Below are positions 1-64,000 of a stretch of DNA of 64,000 bases, in pieces; within the stretch, counting starts at the first letter, position 1, and each line of letters starts with the position of its first letter. The DNA lies in the NCBI RefSeq assembly GCF_001045555.1, contig NZ_LFBU01000001.1:992001-1056000 (forward strand), written 5' to 3'. The stretch is from Marinobacter subterrani (GTDB lineage: Bacteria; Pseudomonadota; Gammaproteobacteria; Pseudomonadales; Oleiphilaceae). Below the pieces are notes generated by a model. It had not been told where the DNA came from and made no database searches. It worked only from the letters and a program-made list of their open reading frames with translations. The position numbers and the translations under genes were made by a program.

Positions 1-2
1 CC

Positions 3-737
3 TATGCCCGATTCCAGTCGGTCATGTTTGACCCGAACACCCGGGTGGTTTCCTATGACCCCAACCGCGGTGAGCCAAGAGGCGGGCGGAAGAAAGAGGT
101 TGATCCTGCCGAAGTCGGACTGGGCGACTGCATTGACTGCGGCCAATGCGTACAGGTTTGCCCTACGGGCATTGATATTCGTGACGGATTGCAATACGAA
201 TGCATCGGCTGCGCACTGTGCATCGATGCCTGCGATGAGATCATGGACAAGATGAATTACCCCAGGGGCCTGATCCGGTATACCACCGAGAACGAACTGG
301 AAGGTAAGCCATCGAAGCTTCTGAGGCCACGTACCTTCGGGTACGGTGCCGTGCTCTCATTGATGATTGCGGCGACCATTTTCATCATTGCCACCCGGGT
401 TCCGGCCCAACTGGATGTATTGCGCGACCGCGGCGCCCTCTACAGCTTCAATGGCGAAGGCCGGATTGAGAACTCCTATACCCTGAAAATTTCCAACATG
501 TCGGAAGTGCCACAGACCTTCTCCCTGTCAGTGAGCGGCATGGAGGACATCCGGATTCTGACTGAAACCAGTGTCACCGTCGAAAGCGGAGAGAACCGGT
601 CATTGCCTACGGTCGTTGACGTGCCGCCGGAGTCCATTGAGGAATCCAATACCGAAATCCTGTTCAGGGCGCATTCGGAGACTGATCCGTCGCTGACCCT
701 TGAAACTGAAAGCCGGTTTGTGGGTCCAACGGACTGA
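3..737 (+). CDS. ccoG: CcoG (RdxA/FixG) cbb3 oxidase assembly ferredoxin, 5' truncated
   Basis: Membrane iron-sulfur protein of the CcoG/RdxA family, which takes part in copper handling during cbb3 cytochrome oxidase assembly. The frame is open to the window edge, and its first residues (YARFQSVMFDPNT) match the middle of the family, so the N-terminal membrane half lies outside. A double ferredoxin-type cluster is visible (CIDCGQCVQVCP and CIGCALCIDAC). One membrane segment near LSLMIAATIFIIAT follows, then a C-terminal immunoglobulin-like periplasmic domain typical of the family. It is the first gene of a ccoG-fixH-ccoI-ccoS run on the same strand, so identity is strongly supported by context. 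Confidence 0.95.
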   Translation, partial: YARFQSVMFDPNTRVVSYDPNRGEPRGGRKKEVDPAEVGLGDCIDCGQCVQVCPTGIDIRDGLQYECIGCALCIDACDEIMDKMNYPRGLIRYTTENELEGKPSKLLRPRTFGYGAVLSLMIAATIFIIATRVPAQLDVLRDRGALYSFNGEGRIENSYTLKISNMSEVPQTFSLSVSGMEDIRILTETSVTVESGENRSLPTVVDVPPESIEESNTEILFRAHSETDPSLTLETESRFVGPTD

Positions 738-784
738 TCCATCATGTGGCAACGACTCCAACTTTTTAAGCGAGATAGTGATTT

Positions 785-1300
785 ATGACTGATGAAGCAC
801 CGGTGAGCCCCTGGTACCGCCAGCCCTGGCTCTGGTTTCTGATCATGTTCCCGGCAGCATCCATCGTTTATTGCAGCATTGCGATTACGATTTCCATGAA
901 CATGGACAATTCCCTGGTGACGGACGACTGGTCCAAGCAGGGCCGGGGCATCAACATGTCCATCGCCCGGGATGAGAAGGCGGCAGACCTGGGCATGCAG
1001 GCCCAGATCGATTTCGACGAGCGGAACGTCACCATCAATCTGAGCACCGATGATGGCCCTGCGGACTTCCCCTACCTTGTCCTCAACCTGTTTCACCCCA
1101 CACTTGCGAACCGGGACCGTACCGTCCAGTTCCGGCAGGTTGCCCCGGGCAAGTTCGTGGGTCAGCTCCATGAAGACATCAAGGGCCGCTGGTACTACGA
1201 TCTTAGGGGGCCGGCCAATGAATGGCGACTGAAAGGCGAAACCTGGCTTCCCTCGAAAAGTGGCATTACGGTCAAAGCTGCGGAGTATGCCCAAGGTTGA
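785..1300 (+). CDS. fixH: FixH family protein
   Basis: FixH/CcoH family protein needed for cbb3 oxidase assembly or stability. It has 171 residues: a short cytoplasmic start, one membrane helix (WLWFLIMFPAASIVYCSIAI) and a periplasmic beta-rich domain containing the family pattern LNLFHPT. Its length is usual for the family. It lies 47 bases after ccoG, and its TGA stop overlaps the proposed TTG start of ccoI, which suggests translational coupling. Confidence 0.92.
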   Translation: MTDEAPVSPWYRQPWLWFLIMFPAASIVYCSIAITISMNMDNSLVTDDWSKQGRGINMSIARDEKAADLGMQAQIDFDERNVTINLSTDDGPADFPYLVLNLFHPTLANRDRTVQFRQVAPGKFVGQLHEDIKGRWYYDLRGPANEWRLKGETWLPSKSGITVKAAEYAQG

Positions 1301-3747
1301 CCACCACCCCGAATTGCTTTCATTGCGGCGAACCGGCCGACGGTGAGCCGCCCATTACCCTTGAGCTCGGCGGCAAAACCCGCCATTTTTGCTGCCAGGG
1401 CTGCAAGGCGGTGTGCCAGACCATCCAGAACGAGGGGCTGACCGGTTTTTACGATTTCCGGACAGAGCCCGCGGTTACCCCGAGGCAGTTGACTGCCCCT
1501 GAGGTCTCCCGCTTGAGAGAGATGGATCACCCACTGGTACAGACCTCATTTGTTGCATCGGTGAAAGGCGCCCAGGAGGCCCAGCTACTGATCGGTGGTA
1601 TTACCTGCGCGGCCTGTATCTGGCTACTGGAAAACCACATGAAGCAGCAACCGGGAGTGGTCTCCTTCTCGGTGAATCACAGCACCCAGCGGGCGAGACT
1701 GGTTTGGTCCCGGGATCAGGCGCCACTGAGCGACCTTCTGATCGCCATCCATGAGTTGGGATACACTGCCCGACCCTATCAAGCGGACGAAGCCGAACGG
1801 GCGCTCAAGGCGGAGCATCGCTCCATGCTGATCCGCTTGGCAATTGCCGGCATTGGCTCCTTCCAGAGCATGATGCTGGCGTTCCCCCTGTATTTTGAGA
1901 TGGTCAACGACCTGTCCCCCCAGTTTGTCAGCTTTTTCCGCTGGTTCAGCCTGCTGGTGGCCACGCCGGTGGTTTTCTACAGTGCCGCACCGTTTTTCCG
2001 GAATGCCCGGCGTGATGTTCTCAGCCGGCACCTGACAATGGATGTGCCGGTGGCCATAGCCATTGGTCTGGCCTACCTCGCCAGTGCCTGGGTAACGGTC
2101 GTTGGTGGCGATGAGGTGTACTTCGAGTCCGTGTGCATGTTCACTTTCTTCCTGCTTCTCGGGCGGTACGTCGAAGTTCAGGCCCGCTACCGCGCAGGCC
2201 TCACAGGCAACGCGCTGGCCGGCTTCCAGCCGACAGTTGCCACGCTGGTGACCGGTGATGAGTCGACAATCGTCCCGGCGCATCAGGTAAGGCCGGGGGA
2301 TATCATCCGTGTGCGACCGGGCGAAACGCTGCCTATTGACGGCGACATTGTCCGTGGCCAGTCCACTCTCAACGAGGCCGCGCTCACCGGCGAGTATCTC
2401 CCGGAGACCCGGTATCCCGGGGACCCGGTGCATGCCGGGAGCATCAACGGCGAAAACCCGCTGGATGTCCGGGTCACTAAAGCCGGCGCCCAGACACGCC
2501 TTTCGGGCATTCTGCGGGTTCTGGACCGGGTTCAGGCGGAAAAGCCCCGGGTCGCGCGGATGGCTGACCGGATGGCGGGCAAGTTCGTCAGCCGGGTACT
2601 CATCCTGGCACCCATCGTCTGGCTTGGCTGGTGGCTGGCCGGCTCGGATAACGCCTTCGACATCACTCTGTCCGTACTCGTCGTGACCTGTCCCTGTGCG
2701 TTGTCGCTTGCCACACCCACAGCCATTACCTCGGCGACCGTCAAGCTCCGGCGCCTGGGTTTTCTGCCCACCCGGGGACATACCCTGGAGTCCATGAACA
2801 CCGTCGACACCGTGGTGTTTGATAAAACCGGCACGCTGACCCGGGGCGAACTGAGCCTGGTGGCAACCGAGGTCATCGGAAACATGGACCAACAAGCCTG
2901 CCTGCAGCTCGCAGCGGGGCTGGAGCAATACTCCGAGCACCCCATTGCCAGGGTTTTTCAAAAACGCGCCGCTGCACCTGTCGAGCAGGTTCAGAACCAC
3001 CTCGGTGGCGGGCTGTCTGGCAGGTTGCAGGATCGCTCACTGTATATCGGCCATCGGGGGTTTGTAGAACAATACATAACGGTGCCATGTCCGGATACCG
3101 GGCAACACCGGGGAATGGAAATATGGCTGGCCTCTGATCAGCAATGGCTGGCCTGTTTCAGACTGGACGACCAACCCCGTGACGATGCCCGCTCCGCCAT
3201 CAAGGCGCTACAGGATGAAGGCATCCGCACCCTGCTTCTGAGCGGGGACCGCTCAGACCACGTCAGCCAGGTTGCCAGCGAGCTCGGGATTGACGAAGCC
3301 ATCGGCCAGGCCTCCCCGGAGGATAAGCTCGCGGTACTTGAAAAACTGAAGGCCGAGGGGCGTCAGATCATGATGGTGGGCGATGGCCTGAACGACCTCC
3401 CCTCCATGGCCGGGGCGGGCATTTCGGTGGCCATGGGATCAGCCGCAGACCTGACTCAGCTCAAGGCAGATGCGGTACTTCTCAACGGCCAGCTGTTACA
3501 GTTGGTGGAAGCGCTGAAAACCAGCCGCCAGACCCGCAAGGTTATCCGCCAGAATCTCTGGTGGGCTCTCGTCTATAATGCCTGCGCCCTGCCGCTGGCG
3601 GCGGCTGGCCTGGTCCCGCCCTGGCTGGCGGCACTGGGCATGTCAGTCAGCTCATTGGTCGTCGTCCTTAACGCACTGAGGCTGGGTCGGGCACCGGCCC
3701 GACAAACTCCGGACCACGGCCTGGTTGGCGCCCGGACGCCAGCTTGA
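1297..3747 (+). CDS. ccoI: CcoI (FixI) P1B-type copper-transporting ATPase
   Basis: P1B-type ATPase that exports copper for cbb3 oxidase maturation. From the proposed start it has 816 residues. An N-terminal cysteine-rich metal-binding part (CFHCGEP, then FCCQGCKAVC) is followed by a heavy-metal domain motif GITCAAC near 103-107, the membrane CPC motif near 465, the phosphorylation motif DKTGTLT at about 509 and GDGLND near 695. I chose TTG at 1297 because it overlaps the fixH stop as TTGA and gives the usual family length. An ATG at 1222 would sit deep inside fixH and add 25 residues unlike the family. Confidence 0.93.
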   Translation: MTTTPNCFHCGEPADGEPPITLELGGKTRHFCCQGCKAVCQTIQNEGLTGFYDFRTEPAVTPRQLTAPEVSRLREMDHPLVQTSFVASVKGAQEAQLLIGGITCAACIWLLENHMKQQPGVVSFSVNHSTQRARLVWSRDQAPLSDLLIAIHELGYTARPYQADEAERALKAEHRSMLIRLAIAGIGSFQSMMLAFPLYFEMVNDLSPQFVSFFRWFSLLVATPVVFYSAAPFFRNARRDVLSRHLTMDVPVAIAIGLAYLASAWVTVVGGDEVYFESVCMFTFFLLLGRYVEVQARYRAGLTGNALAGFQPTVATLVTGDESTIVPAHQVRPGDIIRVRPGETLPIDGDIVRGQSTLNEAALTGEYLPETRYPGDPVHAGSINGENPLDVRVTKAGAQTRLSGILRVLDRVQAEKPRVARMADRMAGKFVSRVLILAPIVWLGWWLAGSDNAFDITLSVLVVTCPCALSLATPTAITSATVKLRRLGFLPTRGHTLESMNTVDTVVFDKTGTLTRGELSLVATEVIGNMDQQACLQLAAGLEQYSEHPIARVFQKRAAAPVEQVQNHLGGGLSGRLQDRSLYIGHRGFVEQYITVPCPDTGQHRGMEIWLASDQQWLACFRLDDQPRDDARSAIKALQDEGIRTLLLSGDRSDHVSQVASELGIDEAIGQASPEDKLAVLEKLKAEGRQIMMVGDGLNDLPSMAGAGISVAMGSAADLTQLKADAVLLNGQLLQLVEALKTSRQTRKVIRQNLWWALVYNACALPLAAAGLVPPWLAALGMSVSSLVVVLNALRLGRAPARQTPDHGLVGARTPA

Positions 3748-3785
3748 TAACGTATCCCTACACTCTCTTTCGCGAGGATCAATCC

Positions 3786-4043
3786 GTGCAAATTGTGATG
3801 TTCCTGGTCCCGCTGATGCTCATACTGGTGGCGCTGGGCATTGGGCTGTTTTCGTGGGCGGTAAAAAATGGCCAGTACGATGACCTTGAGGGTCCGGCCC
3901 ACCGGATACTCTACGATGACGACAAGGACATGATCCCGGACGAGGCCCGGACTGATAAACCGGCCGATACACCTGGCACCACTCAGCAATCCGATGACCG
4001 CGAGGAAACCGGCACGGGAGAGGAGAAGGCCGGAAAAGAATGA
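3786..4043 (+). CDS. ccoS: CcoS cbb3 oxidase assembly protein
   Basis: Small membrane protein of the CcoS/FixS family, required for cofactor insertion into cbb3 oxidase. It has one N-terminal helix (IVMFLVPLMLILVALGIGLF) followed by the family hallmark GQYDDLEGPAHRIL and an acidic tail. The start is taken as GTG 3786 because GAGG lies 8 bases upstream and the protein then begins directly before the helix. A TTG at 3744 would add 14 residues. Its end overlaps the next gene by 4 bases (ATGA). Confidence 0.9.
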   Translation: MQIVMFLVPLMLILVALGIGLFSWAVKNGQYDDLEGPAHRILYDDDKDMIPDEARTDKPADTPGTTQQSDDREETGTGEEKAGKE

Positions 4044-4735
4044 GCCCGGAACTATACCTCAGTTATCCGAGTGCTTTTCTGATCGGCCTGCTCGGCAGCA
4101 CTCATTGCCTGGGCATGTGCGGAGGCATCAGCGCGTCGCTTTCCATGGCCCTGCCGGTCGGCAAGGGTTTCCGGCTGCGGCAGTCTGCCATGCTGCTCGC
4201 CTTCAATGCCGGCCGCATCGGCAGCTATGTTCTGATCGCCACCCTGGTAGCGCTGGCCAGCACCTTTGCCGCCAGCCAGTGGGCGCTGGCGGGCCTGGTT
4301 CTGCGAACCCTCGCAGGCATTCTGTTGATCTTCATGGGTTTGTCCATGGCCCGGTGGTGGCAGGGTATCCGCTATGTCGAACGGATTGGCGCCCCCGTCT
4401 GGGCCCGACTGTCCCCCCTGACCCGGCGTTTACTGCCGGTCAATCATGGCGGCCAGGCGCTGGCCCTGGGTGCTCTGTGGGGCTGGTTGCCCTGTGGACT
4501 GGTGTACAGCACCCTCGGCTGGGCAGCATTGCAGCCGACCGTGGGCTCTGCCGCATTGACCATGCTGTTTTTCGGGCTGGGAACCCTGCCGTCAATGCTG
4601 GCAACAGGCTATGCCGCAGGCTGGATCCAGGGTTTGAAGACACACCGGCTATTCCGGAAAATCACCGGTGCCCTGCTGATCCTGTTCGGCCTCTGGACGC
4701 TGCCCTTCCAGCAACTGGTCGGGCATTTGGGCTGA
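4040..4735 (+). CDS. SafE/TauE-family membrane protein of the cco cluster
   Basis: Polytopic membrane protein of 231 residues in the sulfite exporter TauE/SafE family (the cytochrome biogenesis, DsbD-like branch). Paired cysteines occur in the first helix region (STHCLGMCGGIS) and again in WGWLPCGLVYS, the usual pattern for members linked to cbb3 oxidase genes, where a copper or electron role has been suggested. Six or so hydrophobic segments are evident. It overlaps ccoS by 4 bases and is the last gene of the operon; ttcA converges on it 13 bases later. The precise substrate cannot be read from sequence. Confidence 0.85.
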   Translation: MSPELYLSYPSAFLIGLLGSTHCLGMCGGISASLSMALPVGKGFRLRQSAMLLAFNAGRIGSYVLIATLVALASTFAASQWALAGLVLRTLAGILLIFMGLSMARWWQGIRYVERIGAPVWARLSPLTRRLLPVNHGGQALALGALWGWLPCGLVYSTLGWAALQPTVGSAALTMLFFGLGTLPSMLATGYAAGWIQGLKTHRLFRKITGALLILFGLWTLPFQQLVGHLG

Positions 4736-4748
4736 ATCTGGCCGAGAG

Positions 4749-5663
4749 TCAGATGTTCAGCACATCCAGGCGCCCGAACGTGCCCTCCTCTTGCGGTTCC
4801 GCGGTCTGCACCGCCTGACGCTTGCCACCCAGACGCTTTCCCTCCCGAAAATCATAGAGGTTGGTATCCGCCAGATGGGACGGTTCAACATTGCACATGG
4901 CCCGGAACATGGTTTCCAGACGCCCCGGGTGCTGCTTGTCCCAGCTCTGGAACATGTCCTTGATCACCTGGCGCTGGAGGTTTTCCTGGGAACCGCAAAG
5001 GTTACAGGGAATAATCGGAAAGTTCCTGAGGGCGGCGTATCGCGCGATGTCTTTCTCCCGGCTGAACGCCAGCGGCCGGATCACGGTATTTCGGCCGTCA
5101 TCGCTGTGCAGAACCGGCGGCATGGATTTCAGTTTGCCACCATAGAACATGTTCAGGAACAGGGTTTCCAGAAGATCGTCCCGATGATGGCCAAGGGCAA
5201 TCTTGGTGACGCCATGTTCGGCCGCGAAATTATAGAGAATTCCGCGACGTAGACGGGAACACAGGCCGCAGGTGGTCTTCCCTTCAGGCACTTTTTCCTT
5301 AACAATGCTATAAGTGTCCTTCTCGATGATGTGGTACTCGATACCCATGGACTCAAGGTATTCGGGCAGCACTTCCTCCGGGAAGCCGGGCTGCTTCTGA
5401 TCGAGGTTTACAGCGATCAACTCAAACGAAACCGGTGCACTTTTCTGCAGGTTCAGCAGAATGTCCAGCATGGCGTAAGAGTCTTTACCGCCGCTGAGGC
5501 AGCACATGACTTTGTCACCGGCTTCAATCATCGAGAAATCGGCAATCGCCTGCCCGACTTCGCGGCGCAGACGTTTCTGCAGCTTGTTCAACTCCAGTTT
5601 CTGGCGGCGTTCGCGCTCTGGATCAAGAGACTGTTCGGGACTGGCGATCATTGCTTCGGGCAT
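4749..5663 (-). CDS. ttcA: tRNA 2-thiocytidine(32) synthetase TtcA
   Basis: ATP-dependent tRNA-modifying enzyme that makes 2-thiocytidine at position 32. It shows the PP-loop motif [12 protein letters not shown] and the two CxxC pairs of the family ([10 protein letters not shown] and [12 protein letters not shown]), which hold an iron-sulfur cluster. I chose the ATG at 5663 ([11 protein letters not shown], 304 residues), which gives normal length. The open frame extends 29 residues upstream without a convincing ribosome site, and none of the in-frame starts has a strong one. Confidence 0.93.
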
Positions 5664-5735
5664 ACCAACGACGTTCACAAGGTAAATGGACGGGGAATTA
5701 TACGCGTCACAGGCATTCAGGGACAGGATACCGAC

Positions 5736-6380
5736 ATGGATAAGTTGCAACCAAAAGAACAGGCGACCGGGAAACGGGCGCAGAACCGCCTACGAAACCG
5801 CACGGCCATCCTGGAGGCCGCCCGTGAATGTTTTCGGGAGCGGGGCTATGACAACTCCACCATCCGGGACATTGTTCGCCGCACCAATCTGGCCGCGGGC
5901 ACCTTCTATAACTACTTTTCAAACAAACAGGAGATCTTTGCCGCCCTGCTTGCCGATTTCCTCACCCGGCTGAACGACAACCTGACCCGCTACCGCCGGG
6001 CCGCAGACAACACCCAGGACTTTATCCATTACGCCTACATGGCCCTCTACAGCGCAACCGCCCAGGACCCGCTGGTTTATGAACTCGCCCACCGCAATGA
6101 CCGGGCACTTCGGGAACTGTTCGGCTCGGATATCCTGGGTCTGGCAATGCGTTCGCTTGACGAAGATGTCCGGGATGCCATGGCGCGAGGGCTTCTCCCG
6201 AACGTCGACCATGAGTACCTTTGCGCCGCGTTTTTCGGAGTTGCCTGTGAAACCAGTCTGGCCGTTGCGAAACGCGCCCACAGGAAGCCGGAAAGCGCAG
6301 AGGCGGAAGCCTTGCTCGCCACACGATTCTCAACGACACTGTTTCTCGGCGGGCTTCCTCGACTGGAGACACTTCCCTGA
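5736..6380 (+). CDS. TetR/AcrR family transcriptional regulator
   Basis: TetR-type one-component repressor of 214 residues. The N-terminal helix-turn-helix domain is clear ([23 protein letters not shown], then [19 protein letters not shown]). The C-terminal ligand domain is not diagnostic. The start at 5736 is preceded by AGGA at a spacing of 7 bases; the open frame runs further upstream inside the antisense of ttcA but that part is not coding. It is divergent from ttcA and followed at once by a DnaJ-related gene. The target and ligand are unknown. Confidence 0.88.
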
Positions 6381-6408
6381 TGGCCCGGAGTCCCCTACCA
6401 TTGGGTTC

Positions 6409-7074
6409 ATGACCGATAGCCACTCCAGCATGAGCCCCACATCACCGCAGGCGGCCCACACCGCCGCCCTGATTGAGCAACAGATTCAACACCTGCTTGT
6501 TGCTGTGGAACATGAGCTTCGGGGGGCGGCTGCGGGAATGAATGAGCTGGCACTGATCAAGGCTCTTCAGAGGCCGCCGTGGGAGCTGCTCGGAAAGGTC
6601 AGTTTCAATGAACCGGAAAAACTTTACCCCGTCCATTTTCTGCTGTTCCACGTACTGTACCGGTTGCGGGACCGGCTCTCTGAAACCGGCGAGAGCCTCA
6701 GGATTTCGCCTCTGAATATCCGCCTGGAGGCTCAGCGAGTCATTAGTGGCACGGGGGTACCGGACGGTGTCGATGGCTTGCGGGAATTCTATCTGGACCT
6801 TTCCCATTATCGTTTGCCGGAAGACGCAATACACCAGATGATGGACGATTTCTGGGCCGGTCGCTCCGGCAACGGGCCGGCTCAGGCGGAAACCAGAGCC
6901 GCCGCCGAGGTGCTGGGGTTCGAGGCCTTGCCGCCGGATTTTTCGTCGGTAAAGCAACGCTTTCGGCGCGCGGTAATGCGAGCGCACCCCGACCGCGGTG
7001 GCAGGACGGAAACCATCCAGCGCCTGAACGAGGCATTCGCGGTTCTGAAAGCCCATTTCCGGCACAGCACCTGA
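6409..7074 (+). CDS. DnaJ-related protein with C-terminal J domain
   Basis: Protein of 221 residues with an N-terminal DNAJ-related domain (LLVAVEHELR, then WELLGKVSFNEPEKLYPVHFLLFHVLYRLRD read in pieces) and a short C-terminal J domain carrying the HPD motif (RAHPDRGG, about residues 196-203). It probably acts as a DnaK co-chaperone, though the J domain is minimal. The start ATG at 6409 begins 28 bases after the TetR stop; its ribosome site is weak. The pair TetR-DnaJ may be one transcript. Family assignment is from motif and length, not from a search. Confidence 0.82.
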   Translation: MTDSHSSMSPTSPQAAHTAALIEQQIQHLLVAVEHELRGAAAGMNELALIKALQRPPWELLGKVSFNEPEKLYPVHFLLFHVLYRLRDRLSETGESLRISPLNIRLEAQRVISGTGVPDGVDGLREFYLDLSHYRLPEDAIHQMMDDFWAGRSGNGPAQAETRAAAEVLGFEALPPDFSSVKQRFRRAVMRAHPDRGGRTETIQRLNEAFAVLKAHFRHST

Positions 7075-7117
7075 CCGGTCCCGATAGCGTCGTATTCCAG
7101 CCAAGCCAGGAGAGATA

Positions 7118-8149
7118 ATGCCATTCAGAACACTCGTCAGACCGCTCGCCCTCCTTTCAATGATGGTCGCGGCCTTCGCGGCAAGGGCTGACCTTGTTGT
7201 GCTCCAGTATCACCATGTAAGCGACTCCACACCGTCAGCAACGTCCACATCGGTCTCACTGTTTGAGGGCCAGTTGGACATGATCTCGGAGCTGGGTCTC
7301 GAGGTGGTTGGTCTGCTTGAGGGTACACAACAAACCCTGGCCGGCGAGGCCGGGACTGACAACCGCATTGCCATCACCTTCGACGATGCCTACAAGTCAG
7401 TCTACACCGAAGCCGCGCCCCTGCTGGCGTCGACAGGCTATCCTTACACCATCTTCGTCAATACACAGGCGGTCGGCCGCAATGGCTACATGACCTGGGC
7501 GCAGATTAAAGAACTGGCCGGGCGTGAGGGTGTGACCATCGCCAACCACAGTGCCGACCACGGCCACCTGGCCAGGAAGCCCGGCGAGGCTGAAAGCGAA
7601 TGGCAAACCCGCGTCGCCAACAGCCTGGATTCTGCCCAGAAAACCCTCGATAACAAGCTCGGCGCTGCCGCGCCCCTTTTTGCCTATCCCTATGGCGAAT
7701 TTGACCAGGCGCTCGAACAAGAACTGGTGGCACGGGGGTGGTTTGGATACGGCCAGCAGTCCGGTGCCATCGGGCCAGAATACGCCACAACGCGGCTGCC
7801 CCGCTTTCCCATGGCCAACGCCTATGGGCAGTTGAGCAGCCTCGAGACCAAACTTCGCAGCAAGGCCTTTCCCATCGACACCGGGAAACTGCCGGATGGA
7901 GTGATTTCCGACAACCCGCCGACCCTGAGCTTCCCGCTGGATTCAGGCATGAGTGCCGGCCGGCTGACCTGCTTCGCCTCGGGTCAGGGCCGGATCGGCT
8001 TTGACGTGGTTGACGGGATTGTCAGGGTGAAAGCGTCGGAGCCTTTCAGCAGCAGGCGGTTTCGCTATAACTGCACCCATCCGGCGGGCGGCGGCAGCTA
8101 CTACTGGCTATCGCAGCAATGGCTGGATCTGAGCAGGCCGGAAGACTGA
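7118..8149 (+). CDS. Secreted polysaccharide deacetylase (NodB domain)
   Basis: Exported NodB-type deacetylase, 343 residues. A signal peptide (ALLSMMVAAFAARA, cleaved before DLVVLQYHHVS) precedes the catalytic domain. Motif 1 is TFDDAY (metal and base aspartates); motif 2 is HSADHGHL (metal histidines); LFAYPYGEFD follows. A C-terminal beta domain of about 80 residues with two cysteines is not identified. AGGAGA sits 4 bases before the ATG. A PgaB-type role in acting on beta-1,6-glucosamine polymers is possible, but no pga genes are nearby, so the substrate is open. Confidence 0.85.
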   Translation: MPFRTLVRPLALLSMMVAAFAARADLVVLQYHHVSDSTPSATSTSVSLFEGQLDMISELGLEVVGLLEGTQQTLAGEAGTDNRIAITFDDAYKSVYTEAAPLLASTGYPYTIFVNTQAVGRNGYMTWAQIKELAGREGVTIANHSADHGHLARKPGEAESEWQTRVANSLDSAQKTLDNKLGAAAPLFAYPYGEFDQALEQELVARGWFGYGQQSGAIGPEYATTRLPRFPMANAYGQLSSLETKLRSKAFPIDTGKLPDGVISDNPPTLSFPLDSGMSAGRLTCFASGQGRIGFDVVDGIVRVKASEPFSSRRFRYNCTHPAGGGSYYWLSQQWLDLSRPED

Positions 8150-8153
8150 ACAG

Positions 8154-9176
8154 TCAGTCCTCTACCTGCATCACTCCGATCTCGCCATGCCGTACGTGGG
8201 GAATGCTTTGCGGGCCGGAGGGTGTTTCGATGACGGTCTGGCTTTCCAGATCTGACTTGCGGGTGAAAAGCACCATCCAGCGCTCGCCCCGGTCTGGAAA
8301 GGCCGGGATCCAGGCTTCCAGATAGCCTCGCTGGTGCCAGCTCTCCGGTTCGAAATCCATCACCAGATCCGTGACCAGACGGATCGGCTCCATGCGCTCG
8401 CCAAGAAACACCACCGATGGTACGAATACGCCATTCCGGGCGTAGGAACGCAGCCGGAAAACAAGGCTGCCACCCTTATCCGCAGCCGGAAGCGCCACCA
8501 GCTGATAGGGGCTGGCGCCGGTCAGGAATGAATGAACACTAGAGCTTTCGGAGAGTCTGACGCCAAACTCCCGGCCGGATTGCCAGCTCTGGTAGCCCTG
8601 AGTCTCCAGAGACTCACAGCAACTGGCGGAAAAACGGGCGAGAAAATCATCGGCAGCCGGCTCAATGCCAAGAATGGCGAACGCATCGGGGTCATATCCG
8701 GGCACGGGCGCAGGGGCCACCTGCTGGTCGCCGGCATGATACACACGGGCTTCGGTAATGCGGACGGGCGGCTCAACCAGCCCTTTCTGCTGATCCGTGC
8801 GGGTGTCAGGCCGGTAATAACTGACCCGGACATTGCCCTGCGCGTCCCGCCATGTGAAATAGGGTTGCCGTTGGCCGGGGCGAACATAACCGTCCCTGGC
8901 CAGTTGTTCGGCGTCCGGGTAATTCTCCAGGGTGTATTCGGTTTCCTCATCAAGTGCTGGTTGCTCGCCTGGCTCGAGAGCCTTTTCGCCAGCGATCTTC
9001 CCCTTGCTTTGCCCGTCGGTTCCGACAATCGGTGACGACCGGACCCTGCCCTGCTCGTCCACCCAGGTGAAATACCCCTCCCGCTCAGAGACCGGGGAGC
9101 CACCAACCTGGCAGCCGGTGAGCGCTGTGGCAAGCAACAGGCAGAATGCGGATTTCAGGAACATGCTGTTGGTCAC
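8154..9176 (-). CDS. malM: MalM family maltose-operon lipoprotein
   Basis: Predicted lipoprotein of about 340 residues. The lipobox LTGC ends a short signal sequence. The N-terminal part has two repeats of an FTW-x-D-x-QG-x-VR pattern (YFTWVDEQGRVR and YFTWRDAQGNVR) like DUF4124-type segments. The C-terminal half resembles MalM (PF07148): YQLVALPAADKGGSLVFRLR, FVPSVVFLGERMEPIR and MVLFTRKSDLESQT match the MalM layout. The start is taken as GTG 9176 with AGG 8 bases upstream; ATG 9164 and GTG 9185 are alternatives. It lies 33 bases after the FadL-like gene, so it is probably the last gene of that operon. Confidence 0.75.
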   Translation of the reverse strand: MTNSMFLKSAFCLLLATALTGCQVGGSPVSEREGYFTWVDEQGRVRSSPIVGTDGQSKGKIAGEKALEPGEQPALDEETEYTLENYPDAEQLARDGYVRPGQRQPYFTWRDAQGNVRVSYYRPDTRTDQQKGLVEPPVRITEARVYHAGDQQVAPAPVPGYDPDAFAILGIEPAADDFLARFSASCCESLETQGYQSWQSGREFGVRLSESSSVHSFLTGASPYQLVALPAADKGGSLVFRLRSYARNGVFVPSVVFLGERMEPIRLVTDLVMDFEPESWHQRGYLEAWIPAFPDRGERWMVLFTRKSDLESQTVIETPSGPQSIPHVRHGEIGVMQVED

Positions 9177-9209
9177 TGGGAACACCTACCCTATGGTTTG
9201 CGGCGGCTC

Positions 9210-10835
9210 TCAGAATTTTGTACGGAAACTGAGGCCGGCCATCACCACCCGAAGCGAGGTTTTGACATCCAGGCCTGCATACGGGTTGTAAATGATGTTG
9301 GTGATATTGTCACAGTTCAGGTTACAGCTGGTATTCGCAGGGATCGACTCTATCGACTGAAGATAGCTGAGATTCATATCGATCTGGGTATTCTTGTCCC
9401 ACTGATACCCCATCCCGACACTGTAAAGATTCGCACCGCCAAACGGGGCCATAACCTGGCGCTGATCATCCGGAATTACCGAATCCCGAATTTCCACCCC
9501 CGCCCGCAGATCGAGCCGGGAGGAGGCATGAAACTCCATGCCGAACGCCCAGTTCCACTGGCTCTTGAAGCCCAGCGGGAGTCTCAGGGTATTGGGTGTT
9601 GCGTTCTCCGGAGACAGGATTCGTGCCGCATTCAGAAACTCCAGGTTCCGGTCGAAACGGAACACGAAGGCGTCCCACTGTTCGTAGTCGGTCCAGCCAA
9701 TGTCAGCGTTCAGGGTCAGCTTCGGGTGCACATCCACGCTGATGCCGGTCTGGAAATGCTGGGGGTAGACCAGATCCATGCTGACATTGCCGGCCTCCCT
9801 GGGGGCACCGGACGGGAGGCTCAGAATGGCGGACGTAATGGCACCCAGTACCGAGCTGTTGACACTCTGCCAGAAGCCCGACCAGTCGTCGGTGTACTGG
9901 ATTTCGAAGGTGCCCTTCAGGTTCATATCGGCTTCGGACGTGTAACTCGCCCCCCAGCTGAACCACTCCGTCGGCTCCCACATCACACCAAGGGCATAGG
10001 TGGGTGATAGAGTGTCCTGAACGTTGACGTTCAGGGCCCCAATATCGTCCCAGGGGCCAACATTCCCGCCACACAGGGCAAGCCAGGGTTGAAGTGGCTC
10101 ATCACCACTTTCACAGTTGAAGGCGTCCTGCAGCACTTCCGCGACACCCAACAGCATGTTGGGCGCACGCATGTACTGGTCCGCTGCGATCCCCATGTGC
10201 GACAGATGGATGCCCGCGCCCACCGACCATTCGTCGTTGATTTCGTACCCGATGGTCGGCGACAGATAGGTGGTCCTTTGCAAGGCAGTCGCCTGAGGCT
10301 GGTATCGGCCGGGATCGTCCTTGTCCCGGTAAAAGCCCGCTGCCATGGGCAGGTAGAAAGCGTTGGCAAAGGTCAGCTTCGACCCGGGGGGATTGATGCT
10401 GATACCTGCCGATGGCGCGAGAGCGGGCCCCGGTGGCGCGCGCAGAATGCCATAGCCAGGCAGATACAGCGCCACGTTGTTGGTATGGCTGTGGGTATTG
10501 GCAACCGGATCCCGCTGCCTGCCGGTGCGGGGGTCAATCTCCAGCCCGTCGATGCCGAAAATCTCGTAACCTTCAGGCGCCATGAAGTTCGCGTCGATAT
10601 CCAGATAGACGCTCATCAGGTTGACTTCCAGCTGGCGCCCTTCCAGTTTGGTCAGACCCGCCGGGTTGTAATGTATTGCCATGATCCCGGGAGGATCCGC
10701 CGTGACCGCATTGCCAAGTGCCAGGGCCTTGGGATGAATGGTCAGGTTCTGCGCCAGCTGGGCCTGGGCACCACACGAGATGGTCGAGGCTAGCAGAACC
10801 GCGAGAATCTGCCGGTTGTGGCTGTTCTGTCCCAT
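9210..10835 (-). CDS. OmpP1/FadL family outer-membrane channel
   Basis: Outer-membrane barrel of 541 residues in the FadL/TodX family. A signal peptide (VLLASTISCGAQAQ) is followed by the family N-terminal region with ALALGNAVTADPPGIMAIHYNPAGLTKL. The protein ends with a final strand terminating in phenylalanine (VVMAGLSFRTKF), as expected for barrel insertion. FadL channels move hydrophobic molecules, often fatty acids or aromatics. Its place between a small barrel protein and malM, with malT divergent, raises the possibility of a sugar-related role, but nothing in the sequence proves it. Start ATG 10835 has AGGA upstream. Confidence 0.85.
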   Translation of the reverse strand: MGQNSHNRQILAVLLASTISCGAQAQLAQNLTIHPKALALGNAVTADPPGIMAIHYNPAGLTKLEGRQLEVNLMSVYLDIDANFMAPEGYEIFGIDGLEIDPRTGRQRDPVANTHSHTNNVALYLPGYGILRAPPGPALAPSAGISINPPGSKLTFANAFYLPMAAGFYRDKDDPGRYQPQATALQRTTYLSPTIGYEINDEWSVGAGIHLSHMGIAADQYMRAPNMLLGVAEVLQDAFNCESGDEPLQPWLALCGGNVGPWDDIGALNVNVQDTLSPTYALGVMWEPTEWFSWGASYTSEADMNLKGTFEIQYTDDWSGFWQSVNSSVLGAITSAILSLPSGAPREAGNVSMDLVYPQHFQTGISVDVHPKLTLNADIGWTDYEQWDAFVFRFDRNLEFLNAARILSPENATPNTLRLPLGFKSQWNWAFGMEFHASSRLDLRAGVEIRDSVIPDDQRQVMAPFGGANLYSVGMGYQWDKNTQIDMNLSYLQSIESIPANTSCNLNCDNITNIIYNPYAGLDVKTSLRVVMAGLSFRTKF

Positions 10836-10873
10836 GGAATCCTTCCCTTCCCGTAAATCGTCAACGACACCAA

Positions 10874-11884
10874 TCACTCTTTGAGACCAGAGAAGTTAAT
10901 CGGCAGGGATACGCCCAGAGAAAAGTCCGGTGCGTCCTCTGTCAAACCAATGCCGAGGCTGGTGTTTACGATGGTGGTATCGCTGACGCGGGTACCCAGG
11001 GACATGCTCAGGAATCCGGACATCTGGTCCTGGGCTACGGCTTTGTCACCGTTGGAGAAGGTCAGCACCGTCTCATCGCTGTAGCTGAACTGGGCCGAGA
11101 TACTGAGCGAGATGTCGTACGACAGGGAATAGGCAAAGCCGGCCGACCCGGAGAGCCCCAGGCCGGGATCAACGGATTCCAGCAGCCGGGCACCGCGCAC
11201 CTGCTGTAGGTCTTCTGCTGGCAGATTGTAGGTCGCGCTCACCGAACCAAAGATCACGACGGGATCCAGCACCTTGGACAGGCTGGCCCCGCCACCGACA
11301 GAGTAATAGCCACTGCCCGTGGAAAGCTGCTCGTTGATATCGATCTCGAAAGGGCTGACGCCGGTCTTGGTAGACAGTGTGCCGAACAGGGTCGTGGACA
11401 TCTTGCCGGGAACATAGGCGAAAGGCTGCCAGCGACCTGTAAAGGAAATGTCGCCGAAATCATAGACGCTAAGCTCGTCCTGAGTGTCGTACTTGACCAC
11501 CAGAGGAATACGGGTACCAACCGTGAGGTTATCCAGCAGGCCGTAATCGTAGGAAAACGAGTTGGTGAAGCTGTGGGTTGCAGACGGCACGACATCGAGG
11601 TTCCTGACCGAACCGTTGGTAATGGCCAGGTCCAGCCGCTGATCGCCGGTATAGGAATAGTCGAACGAGTAGTTCAGGGAGTGCGTGCCCTTCTTCTGCA
11701 ACGAATAATTCTTCTCCGCCGCCTGGAACACTTCCTCAAGTTGCTGGGAAGCGTCCTCGTCGCCTTCCTTTCGGGCCAACGCCTCCCGGGCCTGATCCAC
11801 ACTTCCTTCCTGAGCCAGTACCATGCCCGGAAGCAGGCCTGCCGTCGAAAAGAGGATAAAGCCTCGCACAAACCAACGATTCAT
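10874..11884 (-). CDS. Small outer-membrane beta-barrel protein with N-terminal helical segment
   Basis: Secreted protein of 336 residues. After a signal peptide (FILFSTAGLLPGMVLA) comes a charged helical stretch of about 45 residues (VDQAREALARKEGDEDASQQ and onward), then alternating hydrophobic strands through to the C-terminus. The layout resembles transporter-like barrels such as FapF or the meta-pathway phenol family. GGGAG lies about 6 bases before ATG 11884. It follows the C39 peptidase gene by 53 bases and precedes the FadL-like gene by 38, so the genes look co-transcribed. Precise family membership needs a profile search. Confidence 0.7.
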   Translation of the reverse strand: MNRWFVRGFILFSTAGLLPGMVLAQEGSVDQAREALARKEGDEDASQQLEEVFQAAEKNYSLQKKGTHSLNYSFDYSYTGDQRLDLAITNGSVRNLDVVPSATHSFTNSFSYDYGLLDNLTVGTRIPLVVKYDTQDELSVYDFGDISFTGRWQPFAYVPGKMSTTLFGTLSTKTGVSPFEIDINEQLSTGSGYYSVGGGASLSKVLDPVVIFGSVSATYNLPAEDLQQVRGARLLESVDPGLGLSGSAGFAYSLSYDISLSISAQFSYSDETVLTFSNGDKAVAQDQMSGFLSMSLGTRVSDTTIVNTSLGIGLTEDAPDFSLGVSLPINFSGLKE

Positions 11885-11937
11885 CCTGACTCCCTTAATT
11901 TTATTTGTAGTGTTCCTGCCGGGGGTCACCCGGAAAA

Positions 11938-12774
11938 TTAGTTACGACGGTAGTGCAACTGCTTTCTGGTGTTCTCGACACTGCCGTCGGGATTGTTTTT
12001 CTGCCGTTCCAGAAGATTCTGGATTCGCCGCTGCGTGGACTCGTGAAACGCCGGTATCCGTTCCAGCGCCAGGAGGGTCATTGTCTGGTCATCCACAAAG
12101 CGCAGGTCTTCCTCTTTCAGCTCAAGGTTATCGAGGGGCTTGTCACCGCCCGGGAAGACAATGAACAAGACGTTGTCGTCCCACTTTTCCTCGAATTGCG
12201 CCAGGGTGAACGAAATATTGCCCACCGAAGGGTCGGCCATGTAGACGCGCCCATCCCGGATCGTCCGCAATACGACAAAGTGTTTGAACCCGGCATGATG
12301 AATCGGAACGATTGCCGGATGATCCAGGTCTTTGAGGTCATCGATGGTGGCCCGGAAACCGCCGGACGGATAGCCCAGTGCAGTCACCAGACGTTTCATA
12401 TCGAGCATGGAGAATGCCCGGCGTTCAACAATCCGCTCGCTTTCACCATAGTGGAGCAGACCTTCCATCACCTGGCGTTCGGACAGCGTGCGCCCCAGAT
12501 AGAAGTTCAGCACCGTTGTCAGTGCCGCACTGCCGCAACTGTAGTCGTAGGCCTGGCGAACAATATTGCGGAATTTCTGTTCGACCAGGGGCTCAACCCT
12601 TACCTCGGAGCGCAGCGTGACAGGACTTGAATCCACATCCTGCTGGATAACCATGGTGCCTTTTTCATAGGGCTCGACCACAGTGGCTTCCTGCACCATG
12701 GCGAATGTCAGAATGGATCCAGCGAGCACCAGCAGCATGTCAGACGACGTTCCTGTTTTTGTTGCCCCCGGCAT
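11938..12774 (-). CDS. C39-family papain-like peptidase, FapD-like
   Basis: Exported or membrane-anchored C39-type cysteine peptidase, 278 residues. A hydrophobic N-terminal segment (MLLVLAGSILTFAM) is followed by the peptidase core: YDYSCGSAALTTVLN with the catalytic cysteine, then FKHFVVLRTI with the histidine and ADPSVGN with the aspartate. The pattern is like FapD of Pseudomonas functional-amyloid operons and like bacteriocin-processing C39 domains without an ABC exporter. A helical tail of about 70 residues ends the protein. It is the first gene of the minus-strand operon divergent from malT. The start is uncertain: ATG 12738 (MLLVL) is an alternative. Confidence 0.75.
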   Translation of the reverse strand: MPGATKTGTSSDMLLVLAGSILTFAMVQEATVVEPYEKGTMVIQQDVDSSPVTLRSEVRVEPLVEQKFRNIVRQAYDYSCGSAALTTVLNFYLGRTLSERQVMEGLLHYGESERIVERRAFSMLDMKRLVTALGYPSGGFRATIDDLKDLDHPAIVPIHHAGFKHFVVLRTIRDGRVYMADPSVGNISFTLAQFEEKWDDNVLFIVFPGGDKPLDNLELKEEDLRFVDDQTMTLLALERIPAFHESTQRRIQNLLERQKNNPDGSVENTRKQLHYRRN

Positions 12775-12919
12775 TTACCGGGTTACATGTTGTTACGGTA
12801 AGATACCGAAATCCCTGAGCCCTGAAAGATAACTGTGCCTCAAATCTGTCGCTGCGGAAGGGGCCCTCGGAGCGCTATTTGAGAACCGGTTCATGGCCTT
12901 ATCCAAAGGCCCGCGAGAG

Positions 12920-12948
12920 TTGACGCAACTACCCAAAGTCGGTATCAA
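12920..12948 (+). promoter_or_regulatory. Candidate sigma-70 promoter of malT
   Basis: TTGACG (12920-12925), a 17-base spacer and TATCAA (12943-12948) give a reasonable sigma-70 promoter with a start near 12955, 32 bases before the malT ATG. No MalT box or clear CRP site was seen in the 212-base divergent region. An inverted repeat with arms TTACCG and CGGTAA (12775-12801) lies right at the start of the C39 gene on the other strand. Confidence 0.5.
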
Positions 12949-12986
12949 CTGCAATCCAGTCACTTTATTTCCAGACGCAGATCCTG

Positions 12987-15743
12987 ATGACAACAACACT
13001 GAATCCGGGACAGATCACCTTTATTGCGGCCAAAAACCAGAGCCCGCTTCCACCCCCGGCCCTGCTTGCCAGAGACCGGTTCAACGAAGTGCTGCATGAT
13101 CTGGAGCCGGTCGGCCTGCTGCTGGTTCATGCCCCTGCCGGATACGGCAAAACCACCACTATTGCCGAGCGACTGGTCGCTCTGAAAGCGCGGGCTGCCT
13201 GGTTCCGGCTGGAAACCAGCGATAACCACCCCGAACGCTTTGCCGGTTATCTTGGCAATGCGCTCAACAGGGCGACGGAAGGCAGCTGCCAGCAGGTTCT
13301 GGACACCCTCCAGTCCGAGGGCTACCCGGGGCTTGAGGACTTTCTCACCGATCTGTTGGCCGGGTTACCTCAGGATGACGCGCCGCTCTATCTGGTGCTG
13401 GATGATTACCACCTGATTACCAGCCCCGAGATCCACGACGCACTGCGTTTTCTGCTCCGGCACCTGCCGGGCTACCTGACCCTGGTCCTTCTCAGTCGCA
13501 CCATGCCGCCCGTGGGGGTGGCCCAGCTACGCATGCAGGGGCGCCTGGCGGAAATCACCACTCGCGATCTCGGCTTCGCCGCCGACGAAGCACAACAGTA
13601 CCTCCAGAGTCGTCTGCCGTTCGAGATCGCCCGGGAGGATATCGAACGCGCCGTGCGCCGGGTTGAGGGTTGGATTTCCGCCCTGCAATTACTCTCGGCC
13701 TCAGCAGCAACCAGTGTCGAGTTCAGCGAATTTGTCGACCAGCTGGAGCACGGCAACCAGAACATCTTTGATTATTTCGATGAACTCGTTGGCAGTAATC
13801 TGAGCGAGCAGCAGCGCCGCTTTCTGATGCGTACCAGCATTCTCGAACGCTTCAACGCCGGCATGGTGATGCGGGTCATGGACGACGCCGATGGCCAGGC
13901 CCTGCTCAGCAGCCTGCTCTCCATGGGGCTGTTCATTACGCCCGTGGACAATTCTGCCCTCTGGTTCCGCTATCACCCGCTGTTTTCGGTCTACTTGCGC
14001 CATCTGTTGACCTGCACCACCCGGGAAAACCAGACAGAGCTGCACCAACGGGCGGCGGATGCCTGGCTGGAGCTGAATCATGCCGAGGAAGCGGCCAAGC
14101 ACGCCATTGCCGCCGAAGATCCGGCGCGAATTACCCGGGTTCTGACCATCCACGGGCGGAAATTTTTTACCGAGGGCCAGTTCAGCCTGCTTCAGCGCTG
14201 CCTTGACACCCTGCCCCAGGACTTCATCGCTGATGATCCCACACTTACTCTGCTCAGGGCCTGGGTGGCCCAGGGCCAATACAGGTTCGATGAGGTTGAG
14301 AACTGGCTTTCAGCAGCGGAGGCGCGCCTGCAGGCATCCATGAGTGAGGATACCCAGCGGGCCGTTCATGGCGAGTTCAGTGCGATCCGTGCCCAGGTGG
14401 CGATGAATTATGGCGATGGCGACCGGGCGCTGATCCTCGCCCGGGAAGCGATCGAGCAGGAGGCCCGCTATCTGCCCACATCGCGGGTAGCAGCAGCTTC
14501 GGTCATCGGTGAGGCTCTGTTCGTCCGGGGCGAACTGGAGGAAGCGCTGGCCCGCATGCAGGATACCGAGCATCTTGCCCGAGCCCATCAGGCCCACCAG
14601 AACGTGATCTGGGCCTTGTGTCAGCAGAGCGAAATCAGTGTTGCCATGGGGCTTTTACAGAAGGCCTACAACATTCAGGAGCGTGCCTTCCAGTATGCCG
14701 AGGACAACCAGCTGAACCACCTCCCGATTCTGGAATTCCTGTTCCGTATCCGCAGCCAGGTGATGTGGGAATGGCATCATCTTGAGAGCGCCGAGCGTTG
14801 CGCGCTGCAAGGCATCGAGATTCTGGAGGCCCAGGGGGAGCGCTGGTATGTTCAGAGCTACACCTCCCTGGCCAAGGTTGCTCAGGCCAGGGGCCGCCAG
14901 AGCCTGTGCGCCGACTACATCGCCAAGATCCAGAAAATGCTGGCGGCCGGTGATTATCACCTGGACTGGGTCGCCAATGCCCATGCCACCATGCTGTCCT
15001 ATTGGGATGCCGTGCGGGATCGCGATGCCATCCAGCGCTGGCTCACCGTCGCTCCACCCTGCGATCCGGCCAATGCGACCAATCATTTCTACCAGTGCAA
15101 CGGCCGCAACCAGGCCCGGGCCCTGATTAGCCTGGGCCAGTTCGAGCTGGCACGGCCTCTGCTGGAAGAGCTGACATCAGTGGCACGGAAATTCGGTCTG
15201 AAAACCGATCTGAACCGCAACCACATCGGCCTTGCCTACCTGTACTGGCAGCTTGATGACCGGAATCAGTCGCTCAGACACATGAAAATCGCCCTGGAAC
15301 TGGCAAGCACCACCGGGGCAGTCGGGAGTTTCCTGCGCCTGGGCAAGGAGCTGATTGTGCTGCTCAAGGCACTGATCAACGAGGAAGTCATCGAAGGCAT
15401 GGAACTTCAGCGGGCAGAACGTTTGATTCAACTGGCCCAGCAGCAGCGAGATTTCAGCCGGGCTATCCGGATCTCGCTGGATGAGGCCATCATCCAGGAT
15501 ATCATCGACCGGCCGGACGTGCCGGAACTGATCCGTACCTCTCCTCTGACCCGGCGGGAGTGGCAGATCCTGAGCCTGATCCACGCCGGGCTCTCCAATG
15601 ACCAGATCGCGGAACACCTGAAAGTGGCCTCGACAACCGTCAAGACCCATATCCGGAGTCTCTACCAGAAACAGAACATCAGCCATCGCTCAGAGGCCAT
15701 CGAGCTGGCCAAGGACCTGCTGAGCAAGATCCAGGGGGACTAG
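12987..15743 (+). CDS. malT: MalT, maltotriose- and ATP-dependent activator (STAND/LuxR)
   Basis: Large STAND-class activator of 918 residues, close in length to E. coli MalT (901). Walker A (APAGYGKTT) is at about 50-58 and Walker B (LYLVLDDYH) near 134-142, where the following LITSPEIHDALRF also follows MalT. A long TPR-like sensor region comes next, and a C-terminal LuxR helix-turn-helix (LTRREWQILSLIHAGLSNDQ, then KTHIRSLYQK). The stretch VPELIRTSPLTRREW is nearly the same as in enterobacterial MalT. In that family maltotriose and ATP drive multimerisation and binding to GGGGA(T/G)GAGG boxes, and such boxes are present at 25897-25996. Confidence 0.93.
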   Translation: MTTTLNPGQITFIAAKNQSPLPPPALLARDRFNEVLHDLEPVGLLLVHAPAGYGKTTTIAERLVALKARAAWFRLETSDNHPERFAGYLGNALNRATEGSCQQVLDTLQSEGYPGLEDFLTDLLAGLPQDDAPLYLVLDDYHLITSPEIHDALRFLLRHLPGYLTLVLLSRTMPPVGVAQLRMQGRLAEITTRDLGFAADEAQQYLQSRLPFEIAREDIERAVRRVEGWISALQLLSASAATSVEFSEFVDQLEHGNQNIFDYFDELVGSNLSEQQRRFLMRTSILERFNAGMVMRVMDDADGQALLSSLLSMGLFITPVDNSALWFRYHPLFSVYLRHLLTCTTRENQTELHQRAADAWLELNHAEEAAKHAIAAEDPARITRVLTIHGRKFFTEGQFSLLQRCLDTLPQDFIADDPTLTLLRAWVAQGQYRFDEVENWLSAAEARLQASMSEDTQRAVHGEFSAIRAQVAMNYGDGDRALILAREAIEQEARYLPTSRVAAASVIGEALFVRGELEEALARMQDTEHLARAHQAHQNVIWALCQQSEISVAMGLLQKAYNIQERAFQYAEDNQLNHLPILEFLFRIRSQVMWEWHHLESAERCALQGIEILEAQGERWYVQSYTSLAKVAQARGRQSLCADYIAKIQKMLAAGDYHLDWVANAHATMLSYWDAVRDRDAIQRWLTVAPPCDPANATNHFYQCNGRNQARALISLGQFELARPLLEELTSVARKFGLKTDLNRNHIGLAYLYWQLDDRNQSLRHMKIALELASTTGAVGSFLRLGKELIVLLKALINEEVIEGMELQRAERLIQLAQQQRDFSRAIRISLDEAIIQDIIDRPDVPELIRTSPLTRREWQILSLIHAGLSNDQIAEHLKVASTTVKTHIRSLYQKQNISHRSEAIELAKDLLSKIQGD

Positions 15744-16345
15744 CTCCGCTGCAACTGGCGGTCGTGAACACCGCCAAGCAGAATCAGGGCAAGGATAGCG
15801 CCGGACAGCGCCCAGGCCATATCCGACTGGGTATCCCAGACATAACCCTGGGTGCCCAGAAACGCTTCCGCGGCTTCCTCACTCAGCAGGGCCACCCACC
15901 ATTCAATCAGCTCATAAAAGGCGCTGAAGGCCAGACAGAAACAGACAATAAAAAACGAGCGCCAGCCCCGGTGGACAAATACGCCGAAACGTATCACCAG
16001 TTCCCGGGCAAGGATGGCCGGCACAAAGCCCTGGGCCAGGTGGCCCAGTTTGTCGTAATTGTTGCGCTCCCAGCCGAACCAGTCCCGGAACCAGTCGAAC
16101 AGTGGTACCTCGGCATAGGTGTAGTGGCCGCCGACCATCAGGATCACCGCGTGCACCAGGATCAGCTGGTACGCCAGGGGCGTCAGCGGGTACCGGAAGA
16201 AACACCACGCAACCAGGCCAAAACCCACGATGGCTGGCAATACCTCCAGCACCCAGGTAGCCCAGTCTTTCGGGTTGATGGCAGACCACACAAACACGGC
16301 CAGAAATACCCCTACCCAGGCTACAGGCGCCAGTCTGTTGTTCAT
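15740..16345 (-). CDS. yjdF: DUF2238 (YjdF-like) inner-membrane protein
   Basis: Polytopic membrane protein of 201 residues in the DUF2238/YjdF family, function unknown. Visible family landmarks are VGGHYTYAEVPLFDWFRD, YDKLGHLAQGFVPA, AFYELIEWW and LGTQGYVWDTQSDM, with about six hydrophobic helices. Conserved histidines and acidic residues at the membrane faces suggest metal binding or an enzyme, but this is inference. It converges on malT, and the two stops share one CTAG tetranucleotide (15740-15743). GGAG lies 8 bases upstream of the start. Confidence 0.88.
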   Translation of the reverse strand: MNNRLAPVAWVGVFLAVFVWSAINPKDWATWVLEVLPAIVGFGLVAWCFFRYPLTPLAYQLILVHAVILMVGGHYTYAEVPLFDWFRDWFGWERNNYDKLGHLAQGFVPAILARELVIRFGVFVHRGWRSFFIVCFCLAFSAFYELIEWWVALLSEEAAEAFLGTQGYVWDTQSDMAWALSGAILALILLGGVHDRQLQRS

Positions 16346-16493
16346 CCTTTCACTCCCGTTTCCGGTTTATCCAGCCGCGCCGGCACCGAACTCTTCAACC
16401 AGCACAATATCCATGCCGTCAGCGTACACCGTGAACGGTGTCGGAAGCCGTTGCCAGCAAAAGTTGCCGCCAAAGCGCCTGATTTCACGGCGC

Positions 16494-17699
16494 TCACCGG
16501 ATTCTTATCCGGCTGCCATCGGCCAGTTGACGGTCCGGATGGCGAACCACCCGATCGCCTTCGCTCAGGCCGTCCAGAACAACCGTATGAAACCCGTTGG
16601 TGCGGCAGGTTGAAACGGGGGTAAGCTCCGCCCGGCCGTCCACCACCCGGAACACCAGGCTCTGGCCATCCGTGCGAAAAATAGCGGACTCGGGGATCTG
16701 AAGCTCATTGGCCGAAGCCCAGAGCACGAATTCGGCATCTACCCGGTAACCGTCACCGAGTGTTTTCCAGGCGTCCCGGGGGCTGGTGATATCCGCGACC
16801 ACCTGTACCCGCCTTTCTTCGACACCGAGGGCGGAGACATCCTCAAAGCCCACCGGCTCAACCCGCCTGACAACCGCATCCAGAGTGCCGCCGCCCCAAC
16901 CGGTCAGGCGTGCGGGAACACCGGGGCTCAGCTTGACAGCATCGAAGCTCAGGACATCGATAACCACTTCCAGTGCCCCCGGATCACCCAGCTCCAGAAT
17001 GGCCTCGCCGGCGTGTATCACCCCCTCGCTTTTCCGCGCTACGTCCAGCACTGAGCCATTGACCGGAGACCGCACCGGCACCCGCTCCACGGCGCCACTT
17101 CCCGAGGCCCTGGCAGCGGAGACTTCAAGGCGGGTTCTGATGGCCGCCAGTTCGTGGGCCATGACTTCTTCATCAAAGCGGGCGGAGCGCAGGATAGCCT
17201 GAGCCCTGTCCGCAGCAGCCCTGGCCTGCTGCAAACGTTCTTGGGACACAAAATTTTCGCCGCTGAGCGCCTGAAGGCGGGCCAGCTCACGCATCGCCAG
17301 ATCCGCTTCCGCCCGGGCGGCGGCGACTTTCTGCCGGGCCGAGTTCAGCGCCGACAGGGCCGACTTTGCCTTGGCCTCCGCCTCCGCCCGGCTCCGGGCG
17401 TCCAGGGTGCTGGCTGGCATGGGATCGACCTCGGTAAGCAGCTCTCCGGGGATAACCGGGTCACCGACCTCAAGGAGCACGCGATGAAGGTAGCCTGACA
17501 CCGGGGACGACACCACATACCGGTCCCGGACCCGGGTTCTGCCCTCTTCCTTGATGGTTATCTCCATTGGCCCACGGCTCACGGTTGCCAGGTCCACCCA
17601 CACAGGATCGGGGCGAATCGTAAACACCAGCGCGACAATGGCAAGCAACACAAAGGCGCCCCAGAACAGCCATTTCCCCGAAAACCATTTTGCTGCCAT
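16494..17699 (-). CDS. HlyD/RND-type periplasmic adaptor of ABC exporter
   Basis: Membrane-fusion (adaptor) protein, 401 residues. It has one N-terminal membrane helix (LFWGAFVLLAIVALVF), a lipoyl-like half motif (VSSPVSGYLHRVLLEVGDPV), a long alanine-rich coiled-coil hairpin (about residues 100-195), the second lipoyl half (VRSPVNGSVLDV) and a beta-barrel domain. It links an inner-membrane ABC permease to an outer-membrane channel. It is the third gene of an ATPase-permease-adaptor run on the same strand, 32 bases after the permease. No TolC-type gene is present locally, so an unlinked channel is likely. Confidence 0.88.
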   Translation of the reverse strand: MAAKWFSGKWLFWGAFVLLAIVALVFTIRPDPVWVDLATVSRGPMEITIKEEGRTRVRDRYVVSSPVSGYLHRVLLEVGDPVIPGELLTEVDPMPASTLDARSRAEAEAKAKSALSALNSARQKVAAARAEADLAMRELARLQALSGENFVSQERLQQARAAADRAQAILRSARFDEEVMAHELAAIRTRLEVSAARASGSGAVERVPVRSPVNGSVLDVARKSEGVIHAGEAILELGDPGALEVVIDVLSFDAVKLSPGVPARLTGWGGGTLDAVVRRVEPVGFEDVSALGVEERRVQVVADITSPRDAWKTLGDGYRVDAEFVLWASANELQIPESAIFRTDGQSLVFRVVDGRAELTPVSTCRTNGFHTVVLDGLSEGDRVVRHPDRQLADGSRIRIR

Positions 17700-17731
17700 A
17701 GTGTCAACTCACTCCCCGTTTTCTGCGGCAA

Positions 17732-20113
17732 CTATTCCCGTGTCTTCAACACGGCCACCAGATCCAGCGCCCTCAGGCGCATCCACGCAATAACCCCCGA
17801 GGCAATTGCCGATACCACCACAACCAGCGCCGATACGCCCAGGGTCTGGGACGTTATGGTCAGCGGCACCCGATAGAGCTCCGTTTGCATGGCCGTGACA
17901 ATCAGCAGCGCCAGCCCCTGCCCGACCAACCATCCGAGTGGCACGCCAAGCAGCAGCAAAAGAGCCACCTCACCCAACAATATATGCGCAACTTCATTGT
18001 GGGTGTACCCGAGTACCCTGAGGCTTGCCAGTTCCCGCCCCTTCTCGGCCAGAGAGATGCGAATGGTGTTATAGACAACCCCGAAGGCAATGATGCCGCC
18101 CATCAGACTGTTGAAAAAAGTGAACGTGAGGAACGTCCGGGCCAGCGTGTCGTAAAAGCTGTCAAGCATGGCCTGGCGAATACTCAGGCCCAGTACGCCG
18201 GGGGTTTCGCGGAGGCGGTCATAGACTTCGGTGGCCATGGCGGAATCCAGGTTGATCATGGCCTGGTTGACCAGTGGCCCATCACCGAGAGCGCGGTTCA
18301 GCGCGTCCAGGCTCATATAAGCACCCACTCCGACATACTCACTGGTGATTCCGGCCACCGGCACTGGCACCTTTCTCCGGTCGCCTTCAAGCAGCTCCAG
18401 TTGAACGCTGTCGCCGGCCTTCACTCCGAGCTCCCGGGCCAGGTAATCGGTCAGCAGAAGACCTTCTGCAGGAAGGTGTACCTGCGCCAGATTGCTGTCG
18501 ATCACAAACTGCAGCCGTGCGTTCCGGGGTATTCCGGTCACGGCACTACGCCATTCCCGATGCCCGAACGTCAGGCGTGCCGGCACGGTGCGGCGGCCCT
18601 CAACGTAACGGATCCCGGGTTGGCGCTGCAGCGCATAAAGCGCCGAGCGATTTACCGGATCAATAAAGGAGACGGCGAGATCTTGCTGCTGCACCCGGGC
18701 AAACTGGGTATGCACCATCAAAGACACGGAATCAAACTGGAAGTTACCCACCATAACGATGGCCGTGGCCATGGCGACACCACTCATGGACAGCAGTGTC
18801 CGCGCCGGCCGGCGGGCGAGCTGGCGCACGATCATTCGCGAGGGCTGGGAGAACCGGATTGCCGAAAACAGTTTTTCCAGCCCTGTAACCCGATATCTGG
18901 CTGGCCCTTCGGGCCTCATGGCTTCAGCAGGCGGCAGGGCCGCGGCCTGACTGATGGATCTTCGGGCCCCCAGCCAGGCGACCGAGACCGTTAGCGCTGC
19001 CAGCAATACCAGCCAGAGGGGATTGATACGGAACAGTAGCCCGGGAAAACGGTAGAAATCCATGTACAGCTCGCCCAGCGCGCGGCCCAGCCATAACCCC
19101 AGCGCCAGCCCGAGCAGCAGCCCGGTAACGGCAATCACGATTACCAGCTTGCTGTAGTGCCAGGCAATCTGTCGGTTGCCATAGCCAAAGGCCTTGAGCA
19201 CCGCAATGATATCCCTCTGGGTACTGATCAGCCGGCTGACCACCACGTTCAGGAGGAACATGGCCACGCCCATGAAAATCAGGGGAAACACCGTGGCCAT
19301 GGTTTTCAGCTGGTTCAGTTCATCGCTCAGGAAACGGTGGGAAAACTGATCCTCCCGACCATAGGCGCCGGTCGCGCCGTAACGGGCCAGTAGCCGATCG
19401 AGCGCGTCGGCCACGGCATCAACTGAATAGCCCGGCCTTAACGTCACCACCAGGCTGTTAAACGCCCCCTTCATGTCCATGGCGGCTTCCAGACCCTCTC
19501 TGCTCATCCAGAGCACGCCGTACCGCTGGTAATCCGGCAGCATGGCGCCGGGCGGAATCACGTAAATGAATTCCGGCGATTCGACAATGCCGGTCAGAAT
19601 CAAGGTCTGCCGTCGACCATTGATGATTCCCTGAAACCGGTCGCCCAGTGACAGGTCATGGGCCTCGGCAAAACTCCCGATCACTGCCACCTCCTGGTTT
19701 CGGCCGGGGGCGGGAAGCCGGCCCTCCCGGATGAAGAGGCGATTGATGTCTGGCTGGCCATCCGGGGGAAGCGAGACCAGCCGCGCCGACACCGGATCCG
19801 TGAAGCCGGGTATTTCCAGTTTGGCGCCCCCCTCCACGCGGCCTTCGTAACGGGCCACGCCGGGCAGCTCCGCAACGTCTTCAAGAATGTGACGGGGCGC
19901 GCGCTTGAGTGCAGCAAAAACCTCCGCAAACTGGTTCTGTTCGTAATACTGGGCCCGGGTGGCCACCAGGGAGGAATAGTTCACCAGTGACATGACGCAC
20001 ACGGCCACCCCACCGGCGATCACCAGGGCAATGGCAAGCACCTGGCCCCGCATCTGCCAGAGCTCACGGCGTAGCTTTATGTTCAAAACCGTGTTCAGTG
20101 CATTGCTGGCCAT
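17732..20113 (-). CDS. FtsX-family ABC exporter permease
   Basis: ABC permease of 793 residues with an N-terminal helix (GQVLAIALVIAGGVAVCVMSLV), a large periplasmic domain, and two FtsX core units (around residues 270-390 and 665-790), as in long MacB- or LolCE-like permeases. The first unit has LKTMATVFPLIFMGVAMFLL and the second TFTFFNSLMGGIIAFGVVYN. It works with the ATPase encoded 22 bases upstream and the HlyD-type adaptor downstream. The exported substrate (lipid, peptide or drug) cannot be read from sequence. AGAGGG precedes the ATG. Confidence 0.88.
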   Translation of the reverse strand: MASNALNTVLNIKLRRELWQMRGQVLAIALVIAGGVAVCVMSLVNYSSLVATRAQYYEQNQFAEVFAALKRAPRHILEDVAELPGVARYEGRVEGGAKLEIPGFTDPVSARLVSLPPDGQPDINRLFIREGRLPAPGRNQEVAVIGSFAEAHDLSLGDRFQGIINGRRQTLILTGIVESPEFIYVIPPGAMLPDYQRYGVLWMSREGLEAAMDMKGAFNSLVVTLRPGYSVDAVADALDRLLARYGATGAYGREDQFSHRFLSDELNQLKTMATVFPLIFMGVAMFLLNVVVSRLISTQRDIIAVLKAFGYGNRQIAWHYSKLVIVIAVTGLLLGLALGLWLGRALGELYMDFYRFPGLLFRINPLWLVLLAALTVSVAWLGARRSISQAAALPPAEAMRPEGPARYRVTGLEKLFSAIRFSQPSRMIVRQLARRPARTLLSMSGVAMATAIVMVGNFQFDSVSLMVHTQFARVQQQDLAVSFIDPVNRSALYALQRQPGIRYVEGRRTVPARLTFGHREWRSAVTGIPRNARLQFVIDSNLAQVHLPAEGLLLTDYLARELGVKAGDSVQLELLEGDRRKVPVPVAGITSEYVGVGAYMSLDALNRALGDGPLVNQAMINLDSAMATEVYDRLRETPGVLGLSIRQAMLDSFYDTLARTFLTFTFFNSLMGGIIAFGVVYNTIRISLAEKGRELASLRVLGYTHNEVAHILLGEVALLLLLGVPLGWLVGQGLALLIVTAMQTELYRVPLTITSQTLGVSALVVVVSAIASGVIAWMRLRALDLVAVLKTRE

Positions 20114-20135
20114 TGCGCCCTCTTCAGCAGGCCGG

Positions 20136-20846
20136 CTACCAAGAGAGCGTCCGCGGATCCTGGCGCTGATCGTTACGGCGCTCGCCGCTGATATTGCCGT
20201 CGGAAAGCGTGATCACTCGGTCGCCCATGCCGGCAATAGATGCATTATGGGTAATGATAACGGTGGTGGTGCCGGTTTCCCGGTTGGCTTTTTCCAGGGC
20301 CGCGAGCACCAGCACACCAGTGGCCGAATCCAGGGCACCCGTGGGCTCGTCGCACAGCAATACCTCCGGGCGCTTGGCGATGGCCCGGGCAATGGCAACG
20401 CGCTGCTGCTCTCCGCCGGAAAGCTGCGCCGGAAAATGATCAATGCGCGCCTTCAGGCCAACCAGTTCAAGAGCTTCTTCGGGCGACATCGGGTTGGCCG
20501 CGATTTCGGTGACGGCCGCCACATTTTCCCGCGCCGTCAGGCTCGGAATCAGATTATAAAACTGGAACACGAAGCCGACGTGTTCCCGGCGGTAACGAGT
20601 CAGCTCGCGATCGCCGGCGGCACTGAGGTCAATGTCGCGGTAGCGCACCTCCCCGGAGGTCGGTACATCCAGCCCACCGAGAATGTTCAGAAGGGTTGAT
20701 TTTCCTGAGCCGGAGGCCCCCAGCATCACCACCAGCTCGCCGCGATACAGGTCGAGGTCCACCCCCCGGAGGGCGTATACCTGCACCTCACCCTGATCGT
20801 AGGTCTTGGTCAGCCCCCGGGTGTGGAATACCGGTGGTTCTGCCAT
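20136..20846 (-). CDS. ABC exporter ATPase (LolD/MacB type)
   Basis: ATPase subunit of 236 residues from the chosen start. It has Walker A (GASGSGKST), the Q-loop ([18 protein letters not shown], the pattern of LolD/MacB ATPases), the signature [14 protein letters not shown], Walker B ([13 protein letters not shown]) and an H-loop (VIITHN). It forms an export complex with the FtsX-like permease and adaptor downstream. ATG 20846 is preferred because AGGGA lies upstream; ATG 20867 would add 7 residues. The DksA-like gene ends 29 bases upstream and may share its transcript. Confidence 0.9.
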
Positions 20847-20875
20847 GGTGGCCGTCCCTGGTTCCATAAGCTCAG

Positions 20876-21196
20876 TCAGTCTTCGGCACAGTCAACACAC
20901 AGGGTGGTATAGGGCAACACCTGCAACCGGCGCGGATCAATAGCCTCGCCACAGGTTTCGCACTCATCGCCCACACCATTGTTGATTCGCTCAAGCGCCC
21001 GTTCGATCTGTGCCAGTTCGGTGCGGGTTTCTGTTTCAAGGGAGTCAACCACTTCGTCATTCTGGGTCTGGGTGGCCTGCTCCTCGAAATCCTTGTCCAG
21101 CGCGCCGCCCTCACGGTGTTGATGTGCCTCAAAACGGGAGAGTCTGGCTTTCAGGTCTGCTCGCAGTGTTTCCAGTTCCGCTTTCCTGTCGTTCAT
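20876..21196 (-). CDS. TraR/DksA C4-type zinc-finger protein
   Basis: Small DksA/TraR-like protein, 106 residues: an N-terminal coiled-coil ([20 protein letters not shown]), an acidic tip region, and a C-terminal four-cysteine zinc finger ([13 protein letters not shown] and CVDC). Such proteins bind in the secondary channel of RNA polymerase, but many short paralogues have unknown targets. A perfect AGGAGG stands 7 bases before ATG 21196, which fixes the start. The open frame continues another 193 residues upstream through the promoter region and the antisense of the phasin gene, which is not coding. Confidence 0.88.
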
Positions 21197-21349
21197 AGTT
21201 CGCCTCCTGGCTTTCCGGATGGACCGGGATAAATAAATGCTTACAGTAAAGCATAAGCTGAACCGGGGATTGATGCTTGTCAAAAACGCGTAATACTCAC
21301 TGGGGCAAAATGGGGCTCCAATCAACCTGTATGCAAGGGAGTTGTAGCA

Positions 21350-21682
21350 ATGACCAATGACCTGTTTGAAAAAGCCACCCGTCTGAACGAAACCCTCTTC
21401 GAGCAGTTCAGCAAGGCCGCGGAAATGCAGATGAACGCCTTTCGCCGTTACGCAGATGTCACCATGGAGCAGGCAAAAAAAGTCTCTGAAGTCCGTGATC
21501 TGGAGGGCCTGAAAACCCTGACCGGAGATCAGGCTGAAACCCTGAAATCCCTGAGCGAGCAGTTCACGGCAGACTGGAAAGCCTGGCAGGACTACTTCAA
21601 TGACAGCCGGGCGCAGATTCAGAAGGTCTTCGAGAAGGCGCCGGAAGAAACCGCCAAGCCGGCCCCGAAAGCCGCCAAATAA
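21350..21682 (+). CDS. phaP: Phasin family protein
   Basis: Phasin of 110 residues, an amphipathic helical protein that coats polyhydroxyalkanoate granules. The body is helical (FEKATRLNETLFEQFSKAAE, then VSEVRDLEGLKTLTGDQAE) and ends in a lysine/alanine/proline-rich tail (KPAPKAAK). AAGGGAG sits 7-8 bases before the ATG. The PHA synthase gene starts only 9 bases after its stop, so the two are almost surely co-transcribed and co-function in granule formation. Confidence 0.9.
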   Translation: MTNDLFEKATRLNETLFEQFSKAAEMQMNAFRRYADVTMEQAKKVSEVRDLEGLKTLTGDQAETLKSLSEQFTADWKAWQDYFNDSRAQIQKVFEKAPEETAKPAPKAAK

Positions 21683-21691
21683 GGGATCACC

Positions 21692-23494
21692 ATGTTCGGC
21701 CTGGATACGCTCGGTAAAGCCGTCAATCAGTTGGTCACCAGCTTTGAAACCAACGTCCGGCAGGGGCAGCAGCATCTCGAGAAGCTATTCGGGGATGCCG
21801 GCGTCATGGACGACGCCACACTCTCCACTCTGACGGAAATGTCGGACGCCTACCGGACCATGGCCGAGGACCTGTTGCTCCATCCCCTCCGGCTTGCCAG
21901 CGCCGAGCTGGATCTGGCCCGCACGTACCTTGGCCTTGGGTACTACACCCTTGCCAGGCTAGCGGGCAACGACCGGCCGCCGGTGGCGGAGCCGGAGCCC
22001 GATGACCGGCGCTTCCAGGCAGAGGACTGGCACAGGCACCTGCCCTTCGATGTGCTGCACCAGGCCTATCTGATCAATTCCCGGGCGTTCCTGAGCTGGG
22101 CGGAAGGTATGGAAGGCCTCCCCCAGGCAGGGCGGGACCAGATGCTGTTCTACGCCAGGCAACTCACCAGCCTGCTCTCGCCCGCAAACTTCCCGGCCAC
22201 CAACCCGGAGGTTCTCAGGATCACCTGGGAACGCAAAGGTGTGAACCTGGTGGATGGCGGCCGGCAGCTCATCGAGGATCTGCGCCAGAATCCCTCTCTG
22301 TTCAACGTCGGCATGACCGACCGCTCAGCGTTTGAAGTGGGACGTAACCTGGCAACCACCCCGGGCAAGGTGGTGTTCCAGAATGAGCTGATGCAGCTGA
22401 TCCAATACTCACCGACCACGGAAACTGTCAGCAAGCGACCCTTGCTGATTGTTCCCCCCTGGATCAACAAGTACTACATCCTGGACCTGACCGCCCGGAA
22501 CTCCTTTATCCAGTGGCTGGTAAACCAGGGCCAGACCGTGTTCATCATTTCCTGGCGCAATCCCGGCCCCTCACTCCGGGACAAGGGTTGGGAAGACTAC
22601 ATGGAGCTGGGCCCGCTGGCTGCCATGGATGCGGTCACCGAAGCCACTGGCGAAGAGCGGATGAATGCGATCGGGTACTGCATCGGTGGCACTCTGCTGG
22701 GCTCAACACTGGCCTGGCTCAAGAAAAAGGGCCGCGACCCGGTGGTCAGTGCCACCTATCTGGCGACCCTGCTGGATTTCTCTGATCCGGGCGGGATCGG
22801 TGTGTTTATCAACGACCATTCGATCCGGGGTATTGAAAGGATGCTTGAGCGCAAGGGCTACCTGGATGGCCGCGCCATGGCGTTCACCTTCAATCTGCTG
22901 CGGGAGAACGAGCTGTTCTGGTCGTTCTGGACCAATAACTACCTGAAAGGCCAGAAGCCGGCGGCTTTTGACCTGCTTTACTGGAACACCGACGGCACCA
23001 ACCTGCCGGCCAGAATGCACAGTTTCTATCTGCGGCAGATGTATCTGAACAACCGGCTGGTTCAACCGGATTCCCTGCACCTGCTCGGTGAATCCATCAA
23101 CCTGTCTGAAATCGATGTGCCTTCTTTTTTCCTGTCGGCCCGGCAGGATCATATCGCCAAATGGAAAACCACCTACAAAGGGGCTCTGGCTCACGGCGGT
23201 GATGTTCGCTTTGTGCTCTCCGGCTCCGGCCACATCGCCGGCGTGATCAATCCGCCCTACAAGGAAAAGTACGGCTACTGGACCAATGACACACTGGTGC
23301 CGGAGTCTGACGCCTGGTTTGACGGCTCGGAACATCACCCGGGGTCCTGGTGGCCACACTGGCTTGAATGGCTCGCAGCCTTCACCGAAGAGAAAGTTCC
23401 TGCTCGCAAGCCCGGCGACGGCAACCTGCCCGTGCTTGAAGATGCACCCGGCAGCTATGTCAAAGTCAAAGCTGCGGACGCTGCGAAGCAGTGA
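21692..23494 (+). CDS. phaC: Class I poly(3-hydroxyalkanoate) polymerase PhaC
   Basis: PHA synthase of 600 residues, the usual class I length. It polymerises 3-hydroxyacyl-CoA into storage polyester. The alpha/beta-hydrolase catalytic triad is visible: Cys330 in the lipase-like box GYCIGG, Asp486 in SARQDHIAKW and His514 in GSGHIAGVINPP. PPWINKYYILDL and SWRNPGPS are further family markers. It follows a phasin gene by 9 bases and overlaps the next gene (PAS-GGDEF) by 4 bases. No phaA or phaB gene is present in the window. Confidence 0.95.
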   Translation: MFGLDTLGKAVNQLVTSFETNVRQGQQHLEKLFGDAGVMDDATLSTLTEMSDAYRTMAEDLLLHPLRLASAELDLARTYLGLGYYTLARLAGNDRPPVAEPEPDDRRFQAEDWHRHLPFDVLHQAYLINSRAFLSWAEGMEGLPQAGRDQMLFYARQLTSLLSPANFPATNPEVLRITWERKGVNLVDGGRQLIEDLRQNPSLFNVGMTDRSAFEVGRNLATTPGKVVFQNELMQLIQYSPTTETVSKRPLLIVPPWINKYYILDLTARNSFIQWLVNQGQTVFIISWRNPGPSLRDKGWEDYMELGPLAAMDAVTEATGEERMNAIGYCIGGTLLGSTLAWLKKKGRDPVVSATYLATLLDFSDPGGIGVFINDHSIRGIERMLERKGYLDGRAMAFTFNLLRENELFWSFWTNNYLKGQKPAAFDLLYWNTDGTNLPARMHSFYLRQMYLNNRLVQPDSLHLLGESINLSEIDVPSFFLSARQDHIAKWKTTYKGALAHGGDVRFVLSGSGHIAGVINPPYKEKYGYWTNDTLVPESDAWFDGSEHHPGSWWPHWLEWLAAFTEEKVPARKPGDGNLPVLEDAPGSYVKVKAADAAKQ

Positions 23495-24435
23495 ACACCG
23501 AAAAGCCAAAGCGCCGGCCGCTTCCGATATCCCGCATCAAGGCTCCGCAACTGGCGGAGCGGGTGATTGAAGCCTCCTTCGAAGGCATTATGGTCACCGA
23601 TAATAACGTGAACATTGAATTCGTAAACCCGGCGTTCACGCAGCTTACCGGTTACACCCAGGAGGAGGTCGTTGGCAAGACACCGCAGATCCTGTCGTCC
23701 GGAAGGCACGACAGCGAATTCTACCAGCGGATGTGGAACTCGCTGGTCACCCATGGCTACTGGCGGGGCGAGGTCTGGAACCGGCGCAAAACCGGGGAAC
23801 TCTATCTCGAGCTACTGACCATCACCGCCATAACAGACAACGAAGGCAATACCACCCATTACGCCGGACTGTTCACTGACATCACCCAGAACCGGAAGAA
23901 TGAGGAGCAGATCCGCCAGCTCGCCTACTACGACGCGCTTACCGGTATTCCGAATCGCCGGTTGCTGGAAGACCGCCTCGAGCATGCCATTCGCCACGCC
24001 CATCGCCGCTCATCTTTGCTGGCGGTCATGTTCATGGATCTGGACCACTTCAAGAAGGTGAATGACCGACTCGGCCATGCGGCCGGCGACGAATTGCTGG
24101 TTCAATTTACCAGGCGTGTCCAGGGCTGTTTGCGGGAGGACGATACCCTCGCCCGCCTCGGTGGAGATGAATTCATTGTCCTGCTGCCCGACCTGGAACA
24201 GCTTGATGACGCCTATCAGGTTGCTGAGCGGCTGATCGCGCGGAATCAGGAACCCTACCGAATCAATGGCGAAGCCCTGACAGTGGGGTCCAGCATTGGC
24301 ATGAGCCTTTACCCCCGGGATGGCACCACCGCCTCCGAGCTGCTGCAGGGTGCCGATATCGCCATGTACCGGGCGAAGAAGGACGGGCGAAACCTGTTCC
24401 GGTCCTTCAGCCCCGCAATTACCGACGGCACCTGA
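23491..24435 (+). CDS. PAS-GGDEF diguanylate cyclase
   Basis: Cytoplasmic signalling protein of 314 residues: one PAS domain (about 25-135; VIEASFEGIMVTDNNVNIEF, FTDITQNR at its end) and a GGDEF domain (about 150-310). The active-site motif GGDEF is intact, and an RxxD inhibitory site (REDD) lies five residues before it, so product-inhibited c-di-GMP synthesis is expected. The start is GTG within GTGA, overlapping the phaC stop, which suggests translational coupling to PHA synthase. The PAS ligand is unknown. Confidence 0.9.
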   Translation: MNTEKPKRRPLPISRIKAPQLAERVIEASFEGIMVTDNNVNIEFVNPAFTQLTGYTQEEVVGKTPQILSSGRHDSEFYQRMWNSLVTHGYWRGEVWNRRKTGELYLELLTITAITDNEGNTTHYAGLFTDITQNRKNEEQIRQLAYYDALTGIPNRRLLEDRLEHAIRHAHRRSSLLAVMFMDLDHFKKVNDRLGHAAGDELLVQFTRRVQGCLREDDTLARLGGDEFIVLLPDLEQLDDAYQVAERLIARNQEPYRINGEALTVGSSIGMSLYPRDGTTASELLQGADIAMYRAKKDGRNLFRSFSPAITDGT

Positions 24436-24498
24436 CCTCGCCCCGCAATCGCCAATGTGGCACTATTGCGCGCTGGATGACCGTCGGAGACCCACGCA

Positions 24499-25863
24499 AT
24501 GTTCTATACCACCCTCGCGGCGATCGCAGCCGCCATGATCCTGTTTGCCTGGCTTGGACTCAGGGCCCGCTTGGCTGACGGCGGACTGGACGATTACGTA
24601 ACGGCTCGCAATAGCCAGGGCGCCCGCGCGCTCGGGCTTTCGTTTCTTGCCTCCGGCATGGGAGGGTGGATTCTGTTTGCACCGCCCGAGGTGGGCGCAA
24701 CGGTGGGCCCTCTAGCACTGGCAGGCTACGCCCTCGGCGCAGCCCTTCCCTTTATCGTCTTCGCCTTCTGCGGTCCGGCTATCCGCCGGCTTCTTCCCGA
24801 GGGCCGCAGTATCGGAGAGTTTGCCGATGCCTGCTATGGAACCGGAGTCCGCCATTACGTCTCGCTGATCTCCGTGCTTTACATGTTCTGCTTCCTGACC
24901 GCCGAACTCACCGCCATCGGCGCCATTACCTCACTGCTGTCCGATATCAACGGCAGCATCGTGGTGCTTGGCGTGGCGGTAACCACACTGGTGTACACCG
25001 CCGTGGGTGGGCTGCGCGCGAGCATTGTGACCGACCAGTGGCAGGCCCTCCTCCTCATCGGCCTGCTGGCACTGGTCGCCATTGTGGCCGTTGGCAAACT
25101 GCCTGACGCCGCGCCCGCCGCATTGCCGGACATCCCCGCGTCTGCAGCCCTCAGCGTAGCCCTGACCCTGGTCATTGCGGTAACCGCAGCCAACCTGTTT
25201 CATCAGGGCTACTGGCAACGCTTGTGGTCGGCCCGGGACACCGACGCCCTGAGCCGCGGTGCGCTGCTGGGCGGGGTGGTCACCATCGGCGTCGTTGCCG
25301 TGGTCGGCGGCCTGGGCATCCTGGCCGCCATGAGCGGTGCCGACCTGGGCAGCCCTCCCATTCCCTTCTTTGCGTTGCTGGCCGATGCCCCTGCCTGGCT
25401 TACGGTGCCCGCACTTATCCTGGCCATCACCCTGGTGGCCTCATCCGTCGATACACTGCAGAACGCGCTGGCGTCCCTGGCAGTAACCGAGAAACAGGGG
25501 CTTTCCATTGTCAGCGCCCGGTGGTTCACCGTGCTGCTGATGATTCCGGTGGTCCTGGTGGCTCTGCAGGGTATCTCGGTGCTGCGGCTTTTCCTGATCG
25601 CCGACCTGCTGTGTGCCACGGCGGTGCTGCCTGTGCTGATGGGTTTGTGGGGCCGGATGACAACCCGGGCGGCGATTCTGGGTTGTCTGGCAGGGCTAGT
25701 TGGCGCCATACTGCCCGGCTGGGTCACCGGAGGCAGCCTCATGGCAGGCCTGGAAGCCGCCAGCTTCCCCGGCAGCATTCCCACATTGATGCCCTTCATT
25801 GGCGCCCTGGCCGGCTCCGGTGTCGTGAGCCTGTTGGTCGCCTTAACCAGCCCGAAACGTTAA
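24499..25863 (+). CDS. Sodium:solute symporter family protein
   Basis: Polytopic membrane protein of 454 residues with about 12-13 hydrophobic helices, in the SSS (solute:sodium symporter) superfamily. Landmarks are SFLASGMGGWILFAPPE near the start, the central helix pair TAVGGLRASIVTDQWQAL, which is a typical SSS pattern, and LVASSVDTLQNALASLAV. It may carry a carboxylate, amino acid, sugar or polyamine; sequence alone does not decide. A perfect 11-bp hairpin follows its stop, separating it from the maltose cluster. Confidence 0.85.
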   Translation: MFYTTLAAIAAAMILFAWLGLRARLADGGLDDYVTARNSQGARALGLSFLASGMGGWILFAPPEVGATVGPLALAGYALGAALPFIVFAFCGPAIRRLLPEGRSIGEFADACYGTGVRHYVSLISVLYMFCFLTAELTAIGAITSLLSDINGSIVVLGVAVTTLVYTAVGGLRASIVTDQWQALLLIGLLALVAIVAVGKLPDAAPAALPDIPASAALSVALTLVIAVTAANLFHQGYWQRLWSARDTDALSRGALLGGVVTIGVVAVVGGLGILAAMSGADLGSPPIPFFALLADAPAWLTVPALILAITLVASSVDTLQNALASLAVTEKQGLSIVSARWFTVLLMIPVVLVALQGISVLRLFLIADLLCATAVLPVLMGLWGRMTTRAAILGCLAGLVGAILPGWVTGGSLMAGLEAASFPGSIPTLMPFIGALAGSGVVSLLVALTSPKR

Positions 25864-25869
25864 GCCAAA

Positions 25870-25897
25870 GCGCTGTCCGGGCAGAACCGGACAGCGC
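25870..25897 (+). terminator. Perfect 11-bp hairpin after the symporter gene
   Basis: Arms GCGCTGTCCGG (25870-25880) and CCGGACAGCGC (25887-25897) with loop gcagaa. No run of T follows, so it may be a weak or factor-assisted terminator. It ends right at the first MalT box of the next operon. Confidence 0.6.
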
Positions 25898-25996
25898 CGC
25901 CTCCCCGCATCAACCGCCGATTTCTCTGCCTACCCCCTCCTACGCCCCCCTCATCCCCCCGACTACGCCAATAAAAAGTGCCGCAGGAGGATGAAC
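25897..25996 (+). promoter_or_regulatory. MalT box array upstream of alpha-glucosidase-malK operon
   Basis: Compared with the known MalT box GGGGA(T/G)GAGG. On the minus strand GGGGAGGCGG (25897-25906) matches 9 of 10, GCGTAGGAGG (25936-25945) 8 of 10, and GGGGATGAGG (25949-25958) all 10. On the plus strand GAGGATGAAC (25987-25996) keeps the core GGATGA. A -10-like TATGAC at 26017-26022 puts the start near 26029, so the last box is centred at about -37.5, the position known for MalT-dependent promoters. This indicates MalT control of the operon from 26085. Confidence 0.8.
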
Positions 25997-26084
25997 GGAG
26001 CGCAAGCCGGCTTCAGTATGACTCGGGTCTATCTGGTGAAATTGAATAACAAACTTTCACCGCGAGAATTACAAGCGAGGCTAC

Positions 26085-27698
26085 ATGATCAAGAACCCGG
26101 ACTGGTGGCGTGGCGCCGTCATTTATCAAGTTTATCCACGCAGTTTCTATGACTCCAACGGCGATGGCATTGGCGACCTGCCCGGAGTCACCGCAAAGCT
26201 GGACTACATTGCCAGCCTGAACGTGGACGCCATCTGGCTGTCGCCCTTCTTTACCTCCCCGATGAAAGACTTCGGCTACGATGTCTCAGATTACCGCAAC
26301 GTGGACCCTATTTTTGGCACGCTCCAGGACTTCGACGAGCTGATTACCGAGGCCCACAAGCGGGACCTGAAGATCATGATTGATCAGGTACTGAGCCATT
26401 CCTCCGACCAGCACCCCTGGTTTGTCGAAAGCCGTGCCAGCCGTGACAACCCCAGGGCAGACTGGTACGTATGGGCCGACCCGAAGGCCGACGGCACCCC
26501 GCCGAACAACTGGCTGTCGGTATTCGGCGGTTCGGCCTGGGCCTGGGACAGCCGGCGCAAGCAGTACTACCTGCACAACTTCCTGGCCAGCCAGCCGGAC
26601 CTGAACTTCCACAACCTGAAGGTTCAGGAACAGGTACTGTCGGATGTAAAGTTCTGGCTGGATCGAGGCGTCGACGGCTTCCGCCTGGATGCCATCAACT
26701 TCTGCTTCCACGACCCGAAGCTGCGGGACAACCCCGCCAGCAACGCGGTGGCCGAGGGCTCGATCGGCGTTCGCAAGGAAAACCCCTACGCCTACCAGTT
26801 CCACAAATTCGACAAGACCCAGACGGAGAACATCGAATTTCTGAAGCGTCTGCGTGCCCTGCTGGACCAGTACCCGGGCACCACCACCGTGGGCGAAATC
26901 GGCGATGACAATTCCCTTCAGACCATGGCCGACTACACCAGTGGCGGCGACAAGCTGCACATGGCCTACTCCTTCGATCTGCTTACCGAACAGCATGGCG
27001 CGGACTTCTTCCATAAAACGGTGAACACCATCGAAGCCAGGCTGACCGACGGCTGGCCCTGCTGGGCCATCGGCAACCACGATGTCGCACGGGTGGCCAC
27101 CCGCTGGAACGCCAGGTCTGAGCAGCAGTTGAAGACCTACATGGCCATGTTGCTCACCCTCCGGGGTAGCGTGTGCATCTATCAGGGCGAAGAACTGGGC
27201 CTGACCGAGGCCGAGTTGCGTTACGAAGATCTGGTGGACCCCTACGGCATTACCTTCTGGCCGGAATACAAGGGCCGGGACGGTTGCCGCACGCCCATGG
27301 TCTGGCACCACCAACAATCCCACGCCGGATTCTCCGATGCGCGCCCCTGGCTGCCGGTTTATGATGATCATTACAACGCTGCTGTCGCGGTCCAGCATGC
27401 TGAGGACAATTCCGTGCTCGCCGCTTATCGGGCGTTCCTGGGCTGGAGAAAGGACCAACCTATCCTGCTTAAAGGCGACATCGAGTTCAGCAAGAGCCCG
27501 AAGAATACCCTGGTCTACACCCGCAGCCTGGATGGTGAGACGGTCATGGTGGCACTGAACCTCAGCGAACGCGCCGTTACCATTCCAATGCCCGGCGCCG
27601 GCACGCCTGAACCGGATACCCCGGATTTCGTGGGCGGCCAATGGCATGGCAAGAATCTGACACTCGGGCCCTGGGGCATCGACATCGCCCGGCTCTGA
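26085..27698 (+). CDS. GH13 alpha-glucosidase (subfamily close to Halomonas HaG)
   Basis: Cytoplasmic glycoside hydrolase family 13 enzyme, 537 residues, with no signal peptide. The barrel begins WWRGAVIYQVYPRSF. The catalytic residues are Asp202 (GFRLDAINF), Glu271 (TTVGEIGDD) and Asp333 (AIGNHDVAR). These positions and the surrounding sequence fit the halophile alpha-glucosidase HaG, which cleaves maltose-type linkages and also transfers glucose to alcohols such as glycerol (from memory). It probably turns imported maltose and short dextrins into glucose for Glk. It is the first gene of the MalT-box operon with malK 31 bases downstream. Confidence 0.9.
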   Translation: MIKNPDWWRGAVIYQVYPRSFYDSNGDGIGDLPGVTAKLDYIASLNVDAIWLSPFFTSPMKDFGYDVSDYRNVDPIFGTLQDFDELITEAHKRDLKIMIDQVLSHSSDQHPWFVESRASRDNPRADWYVWADPKADGTPPNNWLSVFGGSAWAWDSRRKQYYLHNFLASQPDLNFHNLKVQEQVLSDVKFWLDRGVDGFRLDAINFCFHDPKLRDNPASNAVAEGSIGVRKENPYAYQFHKFDKTQTENIEFLKRLRALLDQYPGTTTVGEIGDDNSLQTMADYTSGGDKLHMAYSFDLLTEQHGADFFHKTVNTIEARLTDGWPCWAIGNHDVARVATRWNARSEQQLKTYMAMLLTLRGSVCIYQGEELGLTEAELRYEDLVDPYGITFWPEYKGRDGCRTPMVWHHQQSHAGFSDARPWLPVYDDHYNAAVAVQHAEDNSVLAAYRAFLGWRKDQPILLKGDIEFSKSPKNTLVYTRSLDGETVMVALNLSERAVTIPMPGAGTPEPDTPDFVGGQWHGKNLTLGPWGIDIARL

Positions 27699-27729
27699 CA
27701 CTCAATGACCTAACAAGAAGACAAGAGAT

Positions 27730-28845
<1,116 letters not shown>

Positions 28846-28860
28846 TCCGCACCGACTCCC

Positions 28861-28958
28861 CCAGGGGCCAATCCCGGCCCCTGGTCTTGCCGAACTGCTC
28901 TCACCCTTAACAGGGTTACTCTTCTTGGCCGGTTCCGTCACGTACCGGCCCTTTTTTT
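28861..28958 (+). terminator. Tandem terminators after malK
   Basis: A first hairpin has arms CCAGGGGCC (28861-28869) and GGCCCCTGG (28876-28884). A second has arms GGCCGGT (28927-28933) and ACCGGCC (28944-28950) followed by C and seven T, a textbook rho-independent terminator for the plus-strand operon. Confidence 0.85.
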
Positions 28959-29038
28959 GCGTCGTTCAAGTTACCAACCTCATGTCGATCCTTAGTTCCC
29001 CGAGCAGCTTCGCCTGCGGCTGGACTTCCGATGTAGCG

Positions 29039-29145
29039 CATTGATCGGGGAAGCCCTGACAAAACCGTGCGGAGCCATGGATGGCGGAGCCGAGCGTACA
29101 GGGACGTATCGGCAGCGTGTTTTGTCAGGGCTTCCCCGATCAATG
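29039..29145. repeat. 107-bp palindromic element with perfect 27-bp inverted arms
   Basis: The left arm (29039-29065, starting CATTGATCGGGGAAG) is the exact inverted copy of the right arm (29119-29145). The 53-base centre contains an imperfect GGAGCC...GGAGCC direct repeat around atggatggc. No transposase and no obvious target-site duplication were seen. It lies between the malK terminator and the malG terminator in a stretch with no gene. It may be a MITE- or REP-like mobile or structural repeat; a genome search for copies would tell. Confidence 0.85.
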
Positions 29146-29194
29146 TGCGGGCGGCCATACTCACATCCGCACGGATTCAAGGATCGACAGACAC

Positions 29195-29234
29195 AAAAAA
29201 GCCCGGTCAGCAGGGGGAAATTAACCTGACCGGG
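29195..29234 (-). terminator. Rho-independent terminator of malEFG
   Basis: On the minus strand, arms CCCGGTCAG (29234-29226) and CTGACCGGG (29210-29202) are followed by GC and six T (29200-29195). It is placed about 50 bases after the malG stop and fits termination of the malEFG transcript. Confidence 0.85.
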
Positions 29235-29283
29235 TCGCGAAAGGTAACGCTGGAAGACGCGAAGATCGCGTAATGAGGAGAGC

Positions 29284-30174
29284 CTAGCCCTTGACACCGC
29301 CTGCGGTCAGCCCGCCAACAATCCACTTCTGGCAGTACAGGAAAATCACTGTAATGGGCAGCCCGGAAAGCACCGCCGCGGCCGCAAAATCGCCCCACAG
29401 GTAATTCTGCTCATAGAGATATTGCTGGGCGCCCACCGCCAGGGTCAGCTTTTCAGTATCCACCAGCAGTATCGAAGCCATCGGATACTCCATGATCGTC
29501 ATGATGAACGCCAGGATGAACACCACCACCAGAATCGGCACCGACAGCGGCAGGAGGATAAAACGGAACGCCTGCCAGGTCGTGGCACCATCCACGATAG
29601 CCGCCTCCTCGAGGGACCGGTCTACGGAATCGAAATAGCCTTTGATGGTCCAGATGTGCAGTGCCATGCCGCCGAGGGAAGCCACAATAACCGCACCGTG
29701 GGTATTCAGGCCCAGCCAGCTCACATGATTGCCGATCTGGTCGAACAGGGCATAAAGCGCGACCAGAGAAAGCACCGGTGGAAACATCTGGAAAATCAGC
29801 ATGGATTTGAGCACAAAGCCCTTGCCGGCAAAACGCATGCGCGCGAAAGCGTAGGCACTCGTCGTCGACAGGGCCAGAATCAGCACCGCCGAGATCACCG
29901 CAATCTTGATCGAATTCCACAACCACAGCAGCACCGGGAACGGCGGCTGCGTGATCACGCCATCTTCACCGGTGTAGGGAATTCCCAACGCCAGGTACCA
30001 GTGTTCCAGGGAGGGATTCTCCGGCAGCAGGCTGCCGGCGGCAAAATTACCGCTACGGAAGGAAATGGAAATAACCATCAGCAGCGGGAACAGAATAATC
30101 GCAATGAACGCCAGCATCCCCAGGTGAGATGCCAGCACGCGGTATTTGGTGGAGCGGGGTTCAACCATGGCCAT
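29284..30174 (-). CDS. malG: MalG maltose ABC permease
   Basis: Inner-membrane permease of 296 residues, matching MalG in length. It has six membrane helices and the cytoplasmic EAA loop that docks MalK ([19 protein letters not shown]). The C-terminus LTAGGVKG is a typical MalG ending. AAGGAG lies 6 bases before the ATG. It follows malF by 10 bases and ends in a strong terminator. With MalF it forms the membrane pore for maltose and maltodextrin. Confidence 0.95.
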
Positions 30175-30184
30175 GAGAAGCTCC

Positions 30185-31678
30185 TTATACTTTAATCTTC
30201 GACAGTTTGAGATTGATCAGGGACAGCGCACCCACCACCAGGAAGATTGCGGTGGCAATGGCAGCGGCCAGACCAAAGTTCTGCCCGGAATCCTGGAACG
30301 CAATGCGGTAGGTGTAACTCACCAAAAGATCGGTGGTACCTGCCGGCGTGCTCGCACCGATGATGTCCGGAGCGCCCCCGGTCAGCAGTGCAATCAGGAC
30401 AAAGTTATTGAAGTTGAATGCGAAGCTGGCGATCAGCAGTGGCATCAGCGGTTTGATGATCAACGGCAGCGTGATATTGAACAGGTTGTTCACCGGCCCG
30501 GCGCCATCCATCGCTGAGGCTTCGTAAAGATCCCGGGGAATGGCCTGCAACAGGCCCATGCACAACAGCATCATGTAGGGATAGCCCAGCCAGGTATTCA
30601 CGATCAGAATCATGGTGCGAGCCAGTGCCGGGTCACTGAACCAGTTCGGGCGAACGCCAAAGAGGTTCTCCAGCACCAGGTTGATCTCGCCGAAGTTCTG
30701 GTTGAACAGGCCCTTGAACACCAGTATCGAAATAAACGCCGGCACCGCGTAGGGCAGGATAAGCATGGTCCGGTAGAAGCCCTTGCCGCGAATCTGGTCC
30801 CATTGCAGCAGATTGGCCAGCAACAGGCCAAGCGCCAGGGTGAAAACCACGGTAGCCACGGCAAACGACAGCGTCCAGACGAAAATCTGGAAGAACGGCC
30901 CGCGAATCGAAGGGTCCATCACCACCTTCAGGTAGTTATCCCAGCCGATGTTGACGGTCCAGCCCGGCACCAGTTTCTCGCCTTCCGGGCTCACATAAAA
31001 GCCGATGTCGTGGTTCGGAAAGTAGGTAACGTCGGTCTGGTTATTGGTCAGTGTGCCATTCTCATGCAGGGTAAACTGCGGATGAATGGCGGCAAAAGAG
31101 CGCAGGCTGGCCTGGCTGAGCTCACGCTTGTCGCCAGTAATCAGTTTCACGCCGGCCAGCTCCTGGCGCAGCTTGATCACATCCCGGATCTGCAGCGGCT
31201 CGCCGTCCGGCACGGAGGTCGCCGGAACCAGAGGGGCGCGAGTTTCTCCGGCTGCCAGGTTGATCGGCGGCGTTACGAGGTCCTGGTTGTTGCCTTCGAG
31301 ATACAGCACGTAGCCTTCCGGCGTCTTGTAGGCGTCGAACTCATAACGCACCGACTCGGACTGGAAACTGCGGCTGAGCAGGTTTTCCTGCACCTGTTCA
31401 AAACTGAGCAGGTTACTGGCGCTGTAGTTGGTGAAGCCGATGCCCACCGTATACATCAGCGGAAAAATCACGAACAGGCCCATGCCCGCGATCGCCGGAA
31501 AAATGTAGCGGTGGGCGTAGAACCTTTTGCTGGCAAAGACCACCACGGCAGAGGCGGTCAGCACCAGGAACAGCATGGCGAACACGAACTCACGCTGCAC
31601 GTAGAGCGCCAGAATCAGATAGAGCGCGGCAGCAACAAGCAGCGCCAGTGCACCCCACTTCAGGAATTCTCGGGTCAT
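30185..31678 (-). CDS. malF: MalF maltose ABC permease
   Basis: Inner-membrane permease of about 497 residues. It has the MalF-specific long periplasmic loop (roughly residues 90-260) between helices 3 and 4, and closely matches E. coli MalF in YPGMAGMGLFVLFPL-like, [20 protein letters not shown] and [19 protein letters not shown] regions. The EAA loop is [22 protein letters not shown] 31678 (MTREFLKW) aligns best with MalF; the frame is also open to an ATG at 31726. Neither has a strong ribosome site. It is preceded by a 160-base gap with a hairpin after malE. Confidence 0.95.
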
Positions 31679-31746
31679 GGTATATCTGCTTTCAATACCG
31701 GGAGAGGACAGGGTTTGCGTTATCATTGTAGTCAGCCCGTTGGTGA

Positions 31747-31767
31747 CCGTCGCGCCTGTGGCGACGG
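31747..31767 (-). other. Hairpin in the malE-malF intergenic region
   Basis: Arms CCGTCGC and GCGACGG surround a 7-base loop. There is no T run. In this position it could protect the malE 3' end or reduce readthrough into malF, as intercistronic palindromes do in E. coli malE-malF. Confidence 0.5.
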
Positions 31768-31841
31768 CGGGTTGTCACACACATCTGAGGTCTCCGGAAC
31801 CAGACAGCGGTGGGCCATCCGGCACCGGAGCTCCGGCCTGA

Positions 31842-33041
31842 TCAGCGGGTAATGCGCTGCGCCGCTGCGTTCAGGGCATCTTCAACGGGCTGGCGCCCGG
31901 AGGTGATGTTCTGCAGGGCAGGCCCCATTGCCGACCAGAACGCCCCCATGGCCGGCACGTTCGGCATGGGCTTACCCAACCGGGCATTCTCGAAGGTGGC
32001 CTTGATGTTCGGGTTCTCGGACAACGCCTCCATCAACTCCTTGTTGGCCACGGCGCCCAGCGGAACGTCGTCATTAATCATCTTCAGGCCCTTGACGGAC
32101 AGCGCGTAGTTCTCGAGGAACTCCACCGCCAGGTCCTTATTGGGGCTGGCTGAGTTCAGGGTGGCCGCCATAACACCGACCATCGGCTTGCTGGGCTGGC
32201 CATCAACGGTAGGCAGTGTGGTTACGCCGAAATCGATTCCGCTCTTTTTCAGGTTGCCCCAGGCCCAGGGACCGTTAATCATCATCGCGGTCTCGCCCTT
32301 GTTGAAGCTGGCCTCCATGGCGCTGTAATCGGCACCCCGGGGCATCACACCTTCATCAATCAGCATCTTGAGGGTGTTGGCACCCTTCATGGCACCTTCG
32401 TTATTGACACCGGTATCGCTCACATCCACGGTCCCGTCGGCATTCTCGCCAAAGATATAGCCACCGGCAGCGGCCAGCATCGGCCAGGTGAAATAGGTGT
32501 TGTTGTAATCCCACAAGATGGCCCGCTTGCCCTCCTTCGCGAGTTTCTTGTGAATCGCGGGAATTTCCTCAAAAGACTTGGGAGGCTCCGGCAGCAGATC
32601 CGTGTTGTAGATCAGGCCAATGGATTCAACCGCCATGGGGTAGCCATACGTCTTTCCATTAACCGTGACCGCATCCCAGGTGAAGTCGTAATTGGCGTCA
32701 ATAACCTCCTGGGAAGGCTTGATCTCGGAGATGATGCCGCTCTGGGCCCATTCACCGAAGCGGTCATGGGCCCAGATAAAAATGTCGGGGCCATTGCCGG
32801 TGGCGGCGGATTGCTGGAACTTGTCGGTGGCGCTGTCTGGGTGGGCAACCTCGACCGGGATGCCGGTTTCCCTGGTGAACCAGTCACCAACTTGCTGCAG
32901 GCCATCATAACCCTTGTCACCGTTGATCCAGACAACCAGCTTGCCCTCTTCGATCTCGGCGTGGGCGGGTGCGGCAACGCCGAACGTTGCGGCAATGACT
33001 GACGCGGCGAGTGTGCTTCGAATAAATGTACGACGATTCAT
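31842..33041 (-). CDS. malE: MalE maltose/maltodextrin-binding protein
   Basis: Periplasmic binding protein of 399 residues. Similarity to MalE is strong: [20 protein letters not shown] at the mature start, [24 protein letters not shown], and [19 protein letters not shown]. The signal peptide ([20 protein letters not shown], cleaved near AHAEI) holds a twin arginine followed by TFIR, which resembles a Tat signal. It is the first gene of malEFG, divergent from the alpha-amylase gene. It delivers maltodextrins to MalFGK. Confidence 0.95.
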
Positions 33042-33170
33042 CAGGCGATTCCTCTGAGTGTTACTGCCTTGTTCTTGTTTTCCGGCCAGTCACGAGGTTA
33101 CCGGGCCGGAGGTGACGCAAACTTTTCTTTTGCGAGTTTCCGCACTTTGTTGCAAATTCTCAGAATACGC

Positions 33171-33245
33171 ATCACCCCTTATTTCATTCCCCGAGGCGTA
33201 GCATGGGGGAGTAGACGGGCTTAGAAAATTCCGTCTACCACCCCC
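33171..33245. promoter_or_regulatory. Divergent malE / alpha-amylase control region with candidate MalT boxes
   Basis: Four G/C tracts lie in 75 bases. On the plus strand GGGGAGTAGA (33206-33215) matches 8 of 10 with the MalT box. On the minus strand are GGGGTGGTAG (33244-33235), GGGGAATGAA (33192-33183) and GGGGTGATGC (33178-33169), all weaker. Arms TAGACGG (33212-33218) and CCGTCTA (33231-33237) form an inverted repeat that ends each inner box. The arrangement suggests MalT acts on both genes, but matches are imperfect. Confidence 0.45.
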
Positions 33246-33304
33246 TGGCGGAGTCTGGTTTGATGGCAGCCACAACAATGAAAGCCTGAACCGGAGCCAA
33301 TGAC

Positions 33305-35128
33305 ATGACCCGCTGCGCAAACCACCTGAAGCTCTCTGCCTGCATCGCCACTGCCCTGATCACCGCCGGCTGCGCGTCCGGCCCTGGCAATCCCCCGGAT
33401 GTGGCAGGACCACCCGCGCTGAAGGATAGCAACGGTTACTGTGAAGCCGCGTCAGCCGAAATGACGATTCCAGTGGGCGCTGCGTTTGCCGATGGCACCC
33501 TGGTCCGGGACTTTTACACAGGCAACACCGCCCGTGTGAAAAACGGTAAGGTGACCATGGCGCCCGGCAAAGGCGCGGAGGGCCTGGTACTGCTGGAGGC
33601 CACTGAGCCGCCCGTGGGCCGGTTCACCTGGGACGGCGCCACAGTTTACTTTGCGGTAACCGACCGCTTTGCCAACGGAACCACGGCAAACGACCGCAAT
33701 TACGGCCGCCTTCCAGACGGCAAGCAAGAGATCGGGACCTTTCATGGCGGCGATTTTGTCGGCCTGACAGAGAAACTCGATTACCTGTCGAAGCTTGGCG
33801 TCACCGCTCTCTGGATGACGCCACCCTTCGAGCAGATGCACGGCTGGGTCGGCGGGGGTGACCAAGGCGACTTCAAGCACTACGGATATCACGGCTACTA
33901 TGCCCTGGATTTCACCGTTCCCGACGCCAACTTCGGTACCCGGGAAGAGTTCCGCACCCTCGTCCGGGAAGCCCACGAACGCGGTATCCGCGTGGTGATG
34001 GACGTGGTCATGAATCACCCCGGATACAGCACCCTGCAGGATATGCAGACCTTCGGATTCGGCTCACTGTTCGAGGGTTTTGAACAGTATCTTCCGGAGC
34101 AGTGGGGCCATTGGCAGCCCGAGTCCTGGGAAAGCCTCCACGCCTACCACGCCTTCATTGATTATGACCATCCTGACTGGAGCCTCTGGTGGGGCAAGGA
34201 CTGGGTAAGGGCCGGAATCGCGGATTACGACACGCCACCCAATGCATCGGTCGACCCTGTCCGGGGCTCCCTGGCCTTCCTGCCGGATTTCAAGACAGAA
34301 GCCACCGGGGCCGTGGATCTGCCGGTTTTCCTGAAGAATAAGGAAAGCTCCCGGAGCGAGCAACTGGAGGGCGCGACCGTTCGGGACTACCTGATTACCT
34401 GGCTGACCGACTGGGTGCGAGAATTCGGGGTCGACGGCTTCCGTGTGGACACCGCCAAGCACGTGGAGCCGGAAGCCTGGAGCGAACTCAAGCAAAAGGC
34501 CCAGGCGGCACTGGAAGATTATCGCAGCCGCCACCCCGAAGCGGACCTGCCCGCAGAGGACTTCTGGATGGTCGCGGAAGTGTTTCCCCACTCCGTTCGC
34601 AAGAGCGCCTATTTTGATGCCGGCTTTGACGCTGTCATCAACTTCGACCTCCAGGAAGAAGCAAAGGCCGGTGCCGCCTGCCTGAGCGCCATGGAACCGG
34701 TGTACAGCGAATATGCCGGGAAGCTCAACGGAACGGCGGGGTTCAATGTGCTGAGCTATATTTCCTCCCATGACACCACACTGTTCAGCCAGATTGCCGG
34801 CGGCGATCACAGCCTTCAGAAGCGCGCTGCTGCCGCACTGATGCTGACACCCGGTGCCGTTCAGGTGTTCTACGGGGACGAATCCGGCCGGGCATTCGGG
34901 CCCACCGGATCAGACCCGCACCAGGGCACACGTTCCGACATGAACTGGAATGCCATTGAGAATGGTGATGTGTCCGCTATCCTTGAGCACTGGCAAACAC
35001 TTGGCCAGTTCCGGGCGCGTCATCCTGCGATCGGCGCGGGCGAACACCGGTTGATCAGCCAGCAACCTTACGTTTTCTCAAGAACCCACGGCGACGACCG
35101 GGTAGTCGTCGCCTTCGGCAGAAAGTGA
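33305..35128 (+). CDS. Lipoprotein alpha-amylase (GH13, MalS-like)
   Basis: GH13 alpha-amylase of 607 residues with a lipobox (LITAGC, Cys23), so it should be anchored to the periplasmic or outer face of an envelope membrane. After about 80 residues of N-terminal region the barrel begins ATVYFAVTDRFANG. Catalytic residues are Asp382 (GFRVDTAKH), Glu425 (MVAEVF) and Asp490 (YISSHDTT). The arrangement resembles periplasmic MalS, which trims long dextrins for MalE. It is divergent from malE and 7 bases before an aldo/keto reductase gene. Confidence 0.9.
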   Translation: MTRCANHLKLSACIATALITAGCASGPGNPPDVAGPPALKDSNGYCEAASAEMTIPVGAAFADGTLVRDFYTGNTARVKNGKVTMAPGKGAEGLVLLEATEPPVGRFTWDGATVYFAVTDRFANGTTANDRNYGRLPDGKQEIGTFHGGDFVGLTEKLDYLSKLGVTALWMTPPFEQMHGWVGGGDQGDFKHYGYHGYYALDFTVPDANFGTREEFRTLVREAHERGIRVVMDVVMNHPGYSTLQDMQTFGFGSLFEGFEQYLPEQWGHWQPESWESLHAYHAFIDYDHPDWSLWWGKDWVRAGIADYDTPPNASVDPVRGSLAFLPDFKTEATGAVDLPVFLKNKESSRSEQLEGATVRDYLITWLTDWVREFGVDGFRVDTAKHVEPEAWSELKQKAQAALEDYRSRHPEADLPAEDFWMVAEVFPHSVRKSAYFDAGFDAVINFDLQEEAKAGAACLSAMEPVYSEYAGKLNGTAGFNVLSYISSHDTTLFSQIAGGDHSLQKRAAAALMLTPGAVQVFYGDESGRAFGPTGSDPHQGTRSDMNWNAIENGDVSAILEHWQTLGQFRARHPAIGAGEHRLISQQPYVFSRTHGDDRVVVAFGRK

Positions 35129-35135
35129 CCTGACC

Positions 35136-36014
35136 ATGAGCTATTCCGATTTTCTCGACGACATTCCCCTGATCCCGGGCATGATGCGCCTGCTGGATCA
35201 CGCCGAGCTGTGCAAGCCGGCGAACCTGGCACGCTGGGTCCACCAGCGGCTGGATGACGGGCTGAACGTTTTTGACCACGCCGATATCTATGGCGATGGC
35301 GAGTGCGAACGGATCTTTGGCGAGGCCCTGGCGGACTCCCCGGAGCTGAGGCAGCGCGTCCGGGTGATTTCGAAAGCCGGCATTGTTCCGGCCCACCGCG
35401 ACCAGAGCCAGTGGGCAACCAAACACTACCGGGCCGAGGCCAACTATTTCACCAAAGCGATTGATGATTCGCTCAGCCGCCTGCGGGTTGACCAGATCCA
35501 CACGTTTCTGATCCACCGGCCAGACCCGCTCCTGGAAGCCCATACACTGGCGCAGGCGCTGGAGACGGCGGTCCGGGCCGGCAAGATCCGGCACATCGGA
35601 GTGTCGAACTTCCTGCCGGAGCAATGGCGCTGGCTTGAGCGCAACACCGACCTGCCGCTGGCGTGCAACCAGAGCGAGCTGTCCCTGAGCCACACCAGCC
35701 CACTGTTTGATGGAACCCTGGAAGCGCACCTGAGTGACGGCCTGCGCTGGCTGGCCTGGTCTCCCCTGGCCGGGGGCGCCCTGGCAGACTCCATTCCGCC
35801 CCCGCTGCTGGAAACGGCGAAAGAGGAAACAGGGCTGTGTGCAACCGGCCTGGCAATTGCCTGGTTACGGCAGATCCCCGGCGCCCCCGTTCCTGTGCTC
35901 GGCTCCATGCGGGAATCGCGGATTGAAGCAGCCCTGCAGGGCGCCCGCCGTGAACTGCCAACGCCACTCTGGTTTGCCCTGCTGGAGGCCATGCGCGGCA
36001 ATCCAGTAGCCTGA
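35136..36014 (+). CDS. Aldo/keto reductase (YdhF-like)
   Basis: NADP-dependent oxidoreductase of the aldo/keto reductase family, 292 residues. The catalytic tetrad is visible: Asp and Tyr in DHADIYGDGE, Lys in VISKAGI and His in TFLIHRP. The C-terminal cofactor-binding stretch is VPVLGSMRESRIEAAL. The closest known type is YdhF. It begins 7 bases after the alpha-amylase stop, so it is probably co-transcribed; a link to sugar metabolism is possible but not shown by the sequence. Confidence 0.88.
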   Translation: MSYSDFLDDIPLIPGMMRLLDHAELCKPANLARWVHQRLDDGLNVFDHADIYGDGECERIFGEALADSPELRQRVRVISKAGIVPAHRDQSQWATKHYRAEANYFTKAIDDSLSRLRVDQIHTFLIHRPDPLLEAHTLAQALETAVRAGKIRHIGVSNFLPEQWRWLERNTDLPLACNQSELSLSHTSPLFDGTLEAHLSDGLRWLAWSPLAGGALADSIPPPLLETAKEETGLCATGLAIAWLRQIPGAPVPVLGSMRESRIEAALQGARRELPTPLWFALLEAMRGNPVA

Positions 36015-36063
36015 CAAGGGTGGCCTGTCCCGGCATCCAGTGTGCTAAAGTGGCGCCGGGAAT

Positions 36064-36077
36064 TTGATATATATCAC
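36064..36077 (+). promoter_or_regulatory. Anr/Fnr-like box
   Basis: TTGATATATATCAC matches the Anr/Fnr consensus TTGAT-N4-ATCAA at 9 of 10 fixed positions. It lies 145 bases before the orphan binding-protein gene at 36223. No clear -10 element was found at the spacing expected for class II activation. Confidence 0.5.
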
Positions 36078-36222
36078 CAACCTACAATTTGTTACCCAAA
36101 CTTCCACTTTAGTCCCATTGTTGGCCCCATAATCAGCTCTGAAACTAGTGTCCCGACTAATAACCAAAAAAAGAACGTGGCCCGCTTCCCCAGTGGCGCT
36201 GCAATTCTGGAGGCCAACCCGA

Positions 36223-37473
36223 ATGACGATCAGAAAAGTGCTCTTTTCTGCCTGCCTGCTGTTGCTGGCAAGCACCACTGTCTACGCCGAAACCCTGAAG
36301 ATCGGCCTGAATTACCCACAGACTGGCCGCTACAAGGATCAGGGCCTGCAGCAGCGCCTGGGTGCCTTTCTGGCGGTTGACGAAATCAACGCGGCCGGCG
36401 GCGTCATGGGCCGGCAACTGGAACTGGTAATCCGGAATACGCGGGGCGAACCGGCCCGGGGCGCGAAAAACACCGCAGAACTGATCGACCGTGAAGGCGT
36501 CGAGATGGTTTTCGGGGGTGTTTCCAGTGCCGTGGCCATTGCTTCGGGCAAGGCCGCCCGGGATCGTAACCGGGTGTACTTCGGCACCCTCACCTACTCA
36601 AACGCGACCACTGGCGCCGAAGGGCATTCCCATATGTTCCGGGAACCCTACAACGCCTGGATGACCGCCAAGGTGCTCAGCCAGTACCTGAAGACCAACC
36701 ATCAGAACGACGAGTATTTCTACATCACCGCCGACTATACCTGGGGCTGGTCGGTGGAAGAATCCGTCCGGAAATTCTCCGGCACCGAAGACACCGAACG
36801 TCATAAGGGTGTAAAAACCCCGTTCCCGAGAGCGCTGATTACCGATTTCCGGGACGCTCTTGAGCAAGCGAAAGCCAGCAATGCCAAGGTTCTGATGATG
36901 GTGCTGTTCGGCGACGACATGGTGCGGGCCCTGAATGTTGCCTACGAGATGGGGCTCACCGAAAAGATGCAGATCGTGGTACCCAACCTGACCCTGGGCA
37001 TGGCCCGACAGGTTGGCCCCACTATCATGGAAGGGATCGTCGGTGGCTCGCCATGGGTCTGGAACCTGCCCTACGAGCGGAACTATCCCCGCGGCAAGGA
37101 ATTCGTGGAAGCCTTCTCCAAACGCTACGAGATGCGCCCCTCCACCGCGGCTGCGTCAGCTTACAGCATCGTGTACCAGTACAAGGACGCCGTGGAGCGA
37201 GCGGGCACTACCGACACCGCCGCCATCATCAAGGCCCTGGAAGGACACCGGTACACCTTCCTGAAAGACGAGCAATACTGGCGTGCGTTTGACCACCAGA
37301 ACATCCAGACCGTGTATGTGGTCAAGATCAAGCCACGGAACACCATCGTGGCCGACGAGTACAGTTCCGATTATTTCAGCATCATCGATTCCATGCCCGG
37401 CGACCAGGCCGCCCAGACCCGCGAAGAATGGGAAGCACGTCGACGGGAGGCCGGCAAACCCACCAGGCTTTGA
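36223..37473 (+). CDS. Orphan urea/amide-type ABC solute-binding protein
   Basis: Periplasmic binding protein of the type I (Leu/Ile/Val, urea-AmiC) fold, 416 residues, with a signal peptide (VLFSACLLLLASTTVYA). The mature start LKIGLNYPQTGRYKDQGLQQ and EINAAGGVMGRQLELVIRNT are typical for the family. GGAGG lies about 9 bases before ATG 36223; the frame is open upstream but lacks a site. No permease or ATPase gene is nearby, so it may serve an unlinked transporter or a sensor. An Anr-like box lies upstream. Confidence 0.85.
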   Translation: MTIRKVLFSACLLLLASTTVYAETLKIGLNYPQTGRYKDQGLQQRLGAFLAVDEINAAGGVMGRQLELVIRNTRGEPARGAKNTAELIDREGVEMVFGGVSSAVAIASGKAARDRNRVYFGTLTYSNATTGAEGHSHMFREPYNAWMTAKVLSQYLKTNHQNDEYFYITADYTWGWSVEESVRKFSGTEDTERHKGVKTPFPRALITDFRDALEQAKASNAKVLMMVLFGDDMVRALNVAYEMGLTEKMQIVVPNLTLGMARQVGPTIMEGIVGGSPWVWNLPYERNYPRGKEFVEAFSKRYEMRPSTAAASAYSIVYQYKDAVERAGTTDTAAIIKALEGHRYTFLKDEQYWRAFDHQNIQTVYVVKIKPRNTIVADEYSSDYFSIIDSMPGDQAAQTREEWEARRREAGKPTRL

Positions 37474-37544
37474 TCTTTAGCGGCACCGACCATCAGAACA
37501 GATAATCGGTGCCACTCCCGGCTAGCGGCCGCCCGCTCATCCCC

Positions 37545-38351
37545 TCAGTTGATCTCACACTCCGACACGACAAGACCCGACGCCTCAGCCAGCGCCCCGG
37601 CAATGGTGCCGAACTCGTCCGCATGCAGGGAGGCGCCGCCAATCAGCCCGCCATCGACATCGGCCAGACTGAACAGTTCAAAGGCATTGGCCGCCTTCAC
37701 GCTGCCCCCGTAGATCACCCTCAGTTGCTGGCTGATATCATCGGATGCCTCTGGCGCACTGTTGGCGATGAATTGCCGGATCTCCTGGTGCACCCGGGAC
37801 ACCTGCTCCGGCGTTGCAGTCTTCCCCGTACCAATGGCCCAGACCGGCTCATAGGCGATAATCCCGTTCGCCATGGCGGCCAGCCCGACTTCATCGATAA
37901 CCGCCTGCAATTGCCGCTCAATAACCAGCCCGGTCTGGTTTGACTCCCGCTCTGCCAGAGTTTCGCCAACACAAAGCACCGGTGTGAGCCCGGCGGCCAG
38001 AACAGACCGGTATCGAGCGGCAACCTCCAGACTGCTTTCGGCAAACAGCGCCCGACGTTCGGAATGGCCTACCAGCACGTACCGACACCCCATTTCCTGG
38101 AGCATGGTGGCACTGACCTCCCCGGTATAGGCGCCGGATACAAAGCTGGAGGCATTCTGTGCCCCCAGGGCTATGCCGGTGTAGCCGAGCAGATCCCGAA
38201 CCTGGAACAGATAGGGGAACGGCGGGCAAACAGCCAGATCAATTGTCTTGCGGAACATTCTCAGCCGGGGCAGCACACGCACCATCAGTGCCTGGTTGGC
38301 GTGCAGGCTGCCGTTCATCTTCCAGTTACCAATCAGAATCGGTTTTCTCAT
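37545..38351 (-). CDS. tpiA: Triosephosphate isomerase
   Basis: Interconverts dihydroxyacetone phosphate and glyceraldehyde 3-phosphate. It has 268 residues with the substrate-binding GNWKMNGS, catalytic His in LVGHSERR and catalytic Glu in AYEPVWAIGTGK. GGAGA precedes ATG 38351. It follows eno by 23 bases on the same strand, and the pair has a GlpR-like operator in its promoter. The setting suits conversion of GlpD product. It is not next to secG or nusA, where the housekeeping copy often lies, so it may be a second copy. Confidence 0.95.
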   Translation of the reverse strand: MRKPILIGNWKMNGSLHANQALMVRVLPRLRMFRKTIDLAVCPPFPYLFQVRDLLGYTGIALGAQNASSFVSGAYTGEVSATMLQEMGCRYVLVGHSERRALFAESSLEVAARYRSVLAAGLTPVLCVGETLAERESNQTGLVIERQLQAVIDEVGLAAMANGIIAYEPVWAIGTGKTATPEQVSRVHQEIRQFIANSAPEASDDISQQLRVIYGGSVKAANAFELFSLADVDGGLIGGASLHADEFGTIAGALAEASGLVVSECEIN

Positions 38352-38374
38352 GAGGTCTCTCCCGAACAACGGCG

Positions 38375-39694
<1,320 letters not shown>

Positions 39695-39737
39695 TCATTG
39701 TTGTTTGCAATTTTTTTGGATAACGAACCTAAATGAC

Positions 39738-39767
39738 ATCTTAATATTCGTAAACGAACATCATCAA
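39738..39767 (-). promoter_or_regulatory. eno-tpiA promoter containing a GlpR operator
   Basis: On the minus strand TTGATG (39767-39762), an 18-base spacer and TAAGAT (39743-39738) form a sigma-70 promoter. The site AATATTCGTAAACGAACATC (39743-39762, plus strand) fills the spacer and matches 17 of 20 positions of the E. coli GlpR operator WATGTTCGWTAWCGAACATW (recalled). Half-sites AACGAACC (39722-39729) and ATTCGTTAT lie on either side. Repression by GlpR is therefore likely. Confidence 0.75.
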
Positions 39768-39834
39768 GCGAAAAAAACCGCCAATCAGACAGATTCGTTA
39801 TATGGAATCGAAAATTTGCCCTTGACTGGTTTCG

Positions 39835-41841
39835 TCAGTGCACCCGAAAGCGAGCCATCAGTGACTCAATATTCGTCACCGAATGCTCCAGTCGATCACA
39901 GGTGGTGACCAGTTCGTCAATTCTTTCGAGGCTTTCAACCGCCGAGGCACTGATGTCTGTGACCTGCCGCGCCACCGACTGACTGACCGTTTCCTGCTCA
40001 TCCATGCCGTGACGGATATGCTCAGCCCCCTGGTGGATCCGCCCCATCACCGAGCCAATCCTGCCAGCCCCGTCCGAGACGCTGGCCATGAGCCCACGCA
40101 CTGATCGAAGCTGATCGAAACTGGCGTCCATTGAGCTCACCGAATCCGAGGCTTCCCGTTGCAGATCCTCCACCAGATTACGAATGGTATCGGTACTTTC
40201 GGTGGTCTTCCGTGCCAGGCCCCGAACCTCATCAGCAACCACGGCAAACCCGCGACCGGCATCCCCGGCCCGAGCCGATTCAATGGCGGCATTCAGGGCC
40301 AGCAGGTTGGTCTGGTTGGCAATATCGTCAATAGCCTCGGTTATCCGTCCGATATCAAGGGATGCCTGTTCAAGCTGACGCAGTTTTCCAGCGGTCTGCT
40401 CCGCCTGATTCTCCAGGCCTGCCACACAATCCATACCCCGGGCGGCCGCTGCCAGGTTATCTTCCACCTGCTGGTTAACCTCGCCAACCAGGTCATGAGT
40501 ATCCCGGACGGAACCGGCCACCTCCCTTGCCGAGGCCTCCATCTGGGTCATCGCTGCGGCAATCGCGCCTAGCTCATCTGACTGGCTCCGGATACGCTCG
40601 TTAAAGTCCCGGGCAAACCTGGCGTTACCCGATGCGATCACCGATATGTCGGAGCCAGCCTGCTGCAAGCTACCCAGCACGGTCGCCATTGCCTCTGATA
40701 AACAGTTCACGGAATTCTTCAGGTCGACAAACTCGCCCCGGGCCGGAAATTCCAGTACCCGGGAGTAATCGCCCTCGGCCATTGCTGACAGGTGTTCCTG
40801 GGTCGCCTGAAGCGGACGGCTGATCATCCGTCCGAGCCTGAAAGAAATTGCCAGAGCAACAAGAACCACCACGGGCAGCAGCCAGTAAACAAGCTGTTCC
40901 GAATCAAGCGCAGTTGCATCCAGCGCGAATACCGAAGCGCTCGCTCGGTCCGCGAGGGCATTGCCTGCCTCATCCAGCTCTGAAGCCATTGCCGTGAGAA
41001 TTCCCTCGACCTCCCCGGCCGTTCTTGCAAGCTCAAGCCGGCTTTGCCGATAGCCGGAGTACTGGCTGATAATGCCGGCATCGTCATTCACTGCCTGCAG
41101 AAACCTGCTTACCAGCGGCGGCAGCCCCTCCAGGCGCGGCACCTCCGCCACCAGAGCCGATATATCCTGCTCAAATGTCCGGGTGTTGAAGCGGAGGTTC
41201 TCGATGATGGTATCCAACTGCCGCGCATCTTCGGTGCTGACCATCTGCATGATCAGCAGCTCGATGTTGGCCAGGTTTTCCATCACCGTGGTGAACAGGT
41301 CGCGGATGTATATATCCCGGCCAGCCGGTTCTGTACCCTCGAGCACCAATGTTCGTTTCATCTCCCCATTGTTGGCGAGGAACTCACTCAGGCCGGTGTT
41401 CACTGCTTCCGACATGGACAGCAGCCGCGCCTTGAGCGCGACCAGGGCCTCAGACGAGCGTTCCAGCTCAGCCAACTGGCCACGCGCGTTTTCGCTCACC
41501 GACTTCAGTTCAGGAAACATGGCCGTGGGAGCCGACACCGCAAGGGCACCAATACTGTCGTTCAGCTCATTCAAAGCGCTCTTGAGATTCGCGGACCGGT
41601 CCGTCAGCGACTGCGGTTGTTCAGCGGAAACGACTTCCACTGCGTACTTTCCTGCAGCCGAGCGATGGGCCTCCATTTCCTGAATCAGTCCGCTGAGCGG
41701 AAACACATCCGTTGTCAGTTTGTCGGTGGTTCCTGAGAACGCCGACATGATGCTGATATTGAATGCTCCCCAGCAGACAATAATCACGCAAAGCAGGCCG
41801 AAGCCCGCGTACAAGCGATGGATTACGGAGATTCTGTTCAT
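39835..41841 (-). CDS. Methyl-accepting chemotaxis protein
   Basis: Transmembrane chemoreceptor of 668 residues. The first helix ([20 protein letters not shown]) is followed by a helical periplasmic sensor of about 290 residues, the second helix ([14 protein letters not shown]), a HAMP domain, and the signalling domain with the conserved tip [20 protein letters not shown] and [15 protein letters not shown]. No C-terminal CheR-binding pentapeptide is seen. AAGGG lies 8 bases before ATG 41841. The ligand is unknown; its position between eno and the glycerol importer makes a carbon-source signal plausible. Confidence 0.9.
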
Positions 41842-41975
41842 AGGACACACCCTTCCCGCCATACGTCTGCGAAGGCGGGCCAAACGGTAGAAAAAGGGCC
41901 GGCAGGGCTTACCCCGGGAGGGGTTACCTTGAAATGCTTTAAAGGGGGGGGAACTATAAGCAACCGGCCAAAACC

Positions 41976-42030
41976 CACCGTGACAACGGTGCTCTGCCTG
42001 CCGCAACTGAGGGACCTGTTGCGGCAGGCA
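41976..42030 (-). terminator. Tandem hairpins after glpV
   Basis: On the minus strand a 13-bp perfect stem (TGCCTGCCGCAAC, arms 41995-42007 and 42018-42030, 10-base loop) is followed by a shorter stem CACCGT/ACGGTG (41976-41991) and then GGGTTTT. The second hairpin plus T run probably ends the glpSTPQUV transcript. Confidence 0.7.
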
Positions 42031-42055
42031 TTGCTCTTCAGGAAATCAGCTCGCC

Positions 42056-43798
42056 TTAGCGGGCCTCTTCCCAGGTTTTCAGCAGTTCGTCATAGGCAAC
42101 CGTCTTGCCTTGCGGCTTCTCGTTAGCCAGTTTCGGCTTGGGCGCACCCGGCTGATCCAGCCAGTATTGCGGGTCGCGTGGCTCGTTCAGCTTCGGACCA
42201 CAGGTCGGCTGAACACTGGCACGCTCCAGGCGCTCCATAACCCGGTCCTGGGCTTCCGCCAGACCATCCAGGGCTTTCTGCGGAGTTGCCTCGCCGCTGG
42301 CAGCCTGGGCAATGTACTGCCACCAGAGCTGAGCCAGCTTGGGATAATCAGGCACGTTGGTGCCGGTTGGCGACCACTGAACACGGGCCGGGCTGCGGTA
42401 GAACTCCACCAGGCCACCCAGTTTGGGCGCCAATTCAGTCATCGCATCGGAATTGATATCAGATTCGCGGATCGGCGTCAGACCGGCGATGGTCTTCTCC
42501 AGGGAAACCGTCTTGGAAACCGTGAACTGGGCATACAGCCAGGCGGCCAGGCGGCGCTTCTGCGGAGTCGACTTCATGAAGGTCCAGGAACCCACGTCCT
42601 GATACCCCAGCTTCATGCCCTCTTCCCAGTAGGGTCCGCGGGGCGACGGCGCCATGCGCCATTTCGGGGTGCCATCTTCGTTCACCACTGGCAGACCGTC
42701 TTTGATCATGCTTGCGGTAAACGCGGTGTACCAGAAGATCTGCTGGGCAATGTTACCCTGCGCCGGCACCGGGCCCGCTTCCGAGAAGGTCATGCCCTGG
42801 GCTTCGGGAGGCGCGTACTTTTCAAGCCAGTCCACGTATTTCTGGGTTGCGTAGACAGCAGCGGGGCCATTAGTTGCGCCACCACGGCTGACACTGGAGC
42901 CAACCGGATGACACTCGTCAACACGGATGCCCCACTCATCCACCGGCAGACCATTTGGCAGACCCTTGTCGCCGGCACCGGCCATGGAGAACCAGGCATC
43001 GGTAAAGCGCCAGCCCAGTGACGGGTCCTTCTTGCCGTAGTCCATGTGGCCGTATACACGCTTACCGTCGATTTCTTTCACATGAACCGAGAAGAACTCG
43101 GCAATATCCTCATAGGCGGACCAGTTGACGGGCACGCCCAGCTCGTAACCGTAGATTTCCTTGAACTGTTTCTTCAGGTCCTCACGCTCAAACCAGTCCG
43201 CACGGAACCAGTAGAGGTTGGCGAACTGCTGGTCCGGCAATTGATACAGCTTGCCATCCGGGCCGGTGGTGAAATCCAGGCCAATGAAATCGTCGAGATC
43301 AAGCGTTGGCAGGGTCAGATCCTTGCCTTCGCCCTTGATGATGTCCTCCACCGGGAACACCTTGCCATAGCGGAAGTGGGTACCGATCAGGTCGGAGTCA
43401 TTAACCCAGCCGTCGTAGATATTCCGGCCGGACTGCATCTGGGTCTGCAACTTCTCGATAACGTCACCTTCCTGAATCAGCGTGTGTGTCAGGTTGATGC
43501 CGGTAATTTCAGAGAAGGCCTTGGCCAGAACGTTGGATTCGTATTCGTGCGTGGCAATGGTTTCCGAAACAACGTTGATATCCATGCCGCGGAACTGCTT
43601 CGCAGCTTCGATAAACCACTTCATTTCTTCCATTTGCTGTTCTTTGGTCAGGGTCGACCGCTTGAACTCCTGATTCACCCACTTTTCAGCCGCATCCGTG
43701 TACTGATCAGCGCTGGCCTGCAGGCTTGAACCCATGCCTACAGCACCTATGGCGGCACTCAGAAGCAGGGCTCCAGGATATTTATTGTTCTTGAACAT
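42056..43798 (-). CDS. glpV: GlpV-type glycerol ABC solute-binding protein
   Basis: Large periplasmic binding protein of 580 residues in the family of GlpV, the binding subunit of the Rhizobium glpSTPQUV glycerol importer. It has a signal peptide (ALLLSAAIGAVGMGSSLQAS), then YQLPDQQFANLYWFRADWF, GYELGVPVNWSAYEDIAEFF and a C-terminal PKPKLANEKPQGKTV. The start is ATG 43798 with AGG 6 bases upstream. It is the last gene of the importer operon, separated from glpU by 223 bases that hold a GlpR-like site, so it may also have its own promoter. A diverged copy lies at 56286-58037. Confidence 0.88.
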   Translation of the reverse strand: MFKNNKYPGALLLSAAIGAVGMGSSLQASADQYTDAAEKWVNQEFKRSTLTKEQQMEEMKWFIEAAKQFRGMDINVVSETIATHEYESNVLAKAFSEITGINLTHTLIQEGDVIEKLQTQMQSGRNIYDGWVNDSDLIGTHFRYGKVFPVEDIIKGEGKDLTLPTLDLDDFIGLDFTTGPDGKLYQLPDQQFANLYWFRADWFEREDLKKQFKEIYGYELGVPVNWSAYEDIAEFFSVHVKEIDGKRVYGHMDYGKKDPSLGWRFTDAWFSMAGAGDKGLPNGLPVDEWGIRVDECHPVGSSVSRGGATNGPAAVYATQKYVDWLEKYAPPEAQGMTFSEAGPVPAQGNIAQQIFWYTAFTASMIKDGLPVVNEDGTPKWRMAPSPRGPYWEEGMKLGYQDVGSWTFMKSTPQKRRLAAWLYAQFTVSKTVSLEKTIAGLTPIRESDINSDAMTELAPKLGGLVEFYRSPARVQWSPTGTNVPDYPKLAQLWWQYIAQAASGEATPQKALDGLAEAQDRVMERLERASVQPTCGPKLNEPRDPQYWLDQPGAPKPKLANEKPQGKTVAYDELLKTWEEAR

Positions 43799-43891
43799 AT
43801 CCAACCTCGTTCGTCTTGTTTTGAGTGGAACGAATCACCGGGTGCTCCGTTCCGGTTGCATAGCGCCTTCGAGTCGCTATCCGTTGAAGCC

Positions 43892-43950
43892 GGAACCGAT
43901 CAATGATCGATTCCGATCATGCCTTAGAAAATAGTTCGTTTTCGAAATCT
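43892..43950. promoter_or_regulatory. glpU-glpV intergenic control region: palindrome and GlpR-like site
   Basis: An imperfect palindrome GGAACCGATCA/TGATCGATTCC (43892-43914, 10 of 11 paired) is followed by ATAGTTCGTTTTCGAAATCT (43931-43950), which matches 14 of 20 GlpR-operator positions including the core GTTCG...CGAA. This could give glpV separate induction, raising binding protein over permease. Confidence 0.45.
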
Positions 43951-44021
43951 TTACAAGCTTTTTCGTCTTGAATTCATACCCGGATGTTCGGTTTGACACA
44001 ACGCCCGGGCACACCTTCTGT

Positions 44022-44297
44022 TCAGCCCCAGCGCATCAGCACAAGAAGCCAGATCACCGAAACGGCTAACGCGATCCAGAGCGTGATATCACTGACCGCA
44101 AGGAAGGTCAGATGGATATAGGCCGCGGAAAGCAGCCCGATAAACAGCCTGTCCCCGCGGGTGGTCGAGATCGGCAGAAAGCCCTTCCGTTCGGTGCACG
44201 GTGAAACAATTTCGTACACGGTCATGATCGCCAGTATGGTTGCAATCACAGAGAAAAAAATCGCCACGGACGGAGTCCAATTCATCCAAGCAAGCAT
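44022..44297 (-). CDS. glpU: GlpU-like small membrane protein (DUF2160)
   Basis: Small hydrophobic protein of 91 residues with three likely membrane helices (VAIFFSVIATILAIMTVYEI, LFIGLLSAAYIHLTFLAV and TLWIALAVSVIWLLVLM). It belongs to the DUF2160 family, which is a regular member of glpSTPQUV operons as GlpU; its role is unknown. ATG 44297 is chosen because GGAG lies 7 bases upstream; the ATG two codons earlier is too close to it. It follows glpQ by 15 bases. Confidence 0.82.
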   Translation of the reverse strand: MLAWMNWTPSVAIFFSVIATILAIMTVYEIVSPCTERKGFLPISTTRGDRLFIGLLSAAYIHLTFLAVSDITLWIALAVSVIWLLVLMRWG

Positions 44298-44312
44298 GTT
44301 CATTCTCCTTTT

Positions 44313-45119
44313 TTATACCCGTCCGAGGGCGAACCCGGTGGCGACATGGTTACGAACGAACCAGATCACCAGGATTCCGGGAATGATGGTGAGCGAGCCG
44401 GCGGCCGCCAGCACACCCCAGTCGATACCGCTGGCACCCACTGTTCGCGTCATCACCGCACCAATGGGAATGGCATCCACCGAGGTCAGCGTTCGGGCCA
44501 GCAACAACTCCACCCAGGAAAACATGAAGGCAAAGAACGCCGTGACCCCGATTCCGGAGCGGATCATCGGCAGAAAAATCTTCACGAAGAACCTGGGAAA
44601 GCTGTATCCATCAATGTAGGCCATCTCGTCGTATTCGCGAGGCACCCCGGACATGAAACCTTCCAGGATCCACACCGCCAGTGGCACGTTGAACAGGCAG
44701 TGCGCCAGCGCCACCGCGAGATGGGTGTCGAACAGGCCTATGGAGGAATAGAGCTGGAAGAACGGCAGCAGGAACACTGCCGGCGGCGCCATCCGGTTGC
44801 TCAGCAACCAGAAGAACAGGTGTTTGTCACCCACGAACTTGTACCTGCTGAAGGCATAGGCAGCAGGCAAAGACACCAGCAGGGTGATCACCACGTTCAT
44901 GGAAACGTAGATCATCGAGTTGATGTAGCCGTTGTACCAACTCGGATCCGTGAAAATGACCTCATAGTTGGCAAGGGTAAAATCCTCAGGCCAAAGAGTC
45001 AGGCCACTGAGAATTTCCTGGTTGGTCTTGAATGACATGTTCAGCAACCAGTAGATCGGTGTCAGCAGGAGCAGGATAAAAATCGTGATCCCGACGTTCT
45101 TGGAACGCGTCTGTTTCAT
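44313..45119 (-). CDS. glpQ: GlpQ-type glycerol ABC permease
   Basis: Inner-membrane ABC permease, 268 residues, with about six helices and the EAA loop (REYDEMAYIDGYSFPRFFVK) that contacts the ATPase dimer. By position and size it corresponds to GlpQ of the Rhizobium glycerol importer. AGGAG is 6 bases before ATG 45119. It follows glpP by 10 bases. The name is shared with an unrelated phosphodiesterase in E. coli. Confidence 0.88.
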   Translation of the reverse strand: MKQTRSKNVGITIFILLLLTPIYWLLNMSFKTNQEILSGLTLWPEDFTLANYEVIFTDPSWYNGYINSMIYVSMNVVITLLVSLPAAYAFSRYKFVGDKHLFFWLLSNRMAPPAVFLLPFFQLYSSIGLFDTHLAVALAHCLFNVPLAVWILEGFMSGVPREYDEMAYIDGYSFPRFFVKIFLPMIRSGIGVTAFFAFMFSWVELLLARTLTSVDAIPIGAVMTRTVGASGIDWGVLAAAGSLTIIPGILVIWFVRNHVATGFALGRV

Positions 45120-45129
45120 CACAGTCTCC

Positions 45130-45996
45130 TTATTTTTCTTTGTCGGCAGCAGTAATGGCGGTGAAGAACAGCCATGAAATCAGCAGCACGATCAGGAAGT
45201 AGATCAGCGAGAAGGCCGCTGCCCGGCCGAGGTCGAACTGGCCGACCGCCATGGTGGTCAACGTCTGGCTCAGGAAGGTGGTTGAGCTTCCGGGGCCGCC
45301 GCCGGTCAGAACAAAAGGCTCGGTGTAGATCATGAAGCTGTCCATAAAGCGCAGCAACACGGCGATGATCAGAACATTCTTCAGGCGCGGTAGCTGGATG
45401 TAACGGAACACCGCCCACCTGGAGGCACGGTCAATCTCCGCGGCCTGGTAGAAGGCTTCCGGAATCGCCCTCAGGCCGGAGTAACACAACAGGGCCACCA
45501 GGGGTGTCCAGTGCCAGACATCCATCAGCAACACGGTCAGCCAGGCATCCAGGGTGTCACCGGTATAGTTGTAATCAAACCCGATCGCGTTCAACGCCCA
45601 GCCGAACAGGCCAATATCGCCGCGGCCGAAGATCTGCCAGATGGTGCCCACCACGTTCCAGGGAATCAGCAGCGGAATCGCCAGCAGGATCAGGGCCAGG
45701 GACGCCTTGATGCCTGATTTCGGCATCATCAGTGCCACCCCGATGCCGAGTGGAATCTCGATCAGCAGTACCGCACCGGAGAAAATGAACTGCCGCAGGA
45801 GGGACTCCTGAAGCCGCTCATCATGGAGAATGATTTCGAACCATTCGGTACCAACGTAATAGGCGTTACCGGGCCCGAAAATATCCTGTACCGAGTAGTT
45901 GACCACTGTCATCAGTGGGATCAGCGCCGAAAAAGCCACCAGCAGGAAGACCGGAAGGACCAGCCACCAGGCGCGATTGTTGGGAATTTTGACCAT
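45130..45996 (-). CDS. glpP: GlpP-type glycerol ABC permease
   Basis: Inner-membrane ABC permease of 288 residues. Six helices are evident (first LVLPVFLLVAFSALIPLMTV), with the EAA-type loop around PEAFYQAAEIDRASRWAVFR. It pairs with GlpQ to form the channel. Its ATG overlaps the glpT stop by one base (TAATG), with AAGGAG 9 bases upstream, so coupling to glpT is expected. Confidence 0.88.
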   Translation of the reverse strand: MVKIPNNRAWWLVLPVFLLVAFSALIPLMTVVNYSVQDIFGPGNAYYVGTEWFEIILHDERLQESLLRQFIFSGAVLLIEIPLGIGVALMMPKSGIKASLALILLAIPLLIPWNVVGTIWQIFGRGDIGLFGWALNAIGFDYNYTGDTLDAWLTVLLMDVWHWTPLVALLCYSGLRAIPEAFYQAAEIDRASRWAVFRYIQLPRLKNVLIIAVLLRFMDSFMIYTEPFVLTGGGPGSSTTFLSQTLTTMAVGQFDLGRAAAFSLIYFLIVLLISWLFFTAITAADKEK

Positions 45997-47096
45997 TATT
46001 GTTGCTCCTTGATCAGGAACTCATCCACGTAGAGCATCAGCCACTGCTTGGGAAACGACAGATGCACCACCCCGCCAATTTCCGCTTCAAATTCTTCGTT
46101 CTGGCGGGCTTTCAGCGTTTCGTGGCCGAGTTCGACGGTGACAATCTTGTAAGTGCCCAGATCTTCGACATCGAGGACTGTAGCCTCAAAGGTTTCATCA
46201 GTGGCCTGATCAGAAACCTCGACAAACTCCGGGCGTATGCCGATCTTGAGATTGCTGGTTTTCTGGCGTTGCAGAACCTCCACCTGCCATTCATCCAGAG
46301 GCACCACGATGCTGCCGAAACAGACACCGCGCGGGCAGCGCTGTACCTCGATCAGGTTCATGCCGGGGCTGCCGATGAAGAAGCCCACAAAGGTGTGGTT
46401 CGGCCGCTCAAACAGCTCGGTCGGGGTTCCGAACTGAACGATTTGGCCGCCGTACATCACCGCGATCTTGTCGGCGAACGTCGAAGCCTCCAACTGGTCG
46501 TGCGTGACATAGACCATGGTGATGTCGAATTGCTCGTGAATCTGCTTCAGCTTGCGCCGGAGTTTCCACTTGAGCTGGGGGTCGATCACCGTCAGCGGTT
46601 CATCGAACAGAATGGCGGATACGTCTTCCCGGACCAGGCCACGCCCCATGGACACCTTCTGCTTTTCATCGGCCGTGAGATTCTTGGCCTTCTTGTAAAG
46701 CTTGTCCTGAATTTCCAGGACTTCGGCAATTTCGTGAACCCTCGCCTTGACCCGGGACGCTTCAACCCCGTTGTTCCGCAACGGAAAAGCCAGGTTATCG
46801 AACACGGTCATGGAGTCATAGATCACCGGGAACTGGAAGACCTGTGCAATGTTCCGGTCCCTGGGGGACAGTTCGTTGACCCGCTTGCCATCAAACAGAA
46901 CGTCCCCCTCCGACGGCTGAAGCAGGCCGGAGATAATGTTCAGCATGGTGCTCTTGCCACAGCCGGACGGGCCCAGCAGCGCGTAGGCTCCGCCCTTATC
47001 CCAGACATGATCGAGGTGCCGGATAGCATAATCATCCGGGCCGTCCGGCGTGTCACTGTAACTGTGAGCGAGTGATTTCAGTTGAATCTCAGCCAT
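45996..47096 (-). CDS. glpT: GlpT-type ABC ATPase with degenerate signature motif
   Basis: ABC ATPase of 366 residues. Walker A is canonical (GPSGCGKST, 42-50), as are the Q-loop (VFQFPVIYDSMTV), Walker B (AILFDEP) and H-loop (YVTHDQ, His199). The signature is not LSGGQ but LTADEKQ (140-146), so its contribution to the partner's ATP site should be poor. The C-terminal regulatory domain is MalK-like (FFIGSPGMNLIEV). It forms a heterodimer with GlpS, whose defects are complementary. Its start overlaps the glpS stop by one base (TGATG). The name refers to the ABC system, not the E. coli antiporter. Confidence 0.9.
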   Translation of the reverse strand: MAEIQLKSLAHSYSDTPDGPDDYAIRHLDHVWDKGGAYALLGPSGCGKSTMLNIISGLLQPSEGDVLFDGKRVNELSPRDRNIAQVFQFPVIYDSMTVFDNLAFPLRNNGVEASRVKARVHEIAEVLEIQDKLYKKAKNLTADEKQKVSMGRGLVREDVSAILFDEPLTVIDPQLKWKLRRKLKQIHEQFDITMVYVTHDQLEASTFADKIAVMYGGQIVQFGTPTELFERPNHTFVGFFIGSPGMNLIEVQRCPRGVCFGSIVVPLDEWQVEVLQRQKTSNLKIGIRPEFVEVSDQATDETFEATVLDVEDLGTYKIVTVELGHETLKARQNEEFEAEIGGVVHLSFPKQWLMLYVDEFLIKEQQ

Positions 47097-48190
47097 CAGG
47101 CAGCCCTCTTTGATGTCTCGGACGGGGTGTGCACCAGCTGTTCATTGCTGTCGAATACGAACAGCTTGTTGATCGGCAGATAAATCTTGATGGGTGAACC
47201 GGTCCGGTAGGAATGCACACCCATCAGTTGAGCGACCATCTCGAAATGGCTGTTCTGGACGTGCATGAAGGTCTCGGAACCACTGATGTCGCTGAGCTCA
47301 ACCTCCATCGACATTTCCAGGTCGTCATCACTGGTGGGTACCAGGCCGATGTGACTCGGCCGGATGCCGAACCAGTAGTCCCCGGGCGCGAGCTTCGACA
47401 GTTCCCGGGTCAGGCCGTGGTGCGAGTATTCATCGAAGGTGACCTCGGTATCGGTAACTCGGCCGCGAATCATGTTCATTGGCGGCTCGCTGAACAGCTC
47501 GGCTGCCAGAGTGTTGGTGGGCGCCCGATAGACACTCATGACCGGCCCGGTCTGAACCACGCGGCCCTCATGCAGGAGCGTGGTGGTTCCCCCAAGAGCG
47601 AGTGCCTCGTTGGCCTCCGTGGTGGCATAGACCGCAATACACTGGCGCTCCTGGAACAGTTGGCGGAGCTCCGACCGCAGCTCTTCCCGGAGCTTGTAGT
47701 CAAGGTTCACCAGGGGTTCGTCGAACAGCACCAGCGTGGCATCCTTGACCAACGCCCGGGCCATGGCACACCGCTGCTGCTGGCCGCCCGACAGCTCCAG
47801 CGGATAACGCTTGAGCAGAGGGTCAATCCGGAGCATCGCGGCGGTTTCCCGAACTCGACGTTCGATCTCACTGTCCGGCATTTTCGCCAGCCGCAGCGGC
47901 GATGCGATGTTCTCAAACACCGTCAGGTTGGGGTAGTTGATAAATTGCTGGTAAATCATCGAGATGTTCCGCTGCTGGACAGCCTGCCCGGTAACATCCT
48001 CGCCGTTATAGACAAGGCGGCCTTCGGAGGGCTTGTCCAGCCCGGCCATCAGTCGCATCAGAGAGGTTTTACCAGCCAGTGTGCGTCCAAGCAGAACATT
48101 GAATGAACCTGCCTCGAAGGTCAGGTTGGCATCCCGGATGTAGTCGACACCGTCGACCTCACGGGAGATATTCTCCAGTGTTAAGGACAT
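47096..48190 (-). CDS. glpS: GlpS-type ABC ATPase lacking the switch histidine
   Basis: ABC ATPase of 364 residues, first gene of the glycerol importer operon. Walker A fits only the minimal pattern (GRTLAGKT, 35-42). The signature LSGGQ (133-137) and Walker B with its glutamate (LVLFDEP) are intact, but the H-loop reads VYATTEANEA, with Thr191 in place of the histidine. It should therefore supply a good signature to GlpT's nucleotide but hydrolyse its own poorly. AAGGAA lies 5 bases before ATG 48190; the frame extends 26 residues upstream into the sigma-54 promoter leader, which is not coding. Confidence 0.9.
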   Translation of the reverse strand: MSLTLENISREVDGVDYIRDANLTFEAGSFNVLLGRTLAGKTSLMRLMAGLDKPSEGRLVYNGEDVTGQAVQQRNISMIYQQFINYPNLTVFENIASPLRLAKMPDSEIERRVRETAAMLRIDPLLKRYPLELSGGQQQRCAMARALVKDATLVLFDEPLVNLDYKLREELRSELRQLFQERQCIAVYATTEANEALALGGTTTLLHEGRVVQTGPVMSVYRAPTNTLAAELFSEPPMNMIRGRVTDTEVTFDEYSHHGLTRELSKLAPGDYWFGIRPSHIGLVPTSDDDLEMSMEVELSDISGSETFMHVQNSHFEMVAQLMGVHSYRTGSPIKIYLPINKLFVFDSNEQLVHTPSETSKRAA

Positions 48191-48271
48191 AGGCTTTCCT
48201 TGTTGTTCTTGTGGAAACTCGCTCCGGGTGCTCAGTCGGCATCCCGGAAATTCGATTTCGAATCCCATTAC

Positions 48272-48286
48272 GCAAGGCGTGTACCA
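48272..48286 (-). promoter_or_regulatory. Sigma-54 promoter of the glpSTPQUV operon
   Basis: Reading the minus strand, TGGTACACGCCTTGC has the invariant GG and GC with the exact spacing of the sigma-54 consensus TGGCAC-N5-TTGC, differing only at the fourth base. The start would lie near 48261, about 70 bases before glpS. A sigma-54 activator gene is encoded divergently, which strongly supports the call. Confidence 0.8.
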
Positions 48287-48373
48287 GTTTTCACATACCC
48301 TTAGGTATTTTTACCTATCGCGTTGTTTTATAAGATATTATCTCTAACCCGTAATTTCTCAACCGAAAATTTA

Positions 48374-48409
48374 TATGTTCGTTTAGCAATACTTTGTTCA
48401 AATTGAACA
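48374..48409. promoter_or_regulatory. GlpR-like site and candidate enhancer palindrome upstream of glpS
   Basis: TATGTTCGTTTAGCAATACT (48374-48393) matches 15 of 20 positions of the GlpR operator, with a perfect left half. Directly beside it TGTTCAAATTGAACA (48395-48409) is a perfect palindrome with 7-bp arms, about 135-150 bases upstream of the sigma-54 start and so at enhancer distance. Repeated TGAACA motifs follow (48402-48425). It is a plausible binding site for the divergent activator. Confidence 0.5.
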
Positions 48410-48522
48410 TTGACGTGAACAGTGTTTGCACAGATGATTGAACAGGTGACAGCGGGGTGTTGACCGGATACCCGGAAGGTATAGCCGCAAAAAACAACAA
48501 ACGAACACCAGAGTAAGACCGG

Positions 48523-50400
48523 ATGAGAAAAAACGAATACTCCGATTACCGACGCGTGATCGCCGACTCCTGGAACCGCTGCATTGCATGGGGCCTCAGC
48601 CATGAACATGAACCGGCGGCTCCCGAACCGGAGGCGGGGCGGCTGGAGGAAATTCAGCGCCTGCATGGCGAGTTACTTGCGGTGACCGAAGCCGAGGTAC
48701 TGCCCTACTACCGGAACGTGCTCGCCAACAGCCGCTGCCTGATTCTGCTTGCCGATCAACATGCCACGGTGCTGAATAGCTGGGGTGACGAACGCATTAC
48801 GGAAACCCGCCTGAAGCCCTGGTTCCAGAAAGGTGCCAACTGGCAGGAGCAGAACTGCGGGACCAATGCCATCGGGACAGCGATTGCCATCGGCGCACCG
48901 GTCCAGATCAAGCGCAACGAGCATTTCCTGAAGGCCAACCGCAGCATTATCGGCTCCGCCGCCCCGATTTTTGATGCCCACCGGCAAATTGCCGGCGTTC
49001 TAAGCGTTTTCAGCGACGCTTACCTGCCCCAGGCTCATACCCTGGGCATGGTTCGCCTGCTTTCCCAGTCTGTGGAAAACCGTCTGATCAGTCGCCAGTT
49101 CGGCCCGGACCATTTCCAGATAACGGTCAATACCACCGCCGACAACTTCGACAGCCCCTGGTCGGGTATCCTTGCCAGCGACGACTCCGGGCGGATTATT
49201 GCCAGCAACCAGCGGGCGGATCAGTTGCTTGGAATGCCAACGGTCAATGCACGCCTGGATGAATTGTTCACCACCCATCGAAACCATATTCTTGGTTATC
49301 GCGAACAGGAGCCGCTGCAGCTGACAACGCGGAGCAAGGTTCGGCTGAGCGCCCGAATAAAGCGGCCGTCTCTGCCAGAAAAGCCTCCGGAGCGAACGCA
49401 ACAACCATCCGGGACCGGCAATACCGTGCAGAGTGGGCTCCAACCCGACATAGACCACCTGGAGTTCGGCGATTCGGCCGTGAAGCGCTGCGCCACCCAG
49501 AGCCTCAAGGTACTTGAGCGCGGCGTGCCGGTGCTTATTACAGGAGAAACCGGGGTGGGAAAAGAAGTCCTGGTCAAGGCGCTGCACCAGGCCTCGCACC
49601 GCAAGGATCAGCCCCTGATGGCGGTAAACTGCGCCGCCATTCCACCGGAGCTGGTGGAGTCGGAGCTGTTCGGATACGAGCCCGGAGCCTTTACCGGAGC
49701 CCGCGCTCAGGGCTCCCTGGGCTTTATCCGGAAGGCTCACAAGGGCATTCTGTTCCTCGATGAAATCGGCGAAATGCCGCTTTCGGCACAGTCCCGCCTG
49801 CTGAGGGTTTTGCAGGAACGGGTTGTCACTCCGGTCGGTTCCACAGAGAGCGTTCCCGTCGATATCCTGCTGGTAACCGCCACCAACCGCCCCCTCAATT
49901 CACGCATTGATGATGGCCATTTCCGCGCTGACCTCTACTACCGCATCAATGGCTTGTGTGTGGAGCTGCCATCACTCCGGCACCGGGCCGACCGGCGACG
50001 CCTGATACAAAACATCTATGCCCGGCACCGGGATCCCTGCCAGGCGGAAGAGCTGTCTCCGAAGGTGCTGTCGGCGCTTGAAAACCATCCCTGGCCGGGC
50101 AACATCCGCCAACTGGTGAATGTACTTCGGGTGGCCGTGGCGATCGCTGACGGTGAAGACATTCAGGTCTGGCACCTGCCAGAGGACTTCCTGGCCGAAT
50201 TCGATTCGGCGGCGAACAGCGAGACCAGCCCGGAAACCCGAGCGCAGGCAGAACACACCGGCCAGGCGGAAGCGGACCCGCTGGCCCGAACGCTGCAGGT
50301 CTATCACAAGTACACCGGGAATATATCCCAGGCAGCCAGAGAGCTGGCGATCAGCCGGAACACCCTTTACAAGCGGCTTCGGGAACTTGGAGTTCGCTAA
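48523..50400 (+). CDS. AcoR-like sigma-54 enhancer-binding activator (GAF-AAA-Fis)
   Basis: Sigma-54 dependent activator of 625 residues in the AcoR-like class. An N-terminal GAF-type sensor (about 55-195; NCGTNAIGTAIAIGAPVQI is typical) is followed by a PAS-like linker and the AAA domain with Walker A GETGVGKE (341-348), the sigma-54 contact motif GAFTGA (388-393) and GILFLDEIGEMP. A Fis-type helix-turn-helix (NISQAARELAISRNTLYKRL) ends the protein. It diverges from glpS, whose promoter is of sigma-54 type, so it very probably activates the importer. The ligand is not known. It converges on glpK. Confidence 0.9.
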   Translation: MRKNEYSDYRRVIADSWNRCIAWGLSHEHEPAAPEPEAGRLEEIQRLHGELLAVTEAEVLPYYRNVLANSRCLILLADQHATVLNSWGDERITETRLKPWFQKGANWQEQNCGTNAIGTAIAIGAPVQIKRNEHFLKANRSIIGSAAPIFDAHRQIAGVLSVFSDAYLPQAHTLGMVRLLSQSVENRLISRQFGPDHFQITVNTTADNFDSPWSGILASDDSGRIIASNQRADQLLGMPTVNARLDELFTTHRNHILGYREQEPLQLTTRSKVRLSARIKRPSLPEKPPERTQQPSGTGNTVQSGLQPDIDHLEFGDSAVKRCATQSLKVLERGVPVLITGETGVGKEVLVKALHQASHRKDQPLMAVNCAAIPPELVESELFGYEPGAFTGARAQGSLGFIRKAHKGILFLDEIGEMPLSAQSRLLRVLQERVVTPVGSTESVPVDILLVTATNRPLNSRIDDGHFRADLYYRINGLCVELPSLRHRADRRRLIQNIYARHRDPCQAEELSPKVLSALENHPWPGNIRQLVNVLRVAVAIADGEDIQVWHLPEDFLAEFDSAANSETSPETRAQAEHTGQAEADPLARTLQVYHKYTGNISQAARELAISRNTLYKRLRELGVR

Positions 50401-50430
50401 CCACGCCAGGGCTGTGCGGCCCCGTGTCGG

Positions 50431-51903
50431 TCAGAGTTTCTGTACCGCCGTTATCCAGCCCTCGTAAAGCTGGTCCCGGTGTTCTTTGGTCATCACCGGC
50501 TCAAAGTTACGGTCGCAACGCCACAGCCCGGCCAACTCCTCAAGAGAGCCATAGACCCCCGCCTCAAGGCCGGCCAGGTAAGCGGCTCCCAGCGCTGTTG
50601 TCTCGACCAGTGACGGGCGATCCACCCGGGCGCCGAGGATATCCGCCAGGAACTGCAAAACCCAGTTGTTGGCCACCATACCGCCATCCACGCGCAAGGT
50701 CACCGGGCGTATGCCATCTTTCTCCATGGCTTTTTGCAGGTCCTTCGTCTGGTAACACACCGACTGGAGACCGGCAGTGACAATTTCCTTGATGCCGGTA
50801 TCCCGGGTCAGGCCGAAAATGGCACCGCGAGCATTCGGATCCCAATAGGGTGCGCCGAGGCCGGTAAATGCCGGCACCAGATAGACACCGTGATCCACCG
50901 GCGTTCCCTCGGCCAGAGGTTCGGTCTCGCAGGCATCACGGATAAGCCGCAAACCATCCCTTAGCCACTGGATGGTCGCACCGGCTATAAAAATACTGCC
51001 CTCCAGCGCGTAGGTAGGCTTGCCATTTATCCGATAGGCCACCGTGGTCAGTAGGCGATGCTCCGACTGCAGGGCCTTGTCGCCGGTGTTCAGCATCAGG
51101 AAACACCCGGTTCCGTATGTGCTCTTTGCCATTCCGATGCTGAAACAGGTCTGGCCGAACAGCGCCGCCTGCTGATCCCCGGCGATACCCAGCACACGGG
51201 TTCCGTTCAGTGCGCCACCCTGGGCGATCTGCCCGAACTGATCGGCGGAATCCATGACTTCCGGCAGCAAGGATTCGGGAATACCAAAGAGCTCCAACAG
51301 TTCCGGATCCCACTGCTGGGTGTGGATATTGAACAGCAGGGTCCGACTGGCGTTGGTGGCGTCGGTACGATGTTCACGGCCGCCCGTCAGTCGCCAAAGC
51401 AAAAAGCTGTCGATGGTGCCAAAGGCAAGTTCACCGCGTTCCGCTCTCTCTCTTGCACCGGCAACATTTTCCAGAATCCAGCGAATTTTTGTGGCCGAGA
51501 AATAGGGATCAATCAGCAGGCCCGTCTTGCCGCTCACCAGGGGCTCAAGGTCCTGGCTTTTCAGAGACTCGCAGTAAGACGCGGTTCGCCGGTCCTGCCA
51601 GACGATGGCGTTATAGACCGGCTCCCCGGTTTTCCTGTCCCACAGAATGGTGGTTTCGCGCTGGTTGGTAATCCCTGCCGCGATAACTTCATCATCCTCT
51701 GCGCAGGCTTCCGACATCACGGCGTCACAGGTCTGCCGGACCGACGACCAGATGTCTTCGGGATCATGTTCCACCCAGCCACTGGCCGGGAAGTGTTGGG
51801 GAAATTCCTGCTGGCGCGTGGCGTGAATGTTACCTTGCAGGTCAAAGAGTATTGCCCGGGAGCTGGTAGTTCCCTGATCGATGGAAAGAATGTACTGGCT
51901 CAT
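50431..51903 (-). CDS. glpK: Glycerol kinase
   Basis: ATP-dependent kinase that makes sn-glycerol 3-phosphate. It has 490 residues, the usual length, with the FGGY-family start [18 protein letters not shown], substrate-site [10 protein letters not shown] and [10 protein letters not shown], and the C-terminal [20 protein letters not shown]. The start is ATG 51903 (MSQYIL), with GAGG upstream. It is divergent from glpR, and its upstream region holds GlpR-like half-sites. Convergent with the sigma-54 activator gene. Confidence 0.96.
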
Positions 51904-51927
51904 TGTGATTTGCACCTCGGGTTCTTA

Positions 51928-51958
51928 TTTTTTCGTATTTTTACCTTTTTGAACATAA
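51928..51958. promoter_or_regulatory. GlpR-like half-sites in the glpK-glpR divergent region
   Basis: TTTTTTCGTAT (from 51928) resembles the left half and TTGAACATA (to 51958) the right half of a GlpR operator, but the halves are spaced too far apart for one standard site. Another TGTTTTCGG occurs near 52052. The 205-base region between glpK and glpR starts shows no stronger site. Confidence 0.3.
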
Positions 51959-52108
51959 ATTCCAAGAGAATTCCACTTCCATTGCGCACGGACGAAAGGC
52001 AACTCACTAAAAAAGCTGCATAAACCCCGGGAAACCACTAAACTTTGAAGATGTTTTCGGTTGCACACTATTTCGCATGAGAAAAATGACAAAGCGGGGG
52101 AGGTATTA

Positions 52109-52867
52109 ATGGCACAGCGTCGCCGACAGGATCTGATCATGGAGCTGATCCAGCAGAACGGTTTTGTAACCACCGAGCAACTGGTGGACCAGTTCAAGGT
52201 AACGCCGCAGACTATCCGCCGGGATCTCAACGAACTTGCGAAACAGAAGAAGCTCCGCCGTCACCACGGAGGTGCCGGTATTGACTCCAGCACCGTGAAC
52301 ACCGCTTACCAGGCCCGCAAGATCATGGACCTTGAAGCCAAGGAACGCATCGCCGAAGCGCTGGTGGACATGATTCCGGATAACTCCTCCATGTTCATCA
52401 ACATTGGCACCACCACTGAAACCATCGCCAAGGCGCTGCTGGAAAAGAACAACCTGCAGATCGTCACCAACAACCTCCATGTTGCCTCCATTCTCTCGGC
52501 CAAAGAGGATTTCCACGTGATCATAGCCGGAGGCGAAGTTCGCAACCGGGATGGCGGCATTGTGGGCGAGGCCACCCGCGATTTTATCAACCAGTTCAAG
52601 ATGGATTTTGGCATCATCGGGATCAGCGGCATCCATAACGACGGCTCGCTGCTGGATTTCGACTATCGCGAAGTCCGGGTCGCCCAGGCAATCATCGAGA
52701 ACTCCAACCAGGTTCTGCTGGCAGCGGACCACTCCAAGTTCGGCCGAAATGCCATGGTGCGCCTGGGCAGCATCACGCAGGCGAACCACGTGTTCACCGA
52801 TCAGCAGCCTCCGCTGGAAATCCGCCAGCTTCTGACCGAACACAACGTCGAACTCCACCTCGTCTAG
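52109..52867 (+). CDS. glpR: GlpR, DeoR-family glycerol-3-phosphate repressor
   Basis: DeoR-type repressor of 252 residues, the standard GlpR length. The N-terminal winged helix ([20 protein letters not shown], then [20 protein letters not shown]) is followed by the sugar-phosphate sensor domain ([50 protein letters not shown]). GGGGGAGG lies 7 bases before ATG 52109. It is placed between glpK and glpD. GlpR-like operators are found across the window, including one in the eno-tpiA promoter. Confidence 0.95.
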
Positions 52868-52928
52868 CGCCTTTGGCGTCACAGCCAACCGAAAACGTGA
52901 CCGCCTCCACTTTTTCGTTTTTTTTCTG

Positions 52929-52976
52929 TTTTTTCCTTTACGAATATCTTGAGCTTTCGCATAATAGCGGTATACC
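52929..52976 (+). promoter_or_regulatory. glpD promoter with upstream GlpR-like site
   Basis: TTTTTTCCTTTACGAATATC (52929-52948) matches 14 of 20 GlpR-operator positions and abuts a sigma-70 candidate: TTGAGC (52949-52954), 16 bases, TATACC (52971-52976). A second half-site TTTTTCGTTTT lies at about 52913. The start would be near 52983, 65 bases before glpD. Confidence 0.45.
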
Positions 52977-53047
52977 CCATATTAGACATTGAAAAGTGCG
53001 CAAGACAACAAAGCCTCTTTTCCATTGGCGTCAGGAGATGACCAACA

Positions 53048-54577
53048 ATGACTATGGAGCACGAACAGTTTGACGTTATTGTCGTTGGCGGTGGAGTCAA
53101 CGGCACAGGCATTGCCATGGATGCCGCGGGGCGAGGGCTGAAAGTTCTGCTCTGCGAAATGAATGACCTGGCCTCTGCCACTTCGTCGAGCAGCAGCAAG
53201 CTGATACACGGCGGGCTGAGGTACCTTGAGCATTATGAATTCCGGCTGGTCCGGGAAGCACTGGCCGAACGCGAGTCACTGCTCAGGAACTCGCCACACA
53301 TCATGTGGCCCATGCGCTTTCGCCTGCCACACCGCCCTCACCTGCGACCCGCCTGGATGATCCGCACCGGTTTGTTTCTTTACGATCATCTGGCGAAGCG
53401 CGAAATCCTGCCGGGATCCCGCTCAATCCGCTTCGATGAAAGCGGACCGCTGAAGCCCGATATCACCAAAGGCTTTGAATACTCCGATGGCTGGGTTGAT
53501 GACGCCCGGCTGGTCGTCCTCACCGCCAAAAAGGCCCAGCAATTCGGTGCCCGGATCATGACCCGCACCAAATGTGTGAAGGCTGAACGGGGAGCCAGAG
53601 AGTGGTTGGTCACGCTCCGTGACATGACCAACGAAACCGAAACCCGGGTCTCGGCGAAAGCAATCGTCAATGCCTCCGGCCCCTGGGTCAGCAAGCTGTT
53701 CGGTGAAACGCTTTCCATGCCGGCTCCGAAACTGATTCGCATGGTCAAGGGCAGCCATATTGTGGTGCCGCGACTGAACAAGGGTACCGAAGCCTATATT
53801 CTGCAGAACGAGGACGAGCGCATTGTCTTCGTCATTCCCTACGAAGACGAGTTTTCCCTGGTTGGCACAACCGATGTGGACTACGAAGGGGATCCCAGGA
53901 AGGCGAAAATCTCGCCGGAAGAAACCGACTATCTGTTGAACATCGTAAACTCGCATTTCAGGCGTCAGCTTCAGCCGTCAGATGTGGTCTGGTCCTACTC
54001 CGGCGTTCGCCCGCTGATGGATGGCGAGGAGGAAAACGCGCAGAAGGCATCCCGGGACTACTCCTTCGAAGTCAGCAGCGAAAAGAACAAGGCGCCGATT
54101 ATTTCCGTGTTCGGCGGCAAGATTACCACCTATCGCAAACTGGCCGAGGCGGCAACCGACAAGCTGTGCCAGTTCTTCCCGGAAGCGGGAGGCCGGTGGA
54201 CCAAAAAGGCCGTGCTGCCCGGCGGCGATTTCGACAACCACGCATCGCTCGAGGAGAAGCTGCGCAGTGACTTCCCGTGGCTTCCGGAGAAGATCATCAG
54301 CCGTTATGTTCGAACCTACGGCATGACGTCCTATGACATCCTGCGCAATTGCACCTCGATCGAAGACCTGGGAGCCCACTTCGCAGGCACCTTGTACGAA
54401 AAGGAAGTGCTGCACCTGGTGAAAAACGAGTGGGCAATGACATCCGATGACATTCTCTGGCGCCGGACCAAACAGGGCCTCTACGCAACAGACAGTGAAG
54501 TTGAAGCTTTGGACCGATTCCTGATGAACGCAGCAGCACCCCGGGCTCGCAACACCGCTCTCCACCACAGCGCCTGA
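53048..54577 (+). CDS. glpD: Aerobic glycerol-3-phosphate dehydrogenase
   Basis: FAD-dependent membrane-associated dehydrogenase that oxidises glycerol 3-phosphate to dihydroxyacetone phosphate and passes electrons to quinone. It has 509 residues, normal for GlpD. The N-terminal dinucleotide fold is DVIVVGGGVNGTGIAMDAAG, followed by SSSKLIHGGLRYLEHYEF, FSLVGTTDVDYEGDP and the C-terminal GGKITTYRKLAEAA. GGAG precedes the ATG. A terminator with a T run follows at 54597-54631. Confidence 0.96.
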   Translation: MTMEHEQFDVIVVGGGVNGTGIAMDAAGRGLKVLLCEMNDLASATSSSSSKLIHGGLRYLEHYEFRLVREALAERESLLRNSPHIMWPMRFRLPHRPHLRPAWMIRTGLFLYDHLAKREILPGSRSIRFDESGPLKPDITKGFEYSDGWVDDARLVVLTAKKAQQFGARIMTRTKCVKAERGAREWLVTLRDMTNETETRVSAKAIVNASGPWVSKLFGETLSMPAPKLIRMVKGSHIVVPRLNKGTEAYILQNEDERIVFVIPYEDEFSLVGTTDVDYEGDPRKAKISPEETDYLLNIVNSHFRRQLQPSDVVWSYSGVRPLMDGEEENAQKASRDYSFEVSSEKNKAPIISVFGGKITTYRKLAEAATDKLCQFFPEAGGRWTKKAVLPGGDFDNHASLEEKLRSDFPWLPEKIISRYVRTYGMTSYDILRNCTSIEDLGAHFAGTLYEKEVLHLVKNEWAMTSDDILWRRTKQGLYATDSEVEALDRFLMNAAAPRARNTALHHSA

Positions 54578-54596
54578 AGCTCTCTCAGGCATCTTT

Positions 54597-54631
54597 GCTC
54601 CGGCCGGATGATCTCCGCCCGGAGCTTTTTT
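54597..54631 (+). terminator. glpD terminator
   Basis: Arms GCTCCGG (54597-54603) and CCGGAGC (54619-54625) are followed directly by six T. This is a standard rho-independent terminator 20 bases after the glpD stop. Confidence 0.85.
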
Positions 54632-54702
54632 GCTTTTGAGACTTGTTAACCCGACTGTCACTGCGTGCTGCCCACCGGCCTCTTTTCAGAAGCCCGGACA
54701 AC

Positions 54703-54735
54703 AAAAAAGGCTGAGGAATACACCTCAACCTTTTT
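54703..54735 (-). terminator. Porin-gene terminator, bidirectional shape
   Basis: On the minus strand GGTTGAGG (54730-54723) pairs with CCTCAGCC (54716-54709) with one G-T pair and is followed by six T (54708-54703). On the plus strand it is followed by five T, so it can end both the porin and any glpD readthrough. Confidence 0.8.
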
Positions 54736-54769
54736 GGAAAGCCCGGCTAAACAGGGCTATCAACAACGA

Positions 54770-55915
54770 TCAGAACGTCAGCTGTGAACCGAAGATAATG
54801 ACATCGTACTCGCCCTGGCCATTGCCCGTCCCGAGCGTGGTGTACTCAGCCATCAGCGTCAGGTTGTCGGTTGCGGCATATCGTGCGAACAGCATGGTCA
54901 GATCGGTATCATCACCGGTGCCGGCAATGAAATCGTCCTCACCTTCACCATAACTGACCCCCAGTGTGGTCCGGTCGATCCTGTAGGTGCTCTCAACATA
55001 CCACTGGCTGGCGGCTTCCTCGTTGGGGTCCAGACGCGCCGCGTACACGAAGTTGCCGGTACCGGAGGTCATCGCGTAGTTGCCGCGAACGGTCAGATCG
55101 CCCAGGGAGACCGAGCCACCAAAATCGATACCGGACATGGTGTAGCTGTCAAAGCTGCCGGTCCTGGAGTCCACATCCTGGGTAAAGCCGCTGGACCACA
55201 GGGAGAAGTTGCTGCCGGAGTAGACCACGTTTGCTTCGATACGGGGCATGGTGTACTCGGCATCTGTGGCCAGCGGATAATCTCCCTCATCCATCTTTGA
55301 GGGGCTAAACAAACCGACCTTGAACTGCAGGCCGCCCAGGCTGTTGGAGGTGTACATCACGCGAGGTGTGAAGTTGGCGTAAAAGTAGCCGTTACCAATA
55401 CGACCGGCAGTCGCCGCGATCTGGTCCGGGCCGTTGATCAGGCCGACACCCAGCGCACTGCCATTATCGCCAATGGCAGGCACACCGAAGATACCAAAAC
55501 CCTTACCGATATTGACCTTGCCGAAATCGCCGGCCACGGCAATCTCAGAGACCCGGCTGCGGAAGTTGGCTTCCGCATCACCTGGGGCAATGTCGGCATT
55601 CATCTGGAAATGACCGGACACCTGGAGACCATTCTGGGTTGGTGCGTAGATGTTGGTCTGCAACGTGGCCGGATTGAACCCGGTTGTAATAGTGAACGAG
55701 TCTTCGTCGGTCGGCTGGTCATAGCTGCCGAACACGGCAAAGACCGGGATATGGCCGCTAAAACCCACTTTCCAGCCGCTGTCGGATTCCAGCGACACTT
55801 CCGCCATGACTGGCGAGGCAGCCCCCGCAGCCAGCAGCGACAGGGCTGCCGCCAGAGGCGCCTTCCGGAATGAACGCTTGCCGGACAACATAGAGACATT
55901 GTTATTTTCGATCAT
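54770..55915 (-). CDS. Outer-membrane porin of the glycerol locus
   Basis: Outer-membrane barrel of 381 residues with a signal peptide (PLAAALSLLAAGAASPVMA) and about sixteen predicted amphipathic strands ending in phenylalanine (VIIFGSQLTF). The repeated strand-turn pattern (GKVNIGKGFGIFG, GRIGNGYFYANFTP) resembles general or Alteromonas-type porins. AGGA lies 8 bases before the ATG. It is convergent with glpD and divergent from the second GlpV-type gene, across a region with GlpR-like sites. It may admit glycerol, since no glpF is present, but selectivity cannot be judged from sequence. Confidence 0.82.
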   Translation of the reverse strand: MIENNNVSMLSGKRSFRKAPLAAALSLLAAGAASPVMAEVSLESDSGWKVGFSGHIPVFAVFGSYDQPTDEDSFTITTGFNPATLQTNIYAPTQNGLQVSGHFQMNADIAPGDAEANFRSRVSEIAVAGDFGKVNIGKGFGIFGVPAIGDNGSALGVGLINGPDQIAATAGRIGNGYFYANFTPRVMYTSNSLGGLQFKVGLFSPSKMDEGDYPLATDAEYTMPRIEANVVYSGSNFSLWSSGFTQDVDSRTGSFDSYTMSGIDFGGSVSLGDLTVRGNYAMTSGTGNFVYAARLDPNEEAASQWYVESTYRIDRTTLGVSYGEGEDDFIAGTGDDTDLTMLFARYAATDNLTLMAEYTTLGTGNGQGEYDVIIFGSQLTF

Positions 55916-56048
55916 GTTAGCTTCCTGTTTTTGTTAGCGCTGAACGGTCATCAGCCACCCGGATCCCTCCGCCCAGGAACACACCCGCGGCCAGGCTCCT
56001 CGCGACTGACTGTGTTAACGAACCGCCTCGTTTTCGTTTCAAGGCCAT

Positions 56049-56246
56049 ATAGTTCGAAACAGAACAAATCTAACTCCGAAAATCGAAAATGAAAAGTTTA
56101 TGATCGAAAAAATTTTCGTTTAGACGGGATTAAGGCTGGCAAACTTCATCACATAACACGCTAAAAACCTGTTATACAACGATTTTTATTACTTTCCCAG
56201 AACATTTTTATTTTTCGTTGACGAACACCGAAACGAATTCTATGAT
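56049..56246. promoter_or_regulatory. Porin / second glpV divergent region with GlpR-like operators
   Basis: The 370-base region between the two starts has no gene. ATTTTTCGTTGACGAACACC (56210-56229; 14 of 20, core TTCGTTGACGAA) overlaps the -35 of a good sigma-70 promoter for the binding-protein gene: TTGACG (56218-56223), 17 bases, TATGAT (56241-56246). Towards the porin, ATAGTTCGAAACAGAACAAA (56049-56068; 14 of 20) overlaps a TATAT -10 candidate. A third palindrome CGAAAAAATTTTCG is at 56105-56118. Confidence 0.6.
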
Positions 56247-56285
56247 CGTTATTTGTACGAAAACCAACAAAAACAAGAGACGATC

Positions 56286-58037
56286 ATGAAAAAACTGCCA
56301 TTACTACTCGGCTTACTGCTCTTGCTGGGCCGCCCCGCAGACGCCGGCCCACTGTTCGACTCACTTCCGGACGCAAAACAGTCGCTTATCCTCGCGCTGA
56401 TCCGCGATCACCTGCCGGATTCCACGTTGTCGAAAGACGAGCAGGCCGAGGAACTGGCCTGGTTCGCCCATGCCGCGGCAGACCTGAAGGGCGTAGAAAT
56501 CTCGGTTCTTTCCGAACAACTGCCGACCCATGATTATGAGGCGGAGGTCCTCGCCCCGGCTTTTTCCGGGCTTACCGGGATTGAGGTCACCCATGACAGA
56601 AAACCGGAAGGCGAGGTCATCCGGCAGATAAACCTGCAACGGATCATGGCGGCAAAAGGCCAGTACGATGCGTTCGTCAATGACTCCGACATGATCGGCA
56701 CTCATGCCCGTAGCGGCTGGGCCCTGGCCCTCAGCGATTACATGCAAGGAGCAGGCAAGGCCGTCACCTTGCCGACCCTGGCACTGGAGGACTTCATTGG
56801 CCTGGAATTCGTCACTGGCCCGGATGGCAAGATCTATCAGCTTCCAGACCAGCAGTTCGCCAATCTCTACTGGTTCCGCTACGACTGGTTCCAGCGGCCG
56901 GAGTTACGGGCACAGTTCCGGGAACGTTACGGCTACGAGCTTGGCGTGCCCGTTAACTGGTCGGCCTACGAGGACATCGCAGAGTTCTTCACTATTCACG
57001 TGCGAGAGATCGATGGCGAACGAGTCTATGGCCACATGGACTACGGCAAGCGTGACCCGTCTCTGGGCTGGCGTTTTACCGATGCCTGGTTTTCCATGGC
57101 GGGCGCTGGCGACCGGGGCATACCGAACGGTTTGCCGGTCGACGAATGGGGCATTCGCATGGAAGGCTGCCACCCCGTTGGCTCTTCAGTCAGTCGGGGT
57201 GGAGCAACCAACAGCCCGGCGGCGGTCTACGCGCTGGAGAAGTACATCGACTGGCTGGATCGCTTCGCTCCGCCCGAGGCCCGGGATATGACCTTCTCAG
57301 AGGCAGGCCCGGTCCCCGCCAGAGGGCATGTTGCCCAGCAGATTTTCTGGTACACCGCCTTTACCTCGGATATGACCAAAGAGGGCCTGCCCGTGGTGAA
57401 CGAAGACGGCACGCCGAAATGGCGCATGGCACCCTCGCCCCACGGCGCCTACTGGCAGGATGGCATGAAACTCGGCTACCAGGACGTGGGCGCCTGGACC
57501 ATTCCCCGGGCCATGGGAGCCGAGCAGCAGAAGGCAGCCTGGCTCTATGCCCAGTTCACGGTCTCGAGGACCGTGTCGCTCCAGAAAACCCTTCACGGGC
57601 TAACCCCGATCCGCCTGTCCGACCTGGAATCCCCGCAGATGCAACAGAAGGCGCCGGCGCTGGGCGGCCTGGTGGAGTTCTATCGCAGCCCCGCACGACA
57701 GGCCTGGTCTCCCACCGGCGTGAACGTTCCGGATTACCCCCGCCTGGCCAAGCTCTGGTGGCCGAACATTGCCGATGCGGTAACTGGCAAAGTCAGCCCT
57801 CAGCAAGCACTGGATAACCTGGCCGACGCCCAGGATCGAGCCCTGTCGGTTATTGAACGCAATTTCCTGGTCCGAGAGTGCGGCCCGAGGATGGCCGACG
57901 ATGCGCAGATCAAGGGCGCAGAATGGTGGCTCGCCCAGCCGGGCGCTCCCAAGCCACGCCTGAGCGACGAAAAGCCGCAGGGCAAAACCATCCGTTATGA
58001 GGATCTTCTCCGGCAATGGGACATCGCCGGTAACTGA
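56286..58037 (+). CDS. Second GlpV-type solute-binding protein
   Basis: Periplasmic binding protein of 583 residues, a clear paralogue of the GlpV protein at 42056-43798. Shared blocks are YQLPDQQFANLYWFR, YGYELGVPVNWSAYEDIAEF, HMDYGKRDPSLGWRFTDAWF and the tail PRLSDEKPQGKTI. The signal peptide is MKKLPLLLGLLLLLGRPADA. ATG 56286 is chosen for the signal sequence and AGAG 6 bases upstream. No permease or ATPase is linked, so it probably uses GlpPQST. It has its own GlpR-overlapped promoter and diverges from the porin gene. It may bind a related polyol or glycerol with different affinity. Confidence 0.85.
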   Translation: MKKLPLLLGLLLLLGRPADAGPLFDSLPDAKQSLILALIRDHLPDSTLSKDEQAEELAWFAHAAADLKGVEISVLSEQLPTHDYEAEVLAPAFSGLTGIEVTHDRKPEGEVIRQINLQRIMAAKGQYDAFVNDSDMIGTHARSGWALALSDYMQGAGKAVTLPTLALEDFIGLEFVTGPDGKIYQLPDQQFANLYWFRYDWFQRPELRAQFRERYGYELGVPVNWSAYEDIAEFFTIHVREIDGERVYGHMDYGKRDPSLGWRFTDAWFSMAGAGDRGIPNGLPVDEWGIRMEGCHPVGSSVSRGGATNSPAAVYALEKYIDWLDRFAPPEARDMTFSEAGPVPARGHVAQQIFWYTAFTSDMTKEGLPVVNEDGTPKWRMAPSPHGAYWQDGMKLGYQDVGAWTIPRAMGAEQQKAAWLYAQFTVSRTVSLQKTLHGLTPIRLSDLESPQMQQKAPALGGLVEFYRSPARQAWSPTGVNVPDYPRLAKLWWPNIADAVTGKVSPQQALDNLADAQDRALSVIERNFLVRECGPRMADDAQIKGAEWWLAQPGAPKPRLSDEKPQGKTIRYEDLLRQWDIAGN

Positions 58038-58078
58038 ACCGGACGGGACGTTACCACCGGCGATGACTCCCGGCGCCG

Positions 58079-58684
58079 TTATGAACCGGGAGCCAGAAGC
58101 TCTGCTACCCGCCGCTGCAATGCGGGCACAACCTCGCTTTCAAACCAGGGGTTACGGCGCAGCCATAGGTTGTTTCTTGGGCTGGGGTGAGGCATGGGCA
58201 GAACCTCGGGCCAATACTCGCGCCAGTGCTGGACGTTGGCAGTTACCGATTTCCGGTTGTTGGCCAGATGCCAGCGATGGGCGTACTGGCCGATAACCAG
58301 CGTCAGGCCGATGTCCGGCAGACGGCCCAGAAGAGCCTGGCGCCAGGCGGGGGCGCATTCCGGCCGAGGGGGGAGGTCGCCGGATTTACCGGTACCCGGG
58401 TAGCAGAAGCCCATGGGCAGAATTGCCAGTTTCTGTTCATCGTAGAAGGTGTCCCGGGTAACCCCCATCCATTGCCGGAGCCGATCACCGCTGGGATCGT
58501 TGAACGGCAGCCCGGTTTCGTGCACCCGCCGGCCCGGCGCCTGACCGACCACCAGAATTGTTGCGCTTTCCGACATCTGGATCACTGGCCTTGGCCCAAG
58601 GGGCAGGACCTCGGCACAGAGGGTGCAGGTCCGCACCCGGCGGACCAGGTCATCGAAAGAAAGCTGGGACAGATCTTCCGTCAT
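58079..58684 (-). CDS. Uracil-DNA glycosylase family protein
   Basis: Protein of 201 residues in the uracil-DNA glycosylase superfamily (the single-domain type often listed as uracil-DNA glycosylase family 4/5-like). Markers are the N-terminal CTLCAEVLPLGPRPV, ILVVGQAPGRRVHETGLPF with NDPSGDRLRQWMG, and the C-terminal MPHPSPRNNLWLRRNPWF. It is likely to act in base excision repair, though substrate preference is not clear. ATG 58684 (MTEDLS) is preferred; the frame is open 25 residues further upstream. It converges on the second glpV gene. Confidence 0.85.
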   Translation of the reverse strand: MTEDLSQLSFDDLVRRVRTCTLCAEVLPLGPRPVIQMSESATILVVGQAPGRRVHETGLPFNDPSGDRLRQWMGVTRDTFYDEQKLAILPMGFCYPGTGKSGDLPPRPECAPAWRQALLGRLPDIGLTLVIGQYAHRWHLANNRKSVTANVQHWREYWPEVLPMPHPSPRNNLWLRRNPWFESEVVPALQRRVAELLAPGS

Positions 58685-58775
58685 ACTGCGAGCGTCACCC
58701 GGGCGATGGCATAAACCAGAATTTCCCGTAACGATAGAGGCACAATCAACGCAGAACAAGTCTTGAAGGACAAAT

Positions 58776-58974
58776 ATGAACGCGAAAGCAGGCTCTCTAC
58801 CGCTGCCGGAAATTGATGTCGAGGAATTCCGGAAAACACCGGGTGAAAAAGCTGCTCAACCTGCCCGGCAGAGGACTGGTCACCATGGTGCTGGCGGCAG
58901 GCCGGCGGGCCGAAAACGGCGTTTATAACCGCCAGTACCGGTTTGATCAGAGCCAATTGGTGCATTACCTCTGA
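58776..58974 (+). pseudogene. Decayed nitroreductase-like gene (internal deletion and frameshift)
   Basis: ATG 58776, with AAGGA 6 bases upstream, starts MNAKAGSLPLPEIDVEEFRK, which looks like the beginning of a nitroreductase-family protein. After about 25 codons the similarity moves to the +1 frame, where LLNLPGRGLVTMVLAAGRRA and then ENGVYNRQYRFDQSQLVHYL give the usual C-terminal end of such enzymes and a TGA at 58972. The central 130 or so residues are missing. It is best read as a remnant between the glycosylase gene and glk. The family call is by eye. Confidence 0.5.
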
Positions 58975-58995
58975 TGCGTTACCGGCAGCCGGGAG

Positions 58996-59961
58996 TCAAA
59001 CCTCCGGGTTGCCCAGTGCCTCGGCGGCTCCCAGCAGGCCGGTGTAGGGCTCGGTGACCACGTAGACCGGCGTGAACTCCAACAGCGGGCGCATTCTGCC
59101 CTTGTCCTCGAAGCCATTACGGAACGGACTTTCCAGAAAGAATTCAAGAAAGCGCGGCAGGATGCCGCCACACAGGTAGACCCCTCCTGTGCTTCCGAGC
59201 GTGAGGACGCCATTGCCGGCCACCCGGCCGAGGATTTCGCAGAAATGGCGAAGCGTGTGGCGAGCCAGGCTGTCGGTGTTTCCCACCGCCGCAGCAGTAA
59301 TTTTCTCCGGCGCATCCAGCGGCGCCGCAACGCCCTGGATTTCGGCATGGGCCTGATACAGGTTCAGCAGGCCCTGGCCGCACAGAATCCGCTCTACCGA
59401 CACCCGGCCAAACCGGGCCTTGAGAATCCGCAGAACGGCCATTTCGGTGTCATCGGTCGGGGCAAAATCCACATGACCACCCTCGGTCATGAGCGGCACC
59501 CAGCCATGCGCGATTGGCACCAGACCGGAAACACCAAGACCGGTACCCGGCCCGATAACCAGACGCGGGCGCCGCCCGTCACCGGGGCCGCCACAGACAT
59601 GAACCAGTTGACCTTCCGGTACATGAGGAACACCAAGCGCCATGGCCGCAAAATCATTGATCACCTTGAAGGCTGACCAGCCGAACTGCTTACGAACCTC
59701 TTCGGTATCAAAACGCCAGTGATTATTGGTCATTCGAACCTGGGTTCCACGCACCGGGGAGGCAACGGCCAGGCAGGCCCCGCCAACTTCCGGAACGCCG
59801 ACCCGGGCCAGATAATCCCGAACCGCGTCGTCCAGGTTGTTGTAATCACTGCAGGGCAGTATTTCGATGGCCTGCGGCTGGACACTGCCGTGCTCTACCA
59901 GGGCGAAGCGCGCATTGGTGCCGCCGATATCACCGACCAGTGAATAGTGTGTTGCTGTCAT
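58996..59961 (-). CDS. glk: Glucokinase
   Basis: ATP-dependent glucokinase of the Glk family, 321 residues. It phosphorylates glucose, here probably released from maltodextrins. The ATP-site start is [28 protein letters not shown] and [12 protein letters not shown] are family markers, as is [10 protein letters not shown]. It overlaps the end of edd by 4 bases (ATGA), so edd and glk are translationally coupled. Together they feed glucose into the Entner-Doudoroff route. Confidence 0.95.
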
Positions 59962-61778
59962 GCGTCATGATTCCAGAAAAAGCTGGCCCCTTCCTCGGGA
60001 TTGCCGGCGGCGCGGCGCATCCAGCCGAACAACTCCCGACCATAGCCCTGATGATACCCTGTCAGGTCTGCTTTTTCAGATTCCCGGCGGGCAAATTCCT
60101 GCTCATCCACGCGGACAGACAGAACGCCCTGCTCGGCGTCCAGGCAGACCACATCGCCGGCTTTCACTTTCGCCAGAGGCCCGCCATCCAGGGCCTCCGG
60201 ATACACATGTATCGCCGCCGGCACCTTGCCGGAGGCGCCCGACATACGGCCGTCGGTTACCAGCCCCACCTTGTAACCACGGTCCTGCAGCACCCCGAGA
60301 TAGGGTGTGAGCTTGTGCAGCTCCGGCATGCCGTTGCTCCTGGGCCCCTGAAACCGGACAATCACAATGCAGTCCCGATCCAGATCGCCGGCCTCAAAGG
60401 CTGCCTTGAGTTCGTTCTGATCGTTGAATACCACCGCTGGCGCTTCCACCTTGCGATGCTCCGGCGCAACGGCCGACACTTTGATCACGCCGCGGCCGAG
60501 ATTGCCGTCAAGCACTCGCAAGCCGCCATCGGGCGCAAAAGGTTCTGCCGCCGTACTGAGTACATCCGGGCGCAGGCTCTTTTCCGGAGCCGGTTTCCAC
60601 ACCAGCCTGTCGCCTTCCAGTTCCGGCATCTCGGTGTAGCGCTCCAGGCCATGCCCCACAACGGTGTTCACATCGTTGTGCAGGTACCCGCCACCCAACA
60701 GCTCCTTGATCAGGAAAGGTGTTCCACCCGCCTCGTGGAACGCATTTACATCTTCCTGACCATTAGGGTAGATCCGGGTCATGGAGGGGACCACCGATGA
60801 GAGCTCGGCGTAGTCGTTCCAGTCGATGATGATGCCCGCCGCCCGGGCAATGGCGATCCAGTGGATCGTGTGATTGGTGGAGCCGCCAGTGACCAGCAAC
60901 GCCACCAGGGCGTTGACGATGCTCTTCTCATCCACCATGTCACCCAGCCCCAGCTCGCCGCCCTGGGGCTTGGACAGCCGGATCACCTGTTCCGTTGCCG
61001 CCCGGGTAAGCTGATCACGCAGCGGCGTATTGGGATTCACAAAGGCCGCCCCGGGCAGATGCAGGCCCATCACCTCTACCAGCAACTGGTTGCTGTTGGC
61101 GGTTCCATAGAAGGTACAGGTGCCCGGGCTGTGATAGGACTTGCTCTCCGCTTCAAGCAACTCGTCCTTGCCGACCTTGCCTTCAGCATAGAGCTGGCGG
61201 ATGCGCTGCTTTTCCTTGTTAGGCAAGCCCGAGGGCATGGGGCCCGCCGGAACCAGGATGGTGGGCAGGTAGCCAAAGCTGAGCGAGCCGATCAACAGGC
61301 CGGGAACGATCTTGTCGCAGATTCCCAGCAGCATGGTCGCGTCAAACATGTTGTGGCTCAGGGCCACGGCGGTGCTCATGGCGATGGTATCCCGGGAGAA
61401 CAGGCTCAACTCCATCCCCGGCTGGCCCTGGGTAACCCCGTCACACATAGCCGGTGTGCCGCCGGCAACCTGGGCCACCGAACCCATTCCGCGTGCCGCC
61501 TCCCGGATGAGGTCCGGGAACTTTTCATAGGGCTGGTGGGCCGAAAGCATATCGTTGTACGCCGTCACCATGGCCACGTTGGCCTTGTTCATCAGCTTCA
61601 GGGTGTCCTTGTCCCCCTGGTTGCAGGCCGCAAAGCCGTGGGCCAGATTGCCACAGGACAGGGAGCTGCGATGCGGAGACTGGGCTTTCAGTGCGCTCAT
61701 CCGGCTCAGGTAGTCCTGCCGGCTGGCACGGCTGCGTTCGATGATTCGCTGGGTAACCTTGTCAATGGTCGGGTGCAT
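59958..61778 (-). CDS. edd: 6-phosphogluconate dehydratase
   Basis: First enzyme of the Entner-Doudoroff pathway, an iron-sulfur dehydratase of 606 residues. Visible family blocks are [68 protein letters not shown] and the C-terminal [22 protein letters not shown] 61778 (MHPTIDK) has GGAG 6 bases upstream and is preferred to ATG 61790. It is divergent from gap. No eda, zwf or pgl gene is in the window. Confidence 0.95.
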
Positions 61779-61947
61779 GGTGGGCTCCATTGCATAAATT
61801 ATTAGAGTGTTCGCTTTTAGACGTAATTTTACTTCCTTTTTTTGGTAATTCCACCTTTGTATCGTTCATTTTTTCATTTTTTGTTGTTATATTTACTACA
61901 TTGCAAGTTCCAATCGAACAATAAACAACCAAACAAGGAGTCGGGAG
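61779..61947. promoter_or_regulatory. Divergent edd-glk / gap-pyk promoter region
   Basis: AT-rich region of 169 bases between opposite starts. CGTAATTTTACTTCC (61822-61836) matches 12 of 15 positions of the HexR motif TGTARTWWWAYTACA (recalled), and TTTACTACA near 61891 matches its right half. GlpR-like half-sites AGTGTTCG (61806) and CGAACAAT (61915) also occur. Which regulator acts cannot be settled by eye. Confidence 0.35.
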
Positions 61948-62952
61948 ATGACTATCCGTATCGCAATCAACGGTTTTGGCCGGATCGGTCGCAATGTCCT
62001 TCGGGCATTGTATGAAAATAACTACCGGAAACAGATCCAGGTTGTCGCCATCAATGATCTCGGCGATGCCGAAACCAACGCCCATCTATTGAAGTATGAC
62101 AGCGTTCATGGCCGTTTTGAGGGTGTCGTCAGCCACGACGCCGAATCGCTCACCGTCAACGGCGACCGCATTGCTATCACAGCAATCCGCAATCCCGAAG
62201 AACTGCCCTGGAGCGAATTCCATGTCGATGTGGTCTTCGAATGCACCGGATTGTTCACCAAACGCGACAAAGCCGCTGCCCACCTGACCGCCGGAGCCCG
62301 CAAGGTCATCATTTCGGCGCCAAGCCCCGATGCGGACGCCATGGTGGTTTACGGGGTTAATCATGACACCCTGACCGCCGACCACCACATTATTTCCAAC
62401 GCCTCCTGCACCACCAACTGCCTGGCACCGGTTGTCGAGGCACTGCACAAGGCCGTCGGCATCGAAAGCGGGTTGATGACCACCATTCACTCGTACACCA
62501 ACGATCAGAAGCTGAGCGATGTCTACCATTCAGACCTCTACCGTGCCCGCTCCGCCACACAATCCATGATCCCCACCAAAACCGGCGCCGCTGCCGCCAT
62601 CGGCAAGGTCATTCCCGAGCTGAACGGAAAGCTCGACGGGCTGGCCGTAAGGGTTCCCACCATCAACGTCTCCCTGGTCGATTTCGGCTTCATTGCCGGG
62701 CGTGAAACCACCGTGGAGGAAATAAACGACGCAGTGAAGGCTGCCGCCGAGAAAAGCCCGGTTCTGGGCTATAACGTCGAGAAGCTGGTGAGCGTGGATT
62801 TCAACCATAACGCCCTTTCAAGCATCTTCGACGCCAACCACACCCGGGTTCTGGGTCGTCATGTAAAAGTCATGGCCTGGTATGACAATGAATGGGGCTT
62901 CTCGAATCGAATGCTGGATAATGCCATTGCCCTGATGAACGCCGGTCAATAA
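61948..62952 (+). CDS. gap: Type I glyceraldehyde-3-phosphate dehydrogenase
   Basis: NAD-dependent GAPDH of 334 residues. The cofactor fold begins [24 protein letters not shown] at 36-40 suits NAD. The active site is [12 protein letters not shown] with Cys154 and His181 (TTIHSYTND). The end is [25 protein letters not shown] lies upstream of the ATG. It heads a gap-pyk run divergent from edd-glk, an arrangement known from HexR-controlled clusters in gammaproteobacteria. Confidence 0.96.
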
Positions 62953-63020
62953 ATCTGACCGGTTTCGGTTATTCCGCTACTCTATTCGGGACCATTTTGA
63001 AGAACCAAAGGACACCAACC

Positions 63021-64000
63021 ATGCTCAGGCGTACCAAGATCGTCGCCACCCTCGGCCCGGCGACTGACTCGCCGGAATCCCTCGCCGCTATCATTGCTGC
63101 CGGCGTGGACGTTACCCGGCTGAACTTTTCCCACGGCAGCGCAGAGGAGCATATTGGCCGCGCCCGCCGTGTTCGCGAAACCGCGGCAGCGCAGGGGCGA
63201 TTTGTTGCCCTGCTGGCGGATCTGCAGGGCCCGAAACTCCGGATTGCCCGGTTTTCCGAGAACAAAGTGACCCTGACAGCCGGCCAGACCTTCATCCTGG
63301 ACGCCGCGATGGACAAGGAAGCCGGTACCGAAGAACGGGTCGGCATCGATTACGAGCAACTGATCCAGGACGTTGAGCCGGGCGACATTCTGGTCCTGGA
63401 CGATGGCCGCATTGAGATGGAAGTACAGTCCGTCGACGACCACAGCATCACCTCCACTGTCCTGATAGGTGGCCCTCTCTCCAACAACAAGGGCCTGAAC
63501 AAACGCGGCGGTGGCCTCTCGGCCGAGGCGCTCACCGAAAAGGACAAGCGGGATATTGTGACCGCTGCCAGGCTGGGCGCGGATTACGTGGCCGTCTCAT
63601 TTGTACGCACCGCCGAGGACATGCACATTGCCCGCCGCCTGCTCCGGGATGCAGGCTCTGACGCCGGCCTGGTCGCCAAGATTGAGCGCGCCGAGCTCGC
63701 CGACGATGTGGCCGCACTTGACGCCGTTATCGAGGCTTCAGATGCCGTGATGGTTGCCCGCGGGGATCTGGCTGTCGAAATCGGCGATGCCCAGTTGGTG
63801 GGTGTTCAGAAGCACATTATCTCCAGGGCCCGGGTGCTGAACCGTGCGGTGATCACTGCGACCCAGATGATGGAGTCGATGATCACCAATCCGATGCCAA
63901 CCCGTGCGGAAGTCTCGGACGTTGCCAACGCGGTGATGGACTACACTGACGCCGTCATGCTGTCGGCCGAAACCGCTGTCGGCGATTACCCGAAGGAGGC
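63021..64000 (+). CDS. pyk: Pyruvate kinase, 3' truncated by window end
   Basis: Pyruvate kinase, of which the first 326 residues are present. It starts [48 protein letters not shown] and [20 protein letters not shown] are catalytic-domain markers, and [20 protein letters not shown] holds the nucleotide and substrate signature. AAGGA is 8 bases before the ATG. It follows gap by 68 bases with no clear terminator, so the two are likely co-transcribed. Confidence 0.95.

Follow-up and report, generated by a model that had tools for sequence, protein, structure and literature searches.

Predicted asymmetry of the two ATP sites formed by GlpS and GlpT in a MalK-type importer

The stretch of Marinobacter subterrani DNA analysed here (64,000 nucleotides, referred to as the window) carries two adjacent genes for different MalK-type ATPase subunits, glpS (47096..48190, a 364 aa open reading frame) and glpT (45996..47096, a 366 aa open reading frame); these and all features described below are on the minus strand. 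In the maltose importer, the textbook example of an ABC machine, the two ATP sites are equal.

GlpT displays a canonical Walker A motif, GPSGCGKS (residues 42–49, 46950..46973), on the side of the expected consensus site, a Walker B DEP at residues 165–167, and the H-loop His199 (VTHD, residues 197–200; His at 46500..46502), which is His in 156/156 readable sequences. The signature is degenerate, LTADEKQ (residues 140–146, 46659..46679), and is expected to contribute in trans to a degenerate site. All three motifs given for GlpT in the preliminary description, the Walker A, His199 and LTADEKQ, agree residue by residue. The GlpT D-loop reads TVID (residues 169–172, 46581..46592) versus SNLD in control proteins, and this change falls in the same composite site as the deviations of the GlpT signature and the GlpS H-loop.

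GlpS shows the reverse arrangement. The signature LSGGQ (residues 133–137, 47780..47794) is intact and is expected to act in trans at the consensus site, and the switch His is absent. The sequence ATTE at residues 189–192 places Thr191 (47618..47620) at the switch position, and in the alignment Thr191 lies opposite GlpT His199, with LSGGQ opposite GlpT LTADE. Both features had been read correctly. The GlpS Walker A on the degenerate-site side, GRTLAGKT (residues 35–42, 48065..48088), had been termed minimal; it is altered rather than minimal, as it matches GxxxxGK[ST] with Lys and Thr present. Walker B Asp157-Glu158 (DEP, residues 157–159; Asp-Glu at 47717..47722) includes the catalytic Glu.

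GlpS and GlpT would serve a type I (MalK-type) glycerol importer as its pair of ATPases and would form an obligate heterodimer. In a head-to-tail dimer, Walker A, Walker B and H-loop of GlpT with LSGGQ and D-loop of GlpS would make a complete site that hydrolyses ATP. The opposite site, made of GlpS Walker A and B, with Thr for His, and the GlpT L[TS]ADxK signature and TVID D-loop, would hold nucleotide, with hydrolysis slow or absent. From these motifs, it is probable that GlpS and GlpT pair obligately, with ATP hydrolysed at one site and nucleotide held at the other, which would be weakly hydrolytic or non-hydrolytic. Two GlpS subunits together would be missing the switch His, and two GlpT subunits a proper signature, thus among the three possible dimers a complete site arises in the heterodimer alone. 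That GlpS and GlpT work instead as separate homodimers alternating on the permeases is highly improbable: both sites of either homodimer would be incomplete, the two genes lie side by side and occur together across genomes (see below), and no point in support of such an arrangement was found among the results.

The pattern is conserved in 157 non-redundant complete glpS-glpT pairs, which were collected by similarity to the GlpS of the window, so that distant homologues with other motifs may have been missed. The GlpS H-loop residue is Thr in 153/157, Ser in 4/157 and His in 0/157, and the signature [LI]SGGQ is present in GlpS of all 157. SGG is found in the GlpT signature of 0/157 pairs, and the TVID D-loop in 157/157. 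Both the switch His and SGGQ are present in 31/31 MalK/UgpC-type control proteins; with all 157 pairs deviating, the asymmetry is neither chance nor a local mutation. Non-consensus elements are concentrated in one composite site. At positions that are at least 95% invariant among the 31 controls, 17/36 deviate in the degenerate site and 3/36 in the other site (Fisher p 4e-4, although the positions are not independent). Eight plasmid-borne glpS-glpT-like pairs show the same asymmetry (8/8). Thus the proposal that Thr-for-His and the LTADEK change are conserved together is borne out, with Ser for His in four pairs, and none of the 157 + 8 pairs combines a GlpS His with a GlpT LSGGQ, a combination that would speak against it. 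The letters LTADEK themselves are less constant: place 5 of the GlpT signature is Glu in only 59/157. At one locus, L085, the glpT frame is interrupted.

Variation within the motifs was also followed on trees. Place 5 of the GlpT signature is acidic in 61/157 pairs (Glu 59, Asp 2), and GlpS of 59 of these 61 has Arg at Walker A place 2. After thinning to 114 pairs, the tree holds only 5 independent supported-branch pairs that bear on the pairing of GlpS Arg36 with an acidic GlpT residue 144: one changes the same way, none the opposite way, and no difference is seen in the other four. GlpS Arg and the Ser of the GlpT Walker A, taken as a control from outside the site, behave in the same manner, and a salt bridge across the degenerate site is therefore not proposed. 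Five loci (L152, L157, L159, L208, L209) combine GlpT LSPDNKQ with GlpS YATSEP and a Gly at Walker A place 4. L152, L157 and L208, the three of these included in the first tree described below, form one clade, which is suggestive of a single event for the LSPDNKQ/YATSEP change.

The two genes also occur together. A scan of 398 Pseudomonadota genomes at a cut-off of 1e-90 gives matches in 83 for GlpS and 85 for GlpT. The two genomes with GlpT alone past the cut-off carry an adjacent S gene of the same pattern that scores under it, thus both subunits are present in 85/85 GlpT-bearing genomes. Distance matrices of GlpS and GlpT over the 157 pairs agree closely (Mantel r 0.94; 0/999 shuffles as high), an agreement expected for any two co-inherited genes and therefore no proof of contact. 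Sequence decay of a dispensable operon, with which the interrupted glpT frame of L085 would fit, is hardly credible as a source of the asymmetry: the odd motifs stay near-invariant while identity to the window proteins drops to about 43% for GlpS and 48% for GlpT, and they recur in Streptomyces.

Downstream of glpT the window contains two permease genes with BPD_transp_1 domains, glpP (45130..45996) and glpQ (44313..45122), a gene for a small membrane protein with DUF2160, glpU (44022..44303), and a solute-binding protein gene with SBP_bac_1, glpV (42056..43804). Among L031–L109, every locus that spans 13,000 bases or more contains glpU (66/66). The S-T-P-Q-U-V set adjoins glpR-, glpK- and glpD-like genes, and its order is that of an annotated Rhizobium leguminosarum plasmid locus, with identities of 68% for P, 77% for Q and 66% for V. 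The founding paper on glpSTPQUV is said to be Ding 2012. By analogy, the substrate is probably glycerol, as given for R. leguminosarum in work cited in the accessible part of PMC7912956. That text describes the same operon, with two ATPases, two permeases, a small membrane protein and an SBP, in R. leguminosarum and in Cupriavidus metallidurans (Rmet_2229-2234), with no mention in that part of ATP-site asymmetry. Clusters of glpSTPQUV are also reported from Pseudodesulfovibrio (PMC11505543).

Predicted models of GlpS and GlpT, folded singly as separate chains, both show the full MalK fold, a nucleotide-binding domain with a C-terminal OB/TOBE regulatory domain. A Pfam search of GlpT gives TOBE_2 and OB_MalK above cut-off, and of GlpS only OB_MalK, below cut-off (20.9 versus 27 bits). 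In this fold, in Walker A/B and Q-loop, and in an operon with an SBP and two permeases, the system resembles the CUT1 importers MalFGK2, LpqY-SugABC and AlgS. These have two copies of one ATPase and two canonical sites. GlpS/GlpT differ from the MalK/UgpC-type controls in lacking the uniform SGGQ and His, and the locus departs from the CUT1 pattern of one ATPase gene and two canonical sites in having two ATPase genes with non-canonical motifs.

The opposite site had been described as lacking both elements. This stands as far as the switch His and a proper signature on the partner are concerned; the nucleotide-binding core, however, is retained, as GlpS has the Walker A Lys together with the Asp and Glu of Walker B in 157/157 pairs. 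The conserved Lys, Asp and Glu argue for nucleotide binding, and with the catalytic Glu kept, slow hydrolysis at the degenerate site is possible. The same residues could be taken to mean that Thr191 and the ADxK signature build an alternative hydrolytic site and that both sites turn over; loss of the Glu, which GlpS keeps, is named a hallmark of exporter degenerate sites in the available text of PMC7544095. Such a competent second site is unlikely, as the switch His and the partner SGG are missing from every complete pair. To our knowledge, no ABC ATPase is known in which Thr or Ser substitutes for the switch His.

Another reading leaves the degenerate site empty of ATP, or binding a regulatory nucleotide such as ADP, with GlpT Asp143 repelling the gamma-phosphate. 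The second Gly of the GlpT signature is indeed Asp in 156/157 pairs, and its CFTR counterpart, the mutation G551D, causes loss of gating. Importers can live with an empty site, judging by RbsA and NupO, in which the Walker A Lys is missing from the degenerate site (accessible part of PMC11466899). An empty site is nevertheless doubtful here, since GKT and DE are kept in GlpS of 157/157 pairs, which suggests selection for nucleotide binding, and Ensifer L212 has LTAGEKQ with the second Gly kept, so the Asp is not universal. The preferred reading remains a site that would be loaded with nucleotide and may serve as a structural hinge or gate, at a likely cost per transport cycle of one ATP, not two.

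A consensus composite site paired with a degenerate one is well known from the exporters TAP (ABCB2/B3), TM287/288, TmrAB, ABCB11, ABCG5/G8 and CFTR (ABCC7), whereas GlpS/GlpT are an importer pair. Exporters of this kind have unlike NBDs, with changes on both because each site is composite, and their patterns vary, e.g. ABCG5/G8 has a changed signature and Walker A Lys (both from the available part of PMC7756269). The degenerate site of ABCB11 carries G1178R and Q1180E (PMC7544095, in the part available), which we read as lying in the signature. Among importers, RbsA and NupO also have one degenerate site, hence the statement that such asymmetry is seldom discussed for importers should be taken with caution; these are, however, type II ATPases fused in one polypeptide with the second-site Walker A Lys lost, not a separate-gene MalK-type pair (PMC11466899, as far as its text is accessible). 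The E. coli dipeptide importer likewise has two different ATPase genes, but DppD and DppF both carry functional motifs and both hydrolyse ATP when DppA is present (PMC12136057, accessible part). No account of ATP-site asymmetry in GlpS/GlpT or a MalK-type importer is found among the matches listed from the open-licence literature, an absence of little weight, and the accessible parts of PMC8134467 and PMC8603345 yield nothing on single-site function. The lopsided design in this importer family has apparently gone unremarked.

Five of the eight plasmid pairs, Streptomyces included, come from operons of a second type, in which glpU, glpK and glpD are missing. In trees their ATPases group beside GlpS and GlpT. 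A first tree shows GlpS and GlpT each as one clade, with the Streptomyces S outside all GlpS and its T inside the GlpT clade (support 85). In a second tree, with four more second-type pairs added and five long control rows removed, second-type S and T both fall in separate clades, with support of only 67 for the glp T group. A search of the 398 Pseudomonadota genomes with a second-type T subunit (L213) matched only the 85 GlpT genomes, once each, thus the second type was found in plasmid records only. As second-type pairs share the asymmetry, it seems to predate the split between the glycerol importer and the second transporter type.

The chances appear evenly balanced that an ancient lineage of MalK-type importers, for glycerol and one or more further substrates, hydrolyses one ATP per cycle beside a nucleotide-loaded, switch-less second site that has lost His and the signature glycines and kept the catalytic Glu. 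If so, asymmetric ATP sites would have arisen in importers with separate ATPase genes, giving a type I counterpart of the TAP/CFTR asymmetry with its own degeneracy pattern, different from the usual exporter pattern. A conserved natural one-site relative, in which growth is simple to assay, would allow a direct test of how many ATP, one or two, a type I importer requires per cycle, and of the purpose that a degenerate site serves.

The motif residues named in the preliminary description are all found in the window. GlpS (glpS, 47096–48190, minus strand) contains GRTLAGKT at positions 35–42, LSGGQ at 133–137 and Thr191, and GlpT (glpT, 45996–47096, minus strand) contains GPSGCGKS at 42–49, LTADEKQ at 140–146 and His199. 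In an ABC dimer, Walker A and B and the A-, Q- and H-loops of one nucleotide-binding domain form a site with the signature of the other, as described in PMC7756269. From these motifs the GlpS-GlpT heterodimer is predicted to be the only dimer that gives a complete site, consisting of the GlpT nucleotide side and the GlpS signature. The opposite, degenerate site has neither the switch His nor the glycines of the signature, but it retains the P-loop Lys and the Walker B Asp-Glu. Confident single-chain AlphaFold models (pLDDT 89.1 and 89.3) predict a complete MalK fold for both subunits, and the nearest solved structures by sequence score about 220 bits with each.

glpS is transcribed first of six genes on the minus strand, followed by glpT, glpP (45130–45996), glpQ (44313–45122), glpU (44022–44303), which encodes a DUF2160 small membrane protein, and lastly glpV (42056–43804). 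An FGGY-family kinase (50431–51915, minus strand), a DeoR-type regulator (52061–52867, plus strand) and an FAD oxidoreductase with a glycerophosphate-oxidase C-terminal domain (53048–54577, plus strand) lie beside the operon. These are read as glpK, glpR and glpD because the annotated R. leguminosarum glpK and glpD share 55 and 48% identity with the kinase and oxidoreductase, and the annotated R. leguminosarum plasmid locus has the same gene set. A sigma-54-dependent activator (48523–50400, plus strand) is divergent from glpS and near the DeoR/GlpR-type regulator; the operon may be under two kinds of control. Among the compared loci L031–L109, all 66 that are at least 13,000 bases long contain glpU.

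The comparison covered 162 loci. Besides the window, 29 came from searching 398 genomes of the phylum, with L001 excluded as a copy of the window itself; a genome-contig scan contributed 79, and another 53 hits of the 398-genome search were retrieved by coordinates. GlpS is present in 162/162, the loci having been gathered by GlpS search, and GlpT in 159. L002 is the same as L069, L083, L087 and L108 carry insufficient GlpT on the stretch, and GlpT is interrupted in L085; without these five, 157 pairs were counted. L085 is from the complete genome of Marinobacter similis A3d10, and its broken glpT frame is either a sequencing error or a lost gene.

In all 157 pairs GlpS displays the signature [LI]SGGQ, the Walker A sequence Gly-x-Thr-x-x-Gly-Lys-Thr and the Walker B Asp-Glu, and the H-loop place is occupied by Thr (153) or Ser (4). 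GlpT shows Gly-Lys-[Ser/Thr], Lys at the sixth signature place and the D-loop TVID in every pair, and the H-loop His in 156 of 156 readable, one pair being unreadable. The first signature Gly of GlpT is absent throughout (Ala 147, Ser 6, Pro 4), and the second is replaced by Asp in 156 pairs and by Ala in one; an Asp at this place corresponds to CFTR G551D. The lowest identities to the window are about 43% (GlpS) and 48% (GlpT), and the counts share ancestry, e.g. 43 of the 79 genome-contig-scan loci are titled Marinobacter. Five loci (L152, L157, L159, L208 and L209) combine GlpT LSPDNKQ with a GlpS that has Ser at its switch position and Gly at place 4 of Walker A, changes that affect each of the two halves of the degenerate site.

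Control ATPases came from 30 loci retrieved from a UgpC-family search of 120 genomes and 15 ABC-ATPase stretches of the window's own genome, five of which gave no row. All 42 rows of the alignment, with one gene present twice (L190, L200), have the switch-place His and SGG (SGGM for SGGQ in two). The 31 rows of MalK/UgpC type served for a position test restricted to places with at least 95% invariance among them. In the degenerate site, composed of the GlpS nucleotide motifs with the GlpT signature and D-loop, 17 of 36 deviate, versus 3 of 36 in the other (Fisher p 4e-4, descriptive since the places are not independent). In the rest of the domain GlpS and GlpT deviate alike (18/52 and 19/52).

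Of the 398 genomes, 83 contain a GlpS and 85 a GlpT that passes a cut-off of 1e-90; the two with GlpT alone (G047, G115) have an adjoining GlpS below the cut-off, with motifs identical in pattern. GlpS and GlpT each form one clade on a long stem. Their distances agree over the 157 pairs (Mantel r 0.94), as expected of genes inherited together.

ABC transporters with degenerate ATP sites are well known, and the importers RbsA and NupO are already among those described (PMC11466899). Our literature search found no account of such a site for MalK-type or GlpST importers, a remark in the original glycerol-transporter paper being possible. Loss of the switch His and signature glycines, with the P-loop Lys and the Walker B Asp and Glu retained, suggests that ATP in the degenerate site is bound and little hydrolysed. 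For exporters, a review infers that such ATP stabilises the closed dimer and acts as a hinge (PMC7756269). ATP release without hydrolysis is inferred for ABCB1 with an ABCB11-like site, where the four ABCB11 differences include the Gln-to-Glu change Q1180E (PMC7544095); in 59 of 157 pairs GlpT has Glu at what is presumably the matching place of its signature. If ATP is bound and little hydrolysed in the degenerate site, the stoichiometry would be one ATP.

The asymmetry also appears in 8 of 8 pairs on plasmids, two (L210, L211) retrieved from 255 records of searches with GlpS and six (L212–L217) from the best 15 of 986 records of a search with a Streptomyces relative. Three of these loci, L211, L215 and L216, carry the GlpSTPQUV genes. 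The others, L210 and L217 (Streptomyces), L212 (Ensifer), L213 (Ponticoccus) and L214 (Tabrizicola), make up a second transporter type; the 8.6–13 kb stretches gave no match to glpU, glpK or glpD. The gene order in the three annotated loci of this type is alcohol dehydrogenase, substrate-binding protein, two permeases and two ATPases, and two of the three have a divergent sigma-54 regulator. The GlpT-like signature in Ensifer is LTAGEKQ, with the second Gly kept and the first gone. The second type looks rarer, because a query from it recovered the 85 genomes matched by GlpT among the 398 and no others. The Streptomyces copies sit on plasmids and so may have been transferred between phyla. In an 87-row tree, five long control rows left out, the five GlpS-like (support 98) and five GlpT-like (96) ATPases form clades apart from GlpS (97) and GlpT (67), and the permeases share only 25–31% identity with GlpP and GlpQ. 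Thus the asymmetric ATPase pair was apparently kept as a unit while the permeases diverged.
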